DNA from: Actinomycetota bacterium
Lineage (GTDB): Bacteria; Actinomycetota; Coriobacteriia; Anaerosomatales; Anaerosomataceae
Assembly (NCBI GenBank): GCA_009668945.1
Contig: SBEH01000001.1
Location: 243,776 to 307,775, forward strand
Length of the DNA stretch: 64,000 bases
Reading direction: 5' to 3'
Shown here: positions 1 through 64,000 of the stretch, piece after piece
Numbering within the stretch: position 1 is the stretch's first letter
How the letters are laid out: every line of letters starts with the position of its first letter
Position numbers and translations under genes: made by a program
The notes under the pieces: generated by a model
Databases searched by the model: none
What the model was told of the DNA's origin: nothing
The model's input: the letters and a program-made list of their open reading frames with translations, nothing else

Positions 1-432
1 GCCGAGACCGAGCCGCCCGCCGTGACCGAACCGCCGACGACCGGGCCCACCGAGCGGCAACCGGGCCTGATCGTCGAGATCACCGGCTCGCCAGGCGCCT
101 ACGTGATGCGCATCGACTACGTGCAGTGGCTTACCGGGGATGCGGCGGCCGCGGCGGCCACGGCACACGGTGACGAATCCCCGCCGCCCAACGACTATTA
201 CGTCGTGAACGACAACCCGAAGATCAGAGAGTTCCCGATCCAGTCGGGCATTCCCGTCTTCGTCGTCACCACCGACGATGGATACTCGGATCCTGACGGG
301 CACACGATCACGCTCGACCAGTGGGTGGCCGCGCTGAGCGGATCGCACGCCGAGGCCTTCATGGCGACGATCTACTGGGTGCAGGTGACGAACGGGACCG
401 TCACGTCGATCGAGGCGCAGTACGTGCCGTAG
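1..432 (+). CDS. Hypothetical protein, 5' end outside window
   Basis: The reading frame is open from the first base, so the start lies upstream of the window. A GTG at 22 is possible but falls inside a Pro/Thr/Glu-rich linker of the kind that follows a signal peptide or membrane anchor. I do not recognise a family. The C-terminal half (motifs AHG, PPN, YYVV, then WVQVTNGTV near the end) aligns by eye with the C-terminal half of the next gene (SHG, PPN, LYVD, WVVTVANGTV), so the two look like tandem paralogues. Likely extracytoplasmic; function unknown. Confidence 0.6.
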   Translation, partial: AETEPPAVTEPPTTGPTERQPGLIVEITGSPGAYVMRIDYVQWLTGDAAAAAATAHGDESPPPNDYYVVNDNPKIREFPIQSGIPVFVVTTDDGYSDPDGHTITLDQWVAALSGSHAEAFMATIYWVQVTNGTVTSIEAQYVP

Positions 433-574
433 CCAGCGGTGTCGCCCGCGCGGTCCCTTCGCGAAGCCACGCGCGCCAACAAACTGACCCTGCGGGTTCA
501 CGACGGGTGCCGGATGCGTCACAGTGGTCGTGGAACCGTCCCCTAGCCGTCCGGATCAGATGTCAGGAGACGCA

Positions 575-1210
575 ATGGCCGAAGCGACCCGATCGACCCG
601 ACCGCGGAAGCGTGCTCTTCCCAAGTGGACGGTGCCCGCCGCAGTCCTTCTGCTGGCGCTCCTGGTGGGCGGAATCGTCTGGTTCGCGACGTCCGCGGAG
701 CCCCCGGCCGCCGAGGAGACGACTGCCGAGTCCACCGAAGAGACCGCGCCCGCCGAGAGCGCATCAAGCACGGCGGCCACCGAGAGCGTGGAGCCCACTC
801 CTACTTCGGGAACCGAGACCGGGCCTTCCTTCACCCGGTTCGCCCGCGTCCGTGCGGTCAGGGGTTCCGCCGGTTCGTGGAAGGGCGACTTCGACTTCTT
901 CGACATCTTCGTCGAGGAGGAGGCGACTGCGTACGCGTCGTCTCACGGCATGACCGTCCCGCCGAATGGGATCCTCTACGTGGACGAAAGCGACGCGATC
1001 GAGACCTACCCGATCGCCGACGACGCGGTGGTGCGCTATTGCACCGGCGGAGTCGAGAACCTGACGATGGTCCCTGCGACCGTCGCCGCCCTGAAATCGT
1101 GGACAGGTGGCGACATGGGCGCGATGCCGGACTCCATGACCGATCAGTGGGTAGTGACCGTGGCAAACGGCACGGTCAACCGTATCGACATGCTGGCGAT
1201 TGCGGACTAG
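575..1210 (+). CDS. Membrane-anchored hypothetical protein, paralogue of the preceding gene
   Basis: The 211-residue protein starts at ATG 575, four bases after an AGGAGA ribosome site; an in-frame start at 524 would lie upstream of that site. It has a basic N-terminus (about 1-20), one hydrophobic segment (about 21-43), a Ser/Thr/Glu/Ala-rich linker (about 45-85) and a small C-terminal domain (about 90-211). That layout fits a type II membrane protein or uncleaved signal anchor with an external domain. The domain shares the HG-PPN-WV-NGTV pattern with the gene before it. No enzymatic motif is visible and function is unknown. It converges with uvrB. Confidence 0.65.
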   Translation: MAEATRSTRPRKRALPKWTVPAAVLLLALLVGGIVWFATSAEPPAAEETTAESTEETAPAESASSTAATESVEPTPTSGTETGPSFTRFARVRAVRGSAGSWKGDFDFFDIFVEEEATAYASSHGMTVPPNGILYVDESDAIETYPIADDAVVRYCTGGVENLTMVPATVAALKSWTGGDMGAMPDSMTDQWVVTVANGTVNRIDMLAIAD

Positions 1211-1231
1211 TCGCGTCCGGCGGCTGCGGCC

Positions 1232-3298
<2,067 letters not shown>

Positions 3299-3307
3299 CG
3301 AACGGCC

Positions 3308-3919
3308 CTACACATCCCTTGGCAGGATCTCAGTTTCCCAGAAGGCTCTGACAGCCTCGCGGAACTCGTCGAGACTGCCGTCGTTCTCGATGACGTAGTC
3401 GGCGATCTCGCGCCGCTCGGCATCGCCGGCCTGCCGCGCCATGCGGTTCTCCGCGTCCTCACGCGACATGCCGCGAGCGACGGCCCGTTCGAGCCGCGCC
3501 TCCTCGCTCGAGGAGATGGCGAGGACGGCGTCGACCGGCTCGAGGAACAGCGGGGACTCGGCCAGAAGCGGGATGACCAGCACGACCGCTCGTGGCGGCT
3601 CGCCCTGCAATGCGAGCGTGTCGAGCGCACCCGCGACGGCGGCCAGGACCGCCGGGTGGACTATCGCGTTGAGGCGCGCCGTTGCCTCCTCCGACGCGAA
3701 CGCGGCCGAGGCCAGCGTGGCCCTGTCGATGCTGCCGTCTTCGGCGAGCACGGAGTCCCCGAATGCCGAGACCGCGCGATCGCGGACGGCCGACGCCTGG
3801 TCGAGCAGCGTCTTGGCGACGTCGTCGAGATCGATGACGACCGCGCCGGCATCAGCGAACACTTCGGCCGCGGTCGACTTTCCCGATCCCAGCCCCCCGG
3901 TCAGTGCCAAGACGTACAT
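3308..3919 (-). CDS. coaE: Dephospho-CoA kinase
   Basis: CoaE phosphorylates the 3'-hydroxyl of dephospho-CoA, the last step of coenzyme A synthesis. The 203-residue product has the usual family length. It opens with the P-loop LTGGLGSGKST (residues 7-17), followed by VIDLDDVAK in the substrate-binding region and a lid-like segment rich in Arg (about 150-180). The start is ATG 3919, preceded by GGGAGG. It sits between rpsA and uvrB, as in other Actinobacteria; the 9-nt gap to uvrB suggests one transcript. Confidence 0.93.
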   Translation of the reverse strand: MYVLALTGGLGSGKSTAAEVFADAGAVVIDLDDVAKTLLDQASAVRDRAVSAFGDSVLAEDGSIDRATLASAAFASEEATARLNAIVHPAVLAAVAGALDTLALQGEPPRAVVLVIPLLAESPLFLEPVDAVLAISSSEEARLERAVARGMSREDAENRMARQAGDAERREIADYVIENDGSLDEFREAVRAFWETEILPRDV

Positions 3920-3937
3920 ACTTGCCTCCCGATGGTT

Positions 3938-3973
3938 CGGGGCCGCACCTCGCATCCGCGAAGTCCGGCCCCG
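3938..3973 (-). terminator. Inverted repeat between rpsA and coaE
   Basis: Arms CGGGGCCG and CGGCCCCG (8 bp) enclose a 20-nt loop just after the rpsA stop. It could attenuate or terminate rpsA transcripts before coaE. No clear U-tract follows, so termination is uncertain. Confidence 0.35.
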
Positions 3974-4001
3974 TGAGTTGTGCGTGCGTCGGTGTCGGAC
4001 G

Positions 4002-5393
4002 CTATTCTTCTGCGGGCTCGCCCTCTTCGGCGTCGGCCTCTGGCTCCTCCGCGGCGTCGGCCTGTGGCTCCTCCGCGGCCTCGACCTCTGGCTCCTCCGC
4101 GGCCTCGGCCTGTGGCTCCTCCGCGGCCTCGACCTCTGGCTCCTCCGCGGCCTCGGGCTCCTCCGCGGCCTCGTTGACCTCGACTTCCGGCTCCCCGGCT
4201 TCCGCCGCTTCAACCGGCTCGATGGCCTCCTCGCCCTCGGCGCCCTCCACGTCCTCGCGAGGCATGATGCCGGCGGGATCGGGCAGGCCGAGCTCCTCGT
4301 TGGCAGCGCGGATGGAGAGCGAGATGCGACGGCGCTCCAGGTCGACGTCCATGATCTTGATCTTGATGTCGTCGCCGACAGCCACGACGTCTTCCGGCTT
4401 CTCGACGTGACCGCGCGCCATCTCGGAGATGTGCACCAGGCCCTCGACGTTGTTGCCGATCTCCACGAACGCGCCGAATGGGACGATCTTGGTGACCTTG
4501 CCGTCCATGATCGTGCCGACCTGGAACTCCTTGACCATCTGCTTCCACGGGTCGTCCTGGGTCTGCTTGAGACCGAGCGAGATGCGCTCGCGGGAGAGAT
4601 CGACGTCCAGCACCTGCACCTCGACCTTGTCACCCACAGCGACGACCTCGGACGGGTGGTTGACGTGGCTCCACGAGAGCTCGGAGATGTGCACCAGACC
4701 GTCGATGCCGCCGAGGTCCACGAACGCGCCGAAGTCGACGATCGAGGAGACAACGCCGGGGAGGATCATGCCCTTGACCAGCTTGTTGAGGATGTCCTGG
4801 CGCTCCTGCTTGCGGTCCTCTTCGAGCACCACGCGGCGAGAAAGCACGACATTGTTGCGGTTGCGGTCCATCTCTATGACGCGCGACTCGAGACGCTCGC
4901 CGAGGAACATGTGCAGGTCCTTCACGCGGCGGAGATCGACGAGCGAGGCGGGCAAGAAGCCGCGCAGGCCGATGTCGAGGATGAGACCTCCCTTGACGAC
5001 CTCGATGACCTCGCCCTCGACGACCTCGCCGGCCTCGAACTTCTTCTCGATGTCATTCCAGGCGCGCTCGTACGCAGCACGCTTCTTGGAGAGGATTAGG
5101 CGCCCGTCCTTGTCTTCCTTCTGGAGGACCAGGGCCTCGATCTCGTCGCCGAGGTTCACGATGTCGGCGGGATTGGCATCCTTGCGGATCGAGAGCTCGC
5201 GCGCCGGGATGACGCCTTCGGACTTGTAGCCGATGTCGAGAAGGACCTCGTCCCGCTCGACCTGGACCACGGTACCGGTCACCAGGTCACCGTCGTCGAA
5301 GTCGGTGATGGTGCCATCGATGAGGGCGTGCATCTCCTCGTCGGTGTACTCGTGCTCGTCTTGCTCGATGTAGCTGTCGTTCTCGTCTACCAC
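4002..5393 (-). CDS. rpsA: 30S ribosomal protein S1
   Basis: S1 binds mRNA at the 30S subunit and helps initiation. The start is taken as GTG 5393 (VVDENDSYIEQ), 8 nt downstream of GAGAGGGG; in-frame upstream codons lack a ribosome site. The 463-residue protein has four S1 OB-fold repeats at about 29-99, 114-180, 199-268 and 283-353. The last two carry the typical FGAFV and GLVHISE blocks. The remaining 110 residues are an acidic Glu/Ala/Pro/Val tail built of 8-residue repeats. Four domains plus a variable tail is the usual Gram-positive/actinobacterial form, shorter than the six-domain enterobacterial one. Confidence 0.95.
   Translation of the reverse strand: MVDENDSYIEQDEHEYTDEEMHALIDGTITDFDDGDLVTGTVVQVERDEVLLDIGYKSEGVIPARELSIRKDANPADIVNLGDEIEALVLQKEDKDGRLILSKKRAAYERAWNDIEKKFEAGEVVEGEVIEVVKGGLILDIGLRGFLPASLVDLRRVKDLHMFLGERLESRVIEMDRNRNNVVLSRRVVLEEDRKQERQDILNKLVKGMILPGVVSSIVDFGAFVDLGGIDGLVHISELSWSHVNHPSEVVAVGDKVEVQVLDVDLSRERISLGLKQTQDDPWKQMVKEFQVGTIMDGKVTKIVPFGAFVEIGNNVEGLVHISEMARGHVEKPEDVVAVGDDIKIKIMDVDLERRRISLSIRAANEELGLPDPAGIMPREDVEGAEGEEAIEPVEAAEAGEPEVEVNEAAEEPEAAEEPEVEAAEEPQAEAAEEPEVEAAEEPQADAAEEPEADAEEGEPAEE
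4041..4174 (-). repeat. 24-bp tandem repeats coding the acidic tail of S1
   Basis: Four full 24-bp units (4041-4064, 4065-4088, 4089-4112, 4113-4136) and a partial fifth encode octapeptides of the type EEPEVEAA and EEPQAEAA. Alternate units are the most alike, giving a 48-bp higher-order period. The array lies at the 3' end of rpsA and could change in copy number by slippage without breaking the frame. Confidence 0.85.
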
Positions 5394-5578
5394 TGTGGTG
5401 GCCCCTCTCGTGCTTGGTGGGGCCCCGGGTGCCATGCGTCTCGGTCGCTTTGCTTTCCGGTCGGTCATTGCTCTCGGGGGCCTACATTGCGTCGCTTCGC
5501 GCGGGCGCGCGTAGCCTGTGCATGGTACCACCAGGTGCCGTGTGTTGGATAGCCGAAACCTGGAGCCGAACGCTCCGC

Positions 5579-8212
5579 CTACTTCGCGTCCGCCCAGTTC
5601 GCACCCGATCCTACGCTCACCTCGAGCGGCACGCGCAGTTTGGCCACTCCGGTCATCGCCTCGCGCACCATCGCCGAGAGTCGCTCGAGTTCGTCCGGCG
5701 GCGCCTCGAAGACGAGTTCGTCGTGCACCTGCAGCACCATGCGCGCTTCGAAGTGCTCGTCCCGCAGCCGCCGGTCGACCTCGATCATCGCGAGCTTCAT
5801 CAGGTCGGCTGCGGTTCCCTGCATCGGGTGGTTCATGGCGGTGCGTTCGCCGAAGGCCTTCAGGTTGAAGTTGCCGCTCCTCAGTTCGGGTATCGGCCGG
5901 CGACGTCCGAACAGCGTCTCGGCATAGCCGGTCTTGTGCGCCTCAGCCACCGTCTCGTCCAAGAACGCGCGAACGCGAGGGTAGGCCGCGAAATACCGGT
6001 CGATAGTCGCCTGCGCCTCGGCATAACCGATGCCCAGGGAGTCGCCAAGCCCGTGCGCGGAGATGCCGTACACGATGCCGAAGTTCACGGCCTTCGCCTT
6101 GCGCCGCATGTCGTGGTCCACTGCCTCCGGCGCCACGCCGAAGACGCGCGAGGCGGTGGCGGCATGGAAGTCCGCGCCCGACGTGAACGCGTCGACAAGC
6201 CCAACGTCTCTAGAGAGATGCGCGAGGATGCGCAGCTCGATCTGCGAGTAGTCCGCGCCGACCATGAGGTCGTCCGCGCGTGCAGGCACGAAAGCCGCAC
6301 GGATGCGGCGCCCGAGCTCGGTGCGGACCGGGATGTTCTGGAGGTTGGGGCTGCTGCTCGACAGGCGTCCGGTGGCGGCTACCGTCTGGTTGAAGGTGGT
6401 GTGCAGCCGGCCGTCCTCTGCCACCAGCCGTGGCAGTGCGTCGATGTAAGTGCTGGTGAGCTTCGTGAGCTCGCGGTACGCGACGATCTTGCCGGCGATC
6501 GGGTGCAGCGGCGCGAGCGCGGCGAGCACGCTCGCGTCAGTGGAGTAGCCGGTCTTCGTCTTCTTCTGCGTTGGCAGCTGAAGCTTGTCGAACAGTACCT
6601 CGCCGAGCTGTTTGGGCGAGTCGATCGTGAACTCCCGCCCAGCGAGCTCGTAGATCTCGGCAGAGAGCACCGCGATGTCGCGGTGCGTCTCGACGGAAAG
6701 TGCGTCGAGCACCGTCCGGTCGAGGCCGACGCCGGCCTCCTCCATCCGCACCAGAACCGGCAGCAGCGGCATCTCGATCGCTTCGAGGCAGCGGGTGGCG
6801 CCCCAGGCTTCGATCTTGTCTGACAGCACGGGCGCGAGCTCCGCCGCCGCACGCGCCTCGGCGGCGGCGTCACCTGGCTCGACGCTCCGCCCGAGGTACT
6901 CCGCTGCTACCGAGACGATGCCGAAGTCGGACCTGTTGGCCGCCAACAGGTACGCCGCGATGCCGCAGTCGAAGAGCCTGGCCGGATCGACGCCTTCGGC
7001 GGCACTGCCGGCAGTGGCTGCCGATCCCGGAGGGCACGCGCTTTCGATCAGCGCCTTCGCGTCGCCGGCGCTCACTCGCAGCCCGATCACGGCCGCGTCC
7101 CATGCCGACTGCGCGGCCTCGCCGCGAAGCACCGCAACCTTCCGGTCGTACGCGAGCGCGAGCGCGCGCTCCTCGGGGAAGAGACACGCGGCGTCGCCCG
7201 AACCGGCTGCGAAGCCGACGAACGCCACCGGCGGAGCCACGACGAGTCGCTCGACCCACGCGGGGACCTCCGCGTCTGGCAAGATCTGCCACTCGTCGGC
7301 GGCGTCATCAACGCGAGCAGGGTCGGCCTCGGAGGCGGAGGGTCGCGCCCCGCGGATCCGTGGGATCAGCGACGTGAACGCCAGCTCCGTGAGCGCGCTG
7401 AGCGCAGTCTGCTCGTCCCACCGTCCCCATCGGACCGAGTCGAGATCGAGATCGAACGGTACGTCGCGCCGGATGGTGGCCACGACCCTGCTCGCGAGAG
7501 CCGCATCGCGGTGCTCGCGCAGGTTCTCGCCGAGCTTGCCGGGGATCTCGCTCGCGTGCTCCAGCACGGCGTCGAGCGTGCCGTACTCCTGCAACAGCTT
7601 CGCGGCGGTCTTCTCACCCACGCCCGGGATGCCAGGGATGTTGTCGGAGGTGTCACCCTTGAGACCGAGGAAGTCGGGGACCTGCTCGGGCGACACACCG
7701 TAGCGTTCGACCACGGCGTCCCTGTCGTAGAGCACGATGTCGGTGATGCCCTTCTTCGTGCTGACTACGCTCACCGAGTCGTTCACGAGCTGTAGCGCGT
7801 CCTTGTCGCCGGTGACGAGCAACACCCGCGTCCCCGCTGCCGCGCCGCGCTCGGCCAGCGTGCCGAGGATGTCGTCTCCCTCCCACCCCTCCTCCTCGAC
7901 GATAGGAACGCCCAGCGCGCAGAGCAGTTCCTTGATCATTGGGAACTGCGCCTTGAGGTCGGGGTCGGTGGGCGGACGATGGATCTTGTACTGCTCGAGC
8001 GCCTCGGTGCGAAACGCCGGCTTGCCTCGGTCGAATGCCACGACGACGCCGTCCGGCGCCAGGCCGGCCGCCATCTTGAACAGCATCGACATGAAGCCGA
8101 ACGCGGCGTTGGTGGGCCGACCGTCGGGCGCGGTCATGGTGGTAGGGAGGCCGTGGAACGCACGGTGCATGAGGGAGTTGCCGTCGACGACGGCAAGCGT
8201 GCGTTCTGGCAT
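5579..8212 (-). CDS. polA: DNA polymerase I
   Basis: Fills gaps and removes RNA primers during replication and repair. I use ATG 8212 (MPERTLAVVDGNSL), which matches the usual N-terminus; in-frame GTG 8260 and ATG 8248 are alternatives and none has a strong ribosome site. The 877-residue protein has a 5' nuclease domain (VVDGNSLMHRAFHG at the N-terminus; GDTSDNIPGIPGVGEKTA). It also has a 3'-5' exonuclease-like middle without the DxE metal motif, so proofreading is probably lost as in many Actinobacteria. The polymerase domain shows motif A (ADYSQIELRILAHLS), motif B (RRKAKAVNFGIVYG) and motif C (QVHDELVFE). It lies directly upstream of rpsA. Confidence 0.95.
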   Translation of the reverse strand: MPERTLAVVDGNSLMHRAFHGLPTTMTAPDGRPTNAAFGFMSMLFKMAAGLAPDGVVVAFDRGKPAFRTEALEQYKIHRPPTDPDLKAQFPMIKELLCALGVPIVEEEGWEGDDILGTLAERGAAAGTRVLLVTGDKDALQLVNDSVSVVSTKKGITDIVLYDRDAVVERYGVSPEQVPDFLGLKGDTSDNIPGIPGVGEKTAAKLLQEYGTLDAVLEHASEIPGKLGENLREHRDAALASRVVATIRRDVPFDLDLDSVRWGRWDEQTALSALTELAFTSLIPRIRGARPSASEADPARVDDAADEWQILPDAEVPAWVERLVVAPPVAFVGFAAGSGDAACLFPEERALALAYDRKVAVLRGEAAQSAWDAAVIGLRVSAGDAKALIESACPPGSAATAGSAAEGVDPARLFDCGIAAYLLAANRSDFGIVSVAAEYLGRSVEPGDAAAEARAAAELAPVLSDKIEAWGATRCLEAIEMPLLPVLVRMEEAGVGLDRTVLDALSVETHRDIAVLSAEIYELAGREFTIDSPKQLGEVLFDKLQLPTQKKTKTGYSTDASVLAALAPLHPIAGKIVAYRELTKLTSTYIDALPRLVAEDGRLHTTFNQTVAATGRLSSSSPNLQNIPVRTELGRRIRAAFVPARADDLMVGADYSQIELRILAHLSRDVGLVDAFTSGADFHAATASRVFGVAPEAVDHDMRRKAKAVNFGIVYGISAHGLGDSLGIGYAEAQATIDRYFAAYPRVRAFLDETVAEAHKTGYAETLFGRRRPIPELRSGNFNLKAFGERTAMNHPMQGTAADLMKLAMIEVDRRLRDEHFEARMVLQVHDELVFEAPPDELERLSAMVREAMTGVAKLRVPLEVSVGSGANWADAK

Positions 8213-8333
8213 CGGCGGCCTTTCGGGTACCAACTCGGCGAGCGACATCCGGCTGCGCACCGGACGTTTGGATTCTACCCGACAGGAGTGATGTGGGCTT
8301 CTTCAACTGGGCGGCACCGGCGGAGGCGAGTCG

Positions 8334-9005
8334 CTACCGCCGCCAGAGGTAGCCGACGTTGCGCACCGTTTCCAGGCGCCGTGAGTACTCGGGGCCGAGC
8401 TTCGAGCGCACGCGCCGGACGTGTACGTCCACCGTCCTCGCGCCGCCGAAGTAGTCGGTGCCCCAGACGCGGCTCAGTAGGACTTCCCGGCTGTACACGC
8501 GGTTCGGGTGGGTCACCAGGAACTCGAAGAGCGCGTACTCGAGGTAGGTGAAGTCGACAGGCTCCCCGTGAACGTGCGCCTGGTAGGTGGCGAGGTTCAG
8601 GGTGAGGTCCTCAAGACGCACGACATCTTCGGCGGCAACTTCCTCGCCCGGCCACAGGAGCGCACGCACCCGGGCGGCAAGTTCGGCCGCGGAGGCGGCG
8701 CGTGCGACGAAGTCGGAGGCGCAGCGCACCGGCATGCGCAGGTGCTCGAATCCGTCGGGCTCGATCACGAGCAAGAGCCGGACATCGGAACCTGCTGCCG
8801 ACGCTGTCTCAGCCAAGGCCACGACCTCATCGGGAGAGCGACCCGCGTCGACCACCGCGAGATCGCCGGGATCTGCCTCGAGGCGCACCGCGAGATCGGC
8901 CGTCGGGCAGTACTCGATGGCGACGTCAAGCGTCCCGATCCCGGATTCGATCCACGCCCGAGCGTGCAGGTCATCTGCGACTACCACCACCCGCTTCAGA
9001 TGCAC
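8334..9005 (-). CDS. GlnR-like OmpR-family response regulator
   Basis: The 223-residue protein has a receiver-like N-domain (about 1-115) and a winged-helix C-domain (about 130-223). The C-domain blocks WGTDYFGG, RTVDVHVRR, SKLGPEY and TVRNVGY match actinobacterial GlnR, the global nitrogen regulator. The receiver keeps acidic residues (D11, D12) and an Asp at the acceptor position (D53), but has no Lys-Pro motif near 100, as expected for the atypical phosphorylation-independent GlnR receiver. The start is GTG 9005, 6 nt after GGAGG; an upstream TTG abuts the ribosome site. It lies just downstream of glnA on the same strand, which supports a nitrogen role. Another OmpR-type function cannot be excluded. 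Confidence 0.8.
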   Translation of the reverse strand: MHLKRVVVVADDLHARAWIESGIGTLDVAIEYCPTADLAVRLEADPGDLAVVDAGRSPDEVVALAETASAAGSDVRLLLVIEPDGFEHLRMPVRCASDFVARAASAAELAARVRALLWPGEEVAAEDVVRLEDLTLNLATYQAHVHGEPVDFTYLEYALFEFLVTHPNRVYSREVLLSRVWGTDYFGGARTVDVHVRRVRSKLGPEYSRRLETVRNVGYLWRR

Positions 9006-9030
9006 GGCCAACCTCCTCTCGATCGCCCCT

Positions 9031-9076
9031 AACGGCAGCGCCGGGCGGATAAGGACCGCCCGGCGCCATTGCCGTT
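9031..9076 (-). terminator. Compound inverted repeat between glnA and the GlnR-like gene
   Basis: An 11-bp perfect stem (9038-9048 with 9056-9066, 7-nt loop) is extended, after a 3-nt bulge, by a second 7-bp stem (AACGGCA with TGCCGTT). It follows the glnA stop and is the likely end of the glnA transcript. The U-tract is weak, so partial read-through into the regulator is possible. Confidence 0.55.
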
Positions 9077-9116
9077 TCGCTTCCCGGACGGACCTGCGCC
9101 CGTCACGGCTAGTGCG

Positions 9117-10460
9117 CTACAGGATGGACAGGTACTTGTCCTGCTCCCATGGTGACACATAGGCGACGTACTCGCTCCACTCCTTCTTCTTGTTGGCCAC
9201 GAAGAAGCTGTGGATGTGCTCGCCAAGGACTTCCTTCATGAGTTCGGACTTCTCAAACAGCTCGATAGCCTCGCCGAGGTCCTTCGGCAGGGTCTTGATG
9301 CCGGCGGCGTCAAGCTCCGCATCGGACATGTGGAAGATGTTGTTCGTCGCCTCGGGCGCAAGGGTGAGTCCCTCTTCGATGCCCTTGAGACCGGCGCCCA
9401 GCATGACCGCGAAGGCAAGGTACGGGTTGGCCGACGGATCCGGCATGCGCAGCTCGACGCGGGTCGCGACTTCCTTGCCCGGCTTGTACATCGGCACGCG
9501 GACCATGGCCGAGCGGTTGCGGCGAGCCCAGCAGACGTACACCGGGGCCTCATAGCCCGGAACCAGGCGCTTGTAGGAGTTCACGAACTGGTTCGTGACC
9601 GCGCAGAACTCGGGAGCGTACTTGAGCAGGCCTGCGATGTAGGACTTGCCAACCGCCGAGAGGTGGTAGCCCTCGGGATCGTTCGCGTCGAACATCGCGT
9701 TGCCATCCTTGGTGAACAGGCTCTGGTGTACGTGCATGCCTGAACCGTTCTGTCCCTGGATCGGCTTGGGCATGAAGGTGGCGTACACGCCGTTGGCGTA
9801 CGCGATCTCCTTCACGGTGAGGCGGTATGTCATGACGTTGTCGGCCATGGTGAGCGCATCGGCGTAGCGCAGGTCGATCTCGTGCTGCGACGGGGCGACC
9901 TCGTGGTGCGAGTACTCGACCGGGATGCCCAGCTTCTCAAGCGCCAGCACGGTCTCGCGGCGAAGGTCGCTCGCGACATCAAGCGGCGTCAGGTCGAAGT
10001 AGCCGCCCTGGTCGAGGATCTCGGTGCCGTCGGCGTCGGCGAAGTAGAAGAACTCGAGTTCGGGACCGACGTACATGGTGTAGCCCATGTCGGCGGCCTT
10101 CTTGAGAACACGCTTGAGCGCGTAGCGGGGATCACCCTCGAAAGGCGTGCCGTCGGGGTTCAGCACGTCGCAGAACATGCGACCGGTACCGCCACCCTCG
10201 CCTGCAGCGCGCCACGGCAGCATCTGGAACGTCGCGGGGTCGGGGAACGCGACCATGTCGGACTCCTCGATGCGGGTGAAACCGTCGATCGAGGAGCCAT
10301 CAAAGCCCATGCCCTCCTCGAATGCGCCCTCAAGCTCGCTGTCGGTCACCGCGAAGCTCTTGAGGAAACCGAGCACGTCGGTGAACCAGAAACGGATGAA
10401 GCGCGTACCGCGCTCCTCAACGCTCTTCAGTACGAAGTCCTTGTCCATCGCCTTAGCCAT
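9117..10460 (-). CDS. glnA: Glutamine synthetase, type I
   Basis: Makes glutamine from glutamate, ammonia and ATP; with the glutamate synthase genes downstream it forms the GS-GOGAT route. I use ATG 10460 (MAKAMDKDFVLK), preceded by AGGAGG and GGGAG; a start at 10544 would add 28 residues without family resemblance. At 447 residues it fits the GSI-alpha length. Visible signatures are the beta-grasp N-domain with FTDVLG, GFDGSSI, the metal-site segment GPELEFF, HHEVAPSQHE, the ATP-binding NGSGMHVHQS and the R-rich RNRSAMVRVP. I did not see the enterobacterial adenylylation-loop tyrosine context. Regulation by the neighbouring GlnR-like protein is likely (site at 10518-10533). Confidence 0.95.
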   Translation of the reverse strand: MAKAMDKDFVLKSVEERGTRFIRFWFTDVLGFLKSFAVTDSELEGAFEEGMGFDGSSIDGFTRIEESDMVAFPDPATFQMLPWRAAGEGGGTGRMFCDVLNPDGTPFEGDPRYALKRVLKKAADMGYTMYVGPELEFFYFADADGTEILDQGGYFDLTPLDVASDLRRETVLALEKLGIPVEYSHHEVAPSQHEIDLRYADALTMADNVMTYRLTVKEIAYANGVYATFMPKPIQGQNGSGMHVHQSLFTKDGNAMFDANDPEGYHLSAVGKSYIAGLLKYAPEFCAVTNQFVNSYKRLVPGYEAPVYVCWARRNRSAMVRVPMYKPGKEVATRVELRMPDPSANPYLAFAVMLGAGLKGIEEGLTLAPEATNNIFHMSDAELDAAGIKTLPKDLGEAIELFEKSELMKEVLGEHIHSFFVANKKKEWSEYVAYVSPWEQDKYLSIL

Positions 10461-10517
10461 GACTCCCGAATCCTCCTCGATCATTCCTGAAGGTCTCATG
10501 CAGCGTACGAGCGCAAT

Positions 10518-10533
10518 GTTTCGTGCGTGTTTC
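10518..10533 (-). promoter_or_regulatory. Candidate GlnR box upstream of glnA
   Basis: On the glnA strand two GAAAC half-sites are separated by six bases (GAAAC-ACGCAC-GAAAC), an 11-bp direct-repeat period. The actinobacterial GlnR box is described as gTnAc-n6-GaAAc half-sites at the same spacing. The site lies about 58-73 bp upstream of the glnA start, a normal position for an activator or repressor. Confidence 0.5.
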
Positions 10534-10658
10534 GCCAGGCGCAACGGCGCGAGAATCTTGGGCGCCGGCTGGGCGACGTTCCTCTGTACCCGCCGCTTGT
10601 GCGACAGTGACGTTCACAGACCTACTGAGCGCCACGGCCCCGCGTTGGAGGAGTCCCT

Positions 10659-11216
10659 ATGGCCGACAAACCCAGTCTGCTCCAGGGCGCACGCATCGAG
10701 CTTAGGCCACTCGACAAGTCGAACATCCCGCTCGTCTTGTCCTGGCTCTTCGACCCCGAGGTCAACCGCTACATGATCTCCGGCCACGAGCCCATCACCG
10801 CCGAGGAGGAAGCCGCCTGGTACGACACGATGGCGGCGTCGGACACCGACCTGGTGATGCAGATCCACATCCACGAGACCGGCGAGTATATCGGCAACAC
10901 CGGCATGCACCACGTCGACACCAGGCACGGCGGCGCCGAACTCGGCATCATGATCGGCGCGAAGGACCACTGGGGCCTCGGATACGGCCGCGACGCCATC
11001 GTGACGCTTCTCCGCCACGCCTTCAACACCCTCGGCCTGCACCGCGTGTGCCTGCGCTGCCATCCCGACAACGCCAAAGGGATCGCGGCGTACGAGGCCG
11101 TAGGCTTCACGCGCATAGGCCGCGAACGAGACGCGGTACTCATCGAAGGCGAGTACCAGGACCACCTCGTCTTCGACATGCTCGAAGCCGAGTTCCGCGA
11201 GCGGCATAGCGCTTAG
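10659..11216 (+). CDS. GNAT-family N-acetyltransferase, RimJ/RimL type
   Basis: The 185-residue protein resembles RimJ/RimL-like acetyltransferases that use acetyl-CoA to modify protein N-termini or small molecules. The acetyl-CoA-binding core is seen as IMIGAKDHWGLGYGRDAI, followed by NTLGLHRVCLRCHPDNAKGI and YEAVGF. Start is ATG 10659 after GGAGGAG. It is transcribed divergently from glnA, with a 198-bp shared upstream region, so regulation together with glnA is possible. The substrate cannot be read from the sequence. Confidence 0.85.
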   Translation: MADKPSLLQGARIELRPLDKSNIPLVLSWLFDPEVNRYMISGHEPITAEEEAAWYDTMAASDTDLVMQIHIHETGEYIGNTGMHHVDTRHGGAELGIMIGAKDHWGLGYGRDAIVTLLRHAFNTLGLHRVCLRCHPDNAKGIAAYEAVGFTRIGRERDAVLIEGEYQDHLVFDMLEAEFRERHSA

Positions 11217-11243
11217 CGCCCCGCTGCCGCACACGCGCGAGGC

Positions 11244-12080
11244 CTACATCGACGCGTAGAGCTTCGCGTACGGCCGGTGGCTCATCGGCACGATCCGCGT
11301 GAACGGCTGGGACAGGATCTCCGCTGCGTCCATGCCCATCGCCCCCGCGTAGTCCTCGATGATCGGCCTCAGCTCGGCCATCGCGTCCTCGTCGGCCTCG
11401 GTCACACCCACCTCCGCACCGACTTGCCACGACTCGACCGTCCCGCGGATGTAGATGACTCCGCCGTGCATGCCCGCGCCGAGGAACCCGCCCGCGATCC
11501 GCTGCGCGGCATCCCGCGTGTTTATGCCGAGGAGCACGAGCATGCCGCCGGCCATGTACTCGCCGAAGAAGTCGCGCGCCTTGCCGCCACACACGAGCAC
11601 CGGGATGTTCTTCTCGTAGGCCTTCATGTGGATGCCTACGCGGTACCCGACATCGCCCTTGACGTAGACGTTGCCGCCGCGCATGCCGTAGCCGAGCACG
11701 TCGCCCGCGTCGCCGTGCACCACGACGCGGCCCGAGCTCATGGTGTTCCCGACGCCATCCTGGGCGTTGCCGAACACCTCGATCTCGGCACCGTCGGTGA
11801 ACATCGCCAGGTCGTTGCCTGCACACCCGTTGACCTCGAGCTTCACGCCTGACACACGCAGACCGCAGCCGACATATCGCTGACCGTTGACGCCGTTCAG
11901 CACGATTCGTTTCGCCCCGCCCGAGACCTCATCGCGGATTGCGTCGTTCAGCTGCTGGTAGTAGATGCCGGTCGCGTCGACGGTCACCACGTCACCGTCG
12001 CGAGTCACACTCGGCGCCTGCTGGCGGTAGCCCTCGATCACGCCCGCGGGGGGTGCTACCGTTGCTGCTTTCGTCATCAT
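11244..12080 (-). CDS. Glutamate synthase GXGXG-domain subunit (archaeal-type GltB3)
   Basis: The 278-residue protein corresponds to the C-terminal beta-helix of the glutamate synthase large subunit, encoded as a separate polypeptide. The GXGXG repeats run through residues about 95-230 with blocks such as GVGNTMSSGRVVVHGDAGD and GYGMRGGNVYVKGD. In fused enzymes this domain is structural and helps couple the amidotransferase and synthase sites. It is the last gene of a four-gene minus-strand operon, 13 nt after the FMN subunit. A related arrangement exists in N-methylglutamate synthase; the Fe-S-bearing FMN subunit next door fits archaeal-type glutamate synthase better. Confidence 0.88.
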   Translation of the reverse strand: MMTKAATVAPPAGVIEGYRQQAPSVTRDGDVVTVDATGIYYQQLNDAIRDEVSGGAKRIVLNGVNGQRYVGCGLRVSGVKLEVNGCAGNDLAMFTDGAEIEVFGNAQDGVGNTMSSGRVVVHGDAGDVLGYGMRGGNVYVKGDVGYRVGIHMKAYEKNIPVLVCGGKARDFFGEYMAGGMLVLLGINTRDAAQRIAGGFLGAGMHGGVIYIRGTVESWQVGAEVGVTEADEDAMAELRPIIEDYAGAMGMDAAEILSQPFTRIVPMSHRPYAKLYASM

Positions 12081-12093
12081 CTCGGCACTCCCC

Positions 12094-13605
<1,512 letters not shown>

Positions 13606-13606
13606 G

Positions 13607-14836
13607 CTAGACCGTCACCTCCTCGGCGTCACAGGCGGGTTCTACGGCCGTGACGGCGCAGGAGATCTGAGCCGCACCGAGGTGCAGGTCGCCGTGAATC
13701 GGCCAGTCCATGCCCTTTACGCGGCCGATGACCGGCTCCCCTGCCTTCGGCGTCCACACCTCGTCCGGATCGGGAAGGACCGTGCGGATCGCGCTCTCTT
13801 CGGAGGCGACCATGAGCTTGCTGCCACATCTCGCCGCCACGAGCGGGCGGAGCTTGATGCGGTCATTCAACGCCACCATTCCGCCGTTGAAGCCGAGTAC
13901 GATCGCGAAGGGACCGTTGAGCATGCCCGGCCCGTAGACCGCACGGAGCGAGCGCATGAGCGCGGCCTCGTCTTCGGGCATGCGGTCGATCTCGTCCCAC
14001 AGCGGCGCGGCAAGCGCCTTGCACGCCAGTGAGACCGGCAGCTTGTGGCGGCGCAGGAGCAGGTCGAACAGGTACGCGGCCACTTCCGTGTCCGTACCGA
14101 GCGAGCACGTGTAGCCGAACTGCTCGAGATAGCGGCTGTTGATGCCGTAGCTCGAGATCTCACCGTTGTGCACGATCGACCAGTCGAGCAGCGTGAATGG
14201 GTGCGCGCCGCCCCACCAGCCCGGCGTGTTCGTGGGGAAGCGGTTGTGCGCGACCCAGGTGTGCCCGGCGTACTCCTCGAGGCGGAAGTAGTGGCCGATC
14301 TCCTCGGGAAAGCCGACGCCCTTGAATGCGCCCATGTTCTTGCCCGAGGAGGCCACGAACGCGCCGTCCACACGCGAGTTAACGAGCATGACCACGCTCA
14401 CGACGTAGTCCTCGGCGCTCTGCTCGCGCTCGTCCAGGATGTGCTGGTGCGGGGTCATGAAGTAGCGCCACAGAAGCGGCGCGTCGGTGATGCCCTTCAC
14501 CGGCCGGGTAGGCATCGGCTCGGCGACCTCGATCAGGAAGTGCTGGTCGAGGATGGCCTCGGCCTCCTCCTTCGCCTTGAGGTCGTGGTACATCATGTGG
14601 AAGCAGAAGTGGTCGGCGAACTCGGGGTAGATGCCGTAGCCGGCATACCCGCCGCCGAGGCCGTTTCCGCGGTCGCGCTGGACGGCCATGGCGAGAATGG
14701 CCTCCTCGCCGCTCATGAGCGCGCCGCTCTCGTCGCAGAGCCCCATGAGGCCGCAGCCGCCATGGATCTTGAAAGGCGACTCCTCGCGGTACCTCGCGGG
14801 ATCGAACCCGTCGTATCGGCTCAGGTCGTAGGGCAT
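13607..14836 (-). CDS. Class II glutamine amidotransferase subunit of glutamate synthase (archaeal-type GltB1)
   Basis: This 409-residue protein is the glutaminase part that releases ammonia for the FMN subunit. The PurF-type Ntn-hydrolase signature is CGLMGLC, with the likely nucleophile Cys at residue 28. Further on are HNRFPTNTPGW, HNGEISSYG and GTDTEVAAY, all typical of class II amidotransferases. In this family the Cys must become N-terminal, so the 27 preceding residues (ending in IHGG) would need cleavage as a propeptide. Start is ATG 14836, five bases after the hdrBC-type stop, with GAGGAG as ribosome site. Same operon as the FMN and GXGXG subunits. Confidence 0.88.
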   Translation of the reverse strand: MPYDLSRYDGFDPARYREESPFKIHGGCGLMGLCDESGALMSGEEAILAMAVQRDRGNGLGGGYAGYGIYPEFADHFCFHMMYHDLKAKEEAEAILDQHFLIEVAEPMPTRPVKGITDAPLLWRYFMTPHQHILDEREQSAEDYVVSVVMLVNSRVDGAFVASSGKNMGAFKGVGFPEEIGHYFRLEEYAGHTWVAHNRFPTNTPGWWGGAHPFTLLDWSIVHNGEISSYGINSRYLEQFGYTCSLGTDTEVAAYLFDLLLRRHKLPVSLACKALAAPLWDEIDRMPEDEAALMRSLRAVYGPGMLNGPFAIVLGFNGGMVALNDRIKLRPLVAARCGSKLMVASEESAIRTVLPDPDEVWTPKAGEPVIGRVKGMDWPIHGDLHLGAAQISCAVTAVEPACDAEEVTV

Positions 14837-14841
14837 CTCGC

Positions 14842-16215
14842 TCACTCCTCTTCCGCGGCGACAGGCACGAACGCGACCGTCGCGGTGGTGTCGGGCTCCG
14901 TCCCGGCGAGCAGGCGCGCTATCGCATCGCCGCCGCCCTCGGGAAGGGACTCCAGGCCGAGCTTCTTCCGCGCGCTCTCGCGCGGCTTTCCGAGCGCGCC
15001 GGTCTTGAGGAACTCCGAGTACGCGGCTGCCACCGACTCGGGACCGGTTCCTCGCTCCATCGCGAGCTCCTTGAGCTGCCGGAAGACCTCGGCCATGCCA
15101 ATGCGGCTGTGGCACATCTCCTGGCACGTGTAGCACTCCAGACACTTCCAGAGCTGCGTCTCGGCAAGCGCCTCGTCGATCCGGCCCGCGAGCAAGTCCG
15201 CGATGATGTCGTTCGGCTGGAACGTAGGGTCGATCTTGCACACCGGGCAGTCGTCCTTGCACGCCCGGCACGAGTCGCACTTCACGAGCATCGCAACATC
15301 GAAGTGCTGGCCGAGCGCACGCTTGTCCTCGGCGCGTGACTCCCACTTGGCGAGGAACGGCTCGACGCTGACGCGGTGCATGTCCAGGCCAAGCTCATCC
15401 GGGGCGTGCCCCATCGCCAGCGCGATCAGCTCCGAGAGGTAGAACACCGGGACGTTCACGTCCTCGTTCGCGCGCTGGAGCGCCGCCTGGTTGAGGTCGA
15501 ACTGCTGGAAGCAGCTGGGGCAGACAATGACGAGCGCGTCCACGCCCTCGTTCTGGAGGTCGTAGAGCTTCCTGCGGCAGAATGCGAGCGAACCTTCGCG
15601 CTCGCCTACGCGGTCGAGCGCGCCGCCGCAGCACTGCATCTTGGTTGCGTAGTCCACAACGCGCGCGCCGAGCGCCGCGACGAGCTCCTCGACCTTCGTG
15701 GGATTGAGCGGATCGTCCCAGCGCACCGCCGGTTGCGGACGGAGGAGGTGGCAGCCGTAGTGCACGGCCACGCGCATGCCCCACAGCGGCTTGGTGACCT
15801 TCGCGCCGAGCGATCCGGCACCGACGGTGTCGGACAGCCATTCGGCGAAGTGCAGGACCTCGAGGTCGCCGGTGTAGCGAAGGTCTTCTGATGCGAGCCG
15901 GTCGTTGATGCGCTCGCGGCTCCGCCAGTCCTTCGCGAGGTGGCTCGAGGCCTCCTTGAACGTCGAGTAGCAGCCGTTGCACGGCGTGACCACGCCGAGG
16001 CCTGCCTTCTCCACGATCGCGAGGTTGCGTGCCGCGGCGGTGTAGAACGCATCCTCGTCGTTGGCCTTCACGAGCGTGCCCTCGGGGCAGCACGTGTGAC
16101 CGGCGAGCTCATGCACGCTCGCGCCGAGGTCGTCGAAGACCACCCGCGTCGACTTCTCGATGAACGGGAACCTCGCGGGGATGGTGCATCCCCAGAAGAC
16201 CGCGAACTCCCTCAC
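14842..16215 (-). CDS. HdrB-HdrC fusion, heterodisulfide-reductase-like electron carrier
   Basis: The 457-residue protein joins two CCG (HdrB) domains to an HdrC-like ferredoxin domain. The first CCG set is C10, C42-C43, C79 and C82; the second is C155, C195-C196, C232 and C235. These cysteine sets bind the noncubane clusters that split disulfides in HdrB. The C-part has C313/C316/C319/C323 and C358/C361/C364/C368, two [4Fe-4S] clusters as in HdrC. It is cytoplasmic and soluble, with no membrane segments. It is the first gene of the glutamate synthase operon, so it may pass electrons to, or sense redox state for, that enzyme. Glycolate-oxidase or lactate-utilisation Fe-S proteins share CCG domains and are the main alternative. 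Confidence 0.85.
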   Translation of the reverse strand: MREFAVFWGCTIPARFPFIEKSTRVVFDDLGASVHELAGHTCCPEGTLVKANDEDAFYTAAARNLAIVEKAGLGVVTPCNGCYSTFKEASSHLAKDWRSRERINDRLASEDLRYTGDLEVLHFAEWLSDTVGAGSLGAKVTKPLWGMRVAVHYGCHLLRPQPAVRWDDPLNPTKVEELVAALGARVVDYATKMQCCGGALDRVGEREGSLAFCRRKLYDLQNEGVDALVIVCPSCFQQFDLNQAALQRANEDVNVPVFYLSELIALAMGHAPDELGLDMHRVSVEPFLAKWESRAEDKRALGQHFDVAMLVKCDSCRACKDDCPVCKIDPTFQPNDIIADLLAGRIDEALAETQLWKCLECYTCQEMCHSRIGMAEVFRQLKELAMERGTGPESVAAAYSEFLKTGALGKPRESARKKLGLESLPEGGGDAIARLLAGTEPDTTATVAFVPVAAEEE

Positions 16216-16287
16216 GTGACCACCTTCTCGCTCTCAGGCCCGTAGACCCTGCGCCGCTCCGGGTGGTCGCGCCTCGGCAGAAACGAA

Positions 16288-16327
16288 GACGCCCACCCGG
16301 ACCGCCGTCGGATCCGATGTGAGCGTC
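16288..16327 (-). terminator. Leader terminator overlapping the second ANTAR hairpin
   Basis: On the minus strand GACGCUCAC (16319-16327) can pair with GUGGGCGUC (16288-16296) in nine base pairs with one G-U, enclosing a loop with further self-complementarity. The next bases are UUCGUUUCUG, moderately U-rich. The 5' arm uses the same bases as the 3' side of the second hexaloop hairpin, so the two folds exclude each other, as expected for antitermination. Confidence 0.55.
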
Positions 16328-16363
16328 GTTGCTCGGGTTCTCTTGAAGGCTCGCCGTTGAGCC
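16321..16363 (-). promoter_or_regulatory. Candidate ANTAR RNA target: two hexaloop hairpins
   Basis: The operon leader (minus strand) holds hairpin P1, GGCUC-AACGGC-GAGCC (16348-16363), then a 13-nt linker, then hairpin P2, GAGC-AACGAC-GCUC (16321-16334). Both loops have six bases with A at position 1 and G at position 4, the signature reported for RNAs bound by ANTAR regulators. P1 begins within a few bases of the predicted transcription start, and P2 overlaps a terminator-like stem. The gene pair for an ANTAR regulator and its kinase lies immediately upstream. Confidence 0.7.
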
Positions 16364-16371
16364 GTAGGCGG

Positions 16372-16377
16372 ATTCTA
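16372..16377 (-). promoter_or_regulatory. -10 element for the HdrBC/glutamate synthase operon
   Basis: TAGAAT preceded by TGC (extended -10) would start transcription near 16365, leaving a leader of about 150 nt before the first gene. No good -35 box is seen at 17 bp. Confidence 0.45.
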
Positions 16378-16446
16378 GCAGACGCAGCGCCAGAACGGAA
16401 GTGCGCGCCGAAACACAGGAGAAACTCGCCGGCCCTGTGCGAGTGC

Positions 16447-17016
16447 CTACCCTTCGGCGTCGGAGGCCAGTATCACCGCTTCGGCGACTTGCTTCAAGGA
16501 CATCCGCTTGTCCATCGCGAGCTTCTGCAGGCGGCGGAACGCCTCGGGCTCGGTCATGCCCTTGGCCATGAGCACGCCCTTGGCGCGGTCGATGGACTTG
16601 CGGGTCTCAAGCCGGTCGTTCAGGTCCTCTACCTCCGCCTCGAGCGCTCGGGCCTCGGCGAAGCGCGACACCGCCACCGTCATTGCCGGCATGATGTCGC
16701 TCTTGGAGAACGGCTTGATGAGGTAGGCCATAGCACCCGCGGCCGTCGCCTCGTCGACGTAGGCCTGCTGCGAGAACGCGGTGACCATCACGACCGGTGA
16801 GATGCGTCCCTCCCCGATTGCGCGCGCCGCCTCAAGACCGCCGGTACCCGGCATCTTCACGTCCATGAACACGATGTCGGGCCGCAGGTCGCGTGCGAGC
16901 GCGATCGCTTCGGCCCCGTCGCGCGCCTCGCCGACGACCTCGTGGCCCTCCTCGGTGAGCATCTCGCGCAGGTCCATGCGGATGATGGCTTCGTCTTCCG
17001 CGATGAGCACACGCAT
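16447..17016 (-). CDS. pdtaR: ANTAR-domain response regulator, PdtaR type
   Basis: The 189-residue protein has a CheY-like receiver (1-120) with acidic residues E7 and D8, phosphoacceptor D52 and K101, joined to a C-terminal ANTAR domain (about 123-180; DRAKGVLMAKG, EAFRRLQKLAM). ANTAR regulators bind dual-hairpin RNAs and prevent transcription termination after phosphorylation. Start is ATG 17016, ten bases after the kinase stop, so the two are cotranscribed. In Mycobacterium pdtaR also lies near polA-rpsA-coaE-uvrB. The leader of the next operon downstream (16321-16363) is a likely target. Confidence 0.93.
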   Translation of the reverse strand: MRVLIAEDEAIIRMDLREMLTEEGHEVVGEARDGAEAIALARDLRPDIVFMDVKMPGTGGLEAARAIGEGRISPVVMVTAFSQQAYVDEATAAGAMAYLIKPFSKSDIMPAMTVAVSRFAEARALEAEVEDLNDRLETRKSIDRAKGVLMAKGMTEPEAFRRLQKLAMDKRMSLKQVAEAVILASDAEG

Positions 17017-17026
17017 GGTCGGCGGT

Positions 17027-18451
17027 TCAGCTCCTCTCCGGAACAGGGACACGCACTGACACAAGCGTACCCGCTGCGGTGCCGAAGGACAGAGTACCGC
17101 GCAGATCGTCTTCGACGATGGTGCGCACGATATCCAGTCCGAGGTTGGCCGAGACGTTCACGGCGAACCCCGCCGGCAGGCCCTTCCCGGAGTCTTGAAC
17201 CGACAACGACACCTGCGAGGGCGTGCCGCGCATCGTCACAGCGACGGTACCGGTGCCCGACTGGCCGATGCCGTGCTCGATCGCGTTATGCACGAGTTCG
17301 ACGGCCACGAGCGCGAGCGACGTAGCCACCGGCGCGGGTACGAGCCCAGTCTCGCCCTCGACCGAAATCCGGATCTGCCCTTCCTTAGCGATCAGGCCGC
17401 GCCCCACCATGTCCACCACAGTGCGCACCGCCGCCGAGAGATCCACCGACTCCTCGGTGGACTCCGCGAGCATTTCGTGCACGACAGCCATCGACGACAC
17501 CCGCTCGACGGCCTCCTCGAGCGCATGCGCCGCCTCTCCGCTCGTCGACCGGCGCGCCTGGATGCGCAGGAGTGAGGCGATCGTCTGCAAGTTGTTCTTC
17601 ACGCGGTGGTGCACCTCGCGGATCGTCGCTTCCTTCACACGGAGTTCCTGCTCGCGCCGTAGGGCGTCGGTGACGTCCTCCACGAGCACCAGGGCGCCCT
17701 CGGCAAGCGCGATCGTGCGGTACCGCAGCGCGCGTCCACGCACCTCGATCGTCATCTCGCGCGCGGCGCCGGTGCCGAGCACCGGGGTGACGGCTGTCGC
17801 CCCACCCGGAAGTGCCGAGGCCGGGCTGCCCACGAGCGCGCCCTCGGTGCCCGCCAGCCGCATGATGTTGACCGCGTTCGGGCTCGCGTACGTGACCTCG
17901 CCGCTCGACGCGACTTCGATCACCCCGTCACCGGCGAGTCGGGTCGTCGAGTACGGCATGTCGAACTCCAGGTCGGTGATCGGACCCGCCTGAAGCCGCT
18001 CGAGCACGAGACCCGCAAGCCGCATGAACGCGATCTCCATCTTGCCCGGTGCCTCGGCCACGCTCTGTCCGAGGTGCCGGACCACGACGGCGTACGGCTT
18101 CGAGGCCGGGCCGACCGGGTAGCCCGTCGACGTGAACGCGATCCCCCGTCGCGTACGGCGCCTGGTTCCGCACGCGAGCACACCCCCGTCGAGCGCGTCG
18201 TACGCCTCCGGCTCGTCATCGCGCGGCACCGACTCACCAACGCGAGTGACCGGAACGGCGGCGGCCGCGGTCATCGGACGGGCGTCGGCCATCACACGGA
18301 GCACTCCGTCATCGCCCGGGACGAGCAGCGCGACGTCGCCGTAGCCGAGGTCTGCCGCCAGCTGCAGGTTCGCAGAGACGTTCTCGACGTGTGCGCGCTG
18401 TTCCGAAGACAGCGAAGCCGGTCCTGCTTGTGGCTGCTTGGGTGCGTTCAT
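17027..18451 (-). CDS. pdtaS: Sensor histidine kinase, PdtaS type
   Basis: This soluble 474-residue kinase is expected to phosphorylate the adjacent ANTAR regulator. It has an N-terminal GAF-like sensor (about 10-155), a PAS domain (about 165-260; ASPNAVNIMRL), a HisKA_2 dimerisation domain with HHRVKNNLQTI (phospho-His 281 or 282), and an HWE/HisKA_2-type ATPase domain (ELVHNAIEHG, DSGKGLP, GLDIV). No membrane segment is seen, so the signal is cytoplasmic, for example a ligand or redox state. A consensus -10 box only 8 bp before the start codon suggests a nearly leaderless mRNA. Confidence 0.92.
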   Translation of the reverse strand: MNAPKQPQAGPASLSSEQRAHVENVSANLQLAADLGYGDVALLVPGDDGVLRVMADARPMTAAAAVPVTRVGESVPRDDEPEAYDALDGGVLACGTRRRTRRGIAFTSTGYPVGPASKPYAVVVRHLGQSVAEAPGKMEIAFMRLAGLVLERLQAGPITDLEFDMPYSTTRLAGDGVIEVASSGEVTYASPNAVNIMRLAGTEGALVGSPASALPGGATAVTPVLGTGAAREMTIEVRGRALRYRTIALAEGALVLVEDVTDALRREQELRVKEATIREVHHRVKNNLQTIASLLRIQARRSTSGEAAHALEEAVERVSSMAVVHEMLAESTEESVDLSAAVRTVVDMVGRGLIAKEGQIRISVEGETGLVPAPVATSLALVAVELVHNAIEHGIGQSGTGTVAVTMRGTPSQVSLSVQDSGKGLPAGFAVNVSANLGLDIVRTIVEDDLRGTLSFGTAAGTLVSVRVPVPERS

Positions 18452-18459
18452 ACTTCGGG

Positions 18460-18465
18460 ATTATA
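18460..18465 (-). promoter_or_regulatory. Perfect -10 box TATAAT for pdtaS-pdtaR
   Basis: TATAAT on the minus strand ends 8 bases before the pdtaS ATG at 18451, placing the transcription start near 18453. The mRNA would have a 5' leader of only about two bases, and indeed no ribosome site is seen. Leaderless mRNAs are common in Actinobacteria. Confidence 0.55.
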
Positions 18466-18609
18466 CGCACGCGGCCCGCCGCCGCCGGGCCGGGAACCGG
18501 AATCTGGTGAGCCCCGGGTGTCGCGACTATCATCATCATGTTCGCACCCCCGATGACCGATGTATCGGGTAGAATCGTCTCGACGGTGGGGCACCAGGGG
18601 AGGGTCCGG

Positions 18610-19182
18610 ATGGCGTTCGGCACGTCAACCACGTACATCTACGCATATGTAGCGTTCGCGTTCGTGTATCTTGTCGCGAGCTTCACGTTCGTCGCGTCGG
18701 CATTCCGCGTCAGCACCGGCCTCTCGCGCGCACGTGCGTCAACGGATGCGGTGACCGAAACGTCCGCGGCGGCAGTCGGAAGCGTGCTCGATCACGGGCA
18801 GAAGATCGTGGACTACGCGCAGCTCGCCACGCTGCTGCCACTGGTCTACATCGTCGGCAGCATGTTCCTCGGCACAGTCATCACCCGCGACGTCGGGCTC
18901 GCACGCACGGTGAACGTCGGATGGGTGCTGTTCACGGTCGTCTGCGGCGTTGCCTCGGTGGCGCTCACCGCGCTCGGGATGCGCGAGTCTGGCGCCATCG
19001 GCCACGGCTCCGACCTTCCCGAGAACCTCACCGGTCGCGCACCGGAGGCACTCCAGCGCGTCGGCACGCGACTCGGCGTGAGTGCAGCACTGCTGCTGCT
19101 CGTCACAGTCTTCACGATGCTCAACCTCTGGTCGATCATCTCGAGCCTCGATGCGCTGTCGGCGGTGGACTTCCTCTTGTAG
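18610..19182 (+). CDS. Multi-pass membrane protein of unknown function
   Basis: The 190-residue protein starts at ATG 18610 after GGGGAGGG. Hydrophobic segments lie at about 9-31, 70-92, 98-120 and 162-187, so four transmembrane helices are likely, with a soluble stretch between the first two. I recognise no family motif. A -10-like TAGAAT lies at 18570-18575, directly after an inverted repeat (CCCGAT/ATCGGG, 18549-18569). It is transcribed divergently from pdtaS. Function unknown. Confidence 0.7.
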   Translation: MAFGTSTTYIYAYVAFAFVYLVASFTFVASAFRVSTGLSRARASTDAVTETSAAAVGSVLDHGQKIVDYAQLATLLPLVYIVGSMFLGTVITRDVGLARTVNVGWVLFTVVCGVASVALTALGMRESGAIGHGSDLPENLTGRAPEALQRVGTRLGVSAALLLLVTVFTMLNLWSIISSLDALSAVDFLL

Positions 19183-19239
19183 CGCCCTCGCCGAGCCTTC
19201 GCGCGCTACTATGTTCGAGCGTGGCGTTGGCGCTTCCCT

Positions 19240-19326
19240 GCCCGGGTGGCGGAATTGGCAGACGCGTCGGTCTCAAAAACCGATGGCCGAAAGGTCGTGC
19301 GGGTTCGATTCCCGCCCCGGGCACCA
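19240..19326 (+). tRNA. tRNA-Leu (anticodon CAA)
   Basis: The 87-nt sequence has a 7-bp acceptor stem (GCCCGGG with CCCGGGC), an anticodon loop CTCAAAA with anticodon CAA at 19273-19275, a long variable arm as in class II tRNAs, a T-arm with GGTTCGATTCC, discriminator A and an encoded CCA. It reads UUG codons. It stands alone between two protein genes; I see no attachment-site duplication near it. Confidence 0.95.
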
Positions 19327-19393
19327 CATCATGAGCGCGTTCGAACGGGGATAATCCAGCCAAGAACACCCTGGAACTGGAGCGGAGGAGCGC

Positions 19394-20419
19394 GTGCCGG
19401 TCGACCTGAGGACATATGCACTCGGCCTGCCGAAGGCCGAACTCCATCTCCACCTTGAGGGCACGCTCGAGCCCGAGATGATGCTCGCGCTGGCTCAGCG
19501 CAACGGGGTCGAAGTCCGCTACGAATCGGCCGAGGCGGCCCGTGCCGCCTACGAGTTCCATGACCTGCAGTCGTTCCTCGACCTGTACTACGCCGGGTGT
19601 GCGGCGCTCGTCACAGAGGACGACTTCTACGACCTGACATGGGCGTACCTCACTCGCGCCGCCCAGGAGGGCATCGTCCATGTCGAGCCGTTCTTCGATC
19701 CGCAGACGCACACAGACCGCGGCGTGTTGTTCGGCACCGTGGTGCAGGGCATCCTTCGAGCGCTCGAGGACGGCCAGGAGCTCTACGGCATCACGTACCG
19801 CCTCATCATGTCGTTCCTCAGGGATCGGCCCGTCGAGAGCGCCATGCGCACGCTCGAGCACGCCCGGCTCTACCGCCGTCGCATCGCGGGCGTCGGTCTG
19901 GACTCCGCGGAGATGGGACATCAGCCCGAGGACTTCGCCGAGGTCTTCGACATCGCGCGCGAGCGCGGCTACCACGTCGTCGCGCACGCAGGAGAGGAGG
20001 GCCCTCCCGCGTACATCGCCGGCGCCCTCGACGTGCTAGGAGCCGAGCGCATCGATCATGGCGACGCCTGCCTGCAGAGTCCCGCGCTGCTGTCGCGGCT
20101 GGCGCGGGATCGCGTGCCTCTGACCATATGCCCGCTGTCCAATGTCCGCCTGAGAGTGGTGCCCGACATGGCCTCCCACCCGCTGAAGAAGCTGATGGAC
20201 TCGGAGTTGCTCGTAACGGTCAACTCGGACGATCCCGCATACTTCGGCGGCTACCTCACCGACAACTACCTCGCCGCTGCCGAAGCGCTGGGGCTATCCG
20301 CCGCCCAGCTGACGGACCTGGCGGCGAACTCGTTTGCCGCTTCCTTCCTCGACGACGACGAGAAGGACGCGCGGATCCTCGAGGTGCGACACTACGCGGC
20401 GCACACGCCCGTCGAGTGA
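19394..20419 (+). CDS. Adenosine/adenine deaminase family protein
   Basis: A 341-residue zinc amidohydrolase of the ADA family, converting an amino-purine to its oxo form in purine salvage. Metal and catalytic residues are visible in HLHLEGT (about 18-24), HAGEEG (about 197-202), RIDHGDAC and NSDDPAYF. The segment GLDSAEMGHQPEDF resembles the adenine deaminase (Aah1-like) branch, and some relatives act on aminodeoxyfutalosine in menaquinone synthesis, so the exact substrate is open. Start is GTG 19394 after GGAGCGGAGGAG. Confidence 0.88.
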   Translation: MPVDLRTYALGLPKAELHLHLEGTLEPEMMLALAQRNGVEVRYESAEAARAAYEFHDLQSFLDLYYAGCAALVTEDDFYDLTWAYLTRAAQEGIVHVEPFFDPQTHTDRGVLFGTVVQGILRALEDGQELYGITYRLIMSFLRDRPVESAMRTLEHARLYRRRIAGVGLDSAEMGHQPEDFAEVFDIARERGYHVVAHAGEEGPPAYIAGALDVLGAERIDHGDACLQSPALLSRLARDRVPLTICPLSNVRLRVVPDMASHPLKKLMDSELLVTVNSDDPAYFGGYLTDNYLAAAEALGLSAAQLTDLAANSFAASFLDDDEKDARILEVRHYAAHTPVE

Positions 20420-20421
20420 TA

Positions 20422-20435
20422 CGAACACACGTTCG
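20422..20435 (+). promoter_or_regulatory. LexA (SOS) box upstream of the UvrD-like helicase
   Basis: CGAACACACGTTCG fits the Gram-positive LexA consensus CGAACRNRYGTTYG at every position. It lies 60-75 bp before the helicase start and overlaps the expected -35 region of a -10-like TAGCAT at 20456-20461, so bound LexA would block transcription. Confidence 0.75.
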
Positions 20436-20495
20436 CTTTCTGTCCCGGAACCTGCTAGCATCGGAGGCGATTCCCGACCCTTCCGGAGGTTCCCG

Positions 20496-22595
20496 ATGCG
20501 CACCCCGAGCGCAACGCCCTGCGCGCAACCGCCACCGGCCGCCAACACCGAAGCGTCCGCCCTCCGTGGTCTGAACGAGGCGCAGCGCGCTGCAGCCACG
20601 CACGGCAGCGGACCGCTGCTGATCGTCGCTGGAGCGGGTACGGGCAAGACGACCACGCTGGCTCACCGGGTCGCCCACCTCATCGCCGAAGGCATGTCCC
20701 CGGGACGCATCCTGTTGCTCACCTTCACCCGGCGCGCCGCCGAGGAGATGCTGCGCCGGGTCGACTCACTGCTGCGCACGTCGGCCGGCCCGGACGGCAT
20801 GCCCTCCGCGGTCTCGGGCGCGCGTGCGTGGGGCGGCACGTTCCACGCGGTGGCAACACGCCTGCTGCGCATCCACGGCGAGTCGATCGGGCTCCCGCCG
20901 GGCTTCACTATCCTCGACCGGCCGGACTCCGAGGACCTCATGCACGCGGTCCGGACCTCGCTCGACATCGGGACGAAGGCCAGGCGGTTCCCGCAGAAGG
21001 CGACGTGCCTCGACATCTACTCTCGGTGCGTGAACGCCGCCGAACCGCTCGACTGCGTCCTCAAGACACGCTTCCCTTGGTGCCGCGACGATGCCGACGA
21101 CCTCAAGCGGCTCTTCGCCGGCTACGTCGACCGCAAGGAGTCGCGACACGTGCTCGACTACGACGACCTCTTGCTGTTCTGGCGCGGGATGCTCGCCGAT
21201 CCGGCTCTCGGTGAGATCGTCCGCGGTCACTTCGATGCGGTGTTGGTGGACGAGTACCAGGACACCAACGCCCTGCAGGCCGACATCGTGGCGCTGCTGC
21301 GACCTGACGGCACCGGCATCACCGCGGTCGGCGACGATGCCCAGGCGATCTACGGCTTCCGCGCCGCCACCGTCCGCAACATCCTCGACTTCCCCGCCCG
21401 CTTCGAGGGTGCGACCGTGCTAGCTCTTGAGCAGAACTACCGCAGCACGGCACCTGTGCTCGATGCGACGAACGCCGTGATCGCCGAGGCCGCCGAGCGG
21501 TACGAGAAGAACCTCTGGACGGCACGCGAGGGCGGCTCGGCACCGGCGTTGGTGACCTGCCGTGACGAACACGAACAGACCGCGTACGTCATAGAGCGCA
21601 TCCTCGGCCACCGCGAGGAGGGAACGCCACTGAAGGAGCAGGCCGTCCTGTTCCGCGCGATGCACCACTCGATGGAACTCGAACTCGAGCTGCAGCGTCG
21701 CAACATCCCCTTCGTCAAGTACGGCGGTCTCAAGTTCGTGGAGATGGCGCACGTGAAGGATCTCGTCGCTTTCCTCCGCCTCGCGGAGAACCCGAACGAC
21801 GAAATCGCGGCGCTCCGGGTGCTCGGTCTGCTGCCGGGAATCGGTCCGCGCACGGCATCCACGCTCACCGAGGTGCTCACCGCCAGCGGAGGCGACTTCG
21901 AGGCGTGGGTGGGTTCCGACGTCCCGTCCCCGGCGCGGCCGCTGTGGCCCGCGTTCGTAGCGCTCATGCGCGCGCTCGCAAGCGCGCCCGCCGACGAGGT
22001 CGGACCGCAGCTATCGGCGGCGCGTACGTTCTACGCCCCTCTCGCCGAGCAGCGCTACGACAACGCCCAGGCGCGCTTGGCGGACCTCGAGCAGGTGGAG
22101 ATGCTGGGCTCCCGCTTCGCCAGCCGCAGCTCGTTTCTGACCGAGCTCACCCTCGACGCGCCCCAGTGGACGGGCGGCTTCGCGGGGCCGCCGCTGCTCG
22201 ACGAGGACTACCTCATCCTCTCTACTATGCACTCGGCCAAGGGGCTGGAGTTCGACGTGGTGTACGTCATCCACGCCGCCGACGGCAGCATCCCGTCGGA
22301 CATGTCCACCGGCAGCGTCGAGGAGATCGAGGAGGAGCGGAGGCTCTTCTACGTCGCCTGCACGCGCGCTCGCGATGCGCTGTACGTGACGCACCCTCTG
22401 CGCTACTACGCGGCCGGTCGCGGCCGCTCCGACGCGTATGGGTACGCGCAACGCACGCGATTCGTCCCCGACCGCCTGCGACCGCTGTTCGCCGAGTGCC
22501 AGGCAGCGCCTTCTGAGGGCGACATTGACGCCCCGGCGGCCGTTGCCACGACCACGGCGGACATCCGCGCGAGCGTCCGCGCGATGTGGGGGTGA
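20496..22595 (+). CDS. UvrD/PcrA-type superfamily 1 DNA helicase
   Basis: A 3'-5' DNA helicase for repair or replication-fork processing. The 699-residue protein has the Q-motif LNEAQRAA, Walker A AGAGTGKTTT, motif II DEYQDTN, motif III GDDAQAIYGFRAA, motif IV QNYRS, motif V STMHSAKGLEFDVVYV and motif VI YVACTRARD. Start is ATG 20496, seven bases after GGAGG. It is slightly shorter than typical UvrD/PcrA and lacks an obvious C-terminal RNA-polymerase-binding extension. A consensus LexA box upstream indicates induction by DNA damage. Confidence 0.93.
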   Translation: MRTPSATPCAQPPPAANTEASALRGLNEAQRAAATHGSGPLLIVAGAGTGKTTTLAHRVAHLIAEGMSPGRILLLTFTRRAAEEMLRRVDSLLRTSAGPDGMPSAVSGARAWGGTFHAVATRLLRIHGESIGLPPGFTILDRPDSEDLMHAVRTSLDIGTKARRFPQKATCLDIYSRCVNAAEPLDCVLKTRFPWCRDDADDLKRLFAGYVDRKESRHVLDYDDLLLFWRGMLADPALGEIVRGHFDAVLVDEYQDTNALQADIVALLRPDGTGITAVGDDAQAIYGFRAATVRNILDFPARFEGATVLALEQNYRSTAPVLDATNAVIAEAAERYEKNLWTAREGGSAPALVTCRDEHEQTAYVIERILGHREEGTPLKEQAVLFRAMHHSMELELELQRRNIPFVKYGGLKFVEMAHVKDLVAFLRLAENPNDEIAALRVLGLLPGIGPRTASTLTEVLTASGGDFEAWVGSDVPSPARPLWPAFVALMRALASAPADEVGPQLSAARTFYAPLAEQRYDNAQARLADLEQVEMLGSRFASRSSFLTELTLDAPQWTGGFAGPPLLDEDYLILSTMHSAKGLEFDVVYVIHAADGSIPSDMSTGSVEEIEEERRLFYVACTRARDALYVTHPLRYYAAGRGRSDAYGYAQRTRFVPDRLRPLFAECQAAPSEGDIDAPAAVATTTADIRASVRAMWG

Positions 22596-22680
22596 GGCTC
22601 GCTCAGGCTTCTCGCGCTCCCTACCGCGCGCCTGCGGCATGTGTCACTCTGATTTCCGAACGTGCGAATGGGGGTGCCGG

Positions 22681-23376
22681 GTGACGCATGCGGTCGAGGT
22701 CGAGGGTCTGACCCGCGAGTACATCATGGGTGGCGAGCCGCTTGTCGTCCTGCGTGGCGTGACACTCTCCATAGAGCCCGGCGAGATCGTGTGCGTCATG
22801 GGCCCGTCGGGATCGGGCAAGTCCACACTCCTCAACATCGTCGGGGGCCTCGACCGTCCCACGGCGGGAACCGTGCGGATAGAGGGTGCGGACCTCGCCG
22901 AGATGGACGACGAACGTCTCGCGATCTACCGCCGAAAGCAGGTCGGCTTCCTGTTCCAATCGTTCAATCTCATTCCGACCATGACCGCGCGCCGCAATGT
23001 CGAACTCCCCCTGCTCTTCGCCGGCGCATCGCCCGCCGAGCGTACGCAGCGCGCAGTTGCCGCGCTCGAGTCCGTCGGCCTCGGCCATCGGATCGACCAC
23101 AAGCCCACGGAACTCTCGGGCGGCGAACAGCAGCGGGCGGCGATGGCCAGAGCGATCGTGAACGAACCGGCGATCGTGCTTGCCGACGAACCGACGGGCA
23201 ACCTCGACTCGCGCACCGGCCACGAGATTCTCGGCCTGATGCGCGAGATGAACGACGCGGGCCGCACGCTGCTCATCACCACCCATGACCGCGCCATCGC
23301 CGAGTCGGTGGCCGACCGGATCATCACCATCGTCGACGGATCGATCGAGAGCATCGAGCAAGGAGGCACCTCGTGA
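22681..23376 (+). CDS. ABC transporter ATPase, MacB/LolD type
   Basis: The 231-residue ATPase has Walker A GPSGSGKST, a Q-loop in GFLFQSFNLIP, signature LSGGEQQR, Walker B VLADEPTGNLD and H-loop THD. QSFNL and EPTGNLDS are typical of the LolD/MacB/FtsE group that works with FtsX-like permeases in mechanotransmission or lipoprotein handling rather than solute uptake. The start is taken as GTG 22681. It overlaps the next gene by 4 nt (GTGA) and leads a four-gene operon. Confidence 0.92.
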   Translation: MTHAVEVEGLTREYIMGGEPLVVLRGVTLSIEPGEIVCVMGPSGSGKSTLLNIVGGLDRPTAGTVRIEGADLAEMDDERLAIYRRKQVGFLFQSFNLIPTMTARRNVELPLLFAGASPAERTQRAVAALESVGLGHRIDHKPTELSGGEQQRAAMARAIVNEPAIVLADEPTGNLDSRTGHEILGLMREMNDAGRTLLITTHDRAIAESVADRIITIVDGSIESIEQGGTS

Positions 23377-24326
23377 GTCATGTCCGAAAGGTACGGATCG
23401 CTGCGCTGCTTCTCACCGCAACGCTGGTGGTGAGCCCGGCCGCCGCCTACGCCGATCACGAGTCGGACCCGGCGACCGACACGACCCTGCCCCCCACCAC
23501 CGGCGGCGCGCCGGCAGTCACCCCCACTCCGGCTCCCGTGGTCGTCGTGCGCGCATACGCCACCTCGCCCGAGCGCGTCACGGTGGGCTCTGCATTCGAC
23601 CTGACGCTCACGCTGTACAACGCTACGAACCGTCGCGCGGACAACGTGGTCGTCTCGCTCGGACAGGCCGCTGCGGGCGCGACCGCGACTCCTGCGGGCC
23701 TCGCCGTCCTCGGCACCGGCAACGCGAAGTACCTCGGCACGCTCAAAGGCCAGAAAGAGGCGTCGGTCGCCTTCCGCGTCATGGTACCGCCCGGGACCAC
23801 TCCCGGCGCGCTCACCGTGCCGGTGACCGTGAGCTTCGAGCACCAGAACGCGCGGCAGGAAGTCGCGTACACGATAGGAGTGCTCGCCGAGCGCGATGCC
23901 GTGCTCACGCTTGTCTCCGCGGAGCTGCCCGACTCCGTGATGGTCGGCGAGACTTTCGACGCAAGCTTCGAGATCGGCAACGCGAGCGGCTACGCGCTTT
24001 CCGGCGTCGTCATGAGCGTCGAGGCCGAAGGCGCCGCTATCACCGACGGCACGCTGTTCCTCGGCTCGATGGATGCGGCCACAACCGAAGCCATCGACGT
24101 CACCGTCACCCCGGAGAAGCCAGGCCCGCTCGAAGTCACCGTGATGGTGAAGTACCGCGACGACTTCGGCCGCGAGCAGACCTTCTCTGACACGCGCACG
24201 GTGCAGGTGGACGACGCGCCCGAGGTCGGGCCGGTCGATGGCGAAGTCGAGCAGCCGGCCGAGGAACGGGACGGCGGCAACTGGTTCGTCCGGTTCATAC
24301 GTGCGCTCTTCGGACTGGGCTCGTAA
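23373..24326 (+). CDS. Secreted protein with CARDB/NEW3-like repeats, partner of ABC permease
   Basis: The 317-residue protein has a signal peptide (about 1-27) and a Pro/Thr-rich linker. Two immunoglobulin-like beta domains (about 58-165 and 168-285; VGSAFDLTLTLYNAT, VGETFDASFEIGNAS) resemble S-layer-associated CARDB/NEW3 modules. The end is hydrophobic and basic (WFVRFIRALFG) and could touch the membrane. It is encoded between the ATPase and the permease with a 4-nt overlap, so it is probably an external accessory subunit of the transporter. Its ligand is unknown. Confidence 0.75.
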   Translation: MSHVRKVRIAALLLTATLVVSPAAAYADHESDPATDTTLPPTTGGAPAVTPTPAPVVVVRAYATSPERVTVGSAFDLTLTLYNATNRRADNVVVSLGQAAAGATATPAGLAVLGTGNAKYLGTLKGQKEASVAFRVMVPPGTTPGALTVPVTVSFEHQNARQEVAYTIGVLAERDAVLTLVSAELPDSVMVGETFDASFEIGNASGYALSGVVMSVEAEGAAITDGTLFLGSMDAATTEAIDVTVTPEKPGPLEVTVMVKYRDDFGREQTFSDTRTVQVDDAPEVGPVDGEVEQPAEERDGGNWFVRFIRALFGLGS

Positions 24327-24328
24327 AC

Positions 24329-25636
24329 ATGCGCTTCCGCGACCTATCCTTCCTCGTCGTCTCGAACCTGAGGCGGATGAAGCTGAGGCTCGCGCTAACC
24401 TCGCTCGGCGTCGTCATCGGCACCGCGGCGATTGTGCTCATGCTCTCTCTCGGCATAGGACTGCAGGCGAACATGACGGCGTCGCTCGGGGATCTGGGCG
24501 CGGCCACACACATCAACGTCATGGGCGGCGGAATGGGTCCGATGGGCACCGAGGGCGTCGTGCTGAACGACGAGATGGTCGAGCAGTTCGGGGCGATCGA
24601 ACACGTCGAGGCAGTGCTTCCGAGCACGTATGTCTTCTCCATCCAGGACGTGCGCTACCGCCGCTACCAGGCCTACCTCAACACCATGGGCGTACCGATG
24701 GACGCCTTCGAGAAGTTCGGCTACGAGCTCGAGGAGGGCCGCCTGCCGCGCAACAACAAGGAGATTCTTCTAGGTGCGGTGATTCCCACCTCGTTCAGCT
24801 TTGCGAGCGATGACCTGTTCATGGGTGGCACCACGCCGACCGCGCCTGAACTCGACTTGCTCGGCAAGCGGCTCACTGCCAAGGTCGTGACGTACCCCAC
24901 CGAGGACGAGTACAAGAGCGACCCGAACGCGCCGGCCAAAGAGGAGAAGCGCAAGTTCACCGTGGTGGGCATCCTCGCGCCGAGCGACATGCAGACCGAC
25001 CAGACCGCGTACGTGACGATGGACGCGGCAATCGACCTGAACGACCTGGACAAGCGCAAGGTTTCCTACGAGAACGTGATCGTGAAGGCGGATTCGGTGA
25101 ACTCCGTGGCCGAGGTGGAGCAAACCATCATGGACATGGGCTTCTACACCTTCTCCGCGCGTTCGATACAAGACCAGCTCAAGTCGGTCTTCCTCATCAT
25201 CCAGGGCGTGCTCGGAGCACTCGGCGCCATCGCGATGCTCGTTGCCGCGCTGGGCATCACCAACACGATGACCATGTCTATCTACGAGCGCACACGTGAG
25301 ATCGGGATCATGAAGGCCGTTGGCGCGTCGAACCGCCAGATCAAGCGCGTATTCCTCGGCGAGGCCGCGATCATCGGCATGCTGGGAGGAACCGGCGGCC
25401 TGCTCTTCTCGGCAGCCGGAGCTGCGCTGGCGAACCTCTTCGTGCAGGCACTCATCGCTTCGCAGACCGCCACCACTGGCGGCGTCAGCACCGAGACGAC
25501 CTCGTTCTTCCAGATACCGGTGTGGCTGGCGATCTTCGCGATCGCCTTCGCCGCCGGGGTCGGCCTCCTGGCCGGCGTGCTTCCGGCGGTCCGTGCCGCC
25601 AATCTCGACCCCTTGACGGCCCTTCGACACGAGTGA
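24329..25636 (+). CDS. ABC transporter permease, MacB/FtsX type
   Basis: The 435-residue permease starts with a membrane helix (about 20-43), has a large external MacB-type core domain (about 44-285), and then three helices (about 288-320, 345-375, 395-420), ending in VRAANLDPLTALRHE. Motifs GVVIGTAAIVLMLSLGIGL and YERTREIGIMKAVGAS are typical of the FtsX fold. It works with the ATPase encoded two genes upstream. The cargo is unknown; antibiotic or lipoprotein extrusion and cell-envelope signalling are possible. Confidence 0.9.
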   Translation: MRFRDLSFLVVSNLRRMKLRLALTSLGVVIGTAAIVLMLSLGIGLQANMTASLGDLGAATHINVMGGGMGPMGTEGVVLNDEMVEQFGAIEHVEAVLPSTYVFSIQDVRYRRYQAYLNTMGVPMDAFEKFGYELEEGRLPRNNKEILLGAVIPTSFSFASDDLFMGGTTPTAPELDLLGKRLTAKVVTYPTEDEYKSDPNAPAKEEKRKFTVVGILAPSDMQTDQTAYVTMDAAIDLNDLDKRKVSYENVIVKADSVNSVAEVEQTIMDMGFYTFSARSIQDQLKSVFLIIQGVLGALGAIAMLVAALGITNTMTMSIYERTREIGIMKAVGASNRQIKRVFLGEAAIIGMLGGTGGLLFSAAGAALANLFVQALIASQTATTGGVSTETTSFFQIPVWLAIFAIAFAAGVGLLAGVLPAVRAANLDPLTALRHE

Positions 25637-25648
25637 TGGAGGAGTGAC

Positions 25649-26440
25649 ATGCGCGGAATCCTCAGCATGCTTCTCGGCCTGGTGAGGCCAGGAAAGGGCA
25701 TCGACAACGCAGGCGACGCGGTGAAGTGGCTGTGGATCCCCTTCGCAGCGCTCCTCATCGTCTCGGTGGCGATCAAGGTGTCCATCGCCACGCCGATGTT
25801 GCTGGAGGCGCAGATCGCGCAGGCCGATGCCGCCTTCCAGAAGGACATGGAGTCCTGGCCGGAGGAAGAGAGAAAGAACTACGAGAAGCAGCAGGCCGAG
25901 GCTGAGGCAAGCGGTGACTTCACGCAGGAAGACCCGATGGCGGCGGCTGGCGGGATCGCCTCGACGGCCGCGCTCGTCTTCGGCGTGCTCGGCGCAGGTG
26001 TTGCGATCGTCTACATCGCCACGTTCTTCTTCGTCGCCGCCAAGACGTGGGCCAACCCGGTGAAGTACACGACGATGCTCACTGTGGCCGCACTCGTGAT
26101 GACACCACAGGCGCTACGCAACGTGATCCAGGCAGCCTACATGAGCGCGACCGGGATCTGGCTCCAGCACGCGGGTTTGGGCGCACTGGTCGCGCCAGCC
26201 GACATCACCCAAGCTCCCGGTGCGGCCTATGCCGTCCTCTCTCAGATCGACATCTTCGTGCTCTGGAGCCTAGTTCTGCTGCTGGGAGCGCTCCGCTCCA
26301 GGACGGTGGGCATCGAGAAGAAGCGTGCACTCACCTCGCTGGGCGTGTTCGTAGTGATCACCGGCCTGCTGCAAGCCGTGCCCACCCTGATCTCGGGCCT
26401 GTTCATGGGCGGCGGGGGCGGGAGTGTCCGCGCGATGTAG
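25649..26440 (+). CDS. Yip1-like multi-pass membrane protein
   Basis: The 263-residue protein has helices at about 28-45, 98-128, 138-160, 195-215 and 228-250, and a charged soluble stretch (about 55-95) between the first and second. The gene order ATPase, CARDB-like protein, permease, Yip1-like protein suggests it is a further subunit of the same system, 12 nt after the permease. It ends in a glycine-rich tail. The family assignment is from pattern and context only. Confidence 0.6.
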   Translation: MRGILSMLLGLVRPGKGIDNAGDAVKWLWIPFAALLIVSVAIKVSIATPMLLEAQIAQADAAFQKDMESWPEEERKNYEKQQAEAEASGDFTQEDPMAAAGGIASTAALVFGVLGAGVAIVYIATFFFVAAKTWANPVKYTTMLTVAALVMTPQALRNVIQAAYMSATGIWLQHAGLGALVAPADITQAPGAAYAVLSQIDIFVLWSLVLLLGALRSRTVGIEKKRALTSLGVFVVITGLLQAVPTLISGLFMGGGGGSVRAM

Positions 26441-26458
26441 CGGGCGCGGCGACCCCCG

Positions 26459-27010
26459 TCAGCCCAGCAGGTCCAGGATCGTCGCGCTCGCCTCGAGCAC
26501 GCTCACGTGCATGAACGCCTCCTCGAGGCTAGCTCCGCGCGCGAAGGGCCCGTGCGTCCGCAGTACCGCGATGGGCGCGCTCCGGAGTGCATCGGAAAGC
26601 ACCGTGGCGGCCTCGGGCGAGGCGATCGTCGTGGCGGCGCTCACCACCGGCACCGTTCCGAGCACGTAGAGACCTTCCGAATCGGCAGGCTCGATCGTGT
26701 CGTGGGCGAAGCTGCGTGCGACCGTGTGCGGCGGGTGTGCATGCACGATCGCGCGCGCGTCGGTGGCAGCGTAGATGGCGCGGTGCACCACGAGCTCGCG
26801 GCTGCACCGCTCGTCCGCGGCACAGGGCTCGATACCGGTCTCGATGAGGTCGTCTTCAGTGAGGCGGCCGAGCATCGATCCGCGACGGGTGATGATCACC
26901 CGCGAACCGTCGCGGATGCTCATGTTGCCCCCGTGGCTCGTAGTGAGCCCGGCCACGAAGAGGTCGCGGCCGACGTCGCGGAAAATGCGGATCAGCTCAC
27001 GGTCGATCAT
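26459..27010 (-). CDS. Class II aldolase/adducin-family protein
   Basis: The 183-residue protein resembles L-fuculose-phosphate or ribulose-phosphate aldolases/epimerases. It shows SHGGNMS (substrate phosphate region), a Zn-ligand block HAHPPHT and RTHGPFARG. The start is ATG 27010, preceded by GGGGG; it overlaps the end of the phosphofructokinase gene by 14 nt, so the two are translationally coupled. The exact sugar is unknown; methylthioribulose-phosphate salvage or fuculose-type cleavage are options. Confidence 0.8.
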   Translation of the reverse strand: MIDRELIRIFRDVGRDLFVAGLTTSHGGNMSIRDGSRVIITRRGSMLGRLTEDDLIETGIEPCAADERCSRELVVHRAIYAATDARAIVHAHPPHTVARSFAHDTIEPADSEGLYVLGTVPVVSAATTIASPEAATVLSDALRSAPIAVLRTHGPFARGASLEEAFMHVSVLEASATILDLLG

Positions 27011-28259
27011 CGAGGGGGCCCCCTGCGCACTTCCCGTCCGACAGCATTCCCTGGTACTCGAGGGCACGCGCAAGGCGGTAGAAGTCGCTGTCGCGGTCGA
27101 TGAAGCGTACGCGGGTCTTCATGGTCTCGGCGTCGATGAGCATGTCGAACGGCACGTACTTGAGCGAAAGCTGGTCCTCCACGCTCACCATCACGCCCGA
27201 GAGGCCGAGCTCCACGAGCGCACGGTACGCGCCAACGCCGAGTTGTGTGCCCAGCAGCACGTCGAACGCGCTCGGCTCGGCGCAGCGCGCCTCGTAGCCG
27301 ATCTGCTTGCTGCGGACCTTCACGCGGATGCCAGTGCGCTCCTCGTACACGCGCTCCATCTCCTCGGCGAGCACGCGGCCCACCTGCGCGTCGCCGAGCT
27401 TCAGGTTGCCGTGCTCGTCCACCGTCTTGGGACGCAGGTCCTCGGGCAGATGGTCTGCGAGACCCTCGGCGATACAGATGATGCCGTAGCGCCGCCCGTC
27501 CGACTCGCGCTTGAGCATGAGATCGACCAGCTCCTCGGCTTCGGCGCGCGCATCGAAGAGGTCGTCGTAGTCCTCCACCGACATCATCCGCGTGGCCTCG
27601 CCGGCGATGCCCGAGGCGTACGTCAGCCAGCCGGCTTTGCGCCCCATGATCTCGAGCACGTACCAGACCTGCGTGGAGCGCGCGTCCGCGCCGAGATTGC
27701 GGATCTCGGTTGCGGCGAAGTGTGCCGCCGAGAAGAAGCCGAACGTCCAGTCGATTCCGAAGTAGTCGTTGTCTATCGTCTTCGGCAGGTGCACGACCTT
27801 GATGGGCCTCAAGCCTCCGACCACGTTCTGCATCTCCTTGATGTAGTTCGCTGTCTTGAGCGTGTCATCGCCGCCGATGGAGACGAGCGCGTCGATCTGG
27901 TACGCCTCGAACGCCGCGTACACGGCGCGAAGCTTCGCGTTGCGCTTCTCGTCGCCGAGTTCGGCGATCGAACCGACGGGCTTGCCGGGGTTGGCACGCG
28001 ACGTACGCAAGATGATGTCCTTGCGGTTGCGGATCGCCGAGACGTCGTCGCGCGTGAGCCGGATGAAGTTGCAGTCCTCGATGAGCGGGTTGTCAGCCGA
28101 GTAGCTCTCGAGACCCTCGTATCCGTCGTAGAAGCCGATGACCTCGATGCCGCTGTTGAGGAACGAGAGCGCCGCGGCGGAGATCACGGCGTTGGCGGCA
28201 GGCGCCGGCCCCCCACTGAACAGCATGCCTACGCGCTTGATGTCGCTTCCCCCACCCAT
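26997..28259 (-). CDS. 6-phosphofructokinase, likely pyrophosphate-dependent
   Basis: The 420-residue enzyme phosphorylates fructose 6-phosphate in glycolysis. The start is ATG 28259 after GGGAG. The substrate motif reads GGDDT instead of the ATP-type GGDGS, and the next block is PKTIDND instead of PGTIDND. Asp and Lys at these two positions mark the PPi-dependent class, which is reversible. MGRKAGWL is present in the sugar-phosphate site. It follows accA by 46 nt. The genes for fructose-bisphosphate aldolase and acetyl-CoA carboxyltransferase lie upstream on the same strand. Confidence 0.88.
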   Translation of the reverse strand: MGGGSDIKRVGMLFSGGPAPAANAVISAAALSFLNSGIEVIGFYDGYEGLESYSADNPLIEDCNFIRLTRDDVSAIRNRKDIILRTSRANPGKPVGSIAELGDEKRNAKLRAVYAAFEAYQIDALVSIGGDDTLKTANYIKEMQNVVGGLRPIKVVHLPKTIDNDYFGIDWTFGFFSAAHFAATEIRNLGADARSTQVWYVLEIMGRKAGWLTYASGIAGEATRMMSVEDYDDLFDARAEAEELVDLMLKRESDGRRYGIICIAEGLADHLPEDLRPKTVDEHGNLKLGDAQVGRVLAEEMERVYEERTGIRVKVRSKQIGYEARCAEPSAFDVLLGTQLGVGAYRALVELGLSGVMVSVEDQLSLKYVPFDMLIDAETMKTRVRFIDRDSDFYRLARALEYQGMLSDGKCAGGPLDDRP

Positions 28260-28305
28260 GGCTAACTCCCTCTCGTCCTGACGCCGGCGCGAGATCGCGC
28301 GGCAG

Positions 28306-29271
28306 CTACTTGCTCTCCTCGCTGAACACGCCGATCGCACGCAATCTCTCGTACCTGCGCTCCGTCAGATCGCCCGGGTCGACTGCGGCAAGCGACGCAA
28401 GGGCGGACTCGACCCGAAGGCCGACGTCGGCGATCACCCGCGCGGGATCCCGATGCGCGCCGCCGAGCGGCTCCGGCACGATCTCGTCGGCGATCCCAAG
28501 CCGGACGAGGTCATCGGGAGTGAGCGCAAGCGCGGATGCCGACTCGGGTGCACGCGCTGCGTCCTTGTACAGGATGACCGCGCACATCTCCGGCGATATC
28601 ACGGAGTAGTAGGCGTTCTCGAGCATGATGAGGCGGTCGCCGAATCCGATGGCGAGCGCACCCCCGCTTCCCCCTTCGCCGATCCCGACGACCACAACGG
28701 GCACGGGAAGGTCCGACAGCGTGGCCAGGCACTGCGCGATCGCCCACGCCTGGCCGCGCTCCTCGTCTTCGAGACCCGGAGCGGCGCCGGCGGTGTCCAG
28801 GAACGTGACCACCGGCAGGCCGAACTTCGCAGCCGTGCGCATCGCGCGCTCGGCCTTCCGGAATCCCTCCGGATGCGGACTGCCGAAGTTGCGGGCGACG
28901 TTCTCTTTGGTCGTACGTCCTTTGCGGTGACCGATGACCATGACGCGGTGCTCGCCGATGGTGGCAAGCGCGGTCACTATCGCCTGATCGTCGCCGAAGG
29001 CGCGATCGCCGCACAGCTCGACCACGTCGGTGAAGAGCGCTTCGAGGTAGTCGACGGTCTTCGGACGATCGGGGTGGCGGCTGACCTGGACCTTCTCCCA
29101 CGGCGAGAGGGCCGAGTACAGGGTCTCTCGCAGCTGCTCGACCTCGCGCTCGAGGTCCGCGATCTCGGCCCCAAGTTCGGGGAGCGCGGCCATGTCCAGA
29201 CGGCTGAGCTCGGCGAGCTTGTCCTCGAGTTCCGCGAGCGGCCTCTCGAACTCCATCACGTAGCGAGCCAT
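28306..29271 (-). CDS. accA: Acetyl-CoA carboxylase carboxyltransferase subunit alpha
   Basis: AccA forms the carboxyltransferase with AccD and moves carboxylate from biotin to acetyl-CoA, starting fatty acid synthesis. At 321 residues it has the usual length, with an N-terminal helical coiled region (1-60), then blocks GHRKGRTTKENVARNFG, PVVTFLDTAGA, GIGEGGSGGALAIG and YYSVISPEMCA that form the biotin/acetyl-CoA site. Its ATG overlaps the accD stop by one base (TGATG), indicating translational coupling and equal subunit amounts. Confidence 0.95.
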   Translation of the reverse strand: MARYVMEFERPLAELEDKLAELSRLDMAALPELGAEIADLEREVEQLRETLYSALSPWEKVQVSRHPDRPKTVDYLEALFTDVVELCGDRAFGDDQAIVTALATIGEHRVMVIGHRKGRTTKENVARNFGSPHPEGFRKAERAMRTAAKFGLPVVTFLDTAGAAPGLEDEERGQAWAIAQCLATLSDLPVPVVVVGIGEGGSGGALAIGFGDRLIMLENAYYSVISPEMCAVILYKDAARAPESASALALTPDDLVRLGIADEIVPEPLGGAHRDPARVIADVGLRVESALASLAAVDPGDLTERRYERLRAIGVFSEESK

Positions 29272-30152
29272 CAGGCATCACCGCCCGCAACCGGCGGCAT
29301 CAGGTACCCGAGCACGGTGGAGACACGGTCCCGCAGGTCGCCGCGCGCGACGACCTCGTCGACCATGCCGTGGTCCACGAGCGACTCGGCGGTCTGGAAT
29401 CCCTTTGGAAGCGAGCGGCGGATCGTCTGCTCCACCAGGCGAGGACCCGCGAATCCGACGTGCGCACCAGGTTCCGCGAAGGTCACGTCCGCCAGAGCGG
29501 TGAAGCTCGCGGTGACGCCCCCGTATGTGGGATCCACCAGCACGGCGACGTACGGCAGTCCCGCACGGGCGAGCCGCTCGGCGGCGGCTGCGGTCTTGGC
29601 CATCTGCATGAGCGAGAGCATGCCCTCCTGCATCCGCGCACCCCCGGACGCGATGACGAGCACCACGCCACGACGCTCGGCAAGTGCGAGTTCGAACACG
29701 CGGGTGATCTTCTCGCCCACAGCCGAGCCCATCGACGCGCCGATGAACCGGAAGTCGAGTGCGCCTACCGCGACGGCCTGCCCGCCGATAGCCGCGCGGC
29801 CTGTGACGGCTGCCTCCGAAAGACCGGTGGTTGCCCGGGCCTTCTCAAGGCTTTCCGAATATGGCTTGGCGGCAGCGAACCGCAGCGGATCGACCGATCC
29901 CACGCCCGCGTCAGTCTCGCCGAAGCTGCCTTCGTCCACAAGCGCCTCGATGCGATCCCGGGCTATGAGCTCGAAGTGATAGCCGCAGTGCGGACACACG
30001 GAGAGCGCCTTGGCGACCTCGCCCTGGTACAGGGTCTTGCCGCAATCCGGGCACTTGCGCCAGACGCCGTCCGGGAGTCCGTCGGCGGCAGTACCGGTCG
30101 AGACCGTGTACTTGCGGCTCTCCCGCTGTCTGAACCAGTCGTTGATCGGCAT
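29271..30152 (-). CDS. accD: Acetyl-CoA carboxylase carboxyltransferase subunit beta
   Basis: Partner of AccA. The 293-residue protein starts at ATG 30152 after GGAGC. It has a C4 zinc ribbon (CPDC about 34-37 and CPHC about 53-56) and the crotonase-like core with ASGGARMQEGMLSLMQM and PTYGGVTASF. The window lacks biotin carboxylase and biotin carrier genes, which must be encoded elsewhere. Confidence 0.95.
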   Translation of the reverse strand: MPINDWFRQRESRKYTVSTGTAADGLPDGVWRKCPDCGKTLYQGEVAKALSVCPHCGYHFELIARDRIEALVDEGSFGETDAGVGSVDPLRFAAAKPYSESLEKARATTGLSEAAVTGRAAIGGQAVAVGALDFRFIGASMGSAVGEKITRVFELALAERRGVVLVIASGGARMQEGMLSLMQMAKTAAAAERLARAGLPYVAVLVDPTYGGVTASFTALADVTFAEPGAHVGFAGPRLVEQTIRRSLPKGFQTAESLVDHGMVDEVVARGDLRDRVSTVLGYLMPPVAGGDA

Positions 30153-30193
30153 GCTGCTCCGCGAAGTCCGGCGAGTGCTCAGGGGGTAATGAT

Positions 30194-30226
30194 AGCGCGG
30201 CACCGCCGGTGAGGCGATGCCGCGCT
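30194..30226 (-). terminator. Inverted repeat after the class I aldolase gene
   Basis: AGCGCGGCA and TGCCGCGCT (9 bp) enclose a 15-nt loop 20 nt after the aldolase stop and before accD. It may end the aldolase transcript; only a weak U-tract follows. Confidence 0.4.
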
Positions 30227-30245
30227 GCATGCGAGACCTGCAGTC

Positions 30246-31205
30246 CTAGAGCGAGAACTCCTTCTCGCCGTTGAACACTGCCAGGGCGTCGGCCACGCTC
30301 CAGTCGCCGAGCGTGATGGCGCTTATCGCCTTCGTCAGCCGGACCGCCTCGTCCAGCGAGCGCTGGTGGATGTTGCGGCCGGTGGCGTTGCCCTTCGCCC
30401 CGCCGACGTGAATCTGCTCCCAGAGCTGGGTGAGGAACGTCTGCGCATCGACGGTCGACCCGCCGGCGCACACCAGACCGGTTCGGCCGGCTGCGGCCGC
30501 GGCCTCCTTCAGCTTCTCCGCGGACGAGGCGGCCTCGTCACCCTTCGGCGGGTTCACCTTCACGAAATCGCTTCCAAGGCAGCACGCCGCGCCCGCCGCG
30601 CCCGCGATGAGGTGCGCGTCCTTCTCGTCGGCCACAGCGCGTCCGCGCGGGTATATCCACAGTACGACGACAAGACCCACGGAGTGTGCGTCGGCGATAA
30701 GCTGACCCGCCTCCATCATCATCTGCGACTCGTACTCGCTGCCGAGGTAGATCGTGTAGCCCACGCCCACGACGTTCACGCCGTTGTCACGCAGGTCGAG
30801 CACGGTCTGGATGTCGTAGAGCTGCGGCGAGTAGGGGTCGTCCTGGTGCTTGGCCGGGTCTTTCGCCGAGGTCTTCACCAGGTGGGTCTTGGAGTTCATC
30901 TTCACGAGGTAGTTGATGTCCGGGTAGTCGGCCGCGTAGTGCGCCACGAGTCCGCGCTGGCCTGCCAGCACGCCGCAGATGCCCTGGCTACCGATGCGGA
31001 ACAGATGCTCCGGCTCGGCATCCGAAGGGTCGATCCCTTCGCCGTAGAAGTCGTCGTTCAGGTGCTCGACCTTCTGGTCGCAGGCGTAGAGCATCAGGCG
31101 GCCGGTGTTCTGCGTGGCCTTGAGGTAGTTGTCGACGTACGTCTGCCGGGCGTCCGCGGGGACGTCGGCGGGCACGTGGACCTGATCACGGGTGATGCTG
31201 GGCAT
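30246..31205 (-). CDS. Class I fructose-bisphosphate aldolase, DhnA/archaeal type
   Basis: Cleaves or makes fructose 1,6-bisphosphate by a Schiff-base mechanism. The 319-residue product starts at ATG 31205 after GAGGAGGAG. Conserved features of the DhnA/FbaB group are the early LYACDQKVEH, the likely Schiff-base lysine in DFVKVNPP, and the phosphate-binding glycine blocks CAGGSTVDA and GAKGNATGRNIHQR. There is no zinc-binding His set of class II enzymes. It lies upstream of accD on the same strand, with an inverted repeat between. Confidence 0.9.
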   Translation of the reverse strand: MPSITRDQVHVPADVPADARQTYVDNYLKATQNTGRLMLYACDQKVEHLNDDFYGEGIDPSDAEPEHLFRIGSQGICGVLAGQRGLVAHYAADYPDINYLVKMNSKTHLVKTSAKDPAKHQDDPYSPQLYDIQTVLDLRDNGVNVVGVGYTIYLGSEYESQMMMEAGQLIADAHSVGLVVVLWIYPRGRAVADEKDAHLIAGAAGAACCLGSDFVKVNPPKGDEAASSAEKLKEAAAAAGRTGLVCAGGSTVDAQTFLTQLWEQIHVGGAKGNATGRNIHQRSLDEAVRLTKAISAITLGDWSVADALAVFNGEKEFSL

Positions 31206-31328
31206 GGACTCCTCCTCTGACAGCATGAATCTGGCGAACCGCGATACCCCCTGAGCCGCAAGTGGACGACACGCCGGCGCGACTCTGCGTAGTACAGGTT
31301 ATGCCACCAATCGGCCGAACGCTATCGG

Positions 31329-31772
31329 CTACGGTCGCTTCTCCATCCGCACGTGCGGCACGCCGGTGCGCCCTGATGGGAACACGCCGCTCACGGTGGC
31401 GTAGCCGAGGCGGCGGTAGAACGGCTCGGCCGAGACGCGAGCGTTCAGCCACAGGAGCTGCAGCCCAATCCGGGTGGCCTCGGCGTCGATCTCTTCCATG
31501 AGCGCGCGCCCGATGCCGCTGCGCTGGAGATGTGGCCACACGCTGACCTGCCGGATGTGTGCTGTGCCGTCGGTGGCCACAAGCATGCACGCGTAGCCCG
31601 CCACGCGGCAGTCCCGGGAAACGATCACGTGTCGCCGGTCCTCGCCTTCGTCGTCCCAGCGGTCGTCGCGGGCGATGCCGAAGGGGGCGAACAGCGCCTC
31701 GTGCCTCAGCTCGTGGACCTCGGCCATCCGCGGATCGCCGGCGGCGACCCACTCCGGCCTGAAGACGCTCAC
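31329..31772 (-). CDS. GNAT-family N-acetyltransferase
   Basis: The 147-residue acetyltransferase begins at GTG 31772, overlapping the nadE stop by four bases (GTGA). The acetyl-CoA-binding motif A reads VSVWPHLQRSGIGRALM, followed by WLNARVSAEPFYRRLGYATV (motif B region). FYRRLGY is typical of small-molecule or ElaA-like acetyltransferases. The substrate is not evident. Translational coupling to nadE suggests only shared expression. Confidence 0.82.
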   Translation of the reverse strand: MSVFRPEWVAAGDPRMAEVHELRHEALFAPFGIARDDRWDDEGEDRRHVIVSRDCRVAGYACMLVATDGTAHIRQVSVWPHLQRSGIGRALMEEIDAEATRIGLQLLWLNARVSAEPFYRRLGYATVSGVFPSGRTGVPHVRMEKRP

Positions 31773-33388
31773 GCGCTTCCCCGGTACCGGTTCGTGATCG
31801 GCATCCGTCGGTCGCGACCGAACGCCTTCAGGGTCACCCGCGTGCCGGGCGCCGCCTGGCGGCGCTTGTACTCGGCGGCATCGACCATTCCGATCACCCG
31901 CTCGACAGTGACCGCATCGAAGCCCTGCGCCACGAGGTCGTCCGCGCACAGGTCCTGCTCGACGTAGCCCGCGAGGATACCGTCGAGCACCTCGTAGGGC
32001 GGAAGTGTGTCCTGATCGGTCTGACCGGGGCGGAGCTCGGCCGATGGAGGCTTGGCGATCGACTCGTCCGGGATGACCGCGCCGTGCGAGTTCCGCCACT
32101 CCGCAAGGTCCCACACCGCTGTCTTGAACACGTCCTTGATGGGCGCGAACCCGCCGACCATGTCGCCGTAGAGAGTGGAGTATCCCACCGAGATCTCGCT
32201 CTTGTTGCCCGTTGCCAGCACTAGCCATCCCAGCTTGTTCGAGAGCGCCATCAGCAGCGTTCCTCGCACGCGCGCCTGCAGGTTCTCCTCGGTCACGTCT
32301 TCTGGAAGCTCGCCGAAGGCCGGCTCGAGCGCGTCCAGGAACGACTCGAACGGCGAGCCGATCGGCAGCGTCAGAGCGTCGATTCCCAGGTTCGCCGCGA
32401 GCGCCAGTGCGTCGCGCACGCTCCCCTCGCTCGAGTACGGGCCGGGCATGAGCACCCCATGCACGTGGTCCGCGCCGAGTGCGTCCGCGGCAAGCGCGGC
32501 CACCACCGCCGAATCGATGCCGCCCGAAAGGCCGACCACCACGTCGCTGAACCCGTTCTTGCGGACGTAGTCGGCCAGCCCGAGCTTGAGCGCATGGTAC
32601 GTCTCGGCGGGACCCTCCGGCACAGGACTGAGTGCCCCCGGTGTCAGGCTGCGTCCCGCGGCCGCCAAGGCGGCTTCCCTGCCCACGTCCGCGACGATCA
32701 CGCCTTCGGTGAACGCGGGCGCGCGGGCGATCAGCCTGCCGCCGGGCTCGAGTACCACCGATCGGCCGTCGAAGACGAGCTCGTCCTGGCCGCCGACCAG
32801 GTTGCAGTAGGCCACCCAGATCTCGTCGGCAGCGGTGCGCGAACGCAGCATCGCCTCGCGTTCGCTGCCCTTGCCGGCATGGAAGGGCGACGCCGAGAGG
32901 TTCAGCACCACCTCGACGCCCTCGCTGGCGAGGTGAGCCGTCGTTTCGGGGACCCAGATGTCCTCACAGATGGTGACGGCGCAGCGCTCGCCCGCGAGAT
33001 CGAACACGGCTTCGGAACAACCGGGCTCGAAATAGCGCTCCTCGTCGAACACTCCGTAGTTCGGCAGAAGCCGCTTGTGGTAGACGATCTCGATGCGACC
33101 GTCGCGCACGAGTGCGGCGGCGTTGCCTAGCCCGCCCTCGATGCGGTCGACGAACCCGATGACGGCCGGCACGCGCGCCTCGGCCGCGAAGCGGTCAAGT
33201 GCCCCCAAGGCGCGGTCCACGAAGTCCGGGCGCGCGAGCAGATCCTCCGGGGGATACCCCGTGAGGGCAAGCTCGGGGAAGAGCACGAGGTCGACGCCTT
33301 CGGCCTCGGCCACCGCCTTGAGGCACCTGTCCAGGTTGCCGTCGATGTCCCCCACGGTGGCGTTGATCTGTGCGAGTGCGATGCGCAT
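31769..33388 (-). CDS. nadE: Glutamine-dependent NAD+ synthetase
   Basis: Makes NAD+ from nicotinate adenine dinucleotide, glutamine and ATP. The 539-residue protein joins an N-terminal nitrilase-type glutaminase (1-250; LFPELALTGYPPEDL with the catalytic Glu, HKRLLPNYGVFDE with the Lys, VTICEDIW with the Cys) to an ATP-pyrophosphatase synthetase domain (about 265-539; GLSGGIDSAV P-loop, LATGNKSEISVGY). The length and domain order match the two-domain bacterial form. Start is ATG 33388. It is divergent from the thioredoxin-like lipoprotein gene, sharing a 97-bp upstream region. Confidence 0.95.
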   Translation of the reverse strand: MRIALAQINATVGDIDGNLDRCLKAVAEAEGVDLVLFPELALTGYPPEDLLARPDFVDRALGALDRFAAEARVPAVIGFVDRIEGGLGNAAALVRDGRIEIVYHKRLLPNYGVFDEERYFEPGCSEAVFDLAGERCAVTICEDIWVPETTAHLASEGVEVVLNLSASPFHAGKGSEREAMLRSRTAADEIWVAYCNLVGGQDELVFDGRSVVLEPGGRLIARAPAFTEGVIVADVGREAALAAAGRSLTPGALSPVPEGPAETYHALKLGLADYVRKNGFSDVVVGLSGGIDSAVVAALAADALGADHVHGVLMPGPYSSEGSVRDALALAANLGIDALTLPIGSPFESFLDALEPAFGELPEDVTEENLQARVRGTLLMALSNKLGWLVLATGNKSEISVGYSTLYGDMVGGFAPIKDVFKTAVWDLAEWRNSHGAVIPDESIAKPPSAELRPGQTDQDTLPPYEVLDGILAGYVEQDLCADDLVAQGFDAVTVERVIGMVDAAEYKRRQAAPGTRVTLKAFGRDRRMPITNRYRGSA

Positions 33389-33485
33389 GGGCCGAGTCTA
33401 CCACCACAGTCGGACGCCGCTTCCGCGCAACCCGCTCGCGCCCGGGTTATTGGTACACTACGAGCGGACCCGGGGAAGGAGCCCG

Positions 33486-33899
33486 ATGCGCCCGCTCGTT
33501 CGCCTCAGCCACGTCGCACTGCTCCTTGCACTCCTGGCCGTGCTTGTCGCGTGCACCACCGGCGGAACAACCGCCACTAGCACGTCGGAGATCGCCCCTG
33601 ACGAGAGTCCGGTCCCTGAAGGCATGCCGGTGATGTACGAGTTCTACACCGACTCTTGACCCAGCTGCCTGGACATGGCGTCCGTCGTCGACGGACTGAC
33701 GGGTGAGTACGAGGGCATAGTCGCTATTCGGAAGTACGACGTGCAGGACAGCGAAGCGGGAGCCAGCCTCGCCGACGAGCACGGCGTCGAGTTCGTGCCC
33801 ACGTTCGTCTTCGTGAATAGCGACGGCGAGCGCGTCGATGTCATCATCGGCGAAGTCCCCGAGCAGAAGCTCAGAGACACGCTCGACAAGCTGAAGTAG
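33486..33899 (+). CDS. Thioredoxin-like lipoprotein, candidate selenoprotein (in-frame TGA as Sec58)
   Basis: Read through one in-frame TGA (33657-33659), this gives a 137-residue protein. It has a signal peptide with lipobox LVAC (lipid-anchored Cys23) and a short linker. The thioredoxin fold follows: MYEFYTDS-U58-P-S-C61 in place of the usual W-C-G-P-C, then a helix, KYDVQD, the cis-Pro loop VEFVPTFVFVN and a C-terminal helix. TGA sits exactly at the first active-site Cys, so U-x-x-C is expected. The start has a good ribosome site (GGGGAAGGAG). The downstream part stays in frame and conserved, with no own ribosome site before ATG 33675. It would act outside the membrane as a thiol or selenol oxidoreductase. 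A point mutation or sequencing error (TGC or TGT to TGA) is the alternative. Confidence 0.75.
33660..33696 (+). promoter_or_regulatory. Candidate bacterial SECIS hairpin
   Basis: After the TGA, bases 33680-33686 (GUCCGUC) pair with 33690-33696 (GACGGAC) in a perfect 7-bp stem. The 3-nt loop GUC starts 28 bases after the TGA. Bacterial SECIS elements are described as a stem with a small loop carrying G in its first two positions, about 16-37 nt after the UGA; this hairpin satisfies that. The stem lies wholly inside the reading frame, as in known bacterial selenoprotein genes. Confidence 0.6.
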
Positions 33900-33970
33900 C
33901 GCCGGCGGGCGGACGTCATGCCCGCAGCGACAGGGATGCGCGGTCGGGGGACCGCGGGAGGGGTGGAGTC

Positions 33971-34585
33971 GTGGCTGTTGAGACACCGAACGGCACCGAG
34001 TTTTCGATCGCGGCGAAGGCGTACCTGTGCTCGGGCCGTTTCCTGCCGGTCGCGGGCATGATGTTCGGCTACACCTCGCCGCAGGGACCGAAGGTCGACA
34101 ACCGCACGCTGTCCAAAGGCATCTTCGGCCTTACGCTCGACTGGCTGCAGACTAACAACTACGCGCAGGTGTGGCAGGCCGAGGAGAAGATCGGCTTCCA
34201 GCGCGTGCCCGTGCTGATGGTACGCGCTGTGTATTCGGCCGCGCCCGGTCATTCGGGCAAGTTCCTCGAGGCCACGAAGTGGGCGGACGCGAGCCTTGTC
34301 ACGATAGGCCAGCGTCTTCTGCGGCGGACCCAGGCGCCATTGATCGAGTACCTTGACGACATCTCCGCCGAATTCGTTCCTGCAGGCGTGCTCACTCGCG
34401 GCGGCTACGCGGCGCATGGCAACGTCTGGAACGCGGAGTGGCTCACCTACCTGCAGGAGGCGTGGCTTCCTGAGGTCTGGGAGGCATGGCAGCGCGTCCA
34501 CGCGCGGCCTGACTGGCCCATCATGGAGCGCAACCTCATGCATGCATGCGCGTTGGAGCAGAGCAGCGACCGCGACGATGACTGA
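33971..34585 (+). CDS. Hypothetical protein
   Basis: The 204-residue product starts at GTG 33971, 9-13 nt after GGAGGGG. It is soluble, rich in Trp and Ala, and has no signal peptide or recognisable catalytic motif; notable blocks are AYLCSGRFLPVAGMMFGY and VWNAEWLTYLQEAWLPEVW. It overlaps the next gene by eight bases, so the two are translated together. A 7-bp GC-rich hairpin (33939-33956) lies before its ribosome site. Family and function unknown. Confidence 0.65.
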   Translation: MAVETPNGTEFSIAAKAYLCSGRFLPVAGMMFGYTSPQGPKVDNRTLSKGIFGLTLDWLQTNNYAQVWQAEEKIGFQRVPVLMVRAVYSAAPGHSGKFLEATKWADASLVTIGQRLLRRTQAPLIEYLDDISAEFVPAGVLTRGGYAAHGNVWNAEWLTYLQEAWLPEVWEAWQRVHARPDWPIMERNLMHACALEQSSDRDDD

Positions 34586-35240
34586 CGTACCGAAGTACCT
34601 CCGGGAGCCTCCGGTCCTTCGCCCGGCGATCGTCGGTTGCCTGGAGCGCCGTGGCGGTGTCACCGAAGCCGAGGTCCTGGCGACCGTCATGCTCCTCATC
34701 GCCGAAGGTGCGCTCGAGCCGCGCGACAGCAAGAGGCGCGTCACCACCATCGCCGCAGCGCACGATATCGACGTGACCGAACTGCGGCCGGCGCTGGACA
34801 AGTGGGATTCCCTCGACTCACTCGACAAGGAGCTCGTCACGTTCCTGTTCGGCGCGCTCGGCGGCGCCGGCGTGCTGTCGCTCCCCGACCTCCAGGCGGC
34901 GGCCCGGCACCGTCCGGCGGCCTTCAAGGCAGGACTCCAGCACTGGAAGTCGCTCGTGGTGGCCCGCGCCGAAGATCTGGGCCTGTTGCGTAGCGGCTCC
35001 CGCACGATCGCCGGCAAGGCGGCGCACGAGCAGCACGAGGCGTTCAAGCGCTACCTGCACGACTTCGGCACGCTTGAGGACGAGCCGCCCATCGCTGTGG
35101 AGCTCTGGGGCCCGTATCTCGCGTTCGCGGTGCTCTTCAGCCTCGGTGACCGCGTGGCACGCGAACTCGGCCTCGATTCGCCGAGTGTGGCAGCCAGCCC
35201 GAACCTCGCCGTGTGGAAGGTCTGGTTCGGCCTCGGCTAG
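34578..35240 (+). CDS. DUF2207-like cytoplasmic-domain protein
   Basis: The 220-residue protein starts at ATG 34578, overlapping the previous gene by eight bases. No membrane helices are clear. The segments EAFKRYLHDFGTLEDEPP and LWGPYLAFAVLFSLGDRVARELG resemble the conserved cytoplasmic end of DUF2207 membrane proteins (pattern lW-YL-YA-alG-ad), here without the membrane part. Function unknown. Its stop codon shares the palindrome CTAG (35237-35240) with the stop of trpA on the other strand. Confidence 0.65.
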   Translation: MTDVPKYLREPPVLRPAIVGCLERRGGVTEAEVLATVMLLIAEGALEPRDSKRRVTTIAAAHDIDVTELRPALDKWDSLDSLDKELVTFLFGALGGAGVLSLPDLQAAARHRPAAFKAGLQHWKSLVVARAEDLGLLRSGSRTIAGKAAHEQHEAFKRYLHDFGTLEDEPPIAVELWGPYLAFAVLFSLGDRVARELGLDSPSVAASPNLAVWKVWFGLG

Positions 35241-36019
35241 GCGCGGACCGCCGCGGCGAGTTCGCGCACGAACGCCTCGACCTCGCCTGCGTCCCTTTGT
35301 CGCTTCACGACCGCGCTGCCGACGATCACTCCGTCTGCGATCGCCGCGACCTGCGCAGCCTGTTCCGGCGTGCCCACCCCGAAACCGACCGCGACCGGTA
35401 ACGGTGTGTACGCCCGGATCCGCCCGACCAGGTCCGCAAGACCGAGAGCGAGCGTCTCTCGCTCCCCAGTCACTCCTGTCGCGCTCACGCAGTAGATGAA
35501 CCCCTGCGAGGCGGCGGTCACGACCGCGATGCGCTCCTCGGTGGAGGTGGGGGCGACGAGGAACACCGTGTCGAGCCCCTCCGAGACGCGCTTCCACGCA
35601 GCGCCGGCCTCCGGGGGCATGTCCGGCACGATCACGCCCGCCGCTCCCGCCTCGCGCATCCGGGCTGCTGCCTCGGCCAGGCCGAGGCGCATGAGCGGGT
35701 TGAGGTACGTCATCACGACCAGAGGCGGCGCCTCCTCAACGCCGGGATCGGCCGTGAACGCCTCGGCGACCTGCAGCGCGTGGATGAGCCCGAAGCCGCC
35801 CTCCTGCTCGCGCGCCACCTTGGCGGCCTCTGCGATGACCGGCCCGTCCGCGAGCGGGTCGCCGTAGGGAACCCCGAGCTCGATGACGTCGGCGCCACCG
35901 CGCGCGGCCGCGCGCAACGCTTCAAGCGACGAGTCACGGTCGGGGTATCCGGCCATCAGGTACGTGACGAGCGCCGGCCGGCCCTTCCGGAAGGCGGCGG
36001 TCAGGCGGGACTCACTCAC
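35237..36019 (-). CDS. trpA: Tryptophan synthase alpha chain
   Basis: Releases indole from indole-3-glycerol phosphate and passes it to TrpB. The 260-residue TIM barrel has YLMAGYPD, the catalytic Glu in [17 protein letters not shown], the catalytic Asp in VIVPDMPPE, and the phosphate-binding GFGVGTPEQ and GSAVV. The start is GTG 36019, overlapping trpB by eight bases. It is the last gene of the trp operon. Confidence 0.95.
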
Positions 36020-37247
36020 CGAGGCCGGCCTCGCGCACGATGTCCATGTCCTTGTCCCCGCGGCCGGAGACGGTGACCACCACCGTCGCGTCCTCGCCCA
36101 GCTCGGCGGCCAGACGCGGCAGCAGCGCGAGCGCATGGCTGCTCTCGATCGCCGGGATGATGCCCTCTGTGCGTGTGAGCAGCGCGAACGCCTCAAGCGC
36201 CTCGATGTCGGTGACGCTCTCGTAGCGAACGAGTCCCTCGTCCTTGAGGTAGCTGTGCTCCGGGCCGACGCCAGGATAGTCGAGACCCGCAGAGATGGAG
36301 TACGCCTCAAGCGGGTTGCCGGCCTCGTCCTGGAGCAGGTACGAGTAGAAGCCGTGGAGCACGCCGGGCGATCCCTTCGAAAGCGCTGCCCCGTGCTTGT
36401 CGGTCTCGAGCCCCAGACCCGCGGCCTCGGCGCCGACGAGTAGCGGACGCTCCTCGACCGGGACGTCACGAAGGAACGGGTAGAAGGTGCCGATGGCATT
36501 GGAGCCGCCGCCGACGCACGCCACGACCGCGTCCACAGGCGGCAACGCCTTCTCCTCAAGCTGCGCGATGATCTCCGACCCGATGATGCTCTGGAAGTCG
36601 CGCACCATTCGGGGATACGGATGCGGCCCCACAGCCGAGCCGATGACGTAGAACGTGTCCTCCACACGCTCGACCCAGTGCCGGAGCGCCGCCGTGACCG
36701 CGTCGGCAAGCGTGCCGGTGCCATCCGAGACGGGAACGACCTCCGCGCCCAGCAGGCGCATCTTGTAGACGTTGAGCGCCTGCCGGCGGATATCTTCGGT
36801 GCCCATGAAGACCGCGCATTCCAGGCCCATGAGCGCGGCTGTGGTCGCAGTGGCCACGCCGTGCTGTCCGGCTCCGGTCTCGGCGATCACGCGCGTCTTG
36901 CCCATCCGCCTGGCCAGCAGGCACTGTCCGATCGTGTTGTTGATCTTGTGCGCGCCCGTGTGGTTCAGGTCCTCGCGCTTCAAGTACACCGCGCGGAGCC
37001 GGTGCGCATCTGCCAGACGGTCGGCGCGGTACAGCGGCGTCGGCCTGCCGACGTAGTCGTGCAGCAGGTAGGCGAACTCCTCCAGGAACGCTGCGTCGGC
37101 TATCGCCTCTTCATATGCCACCGCGAGTTCGCCCAGCGCCGGGACCACCGTCTCCGGCACGAAGGTTCCGCCGTACGGGCCGTAGAAGCCCTGTGCGTCG
37201 GGCGTGGAATAGGCCATCTCGGCCGAAGGAAGGAAGACCTCAGTCAT
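36012..37247 (-). CDS. trpB: Tryptophan synthase beta chain (TrpB1)
   Basis: Joins indole and serine to tryptophan on PLP. The 411-residue protein has the standard TrpB1 features: [11 protein letters not shown] at the N-terminus, the PLP lysine in [22 protein letters not shown], the phosphate-binding GGGSNAIG and the C-terminal SGRGDKDM. It starts at ATG 37247 after GGAGG. It pairs with TrpA encoded immediately downstream. A second, divergent trpB lies two genes upstream in the same operon. Confidence 0.95.
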
Positions 37248-37282
37248 TCGCGAACCTCCGCGCTAGCGTTTCTGCCCGAACA

Positions 37283-37927
37283 TCACTTGCCGTACACCTC
37301 GTGGTCGGCCGCACGCACCGCCGCGATGAACTCCTCGATGCGCTGGTGGTCCTTGATCCCGGGGCTGGTCTCCACGCCGCTGCTCACATCGACGGCGAAG
37401 GGACGCAACAGGCGCACGACCTCGCCGACGTTTCCAGCGTGCAGCCCGCCTGCTACCACGAACGGCGCGCATTCAGGCAAGTGGCCGATAACCGAATTCC
37501 AGTCGAATGCGACGCCCGTGCCTCCCTGCTCGCCCGGCACCAGCGTGTCCAGCAGGAACAACGACACCACATTGCAGTAGCGTTGCGCCTCGGCGGGATC
37601 GAAACCCGGCCCGACACGCAGCGCCTTGACCACCGGGACGCCCATCGCTTCGCAGGTCTCCGGTGTCTCGCTCCCGTGCAGCTGCACGGCCGTCAGGTCG
37701 AGCCGGACCACGGCTTCGCGCATCTCGTCCACCGAGGCGTCGACGAACACGCCGACCCGCGCGACGTGCGCAGGCACCGGCGCGAAGACCTCCGCGGCCT
37801 GCTCCAGGGTGACCCGGCGCTTCGAGGGTGCCAGCACGACGCCGAGGGCGTCCGCGCCCGCCGCCGAAGCGGCGAGCGCGTCGCCGGCCCTCGTCAGTCC
37901 GCAGATCTTGATCTTCGTGCGCTTCAT
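37283..37927 (-). CDS. trpF: Phosphoribosylanthranilate isomerase
   Basis: Isomerises phosphoribosylanthranilate to CdRP by Amadori rearrangement. The 214-residue TIM barrel begins KIKICGLTR with the catalytic Cys, has VQLHGSE, catalytic Asp in FLLDT, and phosphate-site motifs VAGGLHAGNV and DVSSGVETSPGIKD. It lies 6 nt after trpB2 and 35 nt before trpB. Confidence 0.95.
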   Translation of the reverse strand: MKRTKIKICGLTRAGDALAASAAGADALGVVLAPSKRRVTLEQAAEVFAPVPAHVARVGVFVDASVDEMREAVVRLDLTAVQLHGSETPETCEAMGVPVVKALRVGPGFDPAEAQRYCNVVSLFLLDTLVPGEQGGTGVAFDWNSVIGHLPECAPFVVAGGLHAGNVGEVVRLLRPFAVDVSSGVETSPGIKDHQRIEEFIAAVRAADHEVYGK

Positions 37928-37933
37928 GCCCCG

Positions 37934-39295
37934 CTACTCCTCGAGCGTCGTCCCCGCGGCGAAGTCGAAGTCCTTGAGCTCGCCGGCGTTGTACGCGGCG
38001 TAGGCCGCCAGATCGAAGTGCCCGTGACCGGAGAGGTTGAAGAGGATCACGCGGTCCTCGCCAGCCGCCTGTGCCGCCTTGGCCTCGTTGACCGCGGCAA
38101 GGATGGCATGGCTGCTCTCGGGCGCAGGCAGGATGCCCTCGGCGCGGGCGAACTGCACCGCTGCCTCGAAGCATGCGATCTGATCGACCGCAACCGCCTC
38201 GGCCTCGCCCTCGTGCACGAGCTGGCTTACGAGCGGGGAGTCACCGTGGTAGCGCAGGCCGCCCGCATGGATGCCCGCGGGGACGAAGTCGTGGCCGAGC
38301 GTGTACATCAGCAGCTGCGGCGTCATGCCGGCCTCGTCACCGAGGTCGTAGCGGTACTCTCCGGCGGTGAGCGTCGGGCATGCCTTCGGCTCGACCGCGA
38401 GCAGACGCGCGTTGCTCTTGCCCTCGAGCTTGCGGCGGTAGTACGGGAACGCCAGTCCCGCGAAGTTGCTGCCGCCACCCACGCAGCCGATGACGACGTC
38501 GGGCTCCTCATCGGCGAGCTTCATCTGCTCGATGGCCTCCAGGCCGATCACGGTCTGGTGCAGGCACACGTGGTTGAGCACGCTGCCGAGCGAGTAGTGT
38601 GTGCCCGCATCCTTCGCAGCGACCTCGACGGCTTCAGAGATGGCGATGCCGAGCGACCCGGTAGAGTCGGGATCCATCGAGAGCACGTGGCGGCCGGCGT
38701 CGGTCAGGTTCGTCGGCGAGGCATGGACCGTGGCGCCGTAGGTCTCCATCAGGATGCGGCGATACGGCTTCTGCTCGTAGCTCACCTTGACCATGAAGAC
38801 CTCGACGTCGATGCCGTAGAGCGCACCGGCGATGGAAAGCGCGCTTCCCCATTGGCCCGCACCGGTCTCCGTCGAGATCTTGGTGATGCCTTCCTGCTTG
38901 TTGTAGTACGCCTGCGGGATAGCGGTGTTCGGCTTGTGTGAACCGGCGGGCGACACGCCCTCGTACTTGTAGAAGATCTTCACGCCCGCGGGCAGGCCGA
39001 GTACGCGCTCTAGTTGACGGGCACGCAGTAGCGGTGACGGCCTGTACGCCTTGTACACGTCGATGACCGCACCGGGGATGTCGATGTAGCGCTCCGGCGA
39101 CATCTCCTGCTTGATGCACTCCATCGGGAAGATCTGGGCGAGTCCCTGTCCGATCTCGTCCATCGTGAGCTCGTTGCCGTCGGGTCCGACCATCTTCGGC
39201 GGCGCCGGCGGGGTCTTGAGGTCGGGGATGATGTTGTACCAGGCCTCGGGGATCCTGGTCTCGTCCAGCCCGAACCTCGTCTTGTCGCTGCCCAT
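37934..39295 (-). CDS. trpB2: Tryptophan synthase beta-like protein (TrpB2)
   Basis: The 453-residue PLP enzyme belongs to the longer TrpB2 group: N-terminal extension with WYNIIPDL, YRPSPLLRA, the PLP lysine in GSHKPNTA, ETGAGQWGSALS and GGGSNFAGL. TrpB2 usually works without TrpA and turns free indole or phosphoserine plus indole into tryptophan, probably salvaging indole lost by TrpAB. Here it is inside the trp operon, between trpC and trpF, under the same T-box. Ribosome site GGAGGAAGGAG precedes ATG 39295. Confidence 0.92.
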   Translation of the reverse strand: MGSDKTRFGLDETRIPEAWYNIIPDLKTPPAPPKMVGPDGNELTMDEIGQGLAQIFPMECIKQEMSPERYIDIPGAVIDVYKAYRPSPLLRARQLERVLGLPAGVKIFYKYEGVSPAGSHKPNTAIPQAYYNKQEGITKISTETGAGQWGSALSIAGALYGIDVEVFMVKVSYEQKPYRRILMETYGATVHASPTNLTDAGRHVLSMDPDSTGSLGIAISEAVEVAAKDAGTHYSLGSVLNHVCLHQTVIGLEAIEQMKLADEEPDVVIGCVGGGSNFAGLAFPYYRRKLEGKSNARLLAVEPKACPTLTAGEYRYDLGDEAGMTPQLLMYTLGHDFVPAGIHAGGLRYHGDSPLVSQLVHEGEAEAVAVDQIACFEAAVQFARAEGILPAPESSHAILAAVNEAKAAQAAGEDRVILFNLSGHGHFDLAAYAAYNAGELKDFDFAAGTTLEE

Positions 39296-39363
39296 CTCCT
39301 GCTCCTTCCTCCGGGGCGCCTGCCCCGAAACCGTTCTGCCCGCCGCAGCGGGCGTTTCCCCTG

Positions 39364-40160
39364 CTATAGCTCGGGCATGCCTCGAGGCACGCCCGTTAGC
39401 TCAACCAGTACGTCTTCGGGGTACGCGCTGCGCATGAGAGTCTCCCCCACCAGCACCGCGTGGGCGCCGGCGGCGGCGGCGCGCTCCACGTCGGCGCGTG
39501 TCTTGATGCCGCTTGCCGCAACGAGTGTGGCGCCGTACCGCGCCGCCTCCTCCACAAGCTCGAAGCCCCGTGCGGTATCCACCTCGAGAGTCTTGAGATC
39601 GCGGCTGTTCACCGCAACGACGCCGTTGCGCACGCCGAGTGCGATGGCCAGCTCGTCGGCGCTGGCGATCTCGACGACGGGGGTGAGTCCGAGCGTCTCG
39701 GCTGTATCGGCGAAGTCGCGCGTCAGGTTTCCGAGCACGCTCACCATCAGCAGGACCGCGTCGGCGCCGTGCCCTCGCGCGACGAACAGCTGCACCGGGT
39801 CCACGACGAAGTCCTTGCACAGCACCGGGACGTCGACGGCATCCGCCACATCGGAGAGGTCCGTCCACGACCCGCCGAACGAGTCCGGCTCGGTGAGCAC
39901 GCTGATCGCCGCCGCGCCGCCGTCCTGGTAGTGGAGCGCCTGCTTCGACGCCTCGCACTGCAAGGCGATGGGTCCGGCGCTCGGGGACGCTTTCTTCACC
40001 TCCGCGATCACCGCGACGTCGGTCCGTTCCCGAAGCGCAGCCGCGAAGTCCCGCGGCGGCCGCGCGCAACACGCGAGGCGCTCGCGATCGGCACCCGAGA
40101 GCGAGCCGTACTCGGCGTTGATGCGCTCGCGTCGTCGCGACATCGTGGTCTCGAGGAAGT

Positions 40161-40164
<4 letters not shown>
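39364..40164 (-). CDS. trpC: Indole-3-glycerol-phosphate synthase
   Basis: Closes the indole ring from CdRP. The 266-residue TIM barrel shows VIAEVKKASPSAG with the catalytic Lys, VLTEPDSFGGS, PVLCKDFVVD, VEIAS, VNSRDLKT and ASGIKT. GTG 40164 overlaps the trpGD stop by four bases (GTGA). A GC-rich spacer of 68 nt with two hairpin-forming stretches separates it from trpB2. Confidence 0.94.
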
Positions 40165-41869
<1,705 letters not shown>

Positions 41870-41873
<4 letters not shown>

Positions 41874-43357
41874 GTCTGCGCCTCCTCGTGCATCCCGGCC
41901 GCGAGTTCTAGCGCGTGGTGCAGCGCACGTGCCTTGTGCAGGCACTCCTCGTACTCGCGCTCGGGGTCGGAGTCTGCGACGATGCCGGCGCCGCTCTGCA
42001 GATATGCCCTGCCACCGGCGATCACGAACGTGCGGATGGTGATGCACATGTCCATCGCGCCATCCAGGCCGAAGTAGCCGACGGTGCCCGCGTACGGGCC
42101 GCGCGCCGCCGGCTCGAGCTCGGCGATGAGCTCCATGGCCCGCACCTTCGGCGCACCGCTGACCGTGCCCGCGGGGAAGGTGGCGCGCAACGCGTCGAAC
42201 GCATCGCGCCCTTCCGCGAGCGTCCCCGTGACGTTGCTGACGATGTGCATCACGTGGGAGTAGTACTCGACCTCCATGAGTTCGTCGACGGTCACGCTGC
42301 CCGGCGCGCTCACGCGGCCCAGGTCGTTGCGCCCGAGGTCGACGAGCATGACATGCTCCGCGCGCTCCTTCTCGTCGGCGAGCAGGTCCGCGCGAAGCCG
42401 TCCGTCGTCTGCCGCGTCCAGACCCCGCGGCCGCGTGCCCGCGAGCGGGCGGGTGAGCACCTCATCGCCCTCGACGCGAACGAGAGGTTCCGGACTCGAG
42501 CCCACGAGCGTGACGTCGCGAGTGCGGACGTAGAACATGTAGGGACTCGGGTTCACCGCCCGCAGCACGCGATAGAGGTCGAGCCCGTCACCCGCATATG
42601 GGGCGCTGAACCGCTGCGAGAGCACGATCTGGAAGATGTCGCCGGCGGCGATGTGCTCCTTGCCTGCCGCGACGGCGGCGATGTACTCCTCGCGTGTGCT
42701 GTGCTCGCGCAGCGGGACTTCCGCGGTCACGCCGACCGCGCCGAGCTCGGCGCCGCGCGGGCCATCATCGATGCGGTGCAGACAAGCATCGATCCGCTTG
42801 AGCGCCGCCTCGTACGCCAGCTCCGGCGCGCCGCCCGGACGCACCGGCGCGATGACCTGCAGCACGCGGCGCGCATGGTCGAACGCCACCACCATGTCGG
42901 CGGTCATGAAGACCGCGTCCGGCACCGGGAACTCCTCGCATGCGTGCCGGGGCACGCGTTCGAAGCCGCTTGCGGCCTCGTAGCCGACGAAGCCGACCGC
43001 TCCGCCGACGAACAGCGGGAGTCCCGGCACGCGTGCGACGCGGCCAGCCTTGAGGCGGTCGGCCACCACGGCGAGCGGGTCCTCGGCACGCATTCCGTGG
43101 ACGCCGCCGTTCTCCACCACGACTTCGCCGCGACGCGCGGTGACGACCTCGCTGTCGCCTACGCCGAGGAAGCTGTAGCGTCCGAGCCGCTCGCCCCCGA
43201 TGACGCTCTCGAGCAGGAACGCGTGCTCGGCGCCTTCGGCAAGCGCCATGAACGCCGAGATCGGCGTGGCGAGATCGGCGTACACCTCGCGCGCTACGGG
43301 CACGACGTCATGGTCGGCGGCCAGCCGAACGAACTCGTCCTTGCCAGGCAGGATCAC
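41870..43357 (-). CDS. trpE: Anthranilate synthase component I
   Basis: Makes anthranilate from chorismate with ammonia from TrpG; the committed step. The 495-residue protein starts at GTG 43357, 8 nt after GGAAGGAG; a TTG at 43390 lies inside the terminator tail. Visible are the N-terminal LLESVIGGERLGRYSFLG (tryptophan feedback site region) and the chorismate-site blocks FQIVLSQRF, SPEPLVR, PLAGTRPRG, DLGRNDLGRV, FPAGTVSGAPK and GIVADSDPE. It heads the trp operon behind a T-box leader. Confidence 0.95.
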
Positions 43358-43388
43358 CTGCTGCACTCCTTCCGGTGCCCGGGAATAC

Positions 43389-43419
43389 AAAAAGCCCTCG
43401 TCCTCTAAGGGACGAGAGC
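43389..43419 (-). terminator. T-box terminator of the trp leader
   Basis: A 10-bp stem (43394-43403 with 43410-43419, one G-U pair) with a 6-nt loop is followed by five U residues. It is intrinsic termination type, competing with the antiterminator that includes the T-box sequence. Confidence 0.9.
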
Positions 43420-43683
43420 CTTCACTCCCGCGGTACCACCCTTGTTGCCGGGACTTGCGTCCCGGCCACTCATCCGTCAGTACTCGGCCAACCCGCGGCC
43501 TCCATACCCGGTCCCCGCTATCGGTGGGCGTCCGCCGGAACTAGTAGGCGCGAATCCGCCGTTGCTCCGGAGCCTCGAGGGTCCATTCCTGCCGGTCGCT
43601 CACGTCGGGTTCACACCTTCCCCGACTCTCTGGGCTTGCGCGATCGGAGTACTACTCCCCGTCACAGGCTGTGTATTCGGTTG
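43389..43683 (-). promoter_or_regulatory. Trp-specific T-box leader of the trp operon
   Basis: The leader RNA (minus strand) carries the T-box core AGGGTGGTACCGCG (43429-43442) and stem I elements AGTA (near 43650), AGAGAG and GGTGTGAACC. The specifier codon TGG (43583-43585) sits in the context GAA-TGG-ACC. It ends in a terminator. Uncharged tRNA-Trp should pair with TGG and with the UGGU bulge and allow read-through. This explains the stretch of about 300 bases without a gene before trpE. Confidence 0.92.
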
Positions 43684-43689
43684 CCGTGC

Positions 43690-43719
43690 ACTCTAGCAGG
43701 GTCGAGCGCGGGCGCGCAA
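43690..43719 (-). promoter_or_regulatory. Promoter of the trp operon
   Basis: -35 TTGCGC (43714-43719), 18-bp spacer, -10 TAGAGT (43690-43695) with TGC before it. Transcription would start near 43683, just ahead of T-box stem I. The stretch from here to 43809 holds no other feature I can see. Confidence 0.55.
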
Positions 43720-43809
43720 GCGGCTCTACCCGATTAGCCGGACACCCGGGAATCCCGCATGCGCCGACATGACCACCACACACACGCCTAGCGCACGCGG
43801 GTCAAACGT

Positions 43810-45417
43810 CTACGGCACCTCGGGCATGGTCACGGGCTGGTAGTCCTTGTCGCCGAGGCAGTAGAACGACCCGTCCCGCGAGCCGATGTAAATCCTCCCC
43901 TGCCACACGATCGGTGTCGACTCGAAGCTGCCCGCGGCGTAGCTCGCAATCTTCGTGACGCCAACCGTCCACTGTCGGCCTGAGCGGTCGGTGAGCGGCA
44001 CGCCGCCGGGGGCCTGGTAGTCGATCTTGTAGACGTTCACCTTCGCGCCGTAGCCGGCCTGGATTATGTAGTCGTCCACCATGATCGGCGTGGAGATGCC
44101 TCCGCCGACGTTGTCCTTGAACACGAGTTTCGGCTTCGGCACCGTGGTGCCCTGCGGGCTCGTGGCGGTCCCGTCGGTCTCGTCCTGGGAGACCACGTAG
44201 AGGTTGCCGTCGATCGCCGTGAACGCCGCGAGTGCCGGGCGCGCCAGACCGCTGCCGTACTCGTCGTTCACGCACACCGAGCCGATCACCCCGCCCAGCC
44301 AGTCGGCGAAAGAGCGGTCCCCGGTCGGGAAGTACCACGCGGTCGCCTCGCCCGGCGGCTTACGCGGGTCGAGCTTGAGCACGCCGCCGTTGGCGGATAT
44401 GTACTGCTTCTCCACGGCTTGGAGCAGGTATCCGTCTTCGGTGACCACGGGCGAACCGTCGAGGTCGGAGCCAATCCAGTAGTCCCAGACCACGGAGAGG
44501 TCAGCGGTCGAGAGACCGTACACGTCGCCTGCGCCGCTCGCGATGTACAGCGTGTCGCCGATCGCCGAGGCCGAACTCTCGAGTACGAGGTTGCCGCCGT
44601 GCCCTGCCGCGTTCGAGCCGAGGAGAAGCTGCTGCGCTTTCACCACCGGCCACCGATAGCCGCCGCGCTCCTCGGTCCTCGTGGGGTCGACCGCGTACAC
44701 GTAACCGGTCTCGATCGCGATGAACAGCGTGTCGCCGATCATGATCGGGCTCGAGTCGGCGTCGCGGCTGTAGCTCTTGGAGGTGGGCGAGGTCATGCGC
44801 CAGAGCTCTTCGCCCGTCTCGAAGTCCACGCAGCGCACCGGCGCGATCGTCGGGTCGCCCATCGAGCGCGGGAACCCGCGTCTCGAGCCGCAGACCACCG
44901 CGAGCTTGCCGGTGTCAGGCATCCGCAACACGGTGGGACTCCCCTTGATCACGTCGTCGAACGTGTACGCCCAGAGTTCCTTGCCGGTCTCGGCATCGAT
45001 CTTCACGAGGTTGTGGTCGAAACCGCCCACGATCAGGTACAGCTTCCCCCCCTCGCGCACGAGCGCGGGCTGCCCGGTCCAGCCGGTGCCGGCCCAGGTG
45101 ACCGTCCCTGCGGAGCTGGCCGTGCCGCCCGTGGTGCCACTGCCGATCGGGACCCTCCAGATGAGTTCGAGCGTCTCGGGCACCGGTCCCTCGCCGTAGT
45201 AGCGGCGCGTCTCGTTGCCGAGGAAAGAGGCGACCTTGATACCGTCCGTATACGGGTTCGGCCCGTCGGGCTGCGGCAGCGTGACGGTCACCGTCGGAAG
45301 GATCGAGGGGTAGTCGGCAGGGCTAGCGGTCTGCGACGGCGGTTCGCTTTCGGCCTGACATCCGAGGAGGGCAGCCGCAAGCGCAAGCGCTGCGATCGCG
45401 ATCCACGAGTGCCGCAC
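43810..45417 (-). CDS. PQQ-type beta-propeller lipoprotein
   Basis: The 535-residue protein has a lipoprotein signal (lipobox LLGC, about residues 17-20) and then repeated beta-propeller blades with motifs such as KIDAETGKELW, RCVDFETGEELWRM, GSPVVTEDGYLL and YIGSRDGSFYCLG. These are PQQ/Trp-docking type repeats; the PQQ-binding catalytic residues of alcohol dehydrogenases are not evident, so it is more likely a structural or binding protein like BamB. Start is GTG 45417 after GGAGGGGG. It lies 57 nt downstream of the M48-like gene. Confidence 0.82.
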   Translation of the reverse strand: MRHSWIAIAALALAAALLGCQAESEPPSQTASPADYPSILPTVTVTLPQPDGPNPYTDGIKVASFLGNETRRYYGEGPVPETLELIWRVPIGSGTTGGTASSAGTVTWAGTGWTGQPALVREGGKLYLIVGGFDHNLVKIDAETGKELWAYTFDDVIKGSPTVLRMPDTGKLAVVCGSRRGFPRSMGDPTIAPVRCVDFETGEELWRMTSPTSKSYSRDADSSPIMIGDTLFIAIETGYVYAVDPTRTEERGGYRWPVVKAQQLLLGSNAAGHGGNLVLESSASAIGDTLYIASGAGDVYGLSTADLSVVWDYWIGSDLDGSPVVTEDGYLLQAVEKQYISANGGVLKLDPRKPPGEATAWYFPTGDRSFADWLGGVIGSVCVNDEYGSGLARPALAAFTAIDGNLYVVSQDETDGTATSPQGTTVPKPKLVFKDNVGGGISTPIMVDDYIIQAGYGAKVNVYKIDYQAPGGVPLTDRSGRQWTVGVTKIASYAAGSFESTPIVWQGRIYIGSRDGSFYCLGDKDYQPVTMPEVP

Positions 45418-45474
45418 CTCATCCCCCTCCGCGCGAGTGCCGACGGCTCATTGTCGCCCGCGTTCCGGCGTGCA

Positions 45475-46662
45475 TCAAGCGTCGAAGTCGGCGTCGTCTA
45501 TGCTCTCGGCGAGTTCGATCCGGGGAGGAGGCGGCGCGAGCGCGCCCATGCCGGCCTGCGACCAGCCGGGTACGTTCGGCCTCGGCACGAAGGCCGCACC
45601 TTCGGCACCGAGCGTCTCGCGAAGCCGTGCGACACGCCGCATCTCCGGATCGTCCTCCGGCGCGAATCCAGAACCCGCCCAGCAGAAGAAGACTTGCGAG
45701 TACGCGTCACCGGCGGTCGGCACGTAGTTGTTGCGCTCGAGCACGTGCTCGATGGCGTCGAGCATCGCACGCGGGTCCTTGAGCAGCATCATCCCCTCCG
45801 CGTCCGCCTTCTCGGCGGCGCTCCACGCCGCCTTGCGGTGGTACCACGAGAGGATCTCGGAGAGCACGACCGCGATCCCGTACGCGAAGAACGTGCCCGC
45901 ACGCCAGTCCTCGTCGAATCGCTTGCGCCCGGCGAACGGGTTCTCGGGATCGGTGCTCCGCTCCTTCTTCTTCGGCTCGAACTTGAGGTCGTAGTCGCGC
46001 ATCGCCCAGATCGGGCCGACGAGCGCCGAGACCGCGGTGGCCCAAAGCGTGTCGGCCGAGAGCACGCGCGCCATGAGGTTAGCGAACACCGCCCGCTGCT
46101 CGTCTACCGGTATGCGCTCGAGCATCCCGCGCGTCACACCCACGCGCACGCGCGCAAGCGAGCGCCCGAGCGCGAACGCGTTCACCCCGTCGGCGTCGAT
46201 CACGTAGAACTGCGGCGTCTGCGGCAGCCCCGCCGCGATCGCGATATCGCGCAGCACGCTCTTGGTCGGGAGCAGCGTGCCGCCCTTCGGCATCTGCGCG
46301 CCGAGCCGGCGGATGAGCGACTCCTCCGAGCGGAGGAGCCGCGTGACCGACCACGCCCACGAGATCGCGAGCGCAATCGCGGGCAGCGCGCCGAAGATGA
46401 ACATCACCAGCCTATCGAACGATCCCGCCGGAAGAAGCGGCATCGCATCGACCGCTACTGCAAGCAGCCCGAACCCGAAGGTGGCGATCACCGCTGCCAG
46501 TGCGATGAAGAGGCTCAGCGCGAGCACGCTCGTGAACGCGATCATGAACAGCGCGAACTTCCAGCGGTTACGCGGGATGCGCGCCTGGATCGGCTCGATG
46601 CGGTTCACCCGGACTCCGGGTGCCACCGCGTTCTGCAGGGCCGGTGACGGACGTCGGGCCAC
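45475..46662 (-). CDS. M48-like membrane protein with degenerate zinc motif
   Basis: The 395-residue protein has two N-terminal helices (about 35-75 and 82-105) and an HtpX/M48-like core: GLPQTPQFYVIDADGVNAFALGR matches the canonical block before the active site. Where HtpX has DEL-AV-AHELxH, this protein reads DEQRAVFANLMARV: His to Asn, Glu to Leu, second His to Arg. The zinc site and catalytic Glu are gone, so it is probably a non-catalytic pseudopeptidase. The C-terminus is Pro-rich. GTG 46662 lies nine bases after the hisIE stop; it may be expressed with the his operon. Confidence 0.72.
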   Translation of the reverse strand: MARRPSPALQNAVAPGVRVNRIEPIQARIPRNRWKFALFMIAFTSVLALSLFIALAAVIATFGFGLLAVAVDAMPLLPAGSFDRLVMFIFGALPAIALAISWAWSVTRLLRSEESLIRRLGAQMPKGGTLLPTKSVLRDIAIAAGLPQTPQFYVIDADGVNAFALGRSLARVRVGVTRGMLERIPVDEQRAVFANLMARVLSADTLWATAVSALVGPIWAMRDYDLKFEPKKKERSTDPENPFAGRKRFDEDWRAGTFFAYGIAVVLSEILSWYHRKAAWSAAEKADAEGMMLLKDPRAMLDAIEHVLERNNYVPTAGDAYSQVFFCWAGSGFAPEDDPEMRRVARLRETLGAEGAAFVPRPNVPGWSQAGMGALAPPPPRIELAESIDDADFDA

Positions 46663-46671
46663 GGGAAGCCC

Positions 46672-47322
46672 CTAGTGCCGTCGGCCGTCGAGTTCGGCCG
46701 CAAGGTCGTCGAGCGTGAGACCCTTGCGGACCATCACCACGAAGACGTGGTAGAGCAGGTCGGCGATCTCGTAGCCTAGGTGTCTGGCGTCGTCGTCCTT
46801 GGCGGCCATGATCACCTCGCCCGCCTCCTCGGCGATCTTCTTGAGCAGGGAGTCCTCGGGTCCTCCAAGCAGCTTCGCGGTGTAGCTGCCCTCAGGCATC
46901 TCACGCTGCCGCTCCTCTATCAGCCCGAACAGACCGACGACGACTTCGCCGAGCGTGGGTGCCGCCGGCCGGGTGCCCTCGCCCTGGAGCGCGCGGTAGA
47001 AGCAGCTCCGCTCGCCGGTATGACATGCGCCCGGACCCGCCTGGTCCACCGCCACGAGCAGGCAGTCGGCGTCGCAGTCGTAGCGGATCTCGCGGACCGC
47101 CTGCACGTTGCCCGAGCTCTCCCCCTTCTGCCAGTACTTCTGCCGGGAGCGGCTCCAGAACCACGTGAAGCCGGTTTCGAGCGTCTTCGCCAGCGACTCG
47201 GCGTTCATGTACGCGACCATCAGCACCTCGCCGGTGCCCACCTGTTGAACCACGGCCGGAATGAGACCAGCGTCGTCGTACCTCAGGTCCCCGATTCCCA
47301 GTGCGTCCCGCTCTCTGTCCAC
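46672..47322 (-). CDS. hisIE: Bifunctional phosphoribosyl-AMP cyclohydrolase / phosphoribosyl-ATP pyrophosphatase
   Basis: Catalyses steps two and three of histidine synthesis. The 216-residue fusion has the HisI part (about 1-110; [46 protein letters not shown] with the zinc Cys/His set) and the HisE part (about 125-216; [31 protein letters not shown]). I take GTG 47322 because GGAGG lies six bases before it; GTG 47349 is possible but has no ribosome site. It is the last his gene of the operon. Confidence 0.92.
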
Positions 47323-47349
47323 CCGGATCCTCCGTCCGCGAACGCTCAC

Positions 47350-47784
47350 CTAGAAGCCGATGCTGCCGTCCTCCGGCGATGTGCCGTCCAACCGTTTGGG
47401 CCGCTTGTGAAGCGATGTCGTGCCGAATACCATCCCGATCATCCATGGTACGGCGAGCATCACGACCGAACTCACCCAGGTCGCGGCATCGAGCATGACG
47501 TCTGCGATCTCGCGAGTGAAGTCGACCATCGCGAACGACAGCACGAAGCCGATCGCCGACAACACGCCGAGCACGACTCCGGCCCAGGCGCTTCGGGTCC
47601 AGATGATCGCGGCAGCCGAACCCAGCGGCACAGCCATCCACCACGCCAGCGTGAGGATGCGACCGTCGATCATGGTCATGAACTGGTTGTTCAGCAGCGG
47701 AGCTGTGGCCGCGATCCCTACCACGCTGATCGGGAACAGCGCCGCCTTGGCGATGCCTGTGATGGTCTGCCGGGTTGCGCTCAT
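47350..47784 (-). CDS. Four-helix membrane protein within the his operon
   Basis: The 144-residue protein has hydrophobic stretches at about 10-30, 42-62, 66-88 and 100-122 and a charged C-terminal tail. I recognise no family. It lies 5 nt after hisF and just before hisIE, so it is cotranscribed with the histidine genes. A role in histidine or imidazole transport or sensing can only be guessed. Start ATG 47784. Confidence 0.65.
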   Translation of the reverse strand: MSATRQTITGIAKAALFPISVVGIAATAPLLNNQFMTMIDGRILTLAWWMAVPLGSAAAIIWTRSAWAGVVLGVLSAIGFVLSFAMVDFTREIADVMLDAATWVSSVVMLAVPWMIGMVFGTTSLHKRPKRLDGTSPEDGSIGF

Positions 47785-47789
47785 CTTGA

Positions 47790-48557
47790 CTACAGCCTCA
47801 CCGGGACGCCGGCGGAAGCCATCGCCTCCTTCACCTGACGGATCGAGAACTCGCCGAAGTGGAAGACACTCGCGGCGAGCACCGCGTCCGCATCGGCCTC
47901 GAGGACGACTTCGGCGAAGTGGTCGAGCTCACCCGCTCCTCCGCTCGCGATCACCGGGATGTTCACGTGCGAGGTTACGGCGCGCGTGAGGTCGATGTCG
48001 AAGCCGTCCTTCGTGCCGTCGGCATCCATGCTCGTGAGGAGCACCTCACCTGCGCCGAGCCGCTCGGCCTCGACCGCCCATGCGACAGCGTCAAGCCAGG
48101 TGTTCGTGCGTCCGCCCGCGACGAAGACCTCCCAGCGCGCGGGCGCGGAGCCGGGCACCCGCCTCGCATCTATGGCGACGACGATGCATTGCGAGCCGTA
48201 GATGCGCGACGTCTCCGTCAGCAGCGCTGGAGCGGCCACAGCCGCCGAGTTCATCGAGATCTTATCGGCGCCAGCGGCGAGCATCGCCCGGATGTCGGCC
48301 GCCGAGCGCATCCCGCCGCCGACCGTGTAGGGGATGAAGACCTCCTCGGCGGTACGCGCCGCCACGTCCAGCATCGACGGCCGTTCCTCGTGCGTCGCGG
48401 TGATATCGAGGAATACGAGTTCGTCTGCGCCTTCGCGATCGTAGACCGCGGCGAGCTCGACCGGGTCGCCCGCGTCGACCAGGTTCACGAAGTTCACGCC
48501 CTTCACGACACGCCCCTCGTGAACGTCCAGACACGGTATGACCCGCTTGGTGAGCAT
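47790..48557 (-). CDS. hisF: Imidazole glycerol phosphate synthase, cyclase subunit
   Basis: Uses ammonia from HisH to turn PRFAR into imidazole glycerol phosphate and AICAR. The 255-residue TIM barrel begins [17 protein letters not shown] with catalytic Asp, has [18 protein letters not shown], and the second catalytic Asp in [15 protein letters not shown], then IASGGAGE. It follows hisA by seven bases. Confidence 0.96.
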
Positions 48558-48564
48558 CTGCCGG

Positions 48565-49293
48565 CTAGACCCCCCCGGCTATGCGAGCCGACTTGAGCGC
48601 GTCTTCGAGCGTGAAGTTGCCCTCGTACAGCGCTCGCCCGACGATGACTCCCTCGATCTGCGAACCGAGGGTCGCCAGCTCGCGGATGTCGCCGAGGCTC
48701 GAAACGCCGCCCGAGGCGATGATCGGCACCGACACGTGGGCCGCAAGCGCCCGGTAGGCGCCGAAGTTCAGTCCCGTCTGCATGCCGTCCCGGCCGATGT
48801 CCGTGTACGCGACGCGCTTCACGCCGAGTGCCTGCAGCTCGAGCACGAGCTCCGCGGCGCCGCGGTCCGTGCCCTCGGCCCAGCCCTGGATGGCGACCTT
48901 GCCGTCGCGCGCGTCAACCGCCCCGACCACGCCGGCGTACTTCTCGCACGCCTCACGTACCAGCTCGGGCTCCGTGATCGTGGCGGTGCCGAGCACCGCC
49001 CGTCGGACGCCCGAGGCGAAGAGACGGTCGAGCGTCTCCATGCTGCGGATCCCGCCGCCGGTCTGCACCGACGCGCCCAACCCGGCGATCATCTCCACGA
49101 TCGCGATGTTCTTGGGCTCGCCGAGCACGGCTCCGTCCAGGTCGACCACGTGGATCCATTCGGCACCGGCGTTGATGAAGCGCTCGGCCTGGTCGATAGG
49201 ATCGTCGTTGTACACCGTCACGGCGTCGAGCCGTCCCTGCAGCAGCCGCACGGCCTTGCCATCGAGGATGTCTATTGCCGGAAAGACGATCAT
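48565..49293 (-). CDS. hisA: ProFAR isomerase
   Basis: Opens the ribose of ProFAR in the fourth step of histidine synthesis. The 242-residue barrel begins [13 protein letters not shown] with catalytic Asp, has [23 protein letters not shown] with the second Asp, IIASGGVSS and GRALYEG. In some Actinobacteria this gene (priA) also does the TrpF reaction, but a separate trpF is present here, so HisA activity alone is enough. The hisA start overlaps the hisH stop by four bases. Confidence 0.94.
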
Positions 49294-49913
49294 CGATGCC
49301 GCCCTTCTCTCGCGATCTCACCGAAGTTGCCGAGCAGCAGCAGCCCCGCCGCGGACGACTTCTCCGGGTGGAACTGCACCGCGTACACCGATTCCCGTTC
49401 TACTGCAGCAGCGAATCCAACGCCATACTCCGCCGTCCCGACCACGCATGCCGGATCCGCCGGCACGAGGTGGTACGAGTGCACGAAGTAGAACGCAGTG
49501 TTCTCGGGGATGCCGGCGAAGAGCGCGCTCGCCCGCGGATACGCAACCGTGTTCCACCCGATGTGCGGCACCTTCACGCCGCCCGGCAGGCGCTCGCACG
49601 TCCCGCCGAGCACGCCGAGGCCTTCCCACTCGCCGTCCTCGAGCCCGACGTCGGCCAGGAGCTGCATGCCGAGGCAGATGCCGAGGAACGGCACGCCGCG
49701 GCCGATCCGCTCGAGGACCGCCTCGCGCATGCCGGTCTCGCGCAGGTGCGCCGCGGCGTCGCGGAACGCGCCCACGCCGGGCAGGACGACACCCTCCGCC
49801 GAGGCCACGACGGACGGGTCGGACGTCACGAGGACATCGGCCACCCCCGCGTGCTCGAAGCCCTTCTGCACGCTGCGCAGGTTGCCCATCCCGTAGTCGA
49901 CGATCGCGATCAT
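49290..49913 (-). CDS. hisH: Imidazole glycerol phosphate synthase, glutaminase subunit
   Basis: Class I amidotransferase that feeds ammonia to HisF. The 207-residue protein shows YGMGNLRSV, LPGVGAF, the nucleophile Cys in GICLGMQLL and the His-Glu dyad in FHPEKSSAAG. Start ATG 49913. It lies 37 nt after hisB. Confidence 0.95.
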   Translation of the reverse strand: MIAIVDYGMGNLRSVQKGFEHAGVADVLVTSDPSVVASAEGVVLPGVGAFRDAAAHLRETGMREAVLERIGRGVPFLGICLGMQLLADVGLEDGEWEGLGVLGGTCERLPGGVKVPHIGWNTVAYPRASALFAGIPENTAFYFVHSYHLVPADPACVVGTAEYGVGFAAAVERESVYAVQFHPEKSSAAGLLLLGNFGEIAREGRHR

Positions 49914-49950
49914 CGCACCGGCGCTCCGCCTGTCCTGCGACCTGACTGTC

Positions 49951-50535
49951 TCACAGCAGCCCCTTCGTGGACGGCACTCCGCTCACCCGCGGGTCGACCT
50001 CGACCGCTTCGGCGACCGCGCGCGCCACCGCCTTGAAGGCGGCCTCGATGATGTGGTGCGCATTCTCGCCCGCGAAGGCCATGACGTGAAGCGTGATGCC
50101 GGCGTTTGCCGATAGCGCGATCATGAACTCCTTGGCAAGCGTCGTGTCGAACGTCCCGATGACCTCGATCGGCACATCGACCGCGTAGTGCAGCTGCCCG
50201 CGACCGGAGACATCCACGGCGGCGAGCACCATCGCCTCGTCCATCGGCACGATCGCCGAGCCGAAGCGCCGTATGCCGCTCTTGTCGCCGAGCGCGCTAG
50301 CTATCGCCTGCCCGAGCACGATGCCGACATCCTCCACGGTGTGGTGCGCGTCTACAGCCAGGTCTCCCGACGCCGTCAGGTCGAGCCCTACGAGCGCGTG
50401 CTTCCCGAAGGCGGCGAGCATGTGGTCGAAGAACGGGACGCCCGTCGAGACCGAGACCGTACCGCCGTCGAGGTCGAGATCGACCGCCACGTTCGTCTCT
50501 GAGGTACTCCGCTCGATCGTCGCCTTGCGCGTCAC
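49951..50535 (-). CDS. hisB: Imidazoleglycerol-phosphate dehydratase
   Basis: Dehydrates imidazole glycerol phosphate. The 194-residue product has the metal-binding pairs HHTVEDVGI and ENAHHIIEA and the substrate block PFFDHML. It is the monofunctional form with no histidinol-phosphatase domain. The GTG at 50535, one base after the hisC stop, gives the usual N-terminus (TRKATIERSTSET); GTG 50544 or 50559 are alternatives. No separate histidinol phosphatase gene is seen in the window. Confidence 0.94.
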   Translation of the reverse strand: MTRKATIERSTSETNVAVDLDLDGGTVSVSTGVPFFDHMLAAFGKHALVGLDLTASGDLAVDAHHTVEDVGIVLGQAIASALGDKSGIRRFGSAIVPMDEAMVLAAVDVSGRGQLHYAVDVPIEVIGTFDTTLAKEFMIALSANAGITLHVMAFAGENAHHIIEAAFKAVARAVAEAVEVDPRVSGVPSTKGLL

Positions 50536-50536
50536 A

Positions 50537-51673
50537 TCACTCACCCGCCTTCCGGACACGGCCCGTCGCAGAGGCGCTCATGCCGAAGTGGTCGGCTGCG
50601 CGCTTGCCCGCCATGATCTCGTCCATCGCCTTCAGGAACCGCTCGATTTCCTCGTCGGACCCCACCGTCACGCGCAGGCAGTCCTCCAGCCCCGGCGTTC
50701 GCGAGAAGTCGCGGACGAGGACCGAGTGGTCGTGCAGCAAGTCGCGCCACACCGCCGATGCGTGCGCCACGCGGAAGAGCACGAAGTTCGCCTCGGACGG
50801 GAACACCTCCACGCCGGTGATCGCGCTCAGTCCGTGCAGCAGCCGGTCGCGGTTGCGCATCGCCTCGCGTATCCCAGCCTCGAAGACCATGCGCTCCCGG
50901 AACGTGAGAGCCGCCGCCGCCTGCGTGAACCGGTTGACCGAGTACGGCTGACGGACCTTCGTGAGCTCGCGGACGACGTCCTCGTGCGCGAGCAAGTAGC
51001 CCGCGCGCAGGCCCGCAAGCGAGAACGCCTTCGAGAACGTGCGCAGGATCACCAGGTTGTGGTGCCGCTCCATGTGCGGCCTCATGGTCTGCCGGCTGAA
51101 CTCGAAGTACGCTTCATCGACGAGGACGAGCGCATCGGTGGCCTTGAGCAGGTCGATGAGCAGAGTCTCCGGAACCATCGTCCCCGTCGGGTTGTTCGGA
51201 TTCGAGACCACGATGATGTCGGGATCGCGCTCGCGGACGACGTCCATCAGGAGTTCGCCGTCCACCGAGAAGTCGGCGAGCCTCGGTACCTCGATGACGT
51301 TCGTGCCGGTCATGCGCGCATCGATCCCGTACATCGAGAACGTGGGCGGCATGTCCACGAGCACGCGCCCGGGACCTCCCCAGCCGAGCACGATGTCGAG
51401 GATCAGCTCGTCGCCGCCGTTGCCCACCAGCACGTTAGACGGCTCGAGCCCGTTCGCCTCGGCGATCAGGGTACGCAGGTGCGTGCTCATCGGGTCGGGA
51501 TAGCGGTTGAAGTCGATATCCCCGCGCACCCTGTCCGCGAGCTTGTCCAGAATCTCCCCGGGCAGGTTGTGCGGGTTCTCGTTCGCCGAGAGACGCACGT
51601 CGGCACGCACGTCCTTCGCGTCGTAGGCGGCGATGTTCTCGAGTTCGGGGCGCGGGGGCCTCAGCTTCTTCAT
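50537..51673 (-). CDS. hisC: Histidinol-phosphate aminotransferase
   Basis: PLP-dependent class I/II aminotransferase. The 378-residue protein has SANENPHNLP, GNGGDELI, SNPNNPTGT, DEAYFEF and the PLP lysine in TFSKAFSLAGLRAGY. ATG overlaps the hisD stop by four bases. Confidence 0.94.
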   Translation of the reverse strand: MKKLRPPRPELENIAAYDAKDVRADVRLSANENPHNLPGEILDKLADRVRGDIDFNRYPDPMSTHLRTLIAEANGLEPSNVLVGNGGDELILDIVLGWGGPGRVLVDMPPTFSMYGIDARMTGTNVIEVPRLADFSVDGELLMDVVRERDPDIIVVSNPNNPTGTMVPETLLIDLLKATDALVLVDEAYFEFSRQTMRPHMERHHNLVILRTFSKAFSLAGLRAGYLLAHEDVVRELTKVRQPYSVNRFTQAAAALTFRERMVFEAGIREAMRNRDRLLHGLSAITGVEVFPSEANFVLFRVAHASAVWRDLLHDHSVLVRDFSRTPGLEDCLRVTVGSDEEIERFLKAMDEIMAGKRAADHFGMSASATGRVRKAGE

Positions 51674-52980
51674 GACACGTCACCGTCCATGCCGAATGCC
51701 GCCGCAAGCCTCAGCGCGACCGCGCGTGCGTGAGCATCGAGCCCCTCGGCCTCGGCGATCGTGATCACCGTGGCCCCGTCGGACTCCAGCGCCTCCAGCG
51801 AGTACGAAACCACCGAGGACTTCTTCACGAAGTCGTCGACGGAAAGCGGCCCGGAGAAGCGGGCGGTGCCTGCCGTGGGCAGGACGTGGTTCGGGCCGGC
51901 AACGTAGTCGCCGACACTCTCCGGCGTCCACGGCCCGAGGAAGATCGCACCGGCGTTCCTGATAGCGCCGAGCAGCTCCAGCGGGTCGGCCATCATCACC
52001 TCGAGGTGCTCGGGCGCGATGAGGTTGGCCACGTCGAGAGCGACGTCGACGTCGGGGCAGATCACGACCACCCCGTTGTCGGCAAGCGAGCGGGAGATGA
52101 CCTCCGCACGGGGAGAGGTGGACAGCAGCTCTTCGAGCGCGGCTTCGACTTCGGCCGGCAACGTAGCATCGGTCGTCACGAGATAGGTCGCCGCACGCGG
52201 ATCGTGCTCGGCTTGCGCCATGAGATCGATCGCCACGAATGCCGGCTCGGCGGTCTCGTCGGCGAGGATGAGGACTTCCGAAGGCCCGGCGAGCATGTCG
52301 ATTCCGACGTCGCCCATCACGAGCTTCTTCGCGGCCGTGACGTACGCGTTGCCGGGCCCGGTCACCTTGTCCACCGGTGGGATCGTCTGCGTGCCGTACG
52401 CGAGCGCTGCGATCGCCTGCGCACCGCCGGCCTTGTAGATCTCCGTGAGCCCCACCTCGGCGGCAGCGGCGAGCGTGTGCGGGTTCACGCGCCCGTCGGC
52501 GTCCGGCGGCACCACCATCGCGATCTCCTCGACGCCGGCGACGATCGCCGGAATCGCGTTCATGAGCACCGATGACGGGTAGCATGCGCGTCCGCCGGGC
52601 ACGTAGATGCCCACACGCCGAAGCGGTGTGACCTTCTGCCCGAGGAATACGCCGCGCTCATCCGCGGTGAACCACGACTGCGTGACCTGCCTGCGGTGGA
52701 ACTCCTCGATCGAGTATGCAGCCTCGGCGATGGCGGCCAGGAACTCGTCGCCCACCTCGGCTACGGCGGCCTCGATCTCCTCCTCGCTCACGCGCAGCTC
52801 GGTGAGCGTGGCCCGGTCGAACTGCGCCGCGTAGTCGATGAGCGCCGCGTTGCCGCGTGCCTTCACGTCGTCGATGATGCGCTGCGCCACGCCGAGCACC
52901 TCGGCGTCGATGCCGCCGGTACGCGGGACGTCCGCGCTTTCCAGCCTGCGCCCCCTGGCGAGCTCGATCCGTCGCATCAT
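51670..52980 (-). CDS. hisD: Histidinol dehydrogenase
   Basis: Oxidises histidinol to histidine in two NAD+-dependent steps on zinc. The 436-residue protein has the usual length with YVPGGRACYPSSVLMN, GPGNAYVTAAK, the signature block DMLAGPSEVLILAD, AEHDP and the catalytic Glu-His in NLIAPEHLE, and GPNHVLPT. Two adjacent ATGs (52980, 52977) are possible starts. Confidence 0.96.
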   Translation of the reverse strand: MMRRIELARGRRLESADVPRTGGIDAEVLGVAQRIIDDVKARGNAALIDYAAQFDRATLTELRVSEEEIEAAVAEVGDEFLAAIAEAAYSIEEFHRRQVTQSWFTADERGVFLGQKVTPLRRVGIYVPGGRACYPSSVLMNAIPAIVAGVEEIAMVVPPDADGRVNPHTLAAAAEVGLTEIYKAGGAQAIAALAYGTQTIPPVDKVTGPGNAYVTAAKKLVMGDVGIDMLAGPSEVLILADETAEPAFVAIDLMAQAEHDPRAATYLVTTDATLPAEVEAALEELLSTSPRAEVISRSLADNGVVVICPDVDVALDVANLIAPEHLEVMMADPLELLGAIRNAGAIFLGPWTPESVGDYVAGPNHVLPTAGTARFSGPLSVDDFVKKSSVVSYSLEALESDGATVITIAEAEGLDAHARAVALRLAAAFGMDGDVS

Positions 52981-52995
52981 GTCCCCTCAGTCCTC

Positions 52996-53661
52996 CTACT
53001 CCGCCGCTGCCGCGGCGAGCGCTTCGGCGATGCCGGTCACGCGCCTGCTGTCGGTCTTGAGACTCACCGGGTTGGCGATGAACCTCGCCGTAGAGTCGAG
53101 CACGTCCTCCACGATGCGAAGCCGGTTCTCCGCGAGGGTCCGTCCGGTGGCCGTGATGTCCACGACCTGGTCGGCAAGCCCGATGAGCGGCGCCAGTTCG
53201 ATGTTGCCCGAAAGCTTCACGAGTTCCACCTGGATGCCCTTGGACGCGTAGTGCAACTCGGTGATGCGCGGGTATTTGGTCGCCACCCTGATCACGCCGA
53301 GGTGCCGGTACAGATCGGCGACGGTGCGCGACGCACCTTCCGGCTCGGCCACCACGAAGCGGCACGCGCCGAACCGCAGGTCGGCCATCTCCACCACGTC
53401 GAGTGCGGATTCCAGCAGTACGTCCTTGCCTGCGATCGCTGCGTCCACACCGCCGTAGGCGACGTACACGGGGATGTCGGCCGGCTTGCCGATGATGTAC
53501 TCGATGTCGCCGGCGAGAAGTGTGAGCTGCCTGCCCGGATCCGAGAGTCCGGTGACATCGAGCCCCGCGCGCTCGAGCAGCGCGACCGAGCCCTCGTAGA
53601 GCGCACCTTTCGGCAGCGCCATCCGCAACCGCCGATCGCCCCCTGCGCGTCGTGCGATCAC
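52996..53661 (-). CDS. hisG: ATP phosphoribosyltransferase, short form
   Basis: First step of histidine synthesis. At 221 residues it is the short HisGs type, lacking the C-terminal histidine-binding domain, and so needs HisZ, which is encoded directly upstream. Motifs are RMALPKGALYE, DIPVYVAYGGVDAAIAGKDVL and the PRPP loop DITATGRTLAEN. GTG 53661 overlaps the hisZ stop by four bases; a start nearer RMALPKG is possible. Confidence 0.93.
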   Translation of the reverse strand: MIARRAGGDRRLRMALPKGALYEGSVALLERAGLDVTGLSDPGRQLTLLAGDIEYIIGKPADIPVYVAYGGVDAAIAGKDVLLESALDVVEMADLRFGACRFVVAEPEGASRTVADLYRHLGVIRVATKYPRITELHYASKGIQVELVKLSGNIELAPLIGLADQVVDITATGRTLAENRLRIVEDVLDSTARFIANPVSLKTDSRRVTGIAEALAAAAAE

Positions 53662-54929
53662 GAGCCCTCACCCCCGCGCGCCGCCCACGAGAGCCGGGGC
53701 GGTGAGGGCAGCGGATCGCCCAGCGCGCCTGCGGGCTCGCCGGCACGGTCGATGCGCGCGATGACGTCGCCTGACGCCTCGAGCGCTTCGGCGGCAGACC
53801 CGGCGTCAGCCTCGCGCACGAGCGCCGCGCCAGTGACGTCGCACGCGATCCTCACGCGCCACCCGGCGGCCCGCAGCCGCGCGGCCGCGCGGAACACGTC
53901 GGCCGGCCCCTCTCCGCCGAGCACGGCATCGAGCGGCTCGAGCGCCGGACTCGCGTCCTGCTCGGCGAGTGCGATCATCAGCCGCTCGAGTCCGAGGGCA
54001 AAGCCCGCCGCCGGCGCCGGCCGGTCGAAGGTGGAGAGCACCTCGTCGTACCGGCCTCCGCCCGCAAGCGGAAGGCCGAGCCCGGGCGAGTACGCCTCGA
54101 TCTGGAGGCCGGTGTAGTACGCGAACGAACGCATGATCCCGAAGTCCAGCTGCATCCGACCCGCACGGCCGAGTGCTTCGAGTGTGGTCCAGGTCTCGCT
54201 CAGGTTGTCGAGCGCGCCCGCGCACCCGCATGTCCCCGCAAGCTCGACGCACCGCTCAAGAGCCTCACGCGCGCCTCTGAGACGCGGCACCTCCCGGAGC
54301 GCCCGGCTCAGCTCCGGCGCGAGGTCCTCGCGAGACGCGAGGCGGTCCAGCTCGACCAGATTGCGCGACTGCGCCGCGAAGATCGCGGCCGCCTGCCACT
54401 CGGCGGTGCCCCCCGCGCGAGCGAGCAGCGCACGCAGAACCTCCGCGGTACCGATGCCGACGGTGAACTCCTTGAGACCCGAGGCCTCGAGCGCGTCGAT
54501 AAGCAGCAACACGACCTCGGTGTCCGCGGCCGCGCCGCGCGCGCCCACGAGCTCGACCCCGACCTGCGTGAACTCGCGCGCCTGACCGCGCAGCGATGCG
54601 TGCTCGCGGAAGACCGGCGCGCAGTAGCGGATGCGGTGCGGCCCCGGCGAGCCAGCCAGACGCGATGCCACAACGCGCGCGATGGGCACGGTCATCTCGG
54701 GACGCAGCGCAAGCAGACTTCCGTCGAGATCGAAGAACCGGAAGGCGGTCTGCTCGAGGTCGCCGCCCGATCCCGCCTCAAGCGTGCGGTACTCCTCGGC
54801 GACCGGCGTTTCCACCGGCTCGTAGCCCCACGCGGAGAATGCCGCCGCGATCGCCGATGTGACGGCCTCTCGCTCGCGTGCCTCGTCGAACAGGACATCG
54901 CGGAAACCGCGGGGCGTCACAGGCTGCAT
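53658..54929 (-). CDS. hisZ: ATP phosphoribosyltransferase regulatory subunit
   Basis: The 423-residue HisRS-like protein forms the hetero-octamer with short HisG and gives histidine feedback control. Class II synthetase folds are seen in PRGFRDVL, PVAEEYRTLE, FFDLDGSLLALRPEMT, REFTQVGVELVG and AGGGRYDEVL. It seems to lack a full anticodon-binding domain. It is the first gene of the his operon, with a ribosome site GGAGGTGAG and the promoter at 55030-55059. Confidence 0.92.
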   Translation of the reverse strand: MQPVTPRGFRDVLFDEAREREAVTSAIAAAFSAWGYEPVETPVAEEYRTLEAGSGGDLEQTAFRFFDLDGSLLALRPEMTVPIARVVASRLAGSPGPHRIRYCAPVFREHASLRGQAREFTQVGVELVGARGAAADTEVVLLLIDALEASGLKEFTVGIGTAEVLRALLARAGGTAEWQAAAIFAAQSRNLVELDRLASREDLAPELSRALREVPRLRGAREALERCVELAGTCGCAGALDNLSETWTTLEALGRAGRMQLDFGIMRSFAYYTGLQIEAYSPGLGLPLAGGGRYDEVLSTFDRPAPAAGFALGLERLMIALAEQDASPALEPLDAVLGGEGPADVFRAAARLRAAGWRVRIACDVTGAALVREADAGSAAEALEASGDVIARIDRAGEPAGALGDPLPSPPRLSWAARGGEGS

Positions 54930-55017
54930 CGCATCTCACCTCCAGGACGCTGCGGGCGGGGCCGGCGTGCCTTGCCTAGTCCGGTCCGTTCGTCGTGCGC
55001 TTTAGTACGGTAGAGTG

Positions 55018-55034
55018 ATACTGTAGCGCAGTAT
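55018..55034 (-). promoter_or_regulatory. Candidate operator at the his promoter
   Basis: Inverted repeat ATACTG-N5-CAGTAT covers the -10 box and start region of the his promoter. A repressor bound there would block transcription. A TrpR-related YerC/HisR-type protein is encoded at 58533-58865, and relatives of it in Gram-positive bacteria have been proposed to control his genes. Confidence 0.5.
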
Positions 55035-55059
55035 GACACGCAGTGCTGCAGCCCGTCAA
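55030..55059 (-). promoter_or_regulatory. Promoter of the his operon
   Basis: -35 TTGACG (55054-55059), 18-bp spacer, -10 CATACT (55030-55035); transcription start near 55023, about 95 nt before hisZ. The -35 box abuts the dnaE stop codon. Confidence 0.6.
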
Positions 55060-58000
55060 CTACGCGTCCCACACAGCGTCGCCACCGAGCAGTTCCTTGA
55101 GTTCCGCATGCAGGCCCGCGGCGGCCGAGTTCACCTTGTACTCGTCCCCCATCTTCAGCTGCTTGGTGCCCTCAGGCGTGCGCAGCTCGACCTGGACCGC
55201 ATCGCGCCCGGGGTACCGCGCGAGTATCTCCTTGAACCGTTCGCCCCCGCCGTTGCCCAGAAGACCGAGGTCGGCGCGCACCATGAGCACGCCGGGCGAG
55301 CGCTCGAACTGCCCGTCGGCCGAGAGCGGCTCGACCTCGAGCACGATGAGCTTGAGCCCCCGCTCAGAGCGTTCGATCTTCGCCTTGATCCGCACCACTG
55401 CATCGGGGACTACGATGTCCCGGTACCTGTCGTAGTCCTTCGGGAACAAGACGCCTACCATCGTGCTCTCGAGATCCTCGAGGACGAAGGTGGCCATCAT
55501 CTTGCCGGCCTTCGTGGCGATGCGCTCCACCGAGTTCACGATGCCGGCGAAGTACGCCACCTGCTTGTCGCGGAACTCGTCGGTGGCCGCAAGCGACATC
55601 GTGCGCGCCTGTATGATGACGTCCGCGATCTCGCGCAGCGGGTGGTCGGAGACGTATATGCCGAGCACGTCCTTCTCGAACTTGAGCTTCGGCCCCTTGT
55701 CCCATTCGTCGCCGTTGGGAGACGGCGCCGAGCTGGCCATGCCGTGATCCTCGGCGGCAAGCAGATCGAACATCGACGTCTGACCGGCGTCTGCGTCCTT
55801 CTGCTTCTTGACCGCCGCGTCCACCGCGGAATCGATCATCAGCATCAAGTGCTTGCGGGTGTACCCGGTCGAATCGAAGGCGCCGGCCTTGATGAGCGCC
55901 TCGACCATCTTCTTGTTGAGCTGCTTCATGTCCACGCGGTTGCAGAAGTCTTGCAGCGAGCCGTACGGGCCGCCCGTCTTGCGCTCGGCGACGATCGACT
56001 CCACAACTCCCTCGCCGACGCCCTTGATGCCGGCCAGGCCGAATCGGATCCCCTTCTCCACCGCCGTGAAGTCCTTGCCCGAGGAGTTCACGTCGGGTGG
56101 CAGGACCTTCATTCCGCCCTGGTTGCAGGCCGCCACGTACTTCACGATCGTTTCGCTCTTGCCCATGTAGCTCGTGAGCACGGCCGCCATGTACTCGAGC
56201 GGGTAGTGTGCCTTGAGGTAGGCGGTCTGGTACGCGAGAAGCCCGTAGGCGGCGGCGTGGCTCTTGTTGAACGCGTACTCGCCGAACTTGCGCATGTCGG
56301 ACCATACCCGGCCGGCGATCACCGGGTCGTAGCGGCGTTCGGCGGCACCGGCCATGAACTCGGACTCCAGCGCGTCGACGATCTCCATCTTCTTCTTGCC
56401 CATGCCTTTGCGGAGCTTGTCCGCCTTGGCCGCCGAGAAGCCGCCCATCTCCATCGTGATGAGCATCGCCTGCTCCTGGTACACGATGGCCCCGTAAGTC
56501 TCCTCGAGGATGTGCTTGATGCGGTCGTCGTAGTAGCTGATCGCGGTCTTGCCGTGCTTGCGCGCGATGAAGTCGTTGATCGAATCCATCGGGCCGGGAC
56601 GGAAGAGTGCAACCACCGCCACCAGATCGGCGAAGCATGTGGGCCTCAGGTCTCGAAGCACCCGTTTCATGCCCGGCGACTCCACCTGGAACACGCCGTC
56701 GGAGTCGGCGCGTTGCAGGAGCGACCAGGTCTTCTTATCGTCCATCGGGATAGCGTCAAGGTCGATCGTCACCCCGTGGTGCTGCTCGATCGCAGCCACG
56801 GCCTTCGCGAGCACTGTGAGCGTGCGCAGGCCCAGGAAGTCCATCTTCAGCAGGCCGAGGTCGGCGATGACCGAACCCTCGTACTGCGTGATGACCGAGC
56901 CGCCCTTGGTGTCGAGCTTGACCGGCGTGTAGTGGTGCAGCGGGTCGCGGCAGATCACGACCGCTGCGGCGTGGATGCCCTCACCCCTTACAACGTTCTC
57001 GAGGGAGAGAGCCGCGTCGATGATGCTCTTGTAGTCGGCGTTGGACTCGTAGCCCTCGCGCAGCTCGGCATTGTCGCGGAGCGCCACCTCGAGGTCCGTG
57101 AGGTGCTTGTCCTCGTCGCCCTTGCGGTCGATGCGTTCGGGAACGAGCTTGGCGACCTTGTCGGGCGTGGAATACGGGTAGCCGAGTACGCGCCCGGCGT
57201 CGCGGATCGCCGCGCGCGCCTTCATCGTCGAGTACGTGACCACCTGCGCCACGCGGTCGTCGCCGTACTTGTGGCGGACGTACTCGATCACGTCGAGCCT
57301 GCGCTCGTCGTCGAAGTCGATATCGATGTCGGGCATCTCCGTGCGTTCGGGGTTCAAGAACCGCTCGAACAGCAGCCCGTGCTCCAACGGGTCGAGGTTA
57401 GTGATGCCGAGCGCGTAGCTGATGATCGACCCGGCCGCCGAACCTCGGCCCGGCCCGACGCCGATGTTGTTGTCTTTGGCCCACTTCACGAAGTCGGCGA
57501 CGATTAGGAAGTACGCCGAGAGCCCCTTGGTGGTGATGACCTCGAGTTCGGTCTCGAGCCGCTCACGCGCCTCGGCGGGTACCGGTAGGCCGTACCGCTT
57601 CTCGAGGCCGCGTGCGCACTGCGCGCGCAGGAACTCGTCCTCAGAGCTGCCGTCCTCCGGCTCGAACTTCGGCAAGATGATGCGGTCGAACTCAAGCGTG
57701 ATGTCGCAGTCGTTCGCGATCGAGAGGGTGTTGGAAAGCGCCTCGGGATACCCGCCGAGTACCTGCTCCATCTCCTCCGCGCTCTTGAGGTAGAACTGGT
57801 CCGAGGAGAACCGCAAGCGGCTCGCATCGTCGATCGTGGATCCCGTGCCGACGCATAGCAGCAGGTCCTGGGCCTTATGGTCCGCGGCGAGCACGTAGTG
57901 GATGTCGTTCGTGCCCACGAGCCCGACGCCCATCTCCTCACCCATGCGGGCGATCTCGGCCGTGAGCTGCTTCTGCGTCACACCGTTGTCGGCGACGATA

Positions 58001-58527
58001 CCCTGCTCCTGGATCTCGAGGTAGAAATCGCTGCCGAACAGGCCCGCGTACTTCTCGGCCCACCGGCGCGCCTCGGCGAGATCGCCCTGCTCGATCGACT
58101 TGCTCACGATGCCGCTCATGCACGCGGAGGTGCACACGAGTCCCTCGTGGTACTGCTCGAGGAGATCGAAGTCCACGCGCGGCTTGTAGTAGAACCCGCG
58201 CGTGGAGGCCTCGCTCACGATCGCCATGAGGTTGTGGTAGCCGGTCTCGTTCTTGGCGAGCAGCAGCAGGTGGTAGAGGTACTCCTTGCCCTCACGCTTC
58301 AGGCGCGAGTTCGGCGTGAAGTACGTCTCGCAGCCGATGATCGGCTTGATGCCGCGCTTGGTGGCCGCGCGGTAGAACTCCACCGCTCCGAACATCGCGC
58401 CGTGGTCGGTGAGCGCGAGCGCCTCCTGCCCCACGTCGACCGCCCGCTGGACGAGGCGTGAGATGCGCGCGTGACCGTCGAGCAGGGAGTACTCCGAGTG
58501 CGTATGCAGGTGGACGAAGCCCGGCAT
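55060..58527 (-). CDS. dnaE: DNA polymerase III subunit alpha
   Basis: Replicative polymerase, 1155 residues. The PHP domain at the N-terminus (HLHTHSEYSLLDG, TDHGAMFG) keeps its metal-binding His and Asp residues and may proofread. The polymerase palm has the catalytic pair in MPDIDIDFDDERR and the third Asp in KMDFLGLRTL. The fingers show GPGRGSAAGS and YAFNKSHAAAYGL. A helix-hairpin-helix region and an OB domain (about 930-1060) follow. It lacks a separate DEDD exonuclease insert. It starts five bases after yerC and lies between that regulator gene and the his operon. Confidence 0.96.
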   Translation of the reverse strand: MPGFVHLHTHSEYSLLDGHARISRLVQRAVDVGQEALALTDHGAMFGAVEFYRAATKRGIKPIIGCETYFTPNSRLKREGKEYLYHLLLLAKNETGYHNLMAIVSEASTRGFYYKPRVDFDLLEQYHEGLVCTSACMSGIVSKSIEQGDLAEARRWAEKYAGLFGSDFYLEIQEQGIVADNGVTQKQLTAEIARMGEEMGVGLVGTNDIHYVLAADHKAQDLLLCVGTGSTIDDASRLRFSSDQFYLKSAEEMEQVLGGYPEALSNTLSIANDCDITLEFDRIILPKFEPEDGSSEDEFLRAQCARGLEKRYGLPVPAEARERLETELEVITTKGLSAYFLIVADFVKWAKDNNIGVGPGRGSAAGSIISYALGITNLDPLEHGLLFERFLNPERTEMPDIDIDFDDERRLDVIEYVRHKYGDDRVAQVVTYSTMKARAAIRDAGRVLGYPYSTPDKVAKLVPERIDRKGDEDKHLTDLEVALRDNAELREGYESNADYKSIIDAALSLENVVRGEGIHAAAVVICRDPLHHYTPVKLDTKGGSVITQYEGSVIADLGLLKMDFLGLRTLTVLAKAVAAIEQHHGVTIDLDAIPMDDKKTWSLLQRADSDGVFQVESPGMKRVLRDLRPTCFADLVAVVALFRPGPMDSINDFIARKHGKTAISYYDDRIKHILEETYGAIVYQEQAMLITMEMGGFSAAKADKLRKGMGKKKMEIVDALESEFMAGAAERRYDPVIAGRVWSDMRKFGEYAFNKSHAAAYGLLAYQTAYLKAHYPLEYMAAVLTSYMGKSETIVKYVAACNQGGMKVLPPDVNSSGKDFTAVEKGIRFGLAGIKGVGEGVVESIVAERKTGGPYGSLQDFCNRVDMKQLNKKMVEALIKAGAFDSTGYTRKHLMLMIDSAVDAAVKKQKDADAGQTSMFDLLAAEDHGMASSAPSPNGDEWDKGPKLKFEKDVLGIYVSDHPLREIADVIIQARTMSLAATDEFRDKQVAYFAGIVNSVERIATKAGKMMATFVLEDLESTMVGVLFPKDYDRYRDIVVPDAVVRIKAKIERSERGLKLIVLEVEPLSADGQFERSPGVLMVRADLGLLGNGGGERFKEILARYPGRDAVQVELRTPEGTKQLKMGDEYKVNSAAAGLHAELKELLGGDAVWDA

Positions 58528-58532
58528 GGTCG

Positions 58533-58865
58533 CTAGCGGTCGCCACCTTCGGCGGGCGGCGCGTCGGCGCTCGAAAGCGGCCCGAGCCTGTCGAGTACCG
58601 TGCGGTAGCCCTCGGCGCCGTAGTTCAGGCTGCGGCTCACGCGGCTGATAGTGGTGGACGACGCGCCGGTGACCTCCTGGATGCGGGTGTAGTGGTACCC
58701 CGCGTCGAGCATGCGCGCGACTTCCAGGCGTTGTGCGAAGTCCTTGATCTCGCGGATCGTGGCTACGTCCTGCAAGAACGCGTAGCGTTCGTCGTCGGTC
58801 TCAAGCGCGCCGAATGCGCGCAGCAGCTCCTCTACGTCGGGGGTCCGGAGACGGTCGGATGGCAT
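58533..58865 (-). CDS. YerC/YecD-family TrpR-related regulator (HisR-like)
   Basis: The 110-residue protein belongs to the TrpR-superfamily YerC group. The core is helical: LLRAFGALETDDERYAFLQD, IREIKDFAQRLEVARMLD, then a helix-turn-helix YTRIQEVTGASSTTISRVSRSL, followed by a short Pro-rich tail. YerC homologues in Bacillus-type genomes have been proposed as histidine-responsive repressors of his operons (HisR). Here it is encoded upstream of dnaE and the his operon, whose promoter has an inverted repeat. Start ATG 58863-58865. Confidence 0.85.
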   Translation of the reverse strand: MPSDRLRTPDVEELLRAFGALETDDERYAFLQDVATIREIKDFAQRLEVARMLDAGYHYTRIQEVTGASSTTISRVSRSLNYGAEGYRTVLDRLGPLSSADAPPAEGGDR

Positions 58866-58999
58866 GGCTCGGAGGACTCCCCTCTAGATGGGCGCGGACC
58901 GCAAGATGGTGTGTTCATAGTAGCACCGCTCCCCGACATGCTGGGGTGCTGCGGGGCGGATGGCGGGCGGTTTCCGACAGGCGGTAGGGTAGCGCCCTC

Positions 59000-59401
59000 T
59001 CAGCCGATGAGCCGTACGCCGGGCACGCCGGCATGCGCACTCGCGTCTGCCGAGTACAGCTCGCAGCCGAGCCGCGCGGCGAGCGCCGGTGCGGCAGCGT
59101 CGTAGACGGTGCACTCGAGTGCCTCAGCTGTGGCGAGCGTGGCCTGGATGAGCTCGAAGTCGGCGCCGGCCACGAGCACGCCCAACGCGTGGAGGCGCGC
59201 CCAGAACTCACGCGCCACTCGGTGGCCTCGCCGACGGCGAGCCACATCGAGCACCTCGTGAGGGAAGACCGCCGGCACCACGATGCGGACCTCGCCCTCG
59301 GCCGCGTCTGTCAGGAGCGCCCGCGCCTCGTCGGATCCCGCCTCGGACTTGAGCCACTTCACGCCCACCGAAGCGTCCAGCACGATCGTGCGCTCGGTCA
59401 T
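59000..59401 (-). CDS. PIN-domain ribonuclease, VapC-like toxin
   Basis: The 133-residue protein has a PIN fold with acidic residues in VLDASVGVKWL, PHEVLDVA and TVYDAAAPALAARLG, then YSADA near the end. It overlaps the antitoxin gene by four bases (ATGA), the usual VapBC order. It probably cleaves a tRNA or rRNA when free of antitoxin. The 134 bases between it and yerC hold no gene; several GC-rich stems are possible there. Confidence 0.85.
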   Translation of the reverse strand: MTERTIVLDASVGVKWLKSEAGSDEARALLTDAAEGEVRIVVPAVFPHEVLDVARRRRGHRVAREFWARLHALGVLVAGADFELIQATLATAEALECTVYDAAAPALAARLGCELYSADASAHAGVPGVRLIG

Positions 59402-59682
59402 TGCCGCCCGCCCCCGAGCGGCCCCCGCGCCTCGCGGAGCATGTCGAGGGGAGGTGTGTCATCGAGCGGTGGCACCGACTCGAGCGAGTCCAGCAGCTCG
59501 AAGAGCGCCCGGGCCGCCTCATGCCTGCGGGCAGCCGCTGCAGCTTCCTCGCGTTCGCTCAGCCAGACTGCGGCGGCCTCGGCTACGACCGAACTCCGCG
59601 AGACGCCCTCTTCGGTGGAGAACCGGTCGATCGCCGCCACCAGATCGGCCGGAAGCGAGACCGTGATCTTCTCGACTGCCAT
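59398..59682 (-). CDS. Ribbon-helix-helix antitoxin, VapB-like
   Basis: The 94-residue protein starts at ATG 59682 after AGGTAGG. The N-terminal 45 residues form a ribbon-helix-helix (KITVSLPADLVAAIDRFSTEEG, SRSSVVAEAA), followed by a helical, Ala/Glu-rich toxin-binding tail. It should neutralise the PIN protein and bind its own promoter. Confidence 0.83.
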   Translation of the reverse strand: MAVEKITVSLPADLVAAIDRFSTEEGVSRSSVVAEAAAVWLSEREEAAAAARRHEAARALFELLDSLESVPPLDDTPPLDMLREARGPLGGGRQ

Positions 59683-59701
59683 CGTTCCTACCTTTCGGTC
59701 A

Positions 59702-59713
59702 TACCGATTGGTA
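59702..59713 (-). promoter_or_regulatory. Candidate operator of the VapBC-like pair
   Basis: Short palindrome TACC-N4-GGTA located 20-31 bases before the antitoxin start codon, a plausible site for autoregulation by the ribbon-helix-helix protein. Confidence 0.3.
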
Positions 59714-59743
59714 GGATACGCCGCTCGAGCCGCGCGCACAAGC

Positions 59744-60493
59744 CTAGACCACGCGGTTGATGAGGCTTCCCACGCCCTCGATGCGGATCTCCACCGCATC
59801 GCCGGCCACGAGCGGCCCGACGCCCGACGGGGTCCCGGTGAGCACGACGTCGCCGGGCAGCAGCGCCATGACGCCACTCACGAAGCTCACGAGCTGGAAC
59901 GGATCGAAGATCATGTCCGAGGTGCGCGCCGACTGACGCACCTTGCCGTTCACGTAGGACTCGATCTTCAAGTCACGCGGATCTGCATCGGTCTCCACCC
60001 AGGGGCCGAGCGGACAGAACGTGTCGAAGCCCTTCGCCCGCGTCCACTGACCGTCCTTCTTCTGCAGGCTCCGGCTGGTGACGTCGTTCGCGCACGCGTA
60101 GCCGAGTATGTGTGCCGGAGCTTCCTCGGGGGAGACGTTGTGCGTCCGGCGCCCGAGGACCACGGCCAGCTCGGCCTCGTAATCGACGTTCTCGAGCCCC
60201 TCCGGAATACGGATCTCGGCGCCATGGCCGATGACCGACGTGGGGGGCTTCAGGAAGAGCACGGGCTCGTCGGGGATCTTGTGACCCATCTCCTTCGCGT
60301 GCTCGCGGTAGTTGATGCCCACGCAGACGACCTTCGTGGGGATGGACGGAGCGAGCAGTTGTGCGTGCGGCAGCGGGACGATGCCCTCGGTCTCCCACGC
60401 CGCGAACGGCTCGTCGGAGATCAGCGTGACCATGCTGTCGTCGGCAAGACCGTAGCGGACGTCTTCGTCATGGAATATGCGTACAACGCGCAC
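59744..60493 (-). CDS. Fumarylacetoacetate hydrolase-family protein
   Basis: The 249-residue protein starts at GTG 60493, six bases after GGAGG. It has the FAH metal and catalytic pattern: GINYREHAKEMG, FLKPPTSVIG, the metal ligands in YEAELAVVLG and GYACANDVTSRSLQ, and TGTPSGVG. Members act as acylpyruvases, oxaloacetate decarboxylases or hydratase/isomerases of aromatic breakdown; without pathway genes nearby, a general oxaloacetate or acylpyruvate role is most likely. Confidence 0.88.
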   Translation of the reverse strand: MRVVRIFHDEDVRYGLADDSMVTLISDEPFAAWETEGIVPLPHAQLLAPSIPTKVVCVGINYREHAKEMGHKIPDEPVLFLKPPTSVIGHGAEIRIPEGLENVDYEAELAVVLGRRTHNVSPEEAPAHILGYACANDVTSRSLQKKDGQWTRAKGFDTFCPLGPWVETDADPRDLKIESYVNGKVRQSARTSDMIFDPFQLVSFVSGVMALLPGDVVLTGTPSGVGPLVAGDAVEIRIEGVGSLINRVV

Positions 60494-60594
60494 TTGCGCC
60501 TCCGCCCGAGATCCCCGGGCGCCGTGGCGGTACCCGGTACGAGCGGAGTTCCACACGCGCATCGCCGAATCCTGCCTCACACACGCTGCGAGTT

Positions 60595-61827
60595 TCAGCC
60601 AGATTCAGGCAACGGCTCGTGGGACTGGGTGCCCTCGAGAGAGCGGGAACGGTCGATCCCTCGCGCGGTGAACCACGACCCTGCCGCCGCTATCGACACG
60701 AGGATGCCCCCGGCGATCAGCGTCTGCTGTATGCCGATGGTAGCCGCGAGCGCCGGCACGAACGCGAGCGGCAGCAGCTCGCCCGCGCTCCGGTGCCACT
60801 GCGCCGTGCCGACGATGCGCCCCACGTACTCGTGAGGCGAGTCGAGATGTATGAGCGTGCGCAGCAGCGGCTCGAACGCGCCGATGATCACACCCCAGGC
60901 GACCGCGCCGGCAGCGATGATCTTGAGATCCGTGGAGCCCACGTAGAGCATCGCGCCCAGACCGGTGAGTACCGTGAGCGCCGCCAGTCCCCGGGCGGTC
61001 GCCACGCGATTCGGCAGGCGCGGCAGCAGCGCCGCACCGGCGATAAGTCCGACACCGAACACCGCGTTCATCCAGCCGATCCACTCCACGCTCACACCTA
61101 CGACGTCGCGGTAGAACAGCGGCTCGAGCGCGGAGAACGCGCCGAACCCGAACCACACCGCCGTCCCCAGCAGGATGAAGTACCGCAGCGACCGGGTCGT
61201 GTACGCGAGCTTCAGCCCTCCGGTGAAGTCCTTCCATGCATTGCCCGAAAGGTGAGGGCGCGGGCTCTCGTCGATGCGCGTCATTCCTGCCGCGATCATC
61301 GCAAGCACCGACGCGCACGCCATCACCAGGAACACCGACTGGCTGCCGAACGCGTTCGAGACAAGCGCGCCGACGGCCGGGCCGAGCACGAAGCCGACCG
61401 AACTCCCGCCCTCGATGTAGGCGTTGGCACGCTCGAGGTCCTTGCGTCCCTCGAAGAGGTACGGCGCGAACGAGGCGCCCGCGGTCCACGTCGGGATGCC
61501 GAAGAAGGAGAAGATCGCCGAGCAGACGACGAACAGCGGCAGCGAGCCCACGCCCATCATCGCGAGTATCGGCGGGATGCTGAGGAGTTCGGCGCCGACC
61601 ATCACCTTGCGCGGGCCGAAGCGGTCGATGAGCACGCCCGCGACGAGCGAGCCGCCGATTGCGGCAAGCCCGTTGGCCGCCGACAGGATCGCAAGCTGCC
61701 GCGGCGTCGCCTCGAACGTGTACGCGGCGGTGCCCCACACGCCGATGAACCACACGGCGGTGCCACCCAGCCGGGATATGAAGCGCGCAGCAACGACAAG
61801 CGCGAGATTTCGATTCGAACGGAGCAC
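60595..61827 (-). CDS. MFS transporter
   Basis: The 410-residue protein has about 12 hydrophobic helices and the MFS loop motif GVLIDRFGPRKVMVGAELL between helices 2 and 3. It resembles the MFS_3 or enterobactin-exporter-like group of drug or siderophore exporters. Start GTG 61827, with AGAGG upstream. Cargo unknown. Confidence 0.83.
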   Translation of the reverse strand: MLRSNRNLALVVAARFISRLGGTAVWFIGVWGTAAYTFEATPRQLAILSAANGLAAIGGSLVAGVLIDRFGPRKVMVGAELLSIPPILAMMGVGSLPLFVVCSAIFSFFGIPTWTAGASFAPYLFEGRKDLERANAYIEGGSSVGFVLGPAVGALVSNAFGSQSVFLVMACASVLAMIAAGMTRIDESPRPHLSGNAWKDFTGGLKLAYTTRSLRYFILLGTAVWFGFGAFSALEPLFYRDVVGVSVEWIGWMNAVFGVGLIAGAALLPRLPNRVATARGLAALTVLTGLGAMLYVGSTDLKIIAAGAVAWGVIIGAFEPLLRTLIHLDSPHEYVGRIVGTAQWHRSAGELLPLAFVPALAATIGIQQTLIAGGILVSIAAAGSWFTARGIDRSRSLEGTQSHEPLPESG

Positions 61828-61906
61828 GAGCGAACATCCTCTGGAATCAGCCGCTCCGGACGGCGCGGCAGTAGCAGTGTATACGAAACGCGAGCGCGAT
61901 TATGCG

Positions 61907-63475
61907 CTACGACTCAGCGCGCGGATGCGACAGGCCGAACTCGATGGAGTCGACGAGCGCCTCCCACGACGCCTCGATGATGTTCTCCGAGACGCCGACG
62001 GTGCCCCAGCTCTTCTCCCCGTCCTCGCTCTCGATAAGCACGCGGGTGACCGCGCCGGTGCCCTTGCTCTCGTCGAGCACGCGCACCTTGAAGTCGGAGA
62101 GTTCGATTGCCGAAAGCGCCGGGTAGAACTTGCCGATCGCGATCCGGAGCGCGCCGTCGAGCGCGTTCACGGGACCGTTGCCCTCGGCGGTGGCGATGAA
62201 ACGCTTGCCACCGACGTGGATCTTGACCGTCGCCTCGGTGGTGACCTTGCCGTCCTCGCGCTTCTCCATCAGGCAACGGAAGCTCTCGAGCGTGAAGAAC
62301 GGCTCGTACGTGCCGAGCTCCTTCTTGAGCATCACCTCGAGTGAAGCGTCCGCCGTCTCGAACGAGTAGCCCTTGTGCTCCAGGTCCTTGATCCCGTCGA
62401 GCACGCGCGCCACGGTGGCCTGGTCGCCTGCCAGATCGATGCCGAGCTCCGCGGCCTTCATCGTGAGCGACGCGCGTCCCGCCAATTCGCTCACCACGAC
62501 GCGCGCGAGATTACCCACGCGCGCAGGGTCGATGTGCTCGTATGCCTCCGGAAGCCGCGCTGCAGCGCTCGCGTGCACGCCGCCCTTGTGCGCGAACGCG
62601 CTCGCGCCCACGTAAGGCTGGTGCGGGTTCGGCGCGATATTCGCGGTCTCCGCGATGAAGTGCGAGACCTCTGTGAGCAGCCGCAGCTGGTCCGCCGACA
62701 CGCAGTCGTCGCCCATCTTGAGCACGAGCCCGGCGATGATCGCCATGAGGTCGGCGTTGCCCGCGCGCTCGCCGTAGCCGTTCGCGGTGCCCTGCACGTG
62801 CGTGCAGCCTGCGTCGATGGCCACGAGCGAGTTCGCGACCGCGCACGCGCCGTCGTTGTGCGCATGGATGCCAAGCGTCACTCCCGGGAGCGCGCCTGCG
62901 ACCTCGCGTACCACGCGCGCGACGGCCTGCGGCAACGTCCCGCCGTTCGTGTCACAGAGCACCACCGCGTCCGCGCCGGCTTCGGCAGCGGCACGACACA
63001 CCGACAGCGCGTACCCGGCATTGGCGGCGTAGCCGTCGAAGAAGTGCTCGGCGTCGAAGAACACGGTGCGTCCGCCCGCTTTCAGATGCGCGACGCTGTC
63101 CCGTACCATCCGCAGGTTCTCGTCGAGCGTGGCGTGGAGTGCATCGGTGACGTGCACGTCCCAGCTCTTGCCGAAGATGCACAGCGCCTCGCAACCGGTG
63201 TCGAGCAGCGTGCGCAGCCCCTCGTCCTCGGAAGCGGCGACTCCCTTGCGGCAAGTGGTGCCGAACGCCGAGATCTTCGCGGTGGCGAGGCTGAGGCTCT
63301 TCGCGCGCTCGAAGAACTCGATGTCCTTGGGGTTGGAGCCCGGGAAGCCGCCTTCGATGTAGTGCACGCCGAGGTCGTCGAGACGGGCCGCGATTCGCAG
63401 CTTGTCGTCGACTGAAAGCGACATCCCCTCCCGCTGGGTGCCGTCGCGAAGCGTGGTGTCGTAGAGCGTGACCAT
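61907..63475 (-). CDS. cimA: (R)-citramalate synthase
   Basis: Condenses acetyl-CoA and pyruvate to citramalate, giving 2-oxobutyrate for isoleucine without threonine. The 522-residue protein has a TIM barrel with DTTLRDGTQREG, the metal-binding HAHNDGACAVANS, GTANGYGERAGNA and a C-terminal LeuA regulatory dimer domain (about 400-520). The length and the GYGERAGN block are typical of the CimA/2-isopropylmalate-synthase-like group rather than LeuA. Start ATG 63475 after GGAAGG. Confidence 0.92.
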   Translation of the reverse strand: MVTLYDTTLRDGTQREGMSLSVDDKLRIAARLDDLGVHYIEGGFPGSNPKDIEFFERAKSLSLATAKISAFGTTCRKGVAASEDEGLRTLLDTGCEALCIFGKSWDVHVTDALHATLDENLRMVRDSVAHLKAGGRTVFFDAEHFFDGYAANAGYALSVCRAAAEAGADAVVLCDTNGGTLPQAVARVVREVAGALPGVTLGIHAHNDGACAVANSLVAIDAGCTHVQGTANGYGERAGNADLMAIIAGLVLKMGDDCVSADQLRLLTEVSHFIAETANIAPNPHQPYVGASAFAHKGGVHASAAARLPEAYEHIDPARVGNLARVVVSELAGRASLTMKAAELGIDLAGDQATVARVLDGIKDLEHKGYSFETADASLEVMLKKELGTYEPFFTLESFRCLMEKREDGKVTTEATVKIHVGGKRFIATAEGNGPVNALDGALRIAIGKFYPALSAIELSDFKVRVLDESKGTGAVTRVLIESEDGEKSWGTVGVSENIIEASWEALVDSIEFGLSHPRAES

Positions 63476-63514
63476 GGTGCGGTCCTTCCGAAGCGAATCC
63501 CCTGGTAACGGTCC

Positions 63515-63520
63515 ATTGTA
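63515..63520 (-). promoter_or_regulatory. -10 box before cimA
   Basis: TACAAT on the minus strand lies about 40 bases before the start codon. A hairpin GGCTC-N7-GAGCC just upstream may end the penicillin-binding protein transcript. No clear -35 is seen. Confidence 0.35.
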
Positions 63521-63587
63521 ACCGAGACTCGAACCGACCCACCGAATGAGCCATATGGCTCGGATTCTGAGCCAGTCGCGGCCGCCC

Positions 63588-64000
63588 CTAGTGCACCAGC
63601 TCGCAGCGCTGGGTGAGCGATCCCGCGGGGAAGACGAGTTCCATCGTCTCGGGACAGTCCGGACGCGCGATCTTGTACGACTGCGCGCAGACGGTGTAGA
63701 CCTCCATTCCGGGATCCACGCCCGGCTGGGTGGTGGGCGGCGCCACGGGCGCCACGCTCACCGATGACACCTGCATGAAGGCCTTCCATATCTGTGCCGG
63801 GAAGCTGCCGCCGGTCACGCGGATGCCATGGACGTTGTCCATCGGCACCTGAGCCTGCGGGTAGCCGACCCACACTGCGGTGCTCAGGTCGCCGGACCAT
63901 CCCACGATCCACGCGTCGCGCCACGACTGCGCGGTCCCGGTCTTCACCGCTCCCCACTGCCCGAAGTTCGCCTCCACCCCCGTGCCGCGCGTGAGTACCG
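63588..64000 (-). CDS. Penicillin-binding protein, C-terminal part (5' end outside window)
   Basis: The frame is open to the window edge, so only the last about 137 residues are seen. The transpeptidase KTGT box is present in AVKTGTAQSWRDAW, followed by VGWSGDLSTAVWVGYPQ and GSFPAQIWKAFM, as in class A penicillin-binding proteins. After that come a Pro/Val-rich linker (VAPVAPPTTQPG) and a short tail with two Cys (about 40 residues). It would cross-link peptidoglycan outside the membrane. The GTG at 63977 is internal. Confidence 0.85.
   Translation of the reverse strand, partial: VLTRGTGVEANFGQWGAVKTGTAQSWRDAWIVGWSGDLSTAVWVGYPQAQVPMDNVHGIRVTGGSFPAQIWKAFMQVSSVSVAPVAPPTTQPGVDPGMEVYTVCAQSYKIARPDCPETMELVFPAGSLTQRCELVH

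Follow-up and report, generated by a model that had tools for sequence, protein, structure and literature searches.

The leader of the HdrB-HdrC (HdrBC)-glutamate synthase operon of this Anaerosomatales genome is very probably an ANTAR-target transcription attenuator that is relieved by the ANTAR regulator encoded upstream. An ANTAR antitermination element in this leader had been proposed in a first-pass annotation of the window (the whole stretch of DNA analysed, 64,000 nucleotides), and the proposal gained support from conservation in relatives, covariation of the first hairpin (P1) and the presence of a single REC-ANTAR protein in the genome. The evidence for the attenuator consists of the anatomy of the leader, its conservation and covariation, the overlap of a terminator with the second hairpin (P2), the one-to-one co-occurrence with an ANTAR protein, and the family and contact residues of the regulator. 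Binding of the regulator, dependence on its phosphorylation, and activation as the direction of control are inferred.

The kinase gene, the REC-ANTAR gene, the leader and the HdrBC-glutamate synthase genes all lie on the minus strand of the 1.92-Mb source genome (Table 1), and the 231-nt gap between the REC-ANTAR gene and the HdrB-HdrC fusion gene contains the RNA element. That the fusion gene opens a split glutamate synthase operon suggests that the electron input differs from the usual NADPH subunit; homologues of the fusion protein are found in Deltaproteobacteria at 36–47% identity. Full-length glutamate synthase is encoded in the genome only by this operon, three further matches being short and weak. 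A glutamine synthetase gene located further downstream (about 10460–9117, minus strand) is not accompanied by such an element, and a hairpin scan near two glnA and two amt genes revealed no ANTAR element.

Table 1. Genes and leader features of the HdrBC-glutamate synthase locus (window coordinates).
Feature	Position	Strand	Basis or remark
PdtaS-like cytosolic histidine kinase	17027..18451	-	Pfam: GAF_PdtaS, HisKA_2, HATPase_c
REC-ANTAR response regulator, PdtaR/Rv1626-like	16447..17016	-	Pfam; genome search; PDB matches 1s8n, 6wsh/6ww6
-35-like TTCCGT	16395..16400	-	17 nt 5' of -10; weak; consensus of relatives TTCCC
Extended -10 TGCTAGAAT	16372..16380	-	TGnTAnnnT just 5' of P1 in 57/61 leaders
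P1 hairpin GGCUC-AACGGC-GAGCC	16348..16363	-	5 bp, loop AACGGC; covariation
Linker UUCAAGAGAACCC, 13 nt	16335..16347	-	13 nt is the commonest length among relatives
P2 hairpin GAGC-AACGAC-GCUC	16321..16334	-	4 bp, loop AACGAC; in 61/61 leaders
Intrinsic terminator, 9-bp lower arm	16288..16327	-	Arms GACGCUCAC / GUGGGCGUC, 9 pairs
U-rich tail UUCGUUUC	16280..16287	-	Directly 3' of terminator
HdrB-HdrC fusion protein, GTG start at 16215	14842..16215	-	Pfam and NCBIfam: 2 CCG domains, HdrB-like, 4Fe-4S
Glutamine amidotransferase (GATase) subunit of glutamate synthase	13607..14836	-	Pfam
Ferredoxin-FMN Glu_synthase subunit	12094..13605	-	Pfam; sole full-length one in genome
GXGXG subunit of glutamate synthase	11244..12080	-	Pfam

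The -10 hexamer TAGAAT (16377–16372) lies inside the extended -10, and transcription is predicted to start at about 16365, where the P1/P2 element begins. As is characteristic of ANTAR targets, both hairpins have six-base loops on stems of 3 bp or more, both hexaloops carry A as the first and G as the fourth base (A1 and G4), the linker is within the range of 2–25 nt (8–25 nt in relatives), and an ANTAR protein, a single one encoded directly upstream, is present in the same genome. The terminator overlapping P2 that characterises the attenuation class was also found, its 5' arm including positions 4–6 of the P2 loop and the entire 3' arm of P2, with the U tail following; this overlap is present in all 61 leaders compared. 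The U tail of this genome's own leader is poor for a strong terminator. Thus, the first-pass description of hexaloops AACGGC and AACGAC, both with A1 and G4, 13 nt apart at the start of the predicted transcript, and of P2 sharing bases with the 5' arm of a 9-bp terminator-like stem followed by a U-rich stretch, was borne out on the minus strand.

In step-wise folding of the growing transcript, P1 and P2 formed first and the terminator displaced P2 from about 77 nt, the full leader with the terminator being 9 kcal/mol more stable than with P2 enforced. The fold energy of the bare leader is unremarkable (z-score -1.24); hence the case for the element rests on comparison with relatives. In the 64-kb window, the combination of a dual A1/G4 hexaloop and an overlapping terminator is found at this site only, as compared with 0.07 expected per window from simulated sequence. 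The whole genome contains 50 AAYGRC...AANGRC loop pairs at 16–28 nt spacing, and stems of at least 3 pairs at both loops were found only here, in a search by loop patterns that targets with different loop sequences could escape. A consensus promoter and terminator scan reported neither this promoter nor the minus-strand terminator, probably due to the weak -35 and the interrupted stem.

At the gathering score, Rfam searches reported only a tRNA, and at relaxed E only a weak match to the narK RNA (RF03032) at 16323–16391 (minus strand). An AACGGC hexaloop is also present in the consensus hairpin of that family, whose similarity to P1 is weak; unlike the leader, the model is a single annotated hairpin lacking a second hairpin and a terminator. 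With 18.3 bits (E 0.42), below the gathering score of 43.2, the assignment of the leader to this family was rejected. The narK family may cover just one half of an ANTAR (NasT) target, annotated as a single hairpin.

Assuming the ANTAR attenuator, transcription would begin at the foot of P1, and P1 and P2 would fold on emergence. As long as the regulator is inactive, the terminator, being more stable, would take the loop and 3' arm of P2, and RNA polymerase would halt before the HdrBC-glutamate synthase genes. Upon phosphorylation of the PdtaR-like regulator by the PdtaS-like kinase, an ANTAR dimer would hold both hexaloops through G4, keep P2 together and block the terminator, allowing transcription of the operon.

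A search of 99 genomes yielded about 60 orthologs of HdrBC. Sixty-two leaders were fetched and, after exclusion of one cut by a contig end, 61 from about 20 families of Coriobacteriia were usable. All 61 leaders contain a P2 that fits GRGC-RNNGNN-GCUH, followed by a competing terminator, and 60 also contain P1; the extended -10 conserved just 5' of P1 (Table 1) is accompanied by a weak TTCCC-like -35. G4 is kept in 60/60 P1 loops and 61/61 P2 loops, and A1 in 49/60 and 58/61, respectively, with G in all others; the P1 counts are slightly biased towards A1 and G4 by a small bonus that the P1 finder gave to these bases. G at loop position 1 (leaders L028, L029, L031, L032, L039, L040, L045, L047, L051, L052, L054, L058, L061 and L019) affects one of the two hexaloops, never both. 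The alternative pairing of the terminator is kept in 61/61 leaders, with 9/9 pairs in 56 and 8/9 in five. Its pair 8 is G-C in 31, A-U in 28 and G-U in two leaders, and in five leaders a C-to-A change at position 6 of the P2 loop goes together with a matching G-to-U change in the other terminator arm. Hence neither loss of the hexaloops nor loss of the alternative pairing, either of which would have spoken against the first-pass reading, was observed in relatives.

Compensatory changes, whose presence in relatives had been proposed as a check, are evident in P1, where five of six pairs show two-sided changes. There are 45 two-sided cells as compared with 11.1 in shuffles, and the covariation score is 0.254 as compared with 0.118 in shuffled alignments and at most 0.057 in slid controls. 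On the tree of the adjacent protein, pairs 2 to 6 underwent 4+8+7+9+3, i.e. at least 31, changes with pairing kept, counted between standard pairs only. The inner stem of P2 is almost invariant across the leaders and by itself gives no covariation support; this constancy could be due in part to the terminator. An almost invariant P2 situated inside the terminator is also what would be expected if P2 were merely the base of a constitutive partial terminator that lowers expression without regulation. P1, though, shows strong covariation in its stem and retention of G4 in its loop in spite of lying outside the terminator, which makes a constitutive terminator highly improbable. Control at the level of translation, which has been suggested for many ANTAR targets of actinobacteria (PMC8164766), is equally improbable, as the element overlaps a terminator and ends at 16280, about 65 nt 5' of the GTG at 16215, and P2 in relatives precedes the start codon by 72 to 137 nt, with one at 219.

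One leader (genome G051, Coriobacteriia MAG Lab288P3bin234; L033, identical in sequence to L085:2740-2860) includes P2 and the terminator without P1; it has a longer 5' leader and a palindrome, CTATAATCATTATAG, where P1 would be. A divergent element in a MAG labelled Slackia (L109:2899-2935; HdrBC 59% identical) has both hexaloops, a linker of about 4 nt and a model score of 20.3 bits. Upstream of HdrBC homologues in Thermoleophilia and Deltaproteobacteria MAGs no element was found; hence it appears specific to Coriobacteriia.

The regulator has the domains of the REC-ANTAR (PdtaR/EutV) type, Response_reg (94 bits) and ANTAR (76 bits) by Pfam, and keeps most of the RNA-contact residues. It is closest to PdtaR/Rv1626 (1s8n, 216 bits) and EutV (6wsh/6ww6, 136 bits), both matching end to end. 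In the alignment with EutV, the RNA-contact residues R142, K143, K149, E160, M172 and R175 are identical, Y164F, N173D and K147R are changed (the first two as in PdtaR), and R168 and R177 are not kept (R168Q, R177S). In the EutV-RNA structure, Y164 stacks on G4, and G4 is the only base contacted specifically (PMC8934654), with which the tolerance of G at loop position 1 agrees.

A covariance search over this genome, suggested as a further check, gave one strong site (52.1 bits, the next scoring 16.9). As the model was built from the leaders themselves, their high scores are by construction, and the informative part is that there is no second strong site. Of 97 genomes, 60 have one strong site each, with few second matches of at most 24.2 bits, and 67 encode one ANTAR protein each, the source genome likewise encoding only one by genome search. 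Both are present in 59 genomes, the RNA alone in one (a 64% complete MAG), the ANTAR protein alone in eight and neither in 29 (Fisher P=2.3e-16, ignoring phylogeny). Wherever the ANTAR gene shares a contig with the element (47 genomes), it precedes the element on the same strand (47/47). The regulator and kinase genes lie directly upstream, side by side with the element, as first annotated; in relatives, the distance from the ANTAR gene to the element ranges from 37 bp to 14 kb and is within 1 kb in 27.

The eight genomes with the ANTAR protein alone comprise G051, which lacks P1, G068, in which the ortholog is at a cut contig end, and six (G057, G059, G062, G064, G065 and G077) without a full HdrBC ortholog (absent or a fragment), in which the surroundings of the ANTAR gene showed no element; these six may be explained by gaps in the MAGs or by a different target. 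That a few genomes have the protein without the element, and that binding to the leader is a prediction, would fit an attenuator of the same shape read by another trans-acting factor or by nothing, the ANTAR protein having different targets. Such a reading is very unlikely given the one-to-one co-occurrence, the fixed gene order, the ANTAR-specific G4/A1 hexaloops and, by the loop-pattern search, the uniqueness of the canonical dual hexaloop in this genome. Judged from sequence, it is almost certain that the reader of the element is the RNA-binding regulator whose gene lies just upstream.

The leader is well supported as a new member of the known ANTAR-target transcription attenuators, a glutamate synthase target having been predicted in Desulfotomaculum. 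Like the eutP leader controlled by EutV/EutW in Enterococcus faecalis, it has dual A1/G4 hexaloops and a P2 overlapping a terminator (PMC3369931, PMC8934654), and the REC-ANTAR regulator, which is paired with a histidine kinase, aligns over its whole length with 6wsh/6ww6. Unlike in E. faecalis, the target is glutamate synthase rather than ethanolamine use, the kinase is of the PdtaS type, there is one RNA site per genome, and position 1 of the P1 loop is sometimes G. A prediction of ANTAR targets before glutamate synthase and further nitrogen genes was made for Firmicutes in 2012 (PMC3369931), and the predicted regulon of Desulfotomaculum reducens and D. acetoxidans resembles the present case in having terminator-bearing targets upstream of glutamate synthase, besides those before other nitrogen genes (PMC3369931). 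That Firmicute regulon includes several operons per genome, whereas a single site before an HdrBC-linked glutamate synthase was found here in Coriobacteriia.

The regulator is closest by sequence to that of the mycobacterial PdtaS-PdtaR system (Rv3220c-Rv1626; 1s8n, 216 bits), which shares the GAF_PdtaS kinase. The mycobacterial system has been associated with lipid and redox processes, with iron/heme, and with NO/copper (PMC8164766, PMC11537054, PMC8131098), whereas the target here is nitrogen assimilation. According to a survey of actinobacterial ANTAR RNAs, few of these have a terminator (PMC8164766), whereas here it is nearly universal; the main text of the survey makes no mention of Coriobacteriia or glutamate synthase. 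Work on mycobacterial PdtaS has connected it with heme/iron (PMC11537054) and with NO and copper (PMC8131098); beside these, nitrogen status is the other obvious candidate for the signal. A rather doubtful possibility is that the whole order of anaerobic actinobacteria keeps one ANTAR protein solely for one RNA switch preceding its only glutamate synthase, and that the PdtaS-type kinase tunes the HdrBC-fed, iron-sulfur-rich enzyme to redox, iron or heme and not to nitrogen itself.

Within the literature searched, a dedicated circuit of one regulator and one RNA that is fixed across the Anaerosomatales, an order named in 2022 (PMC9686372), and acts on an HdrBC-linked glutamate synthase looks new, and the fixation of a one-to-one circuit across an order is its most distinctive trait. 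It would be a minimal ANTAR circuit, with one kinase, one regulator, one RNA and one operon, for which about 60 natural variants are available. These variants, including loops starting with G and a natural leader lacking P1, would be useful for tests of ANTAR-RNA recognition, the G051 leader being a natural test of whether one hexaloop suffices. The circuit further predicts how nitrogen assimilation may be switched in a widespread, little-cultured subsurface order.
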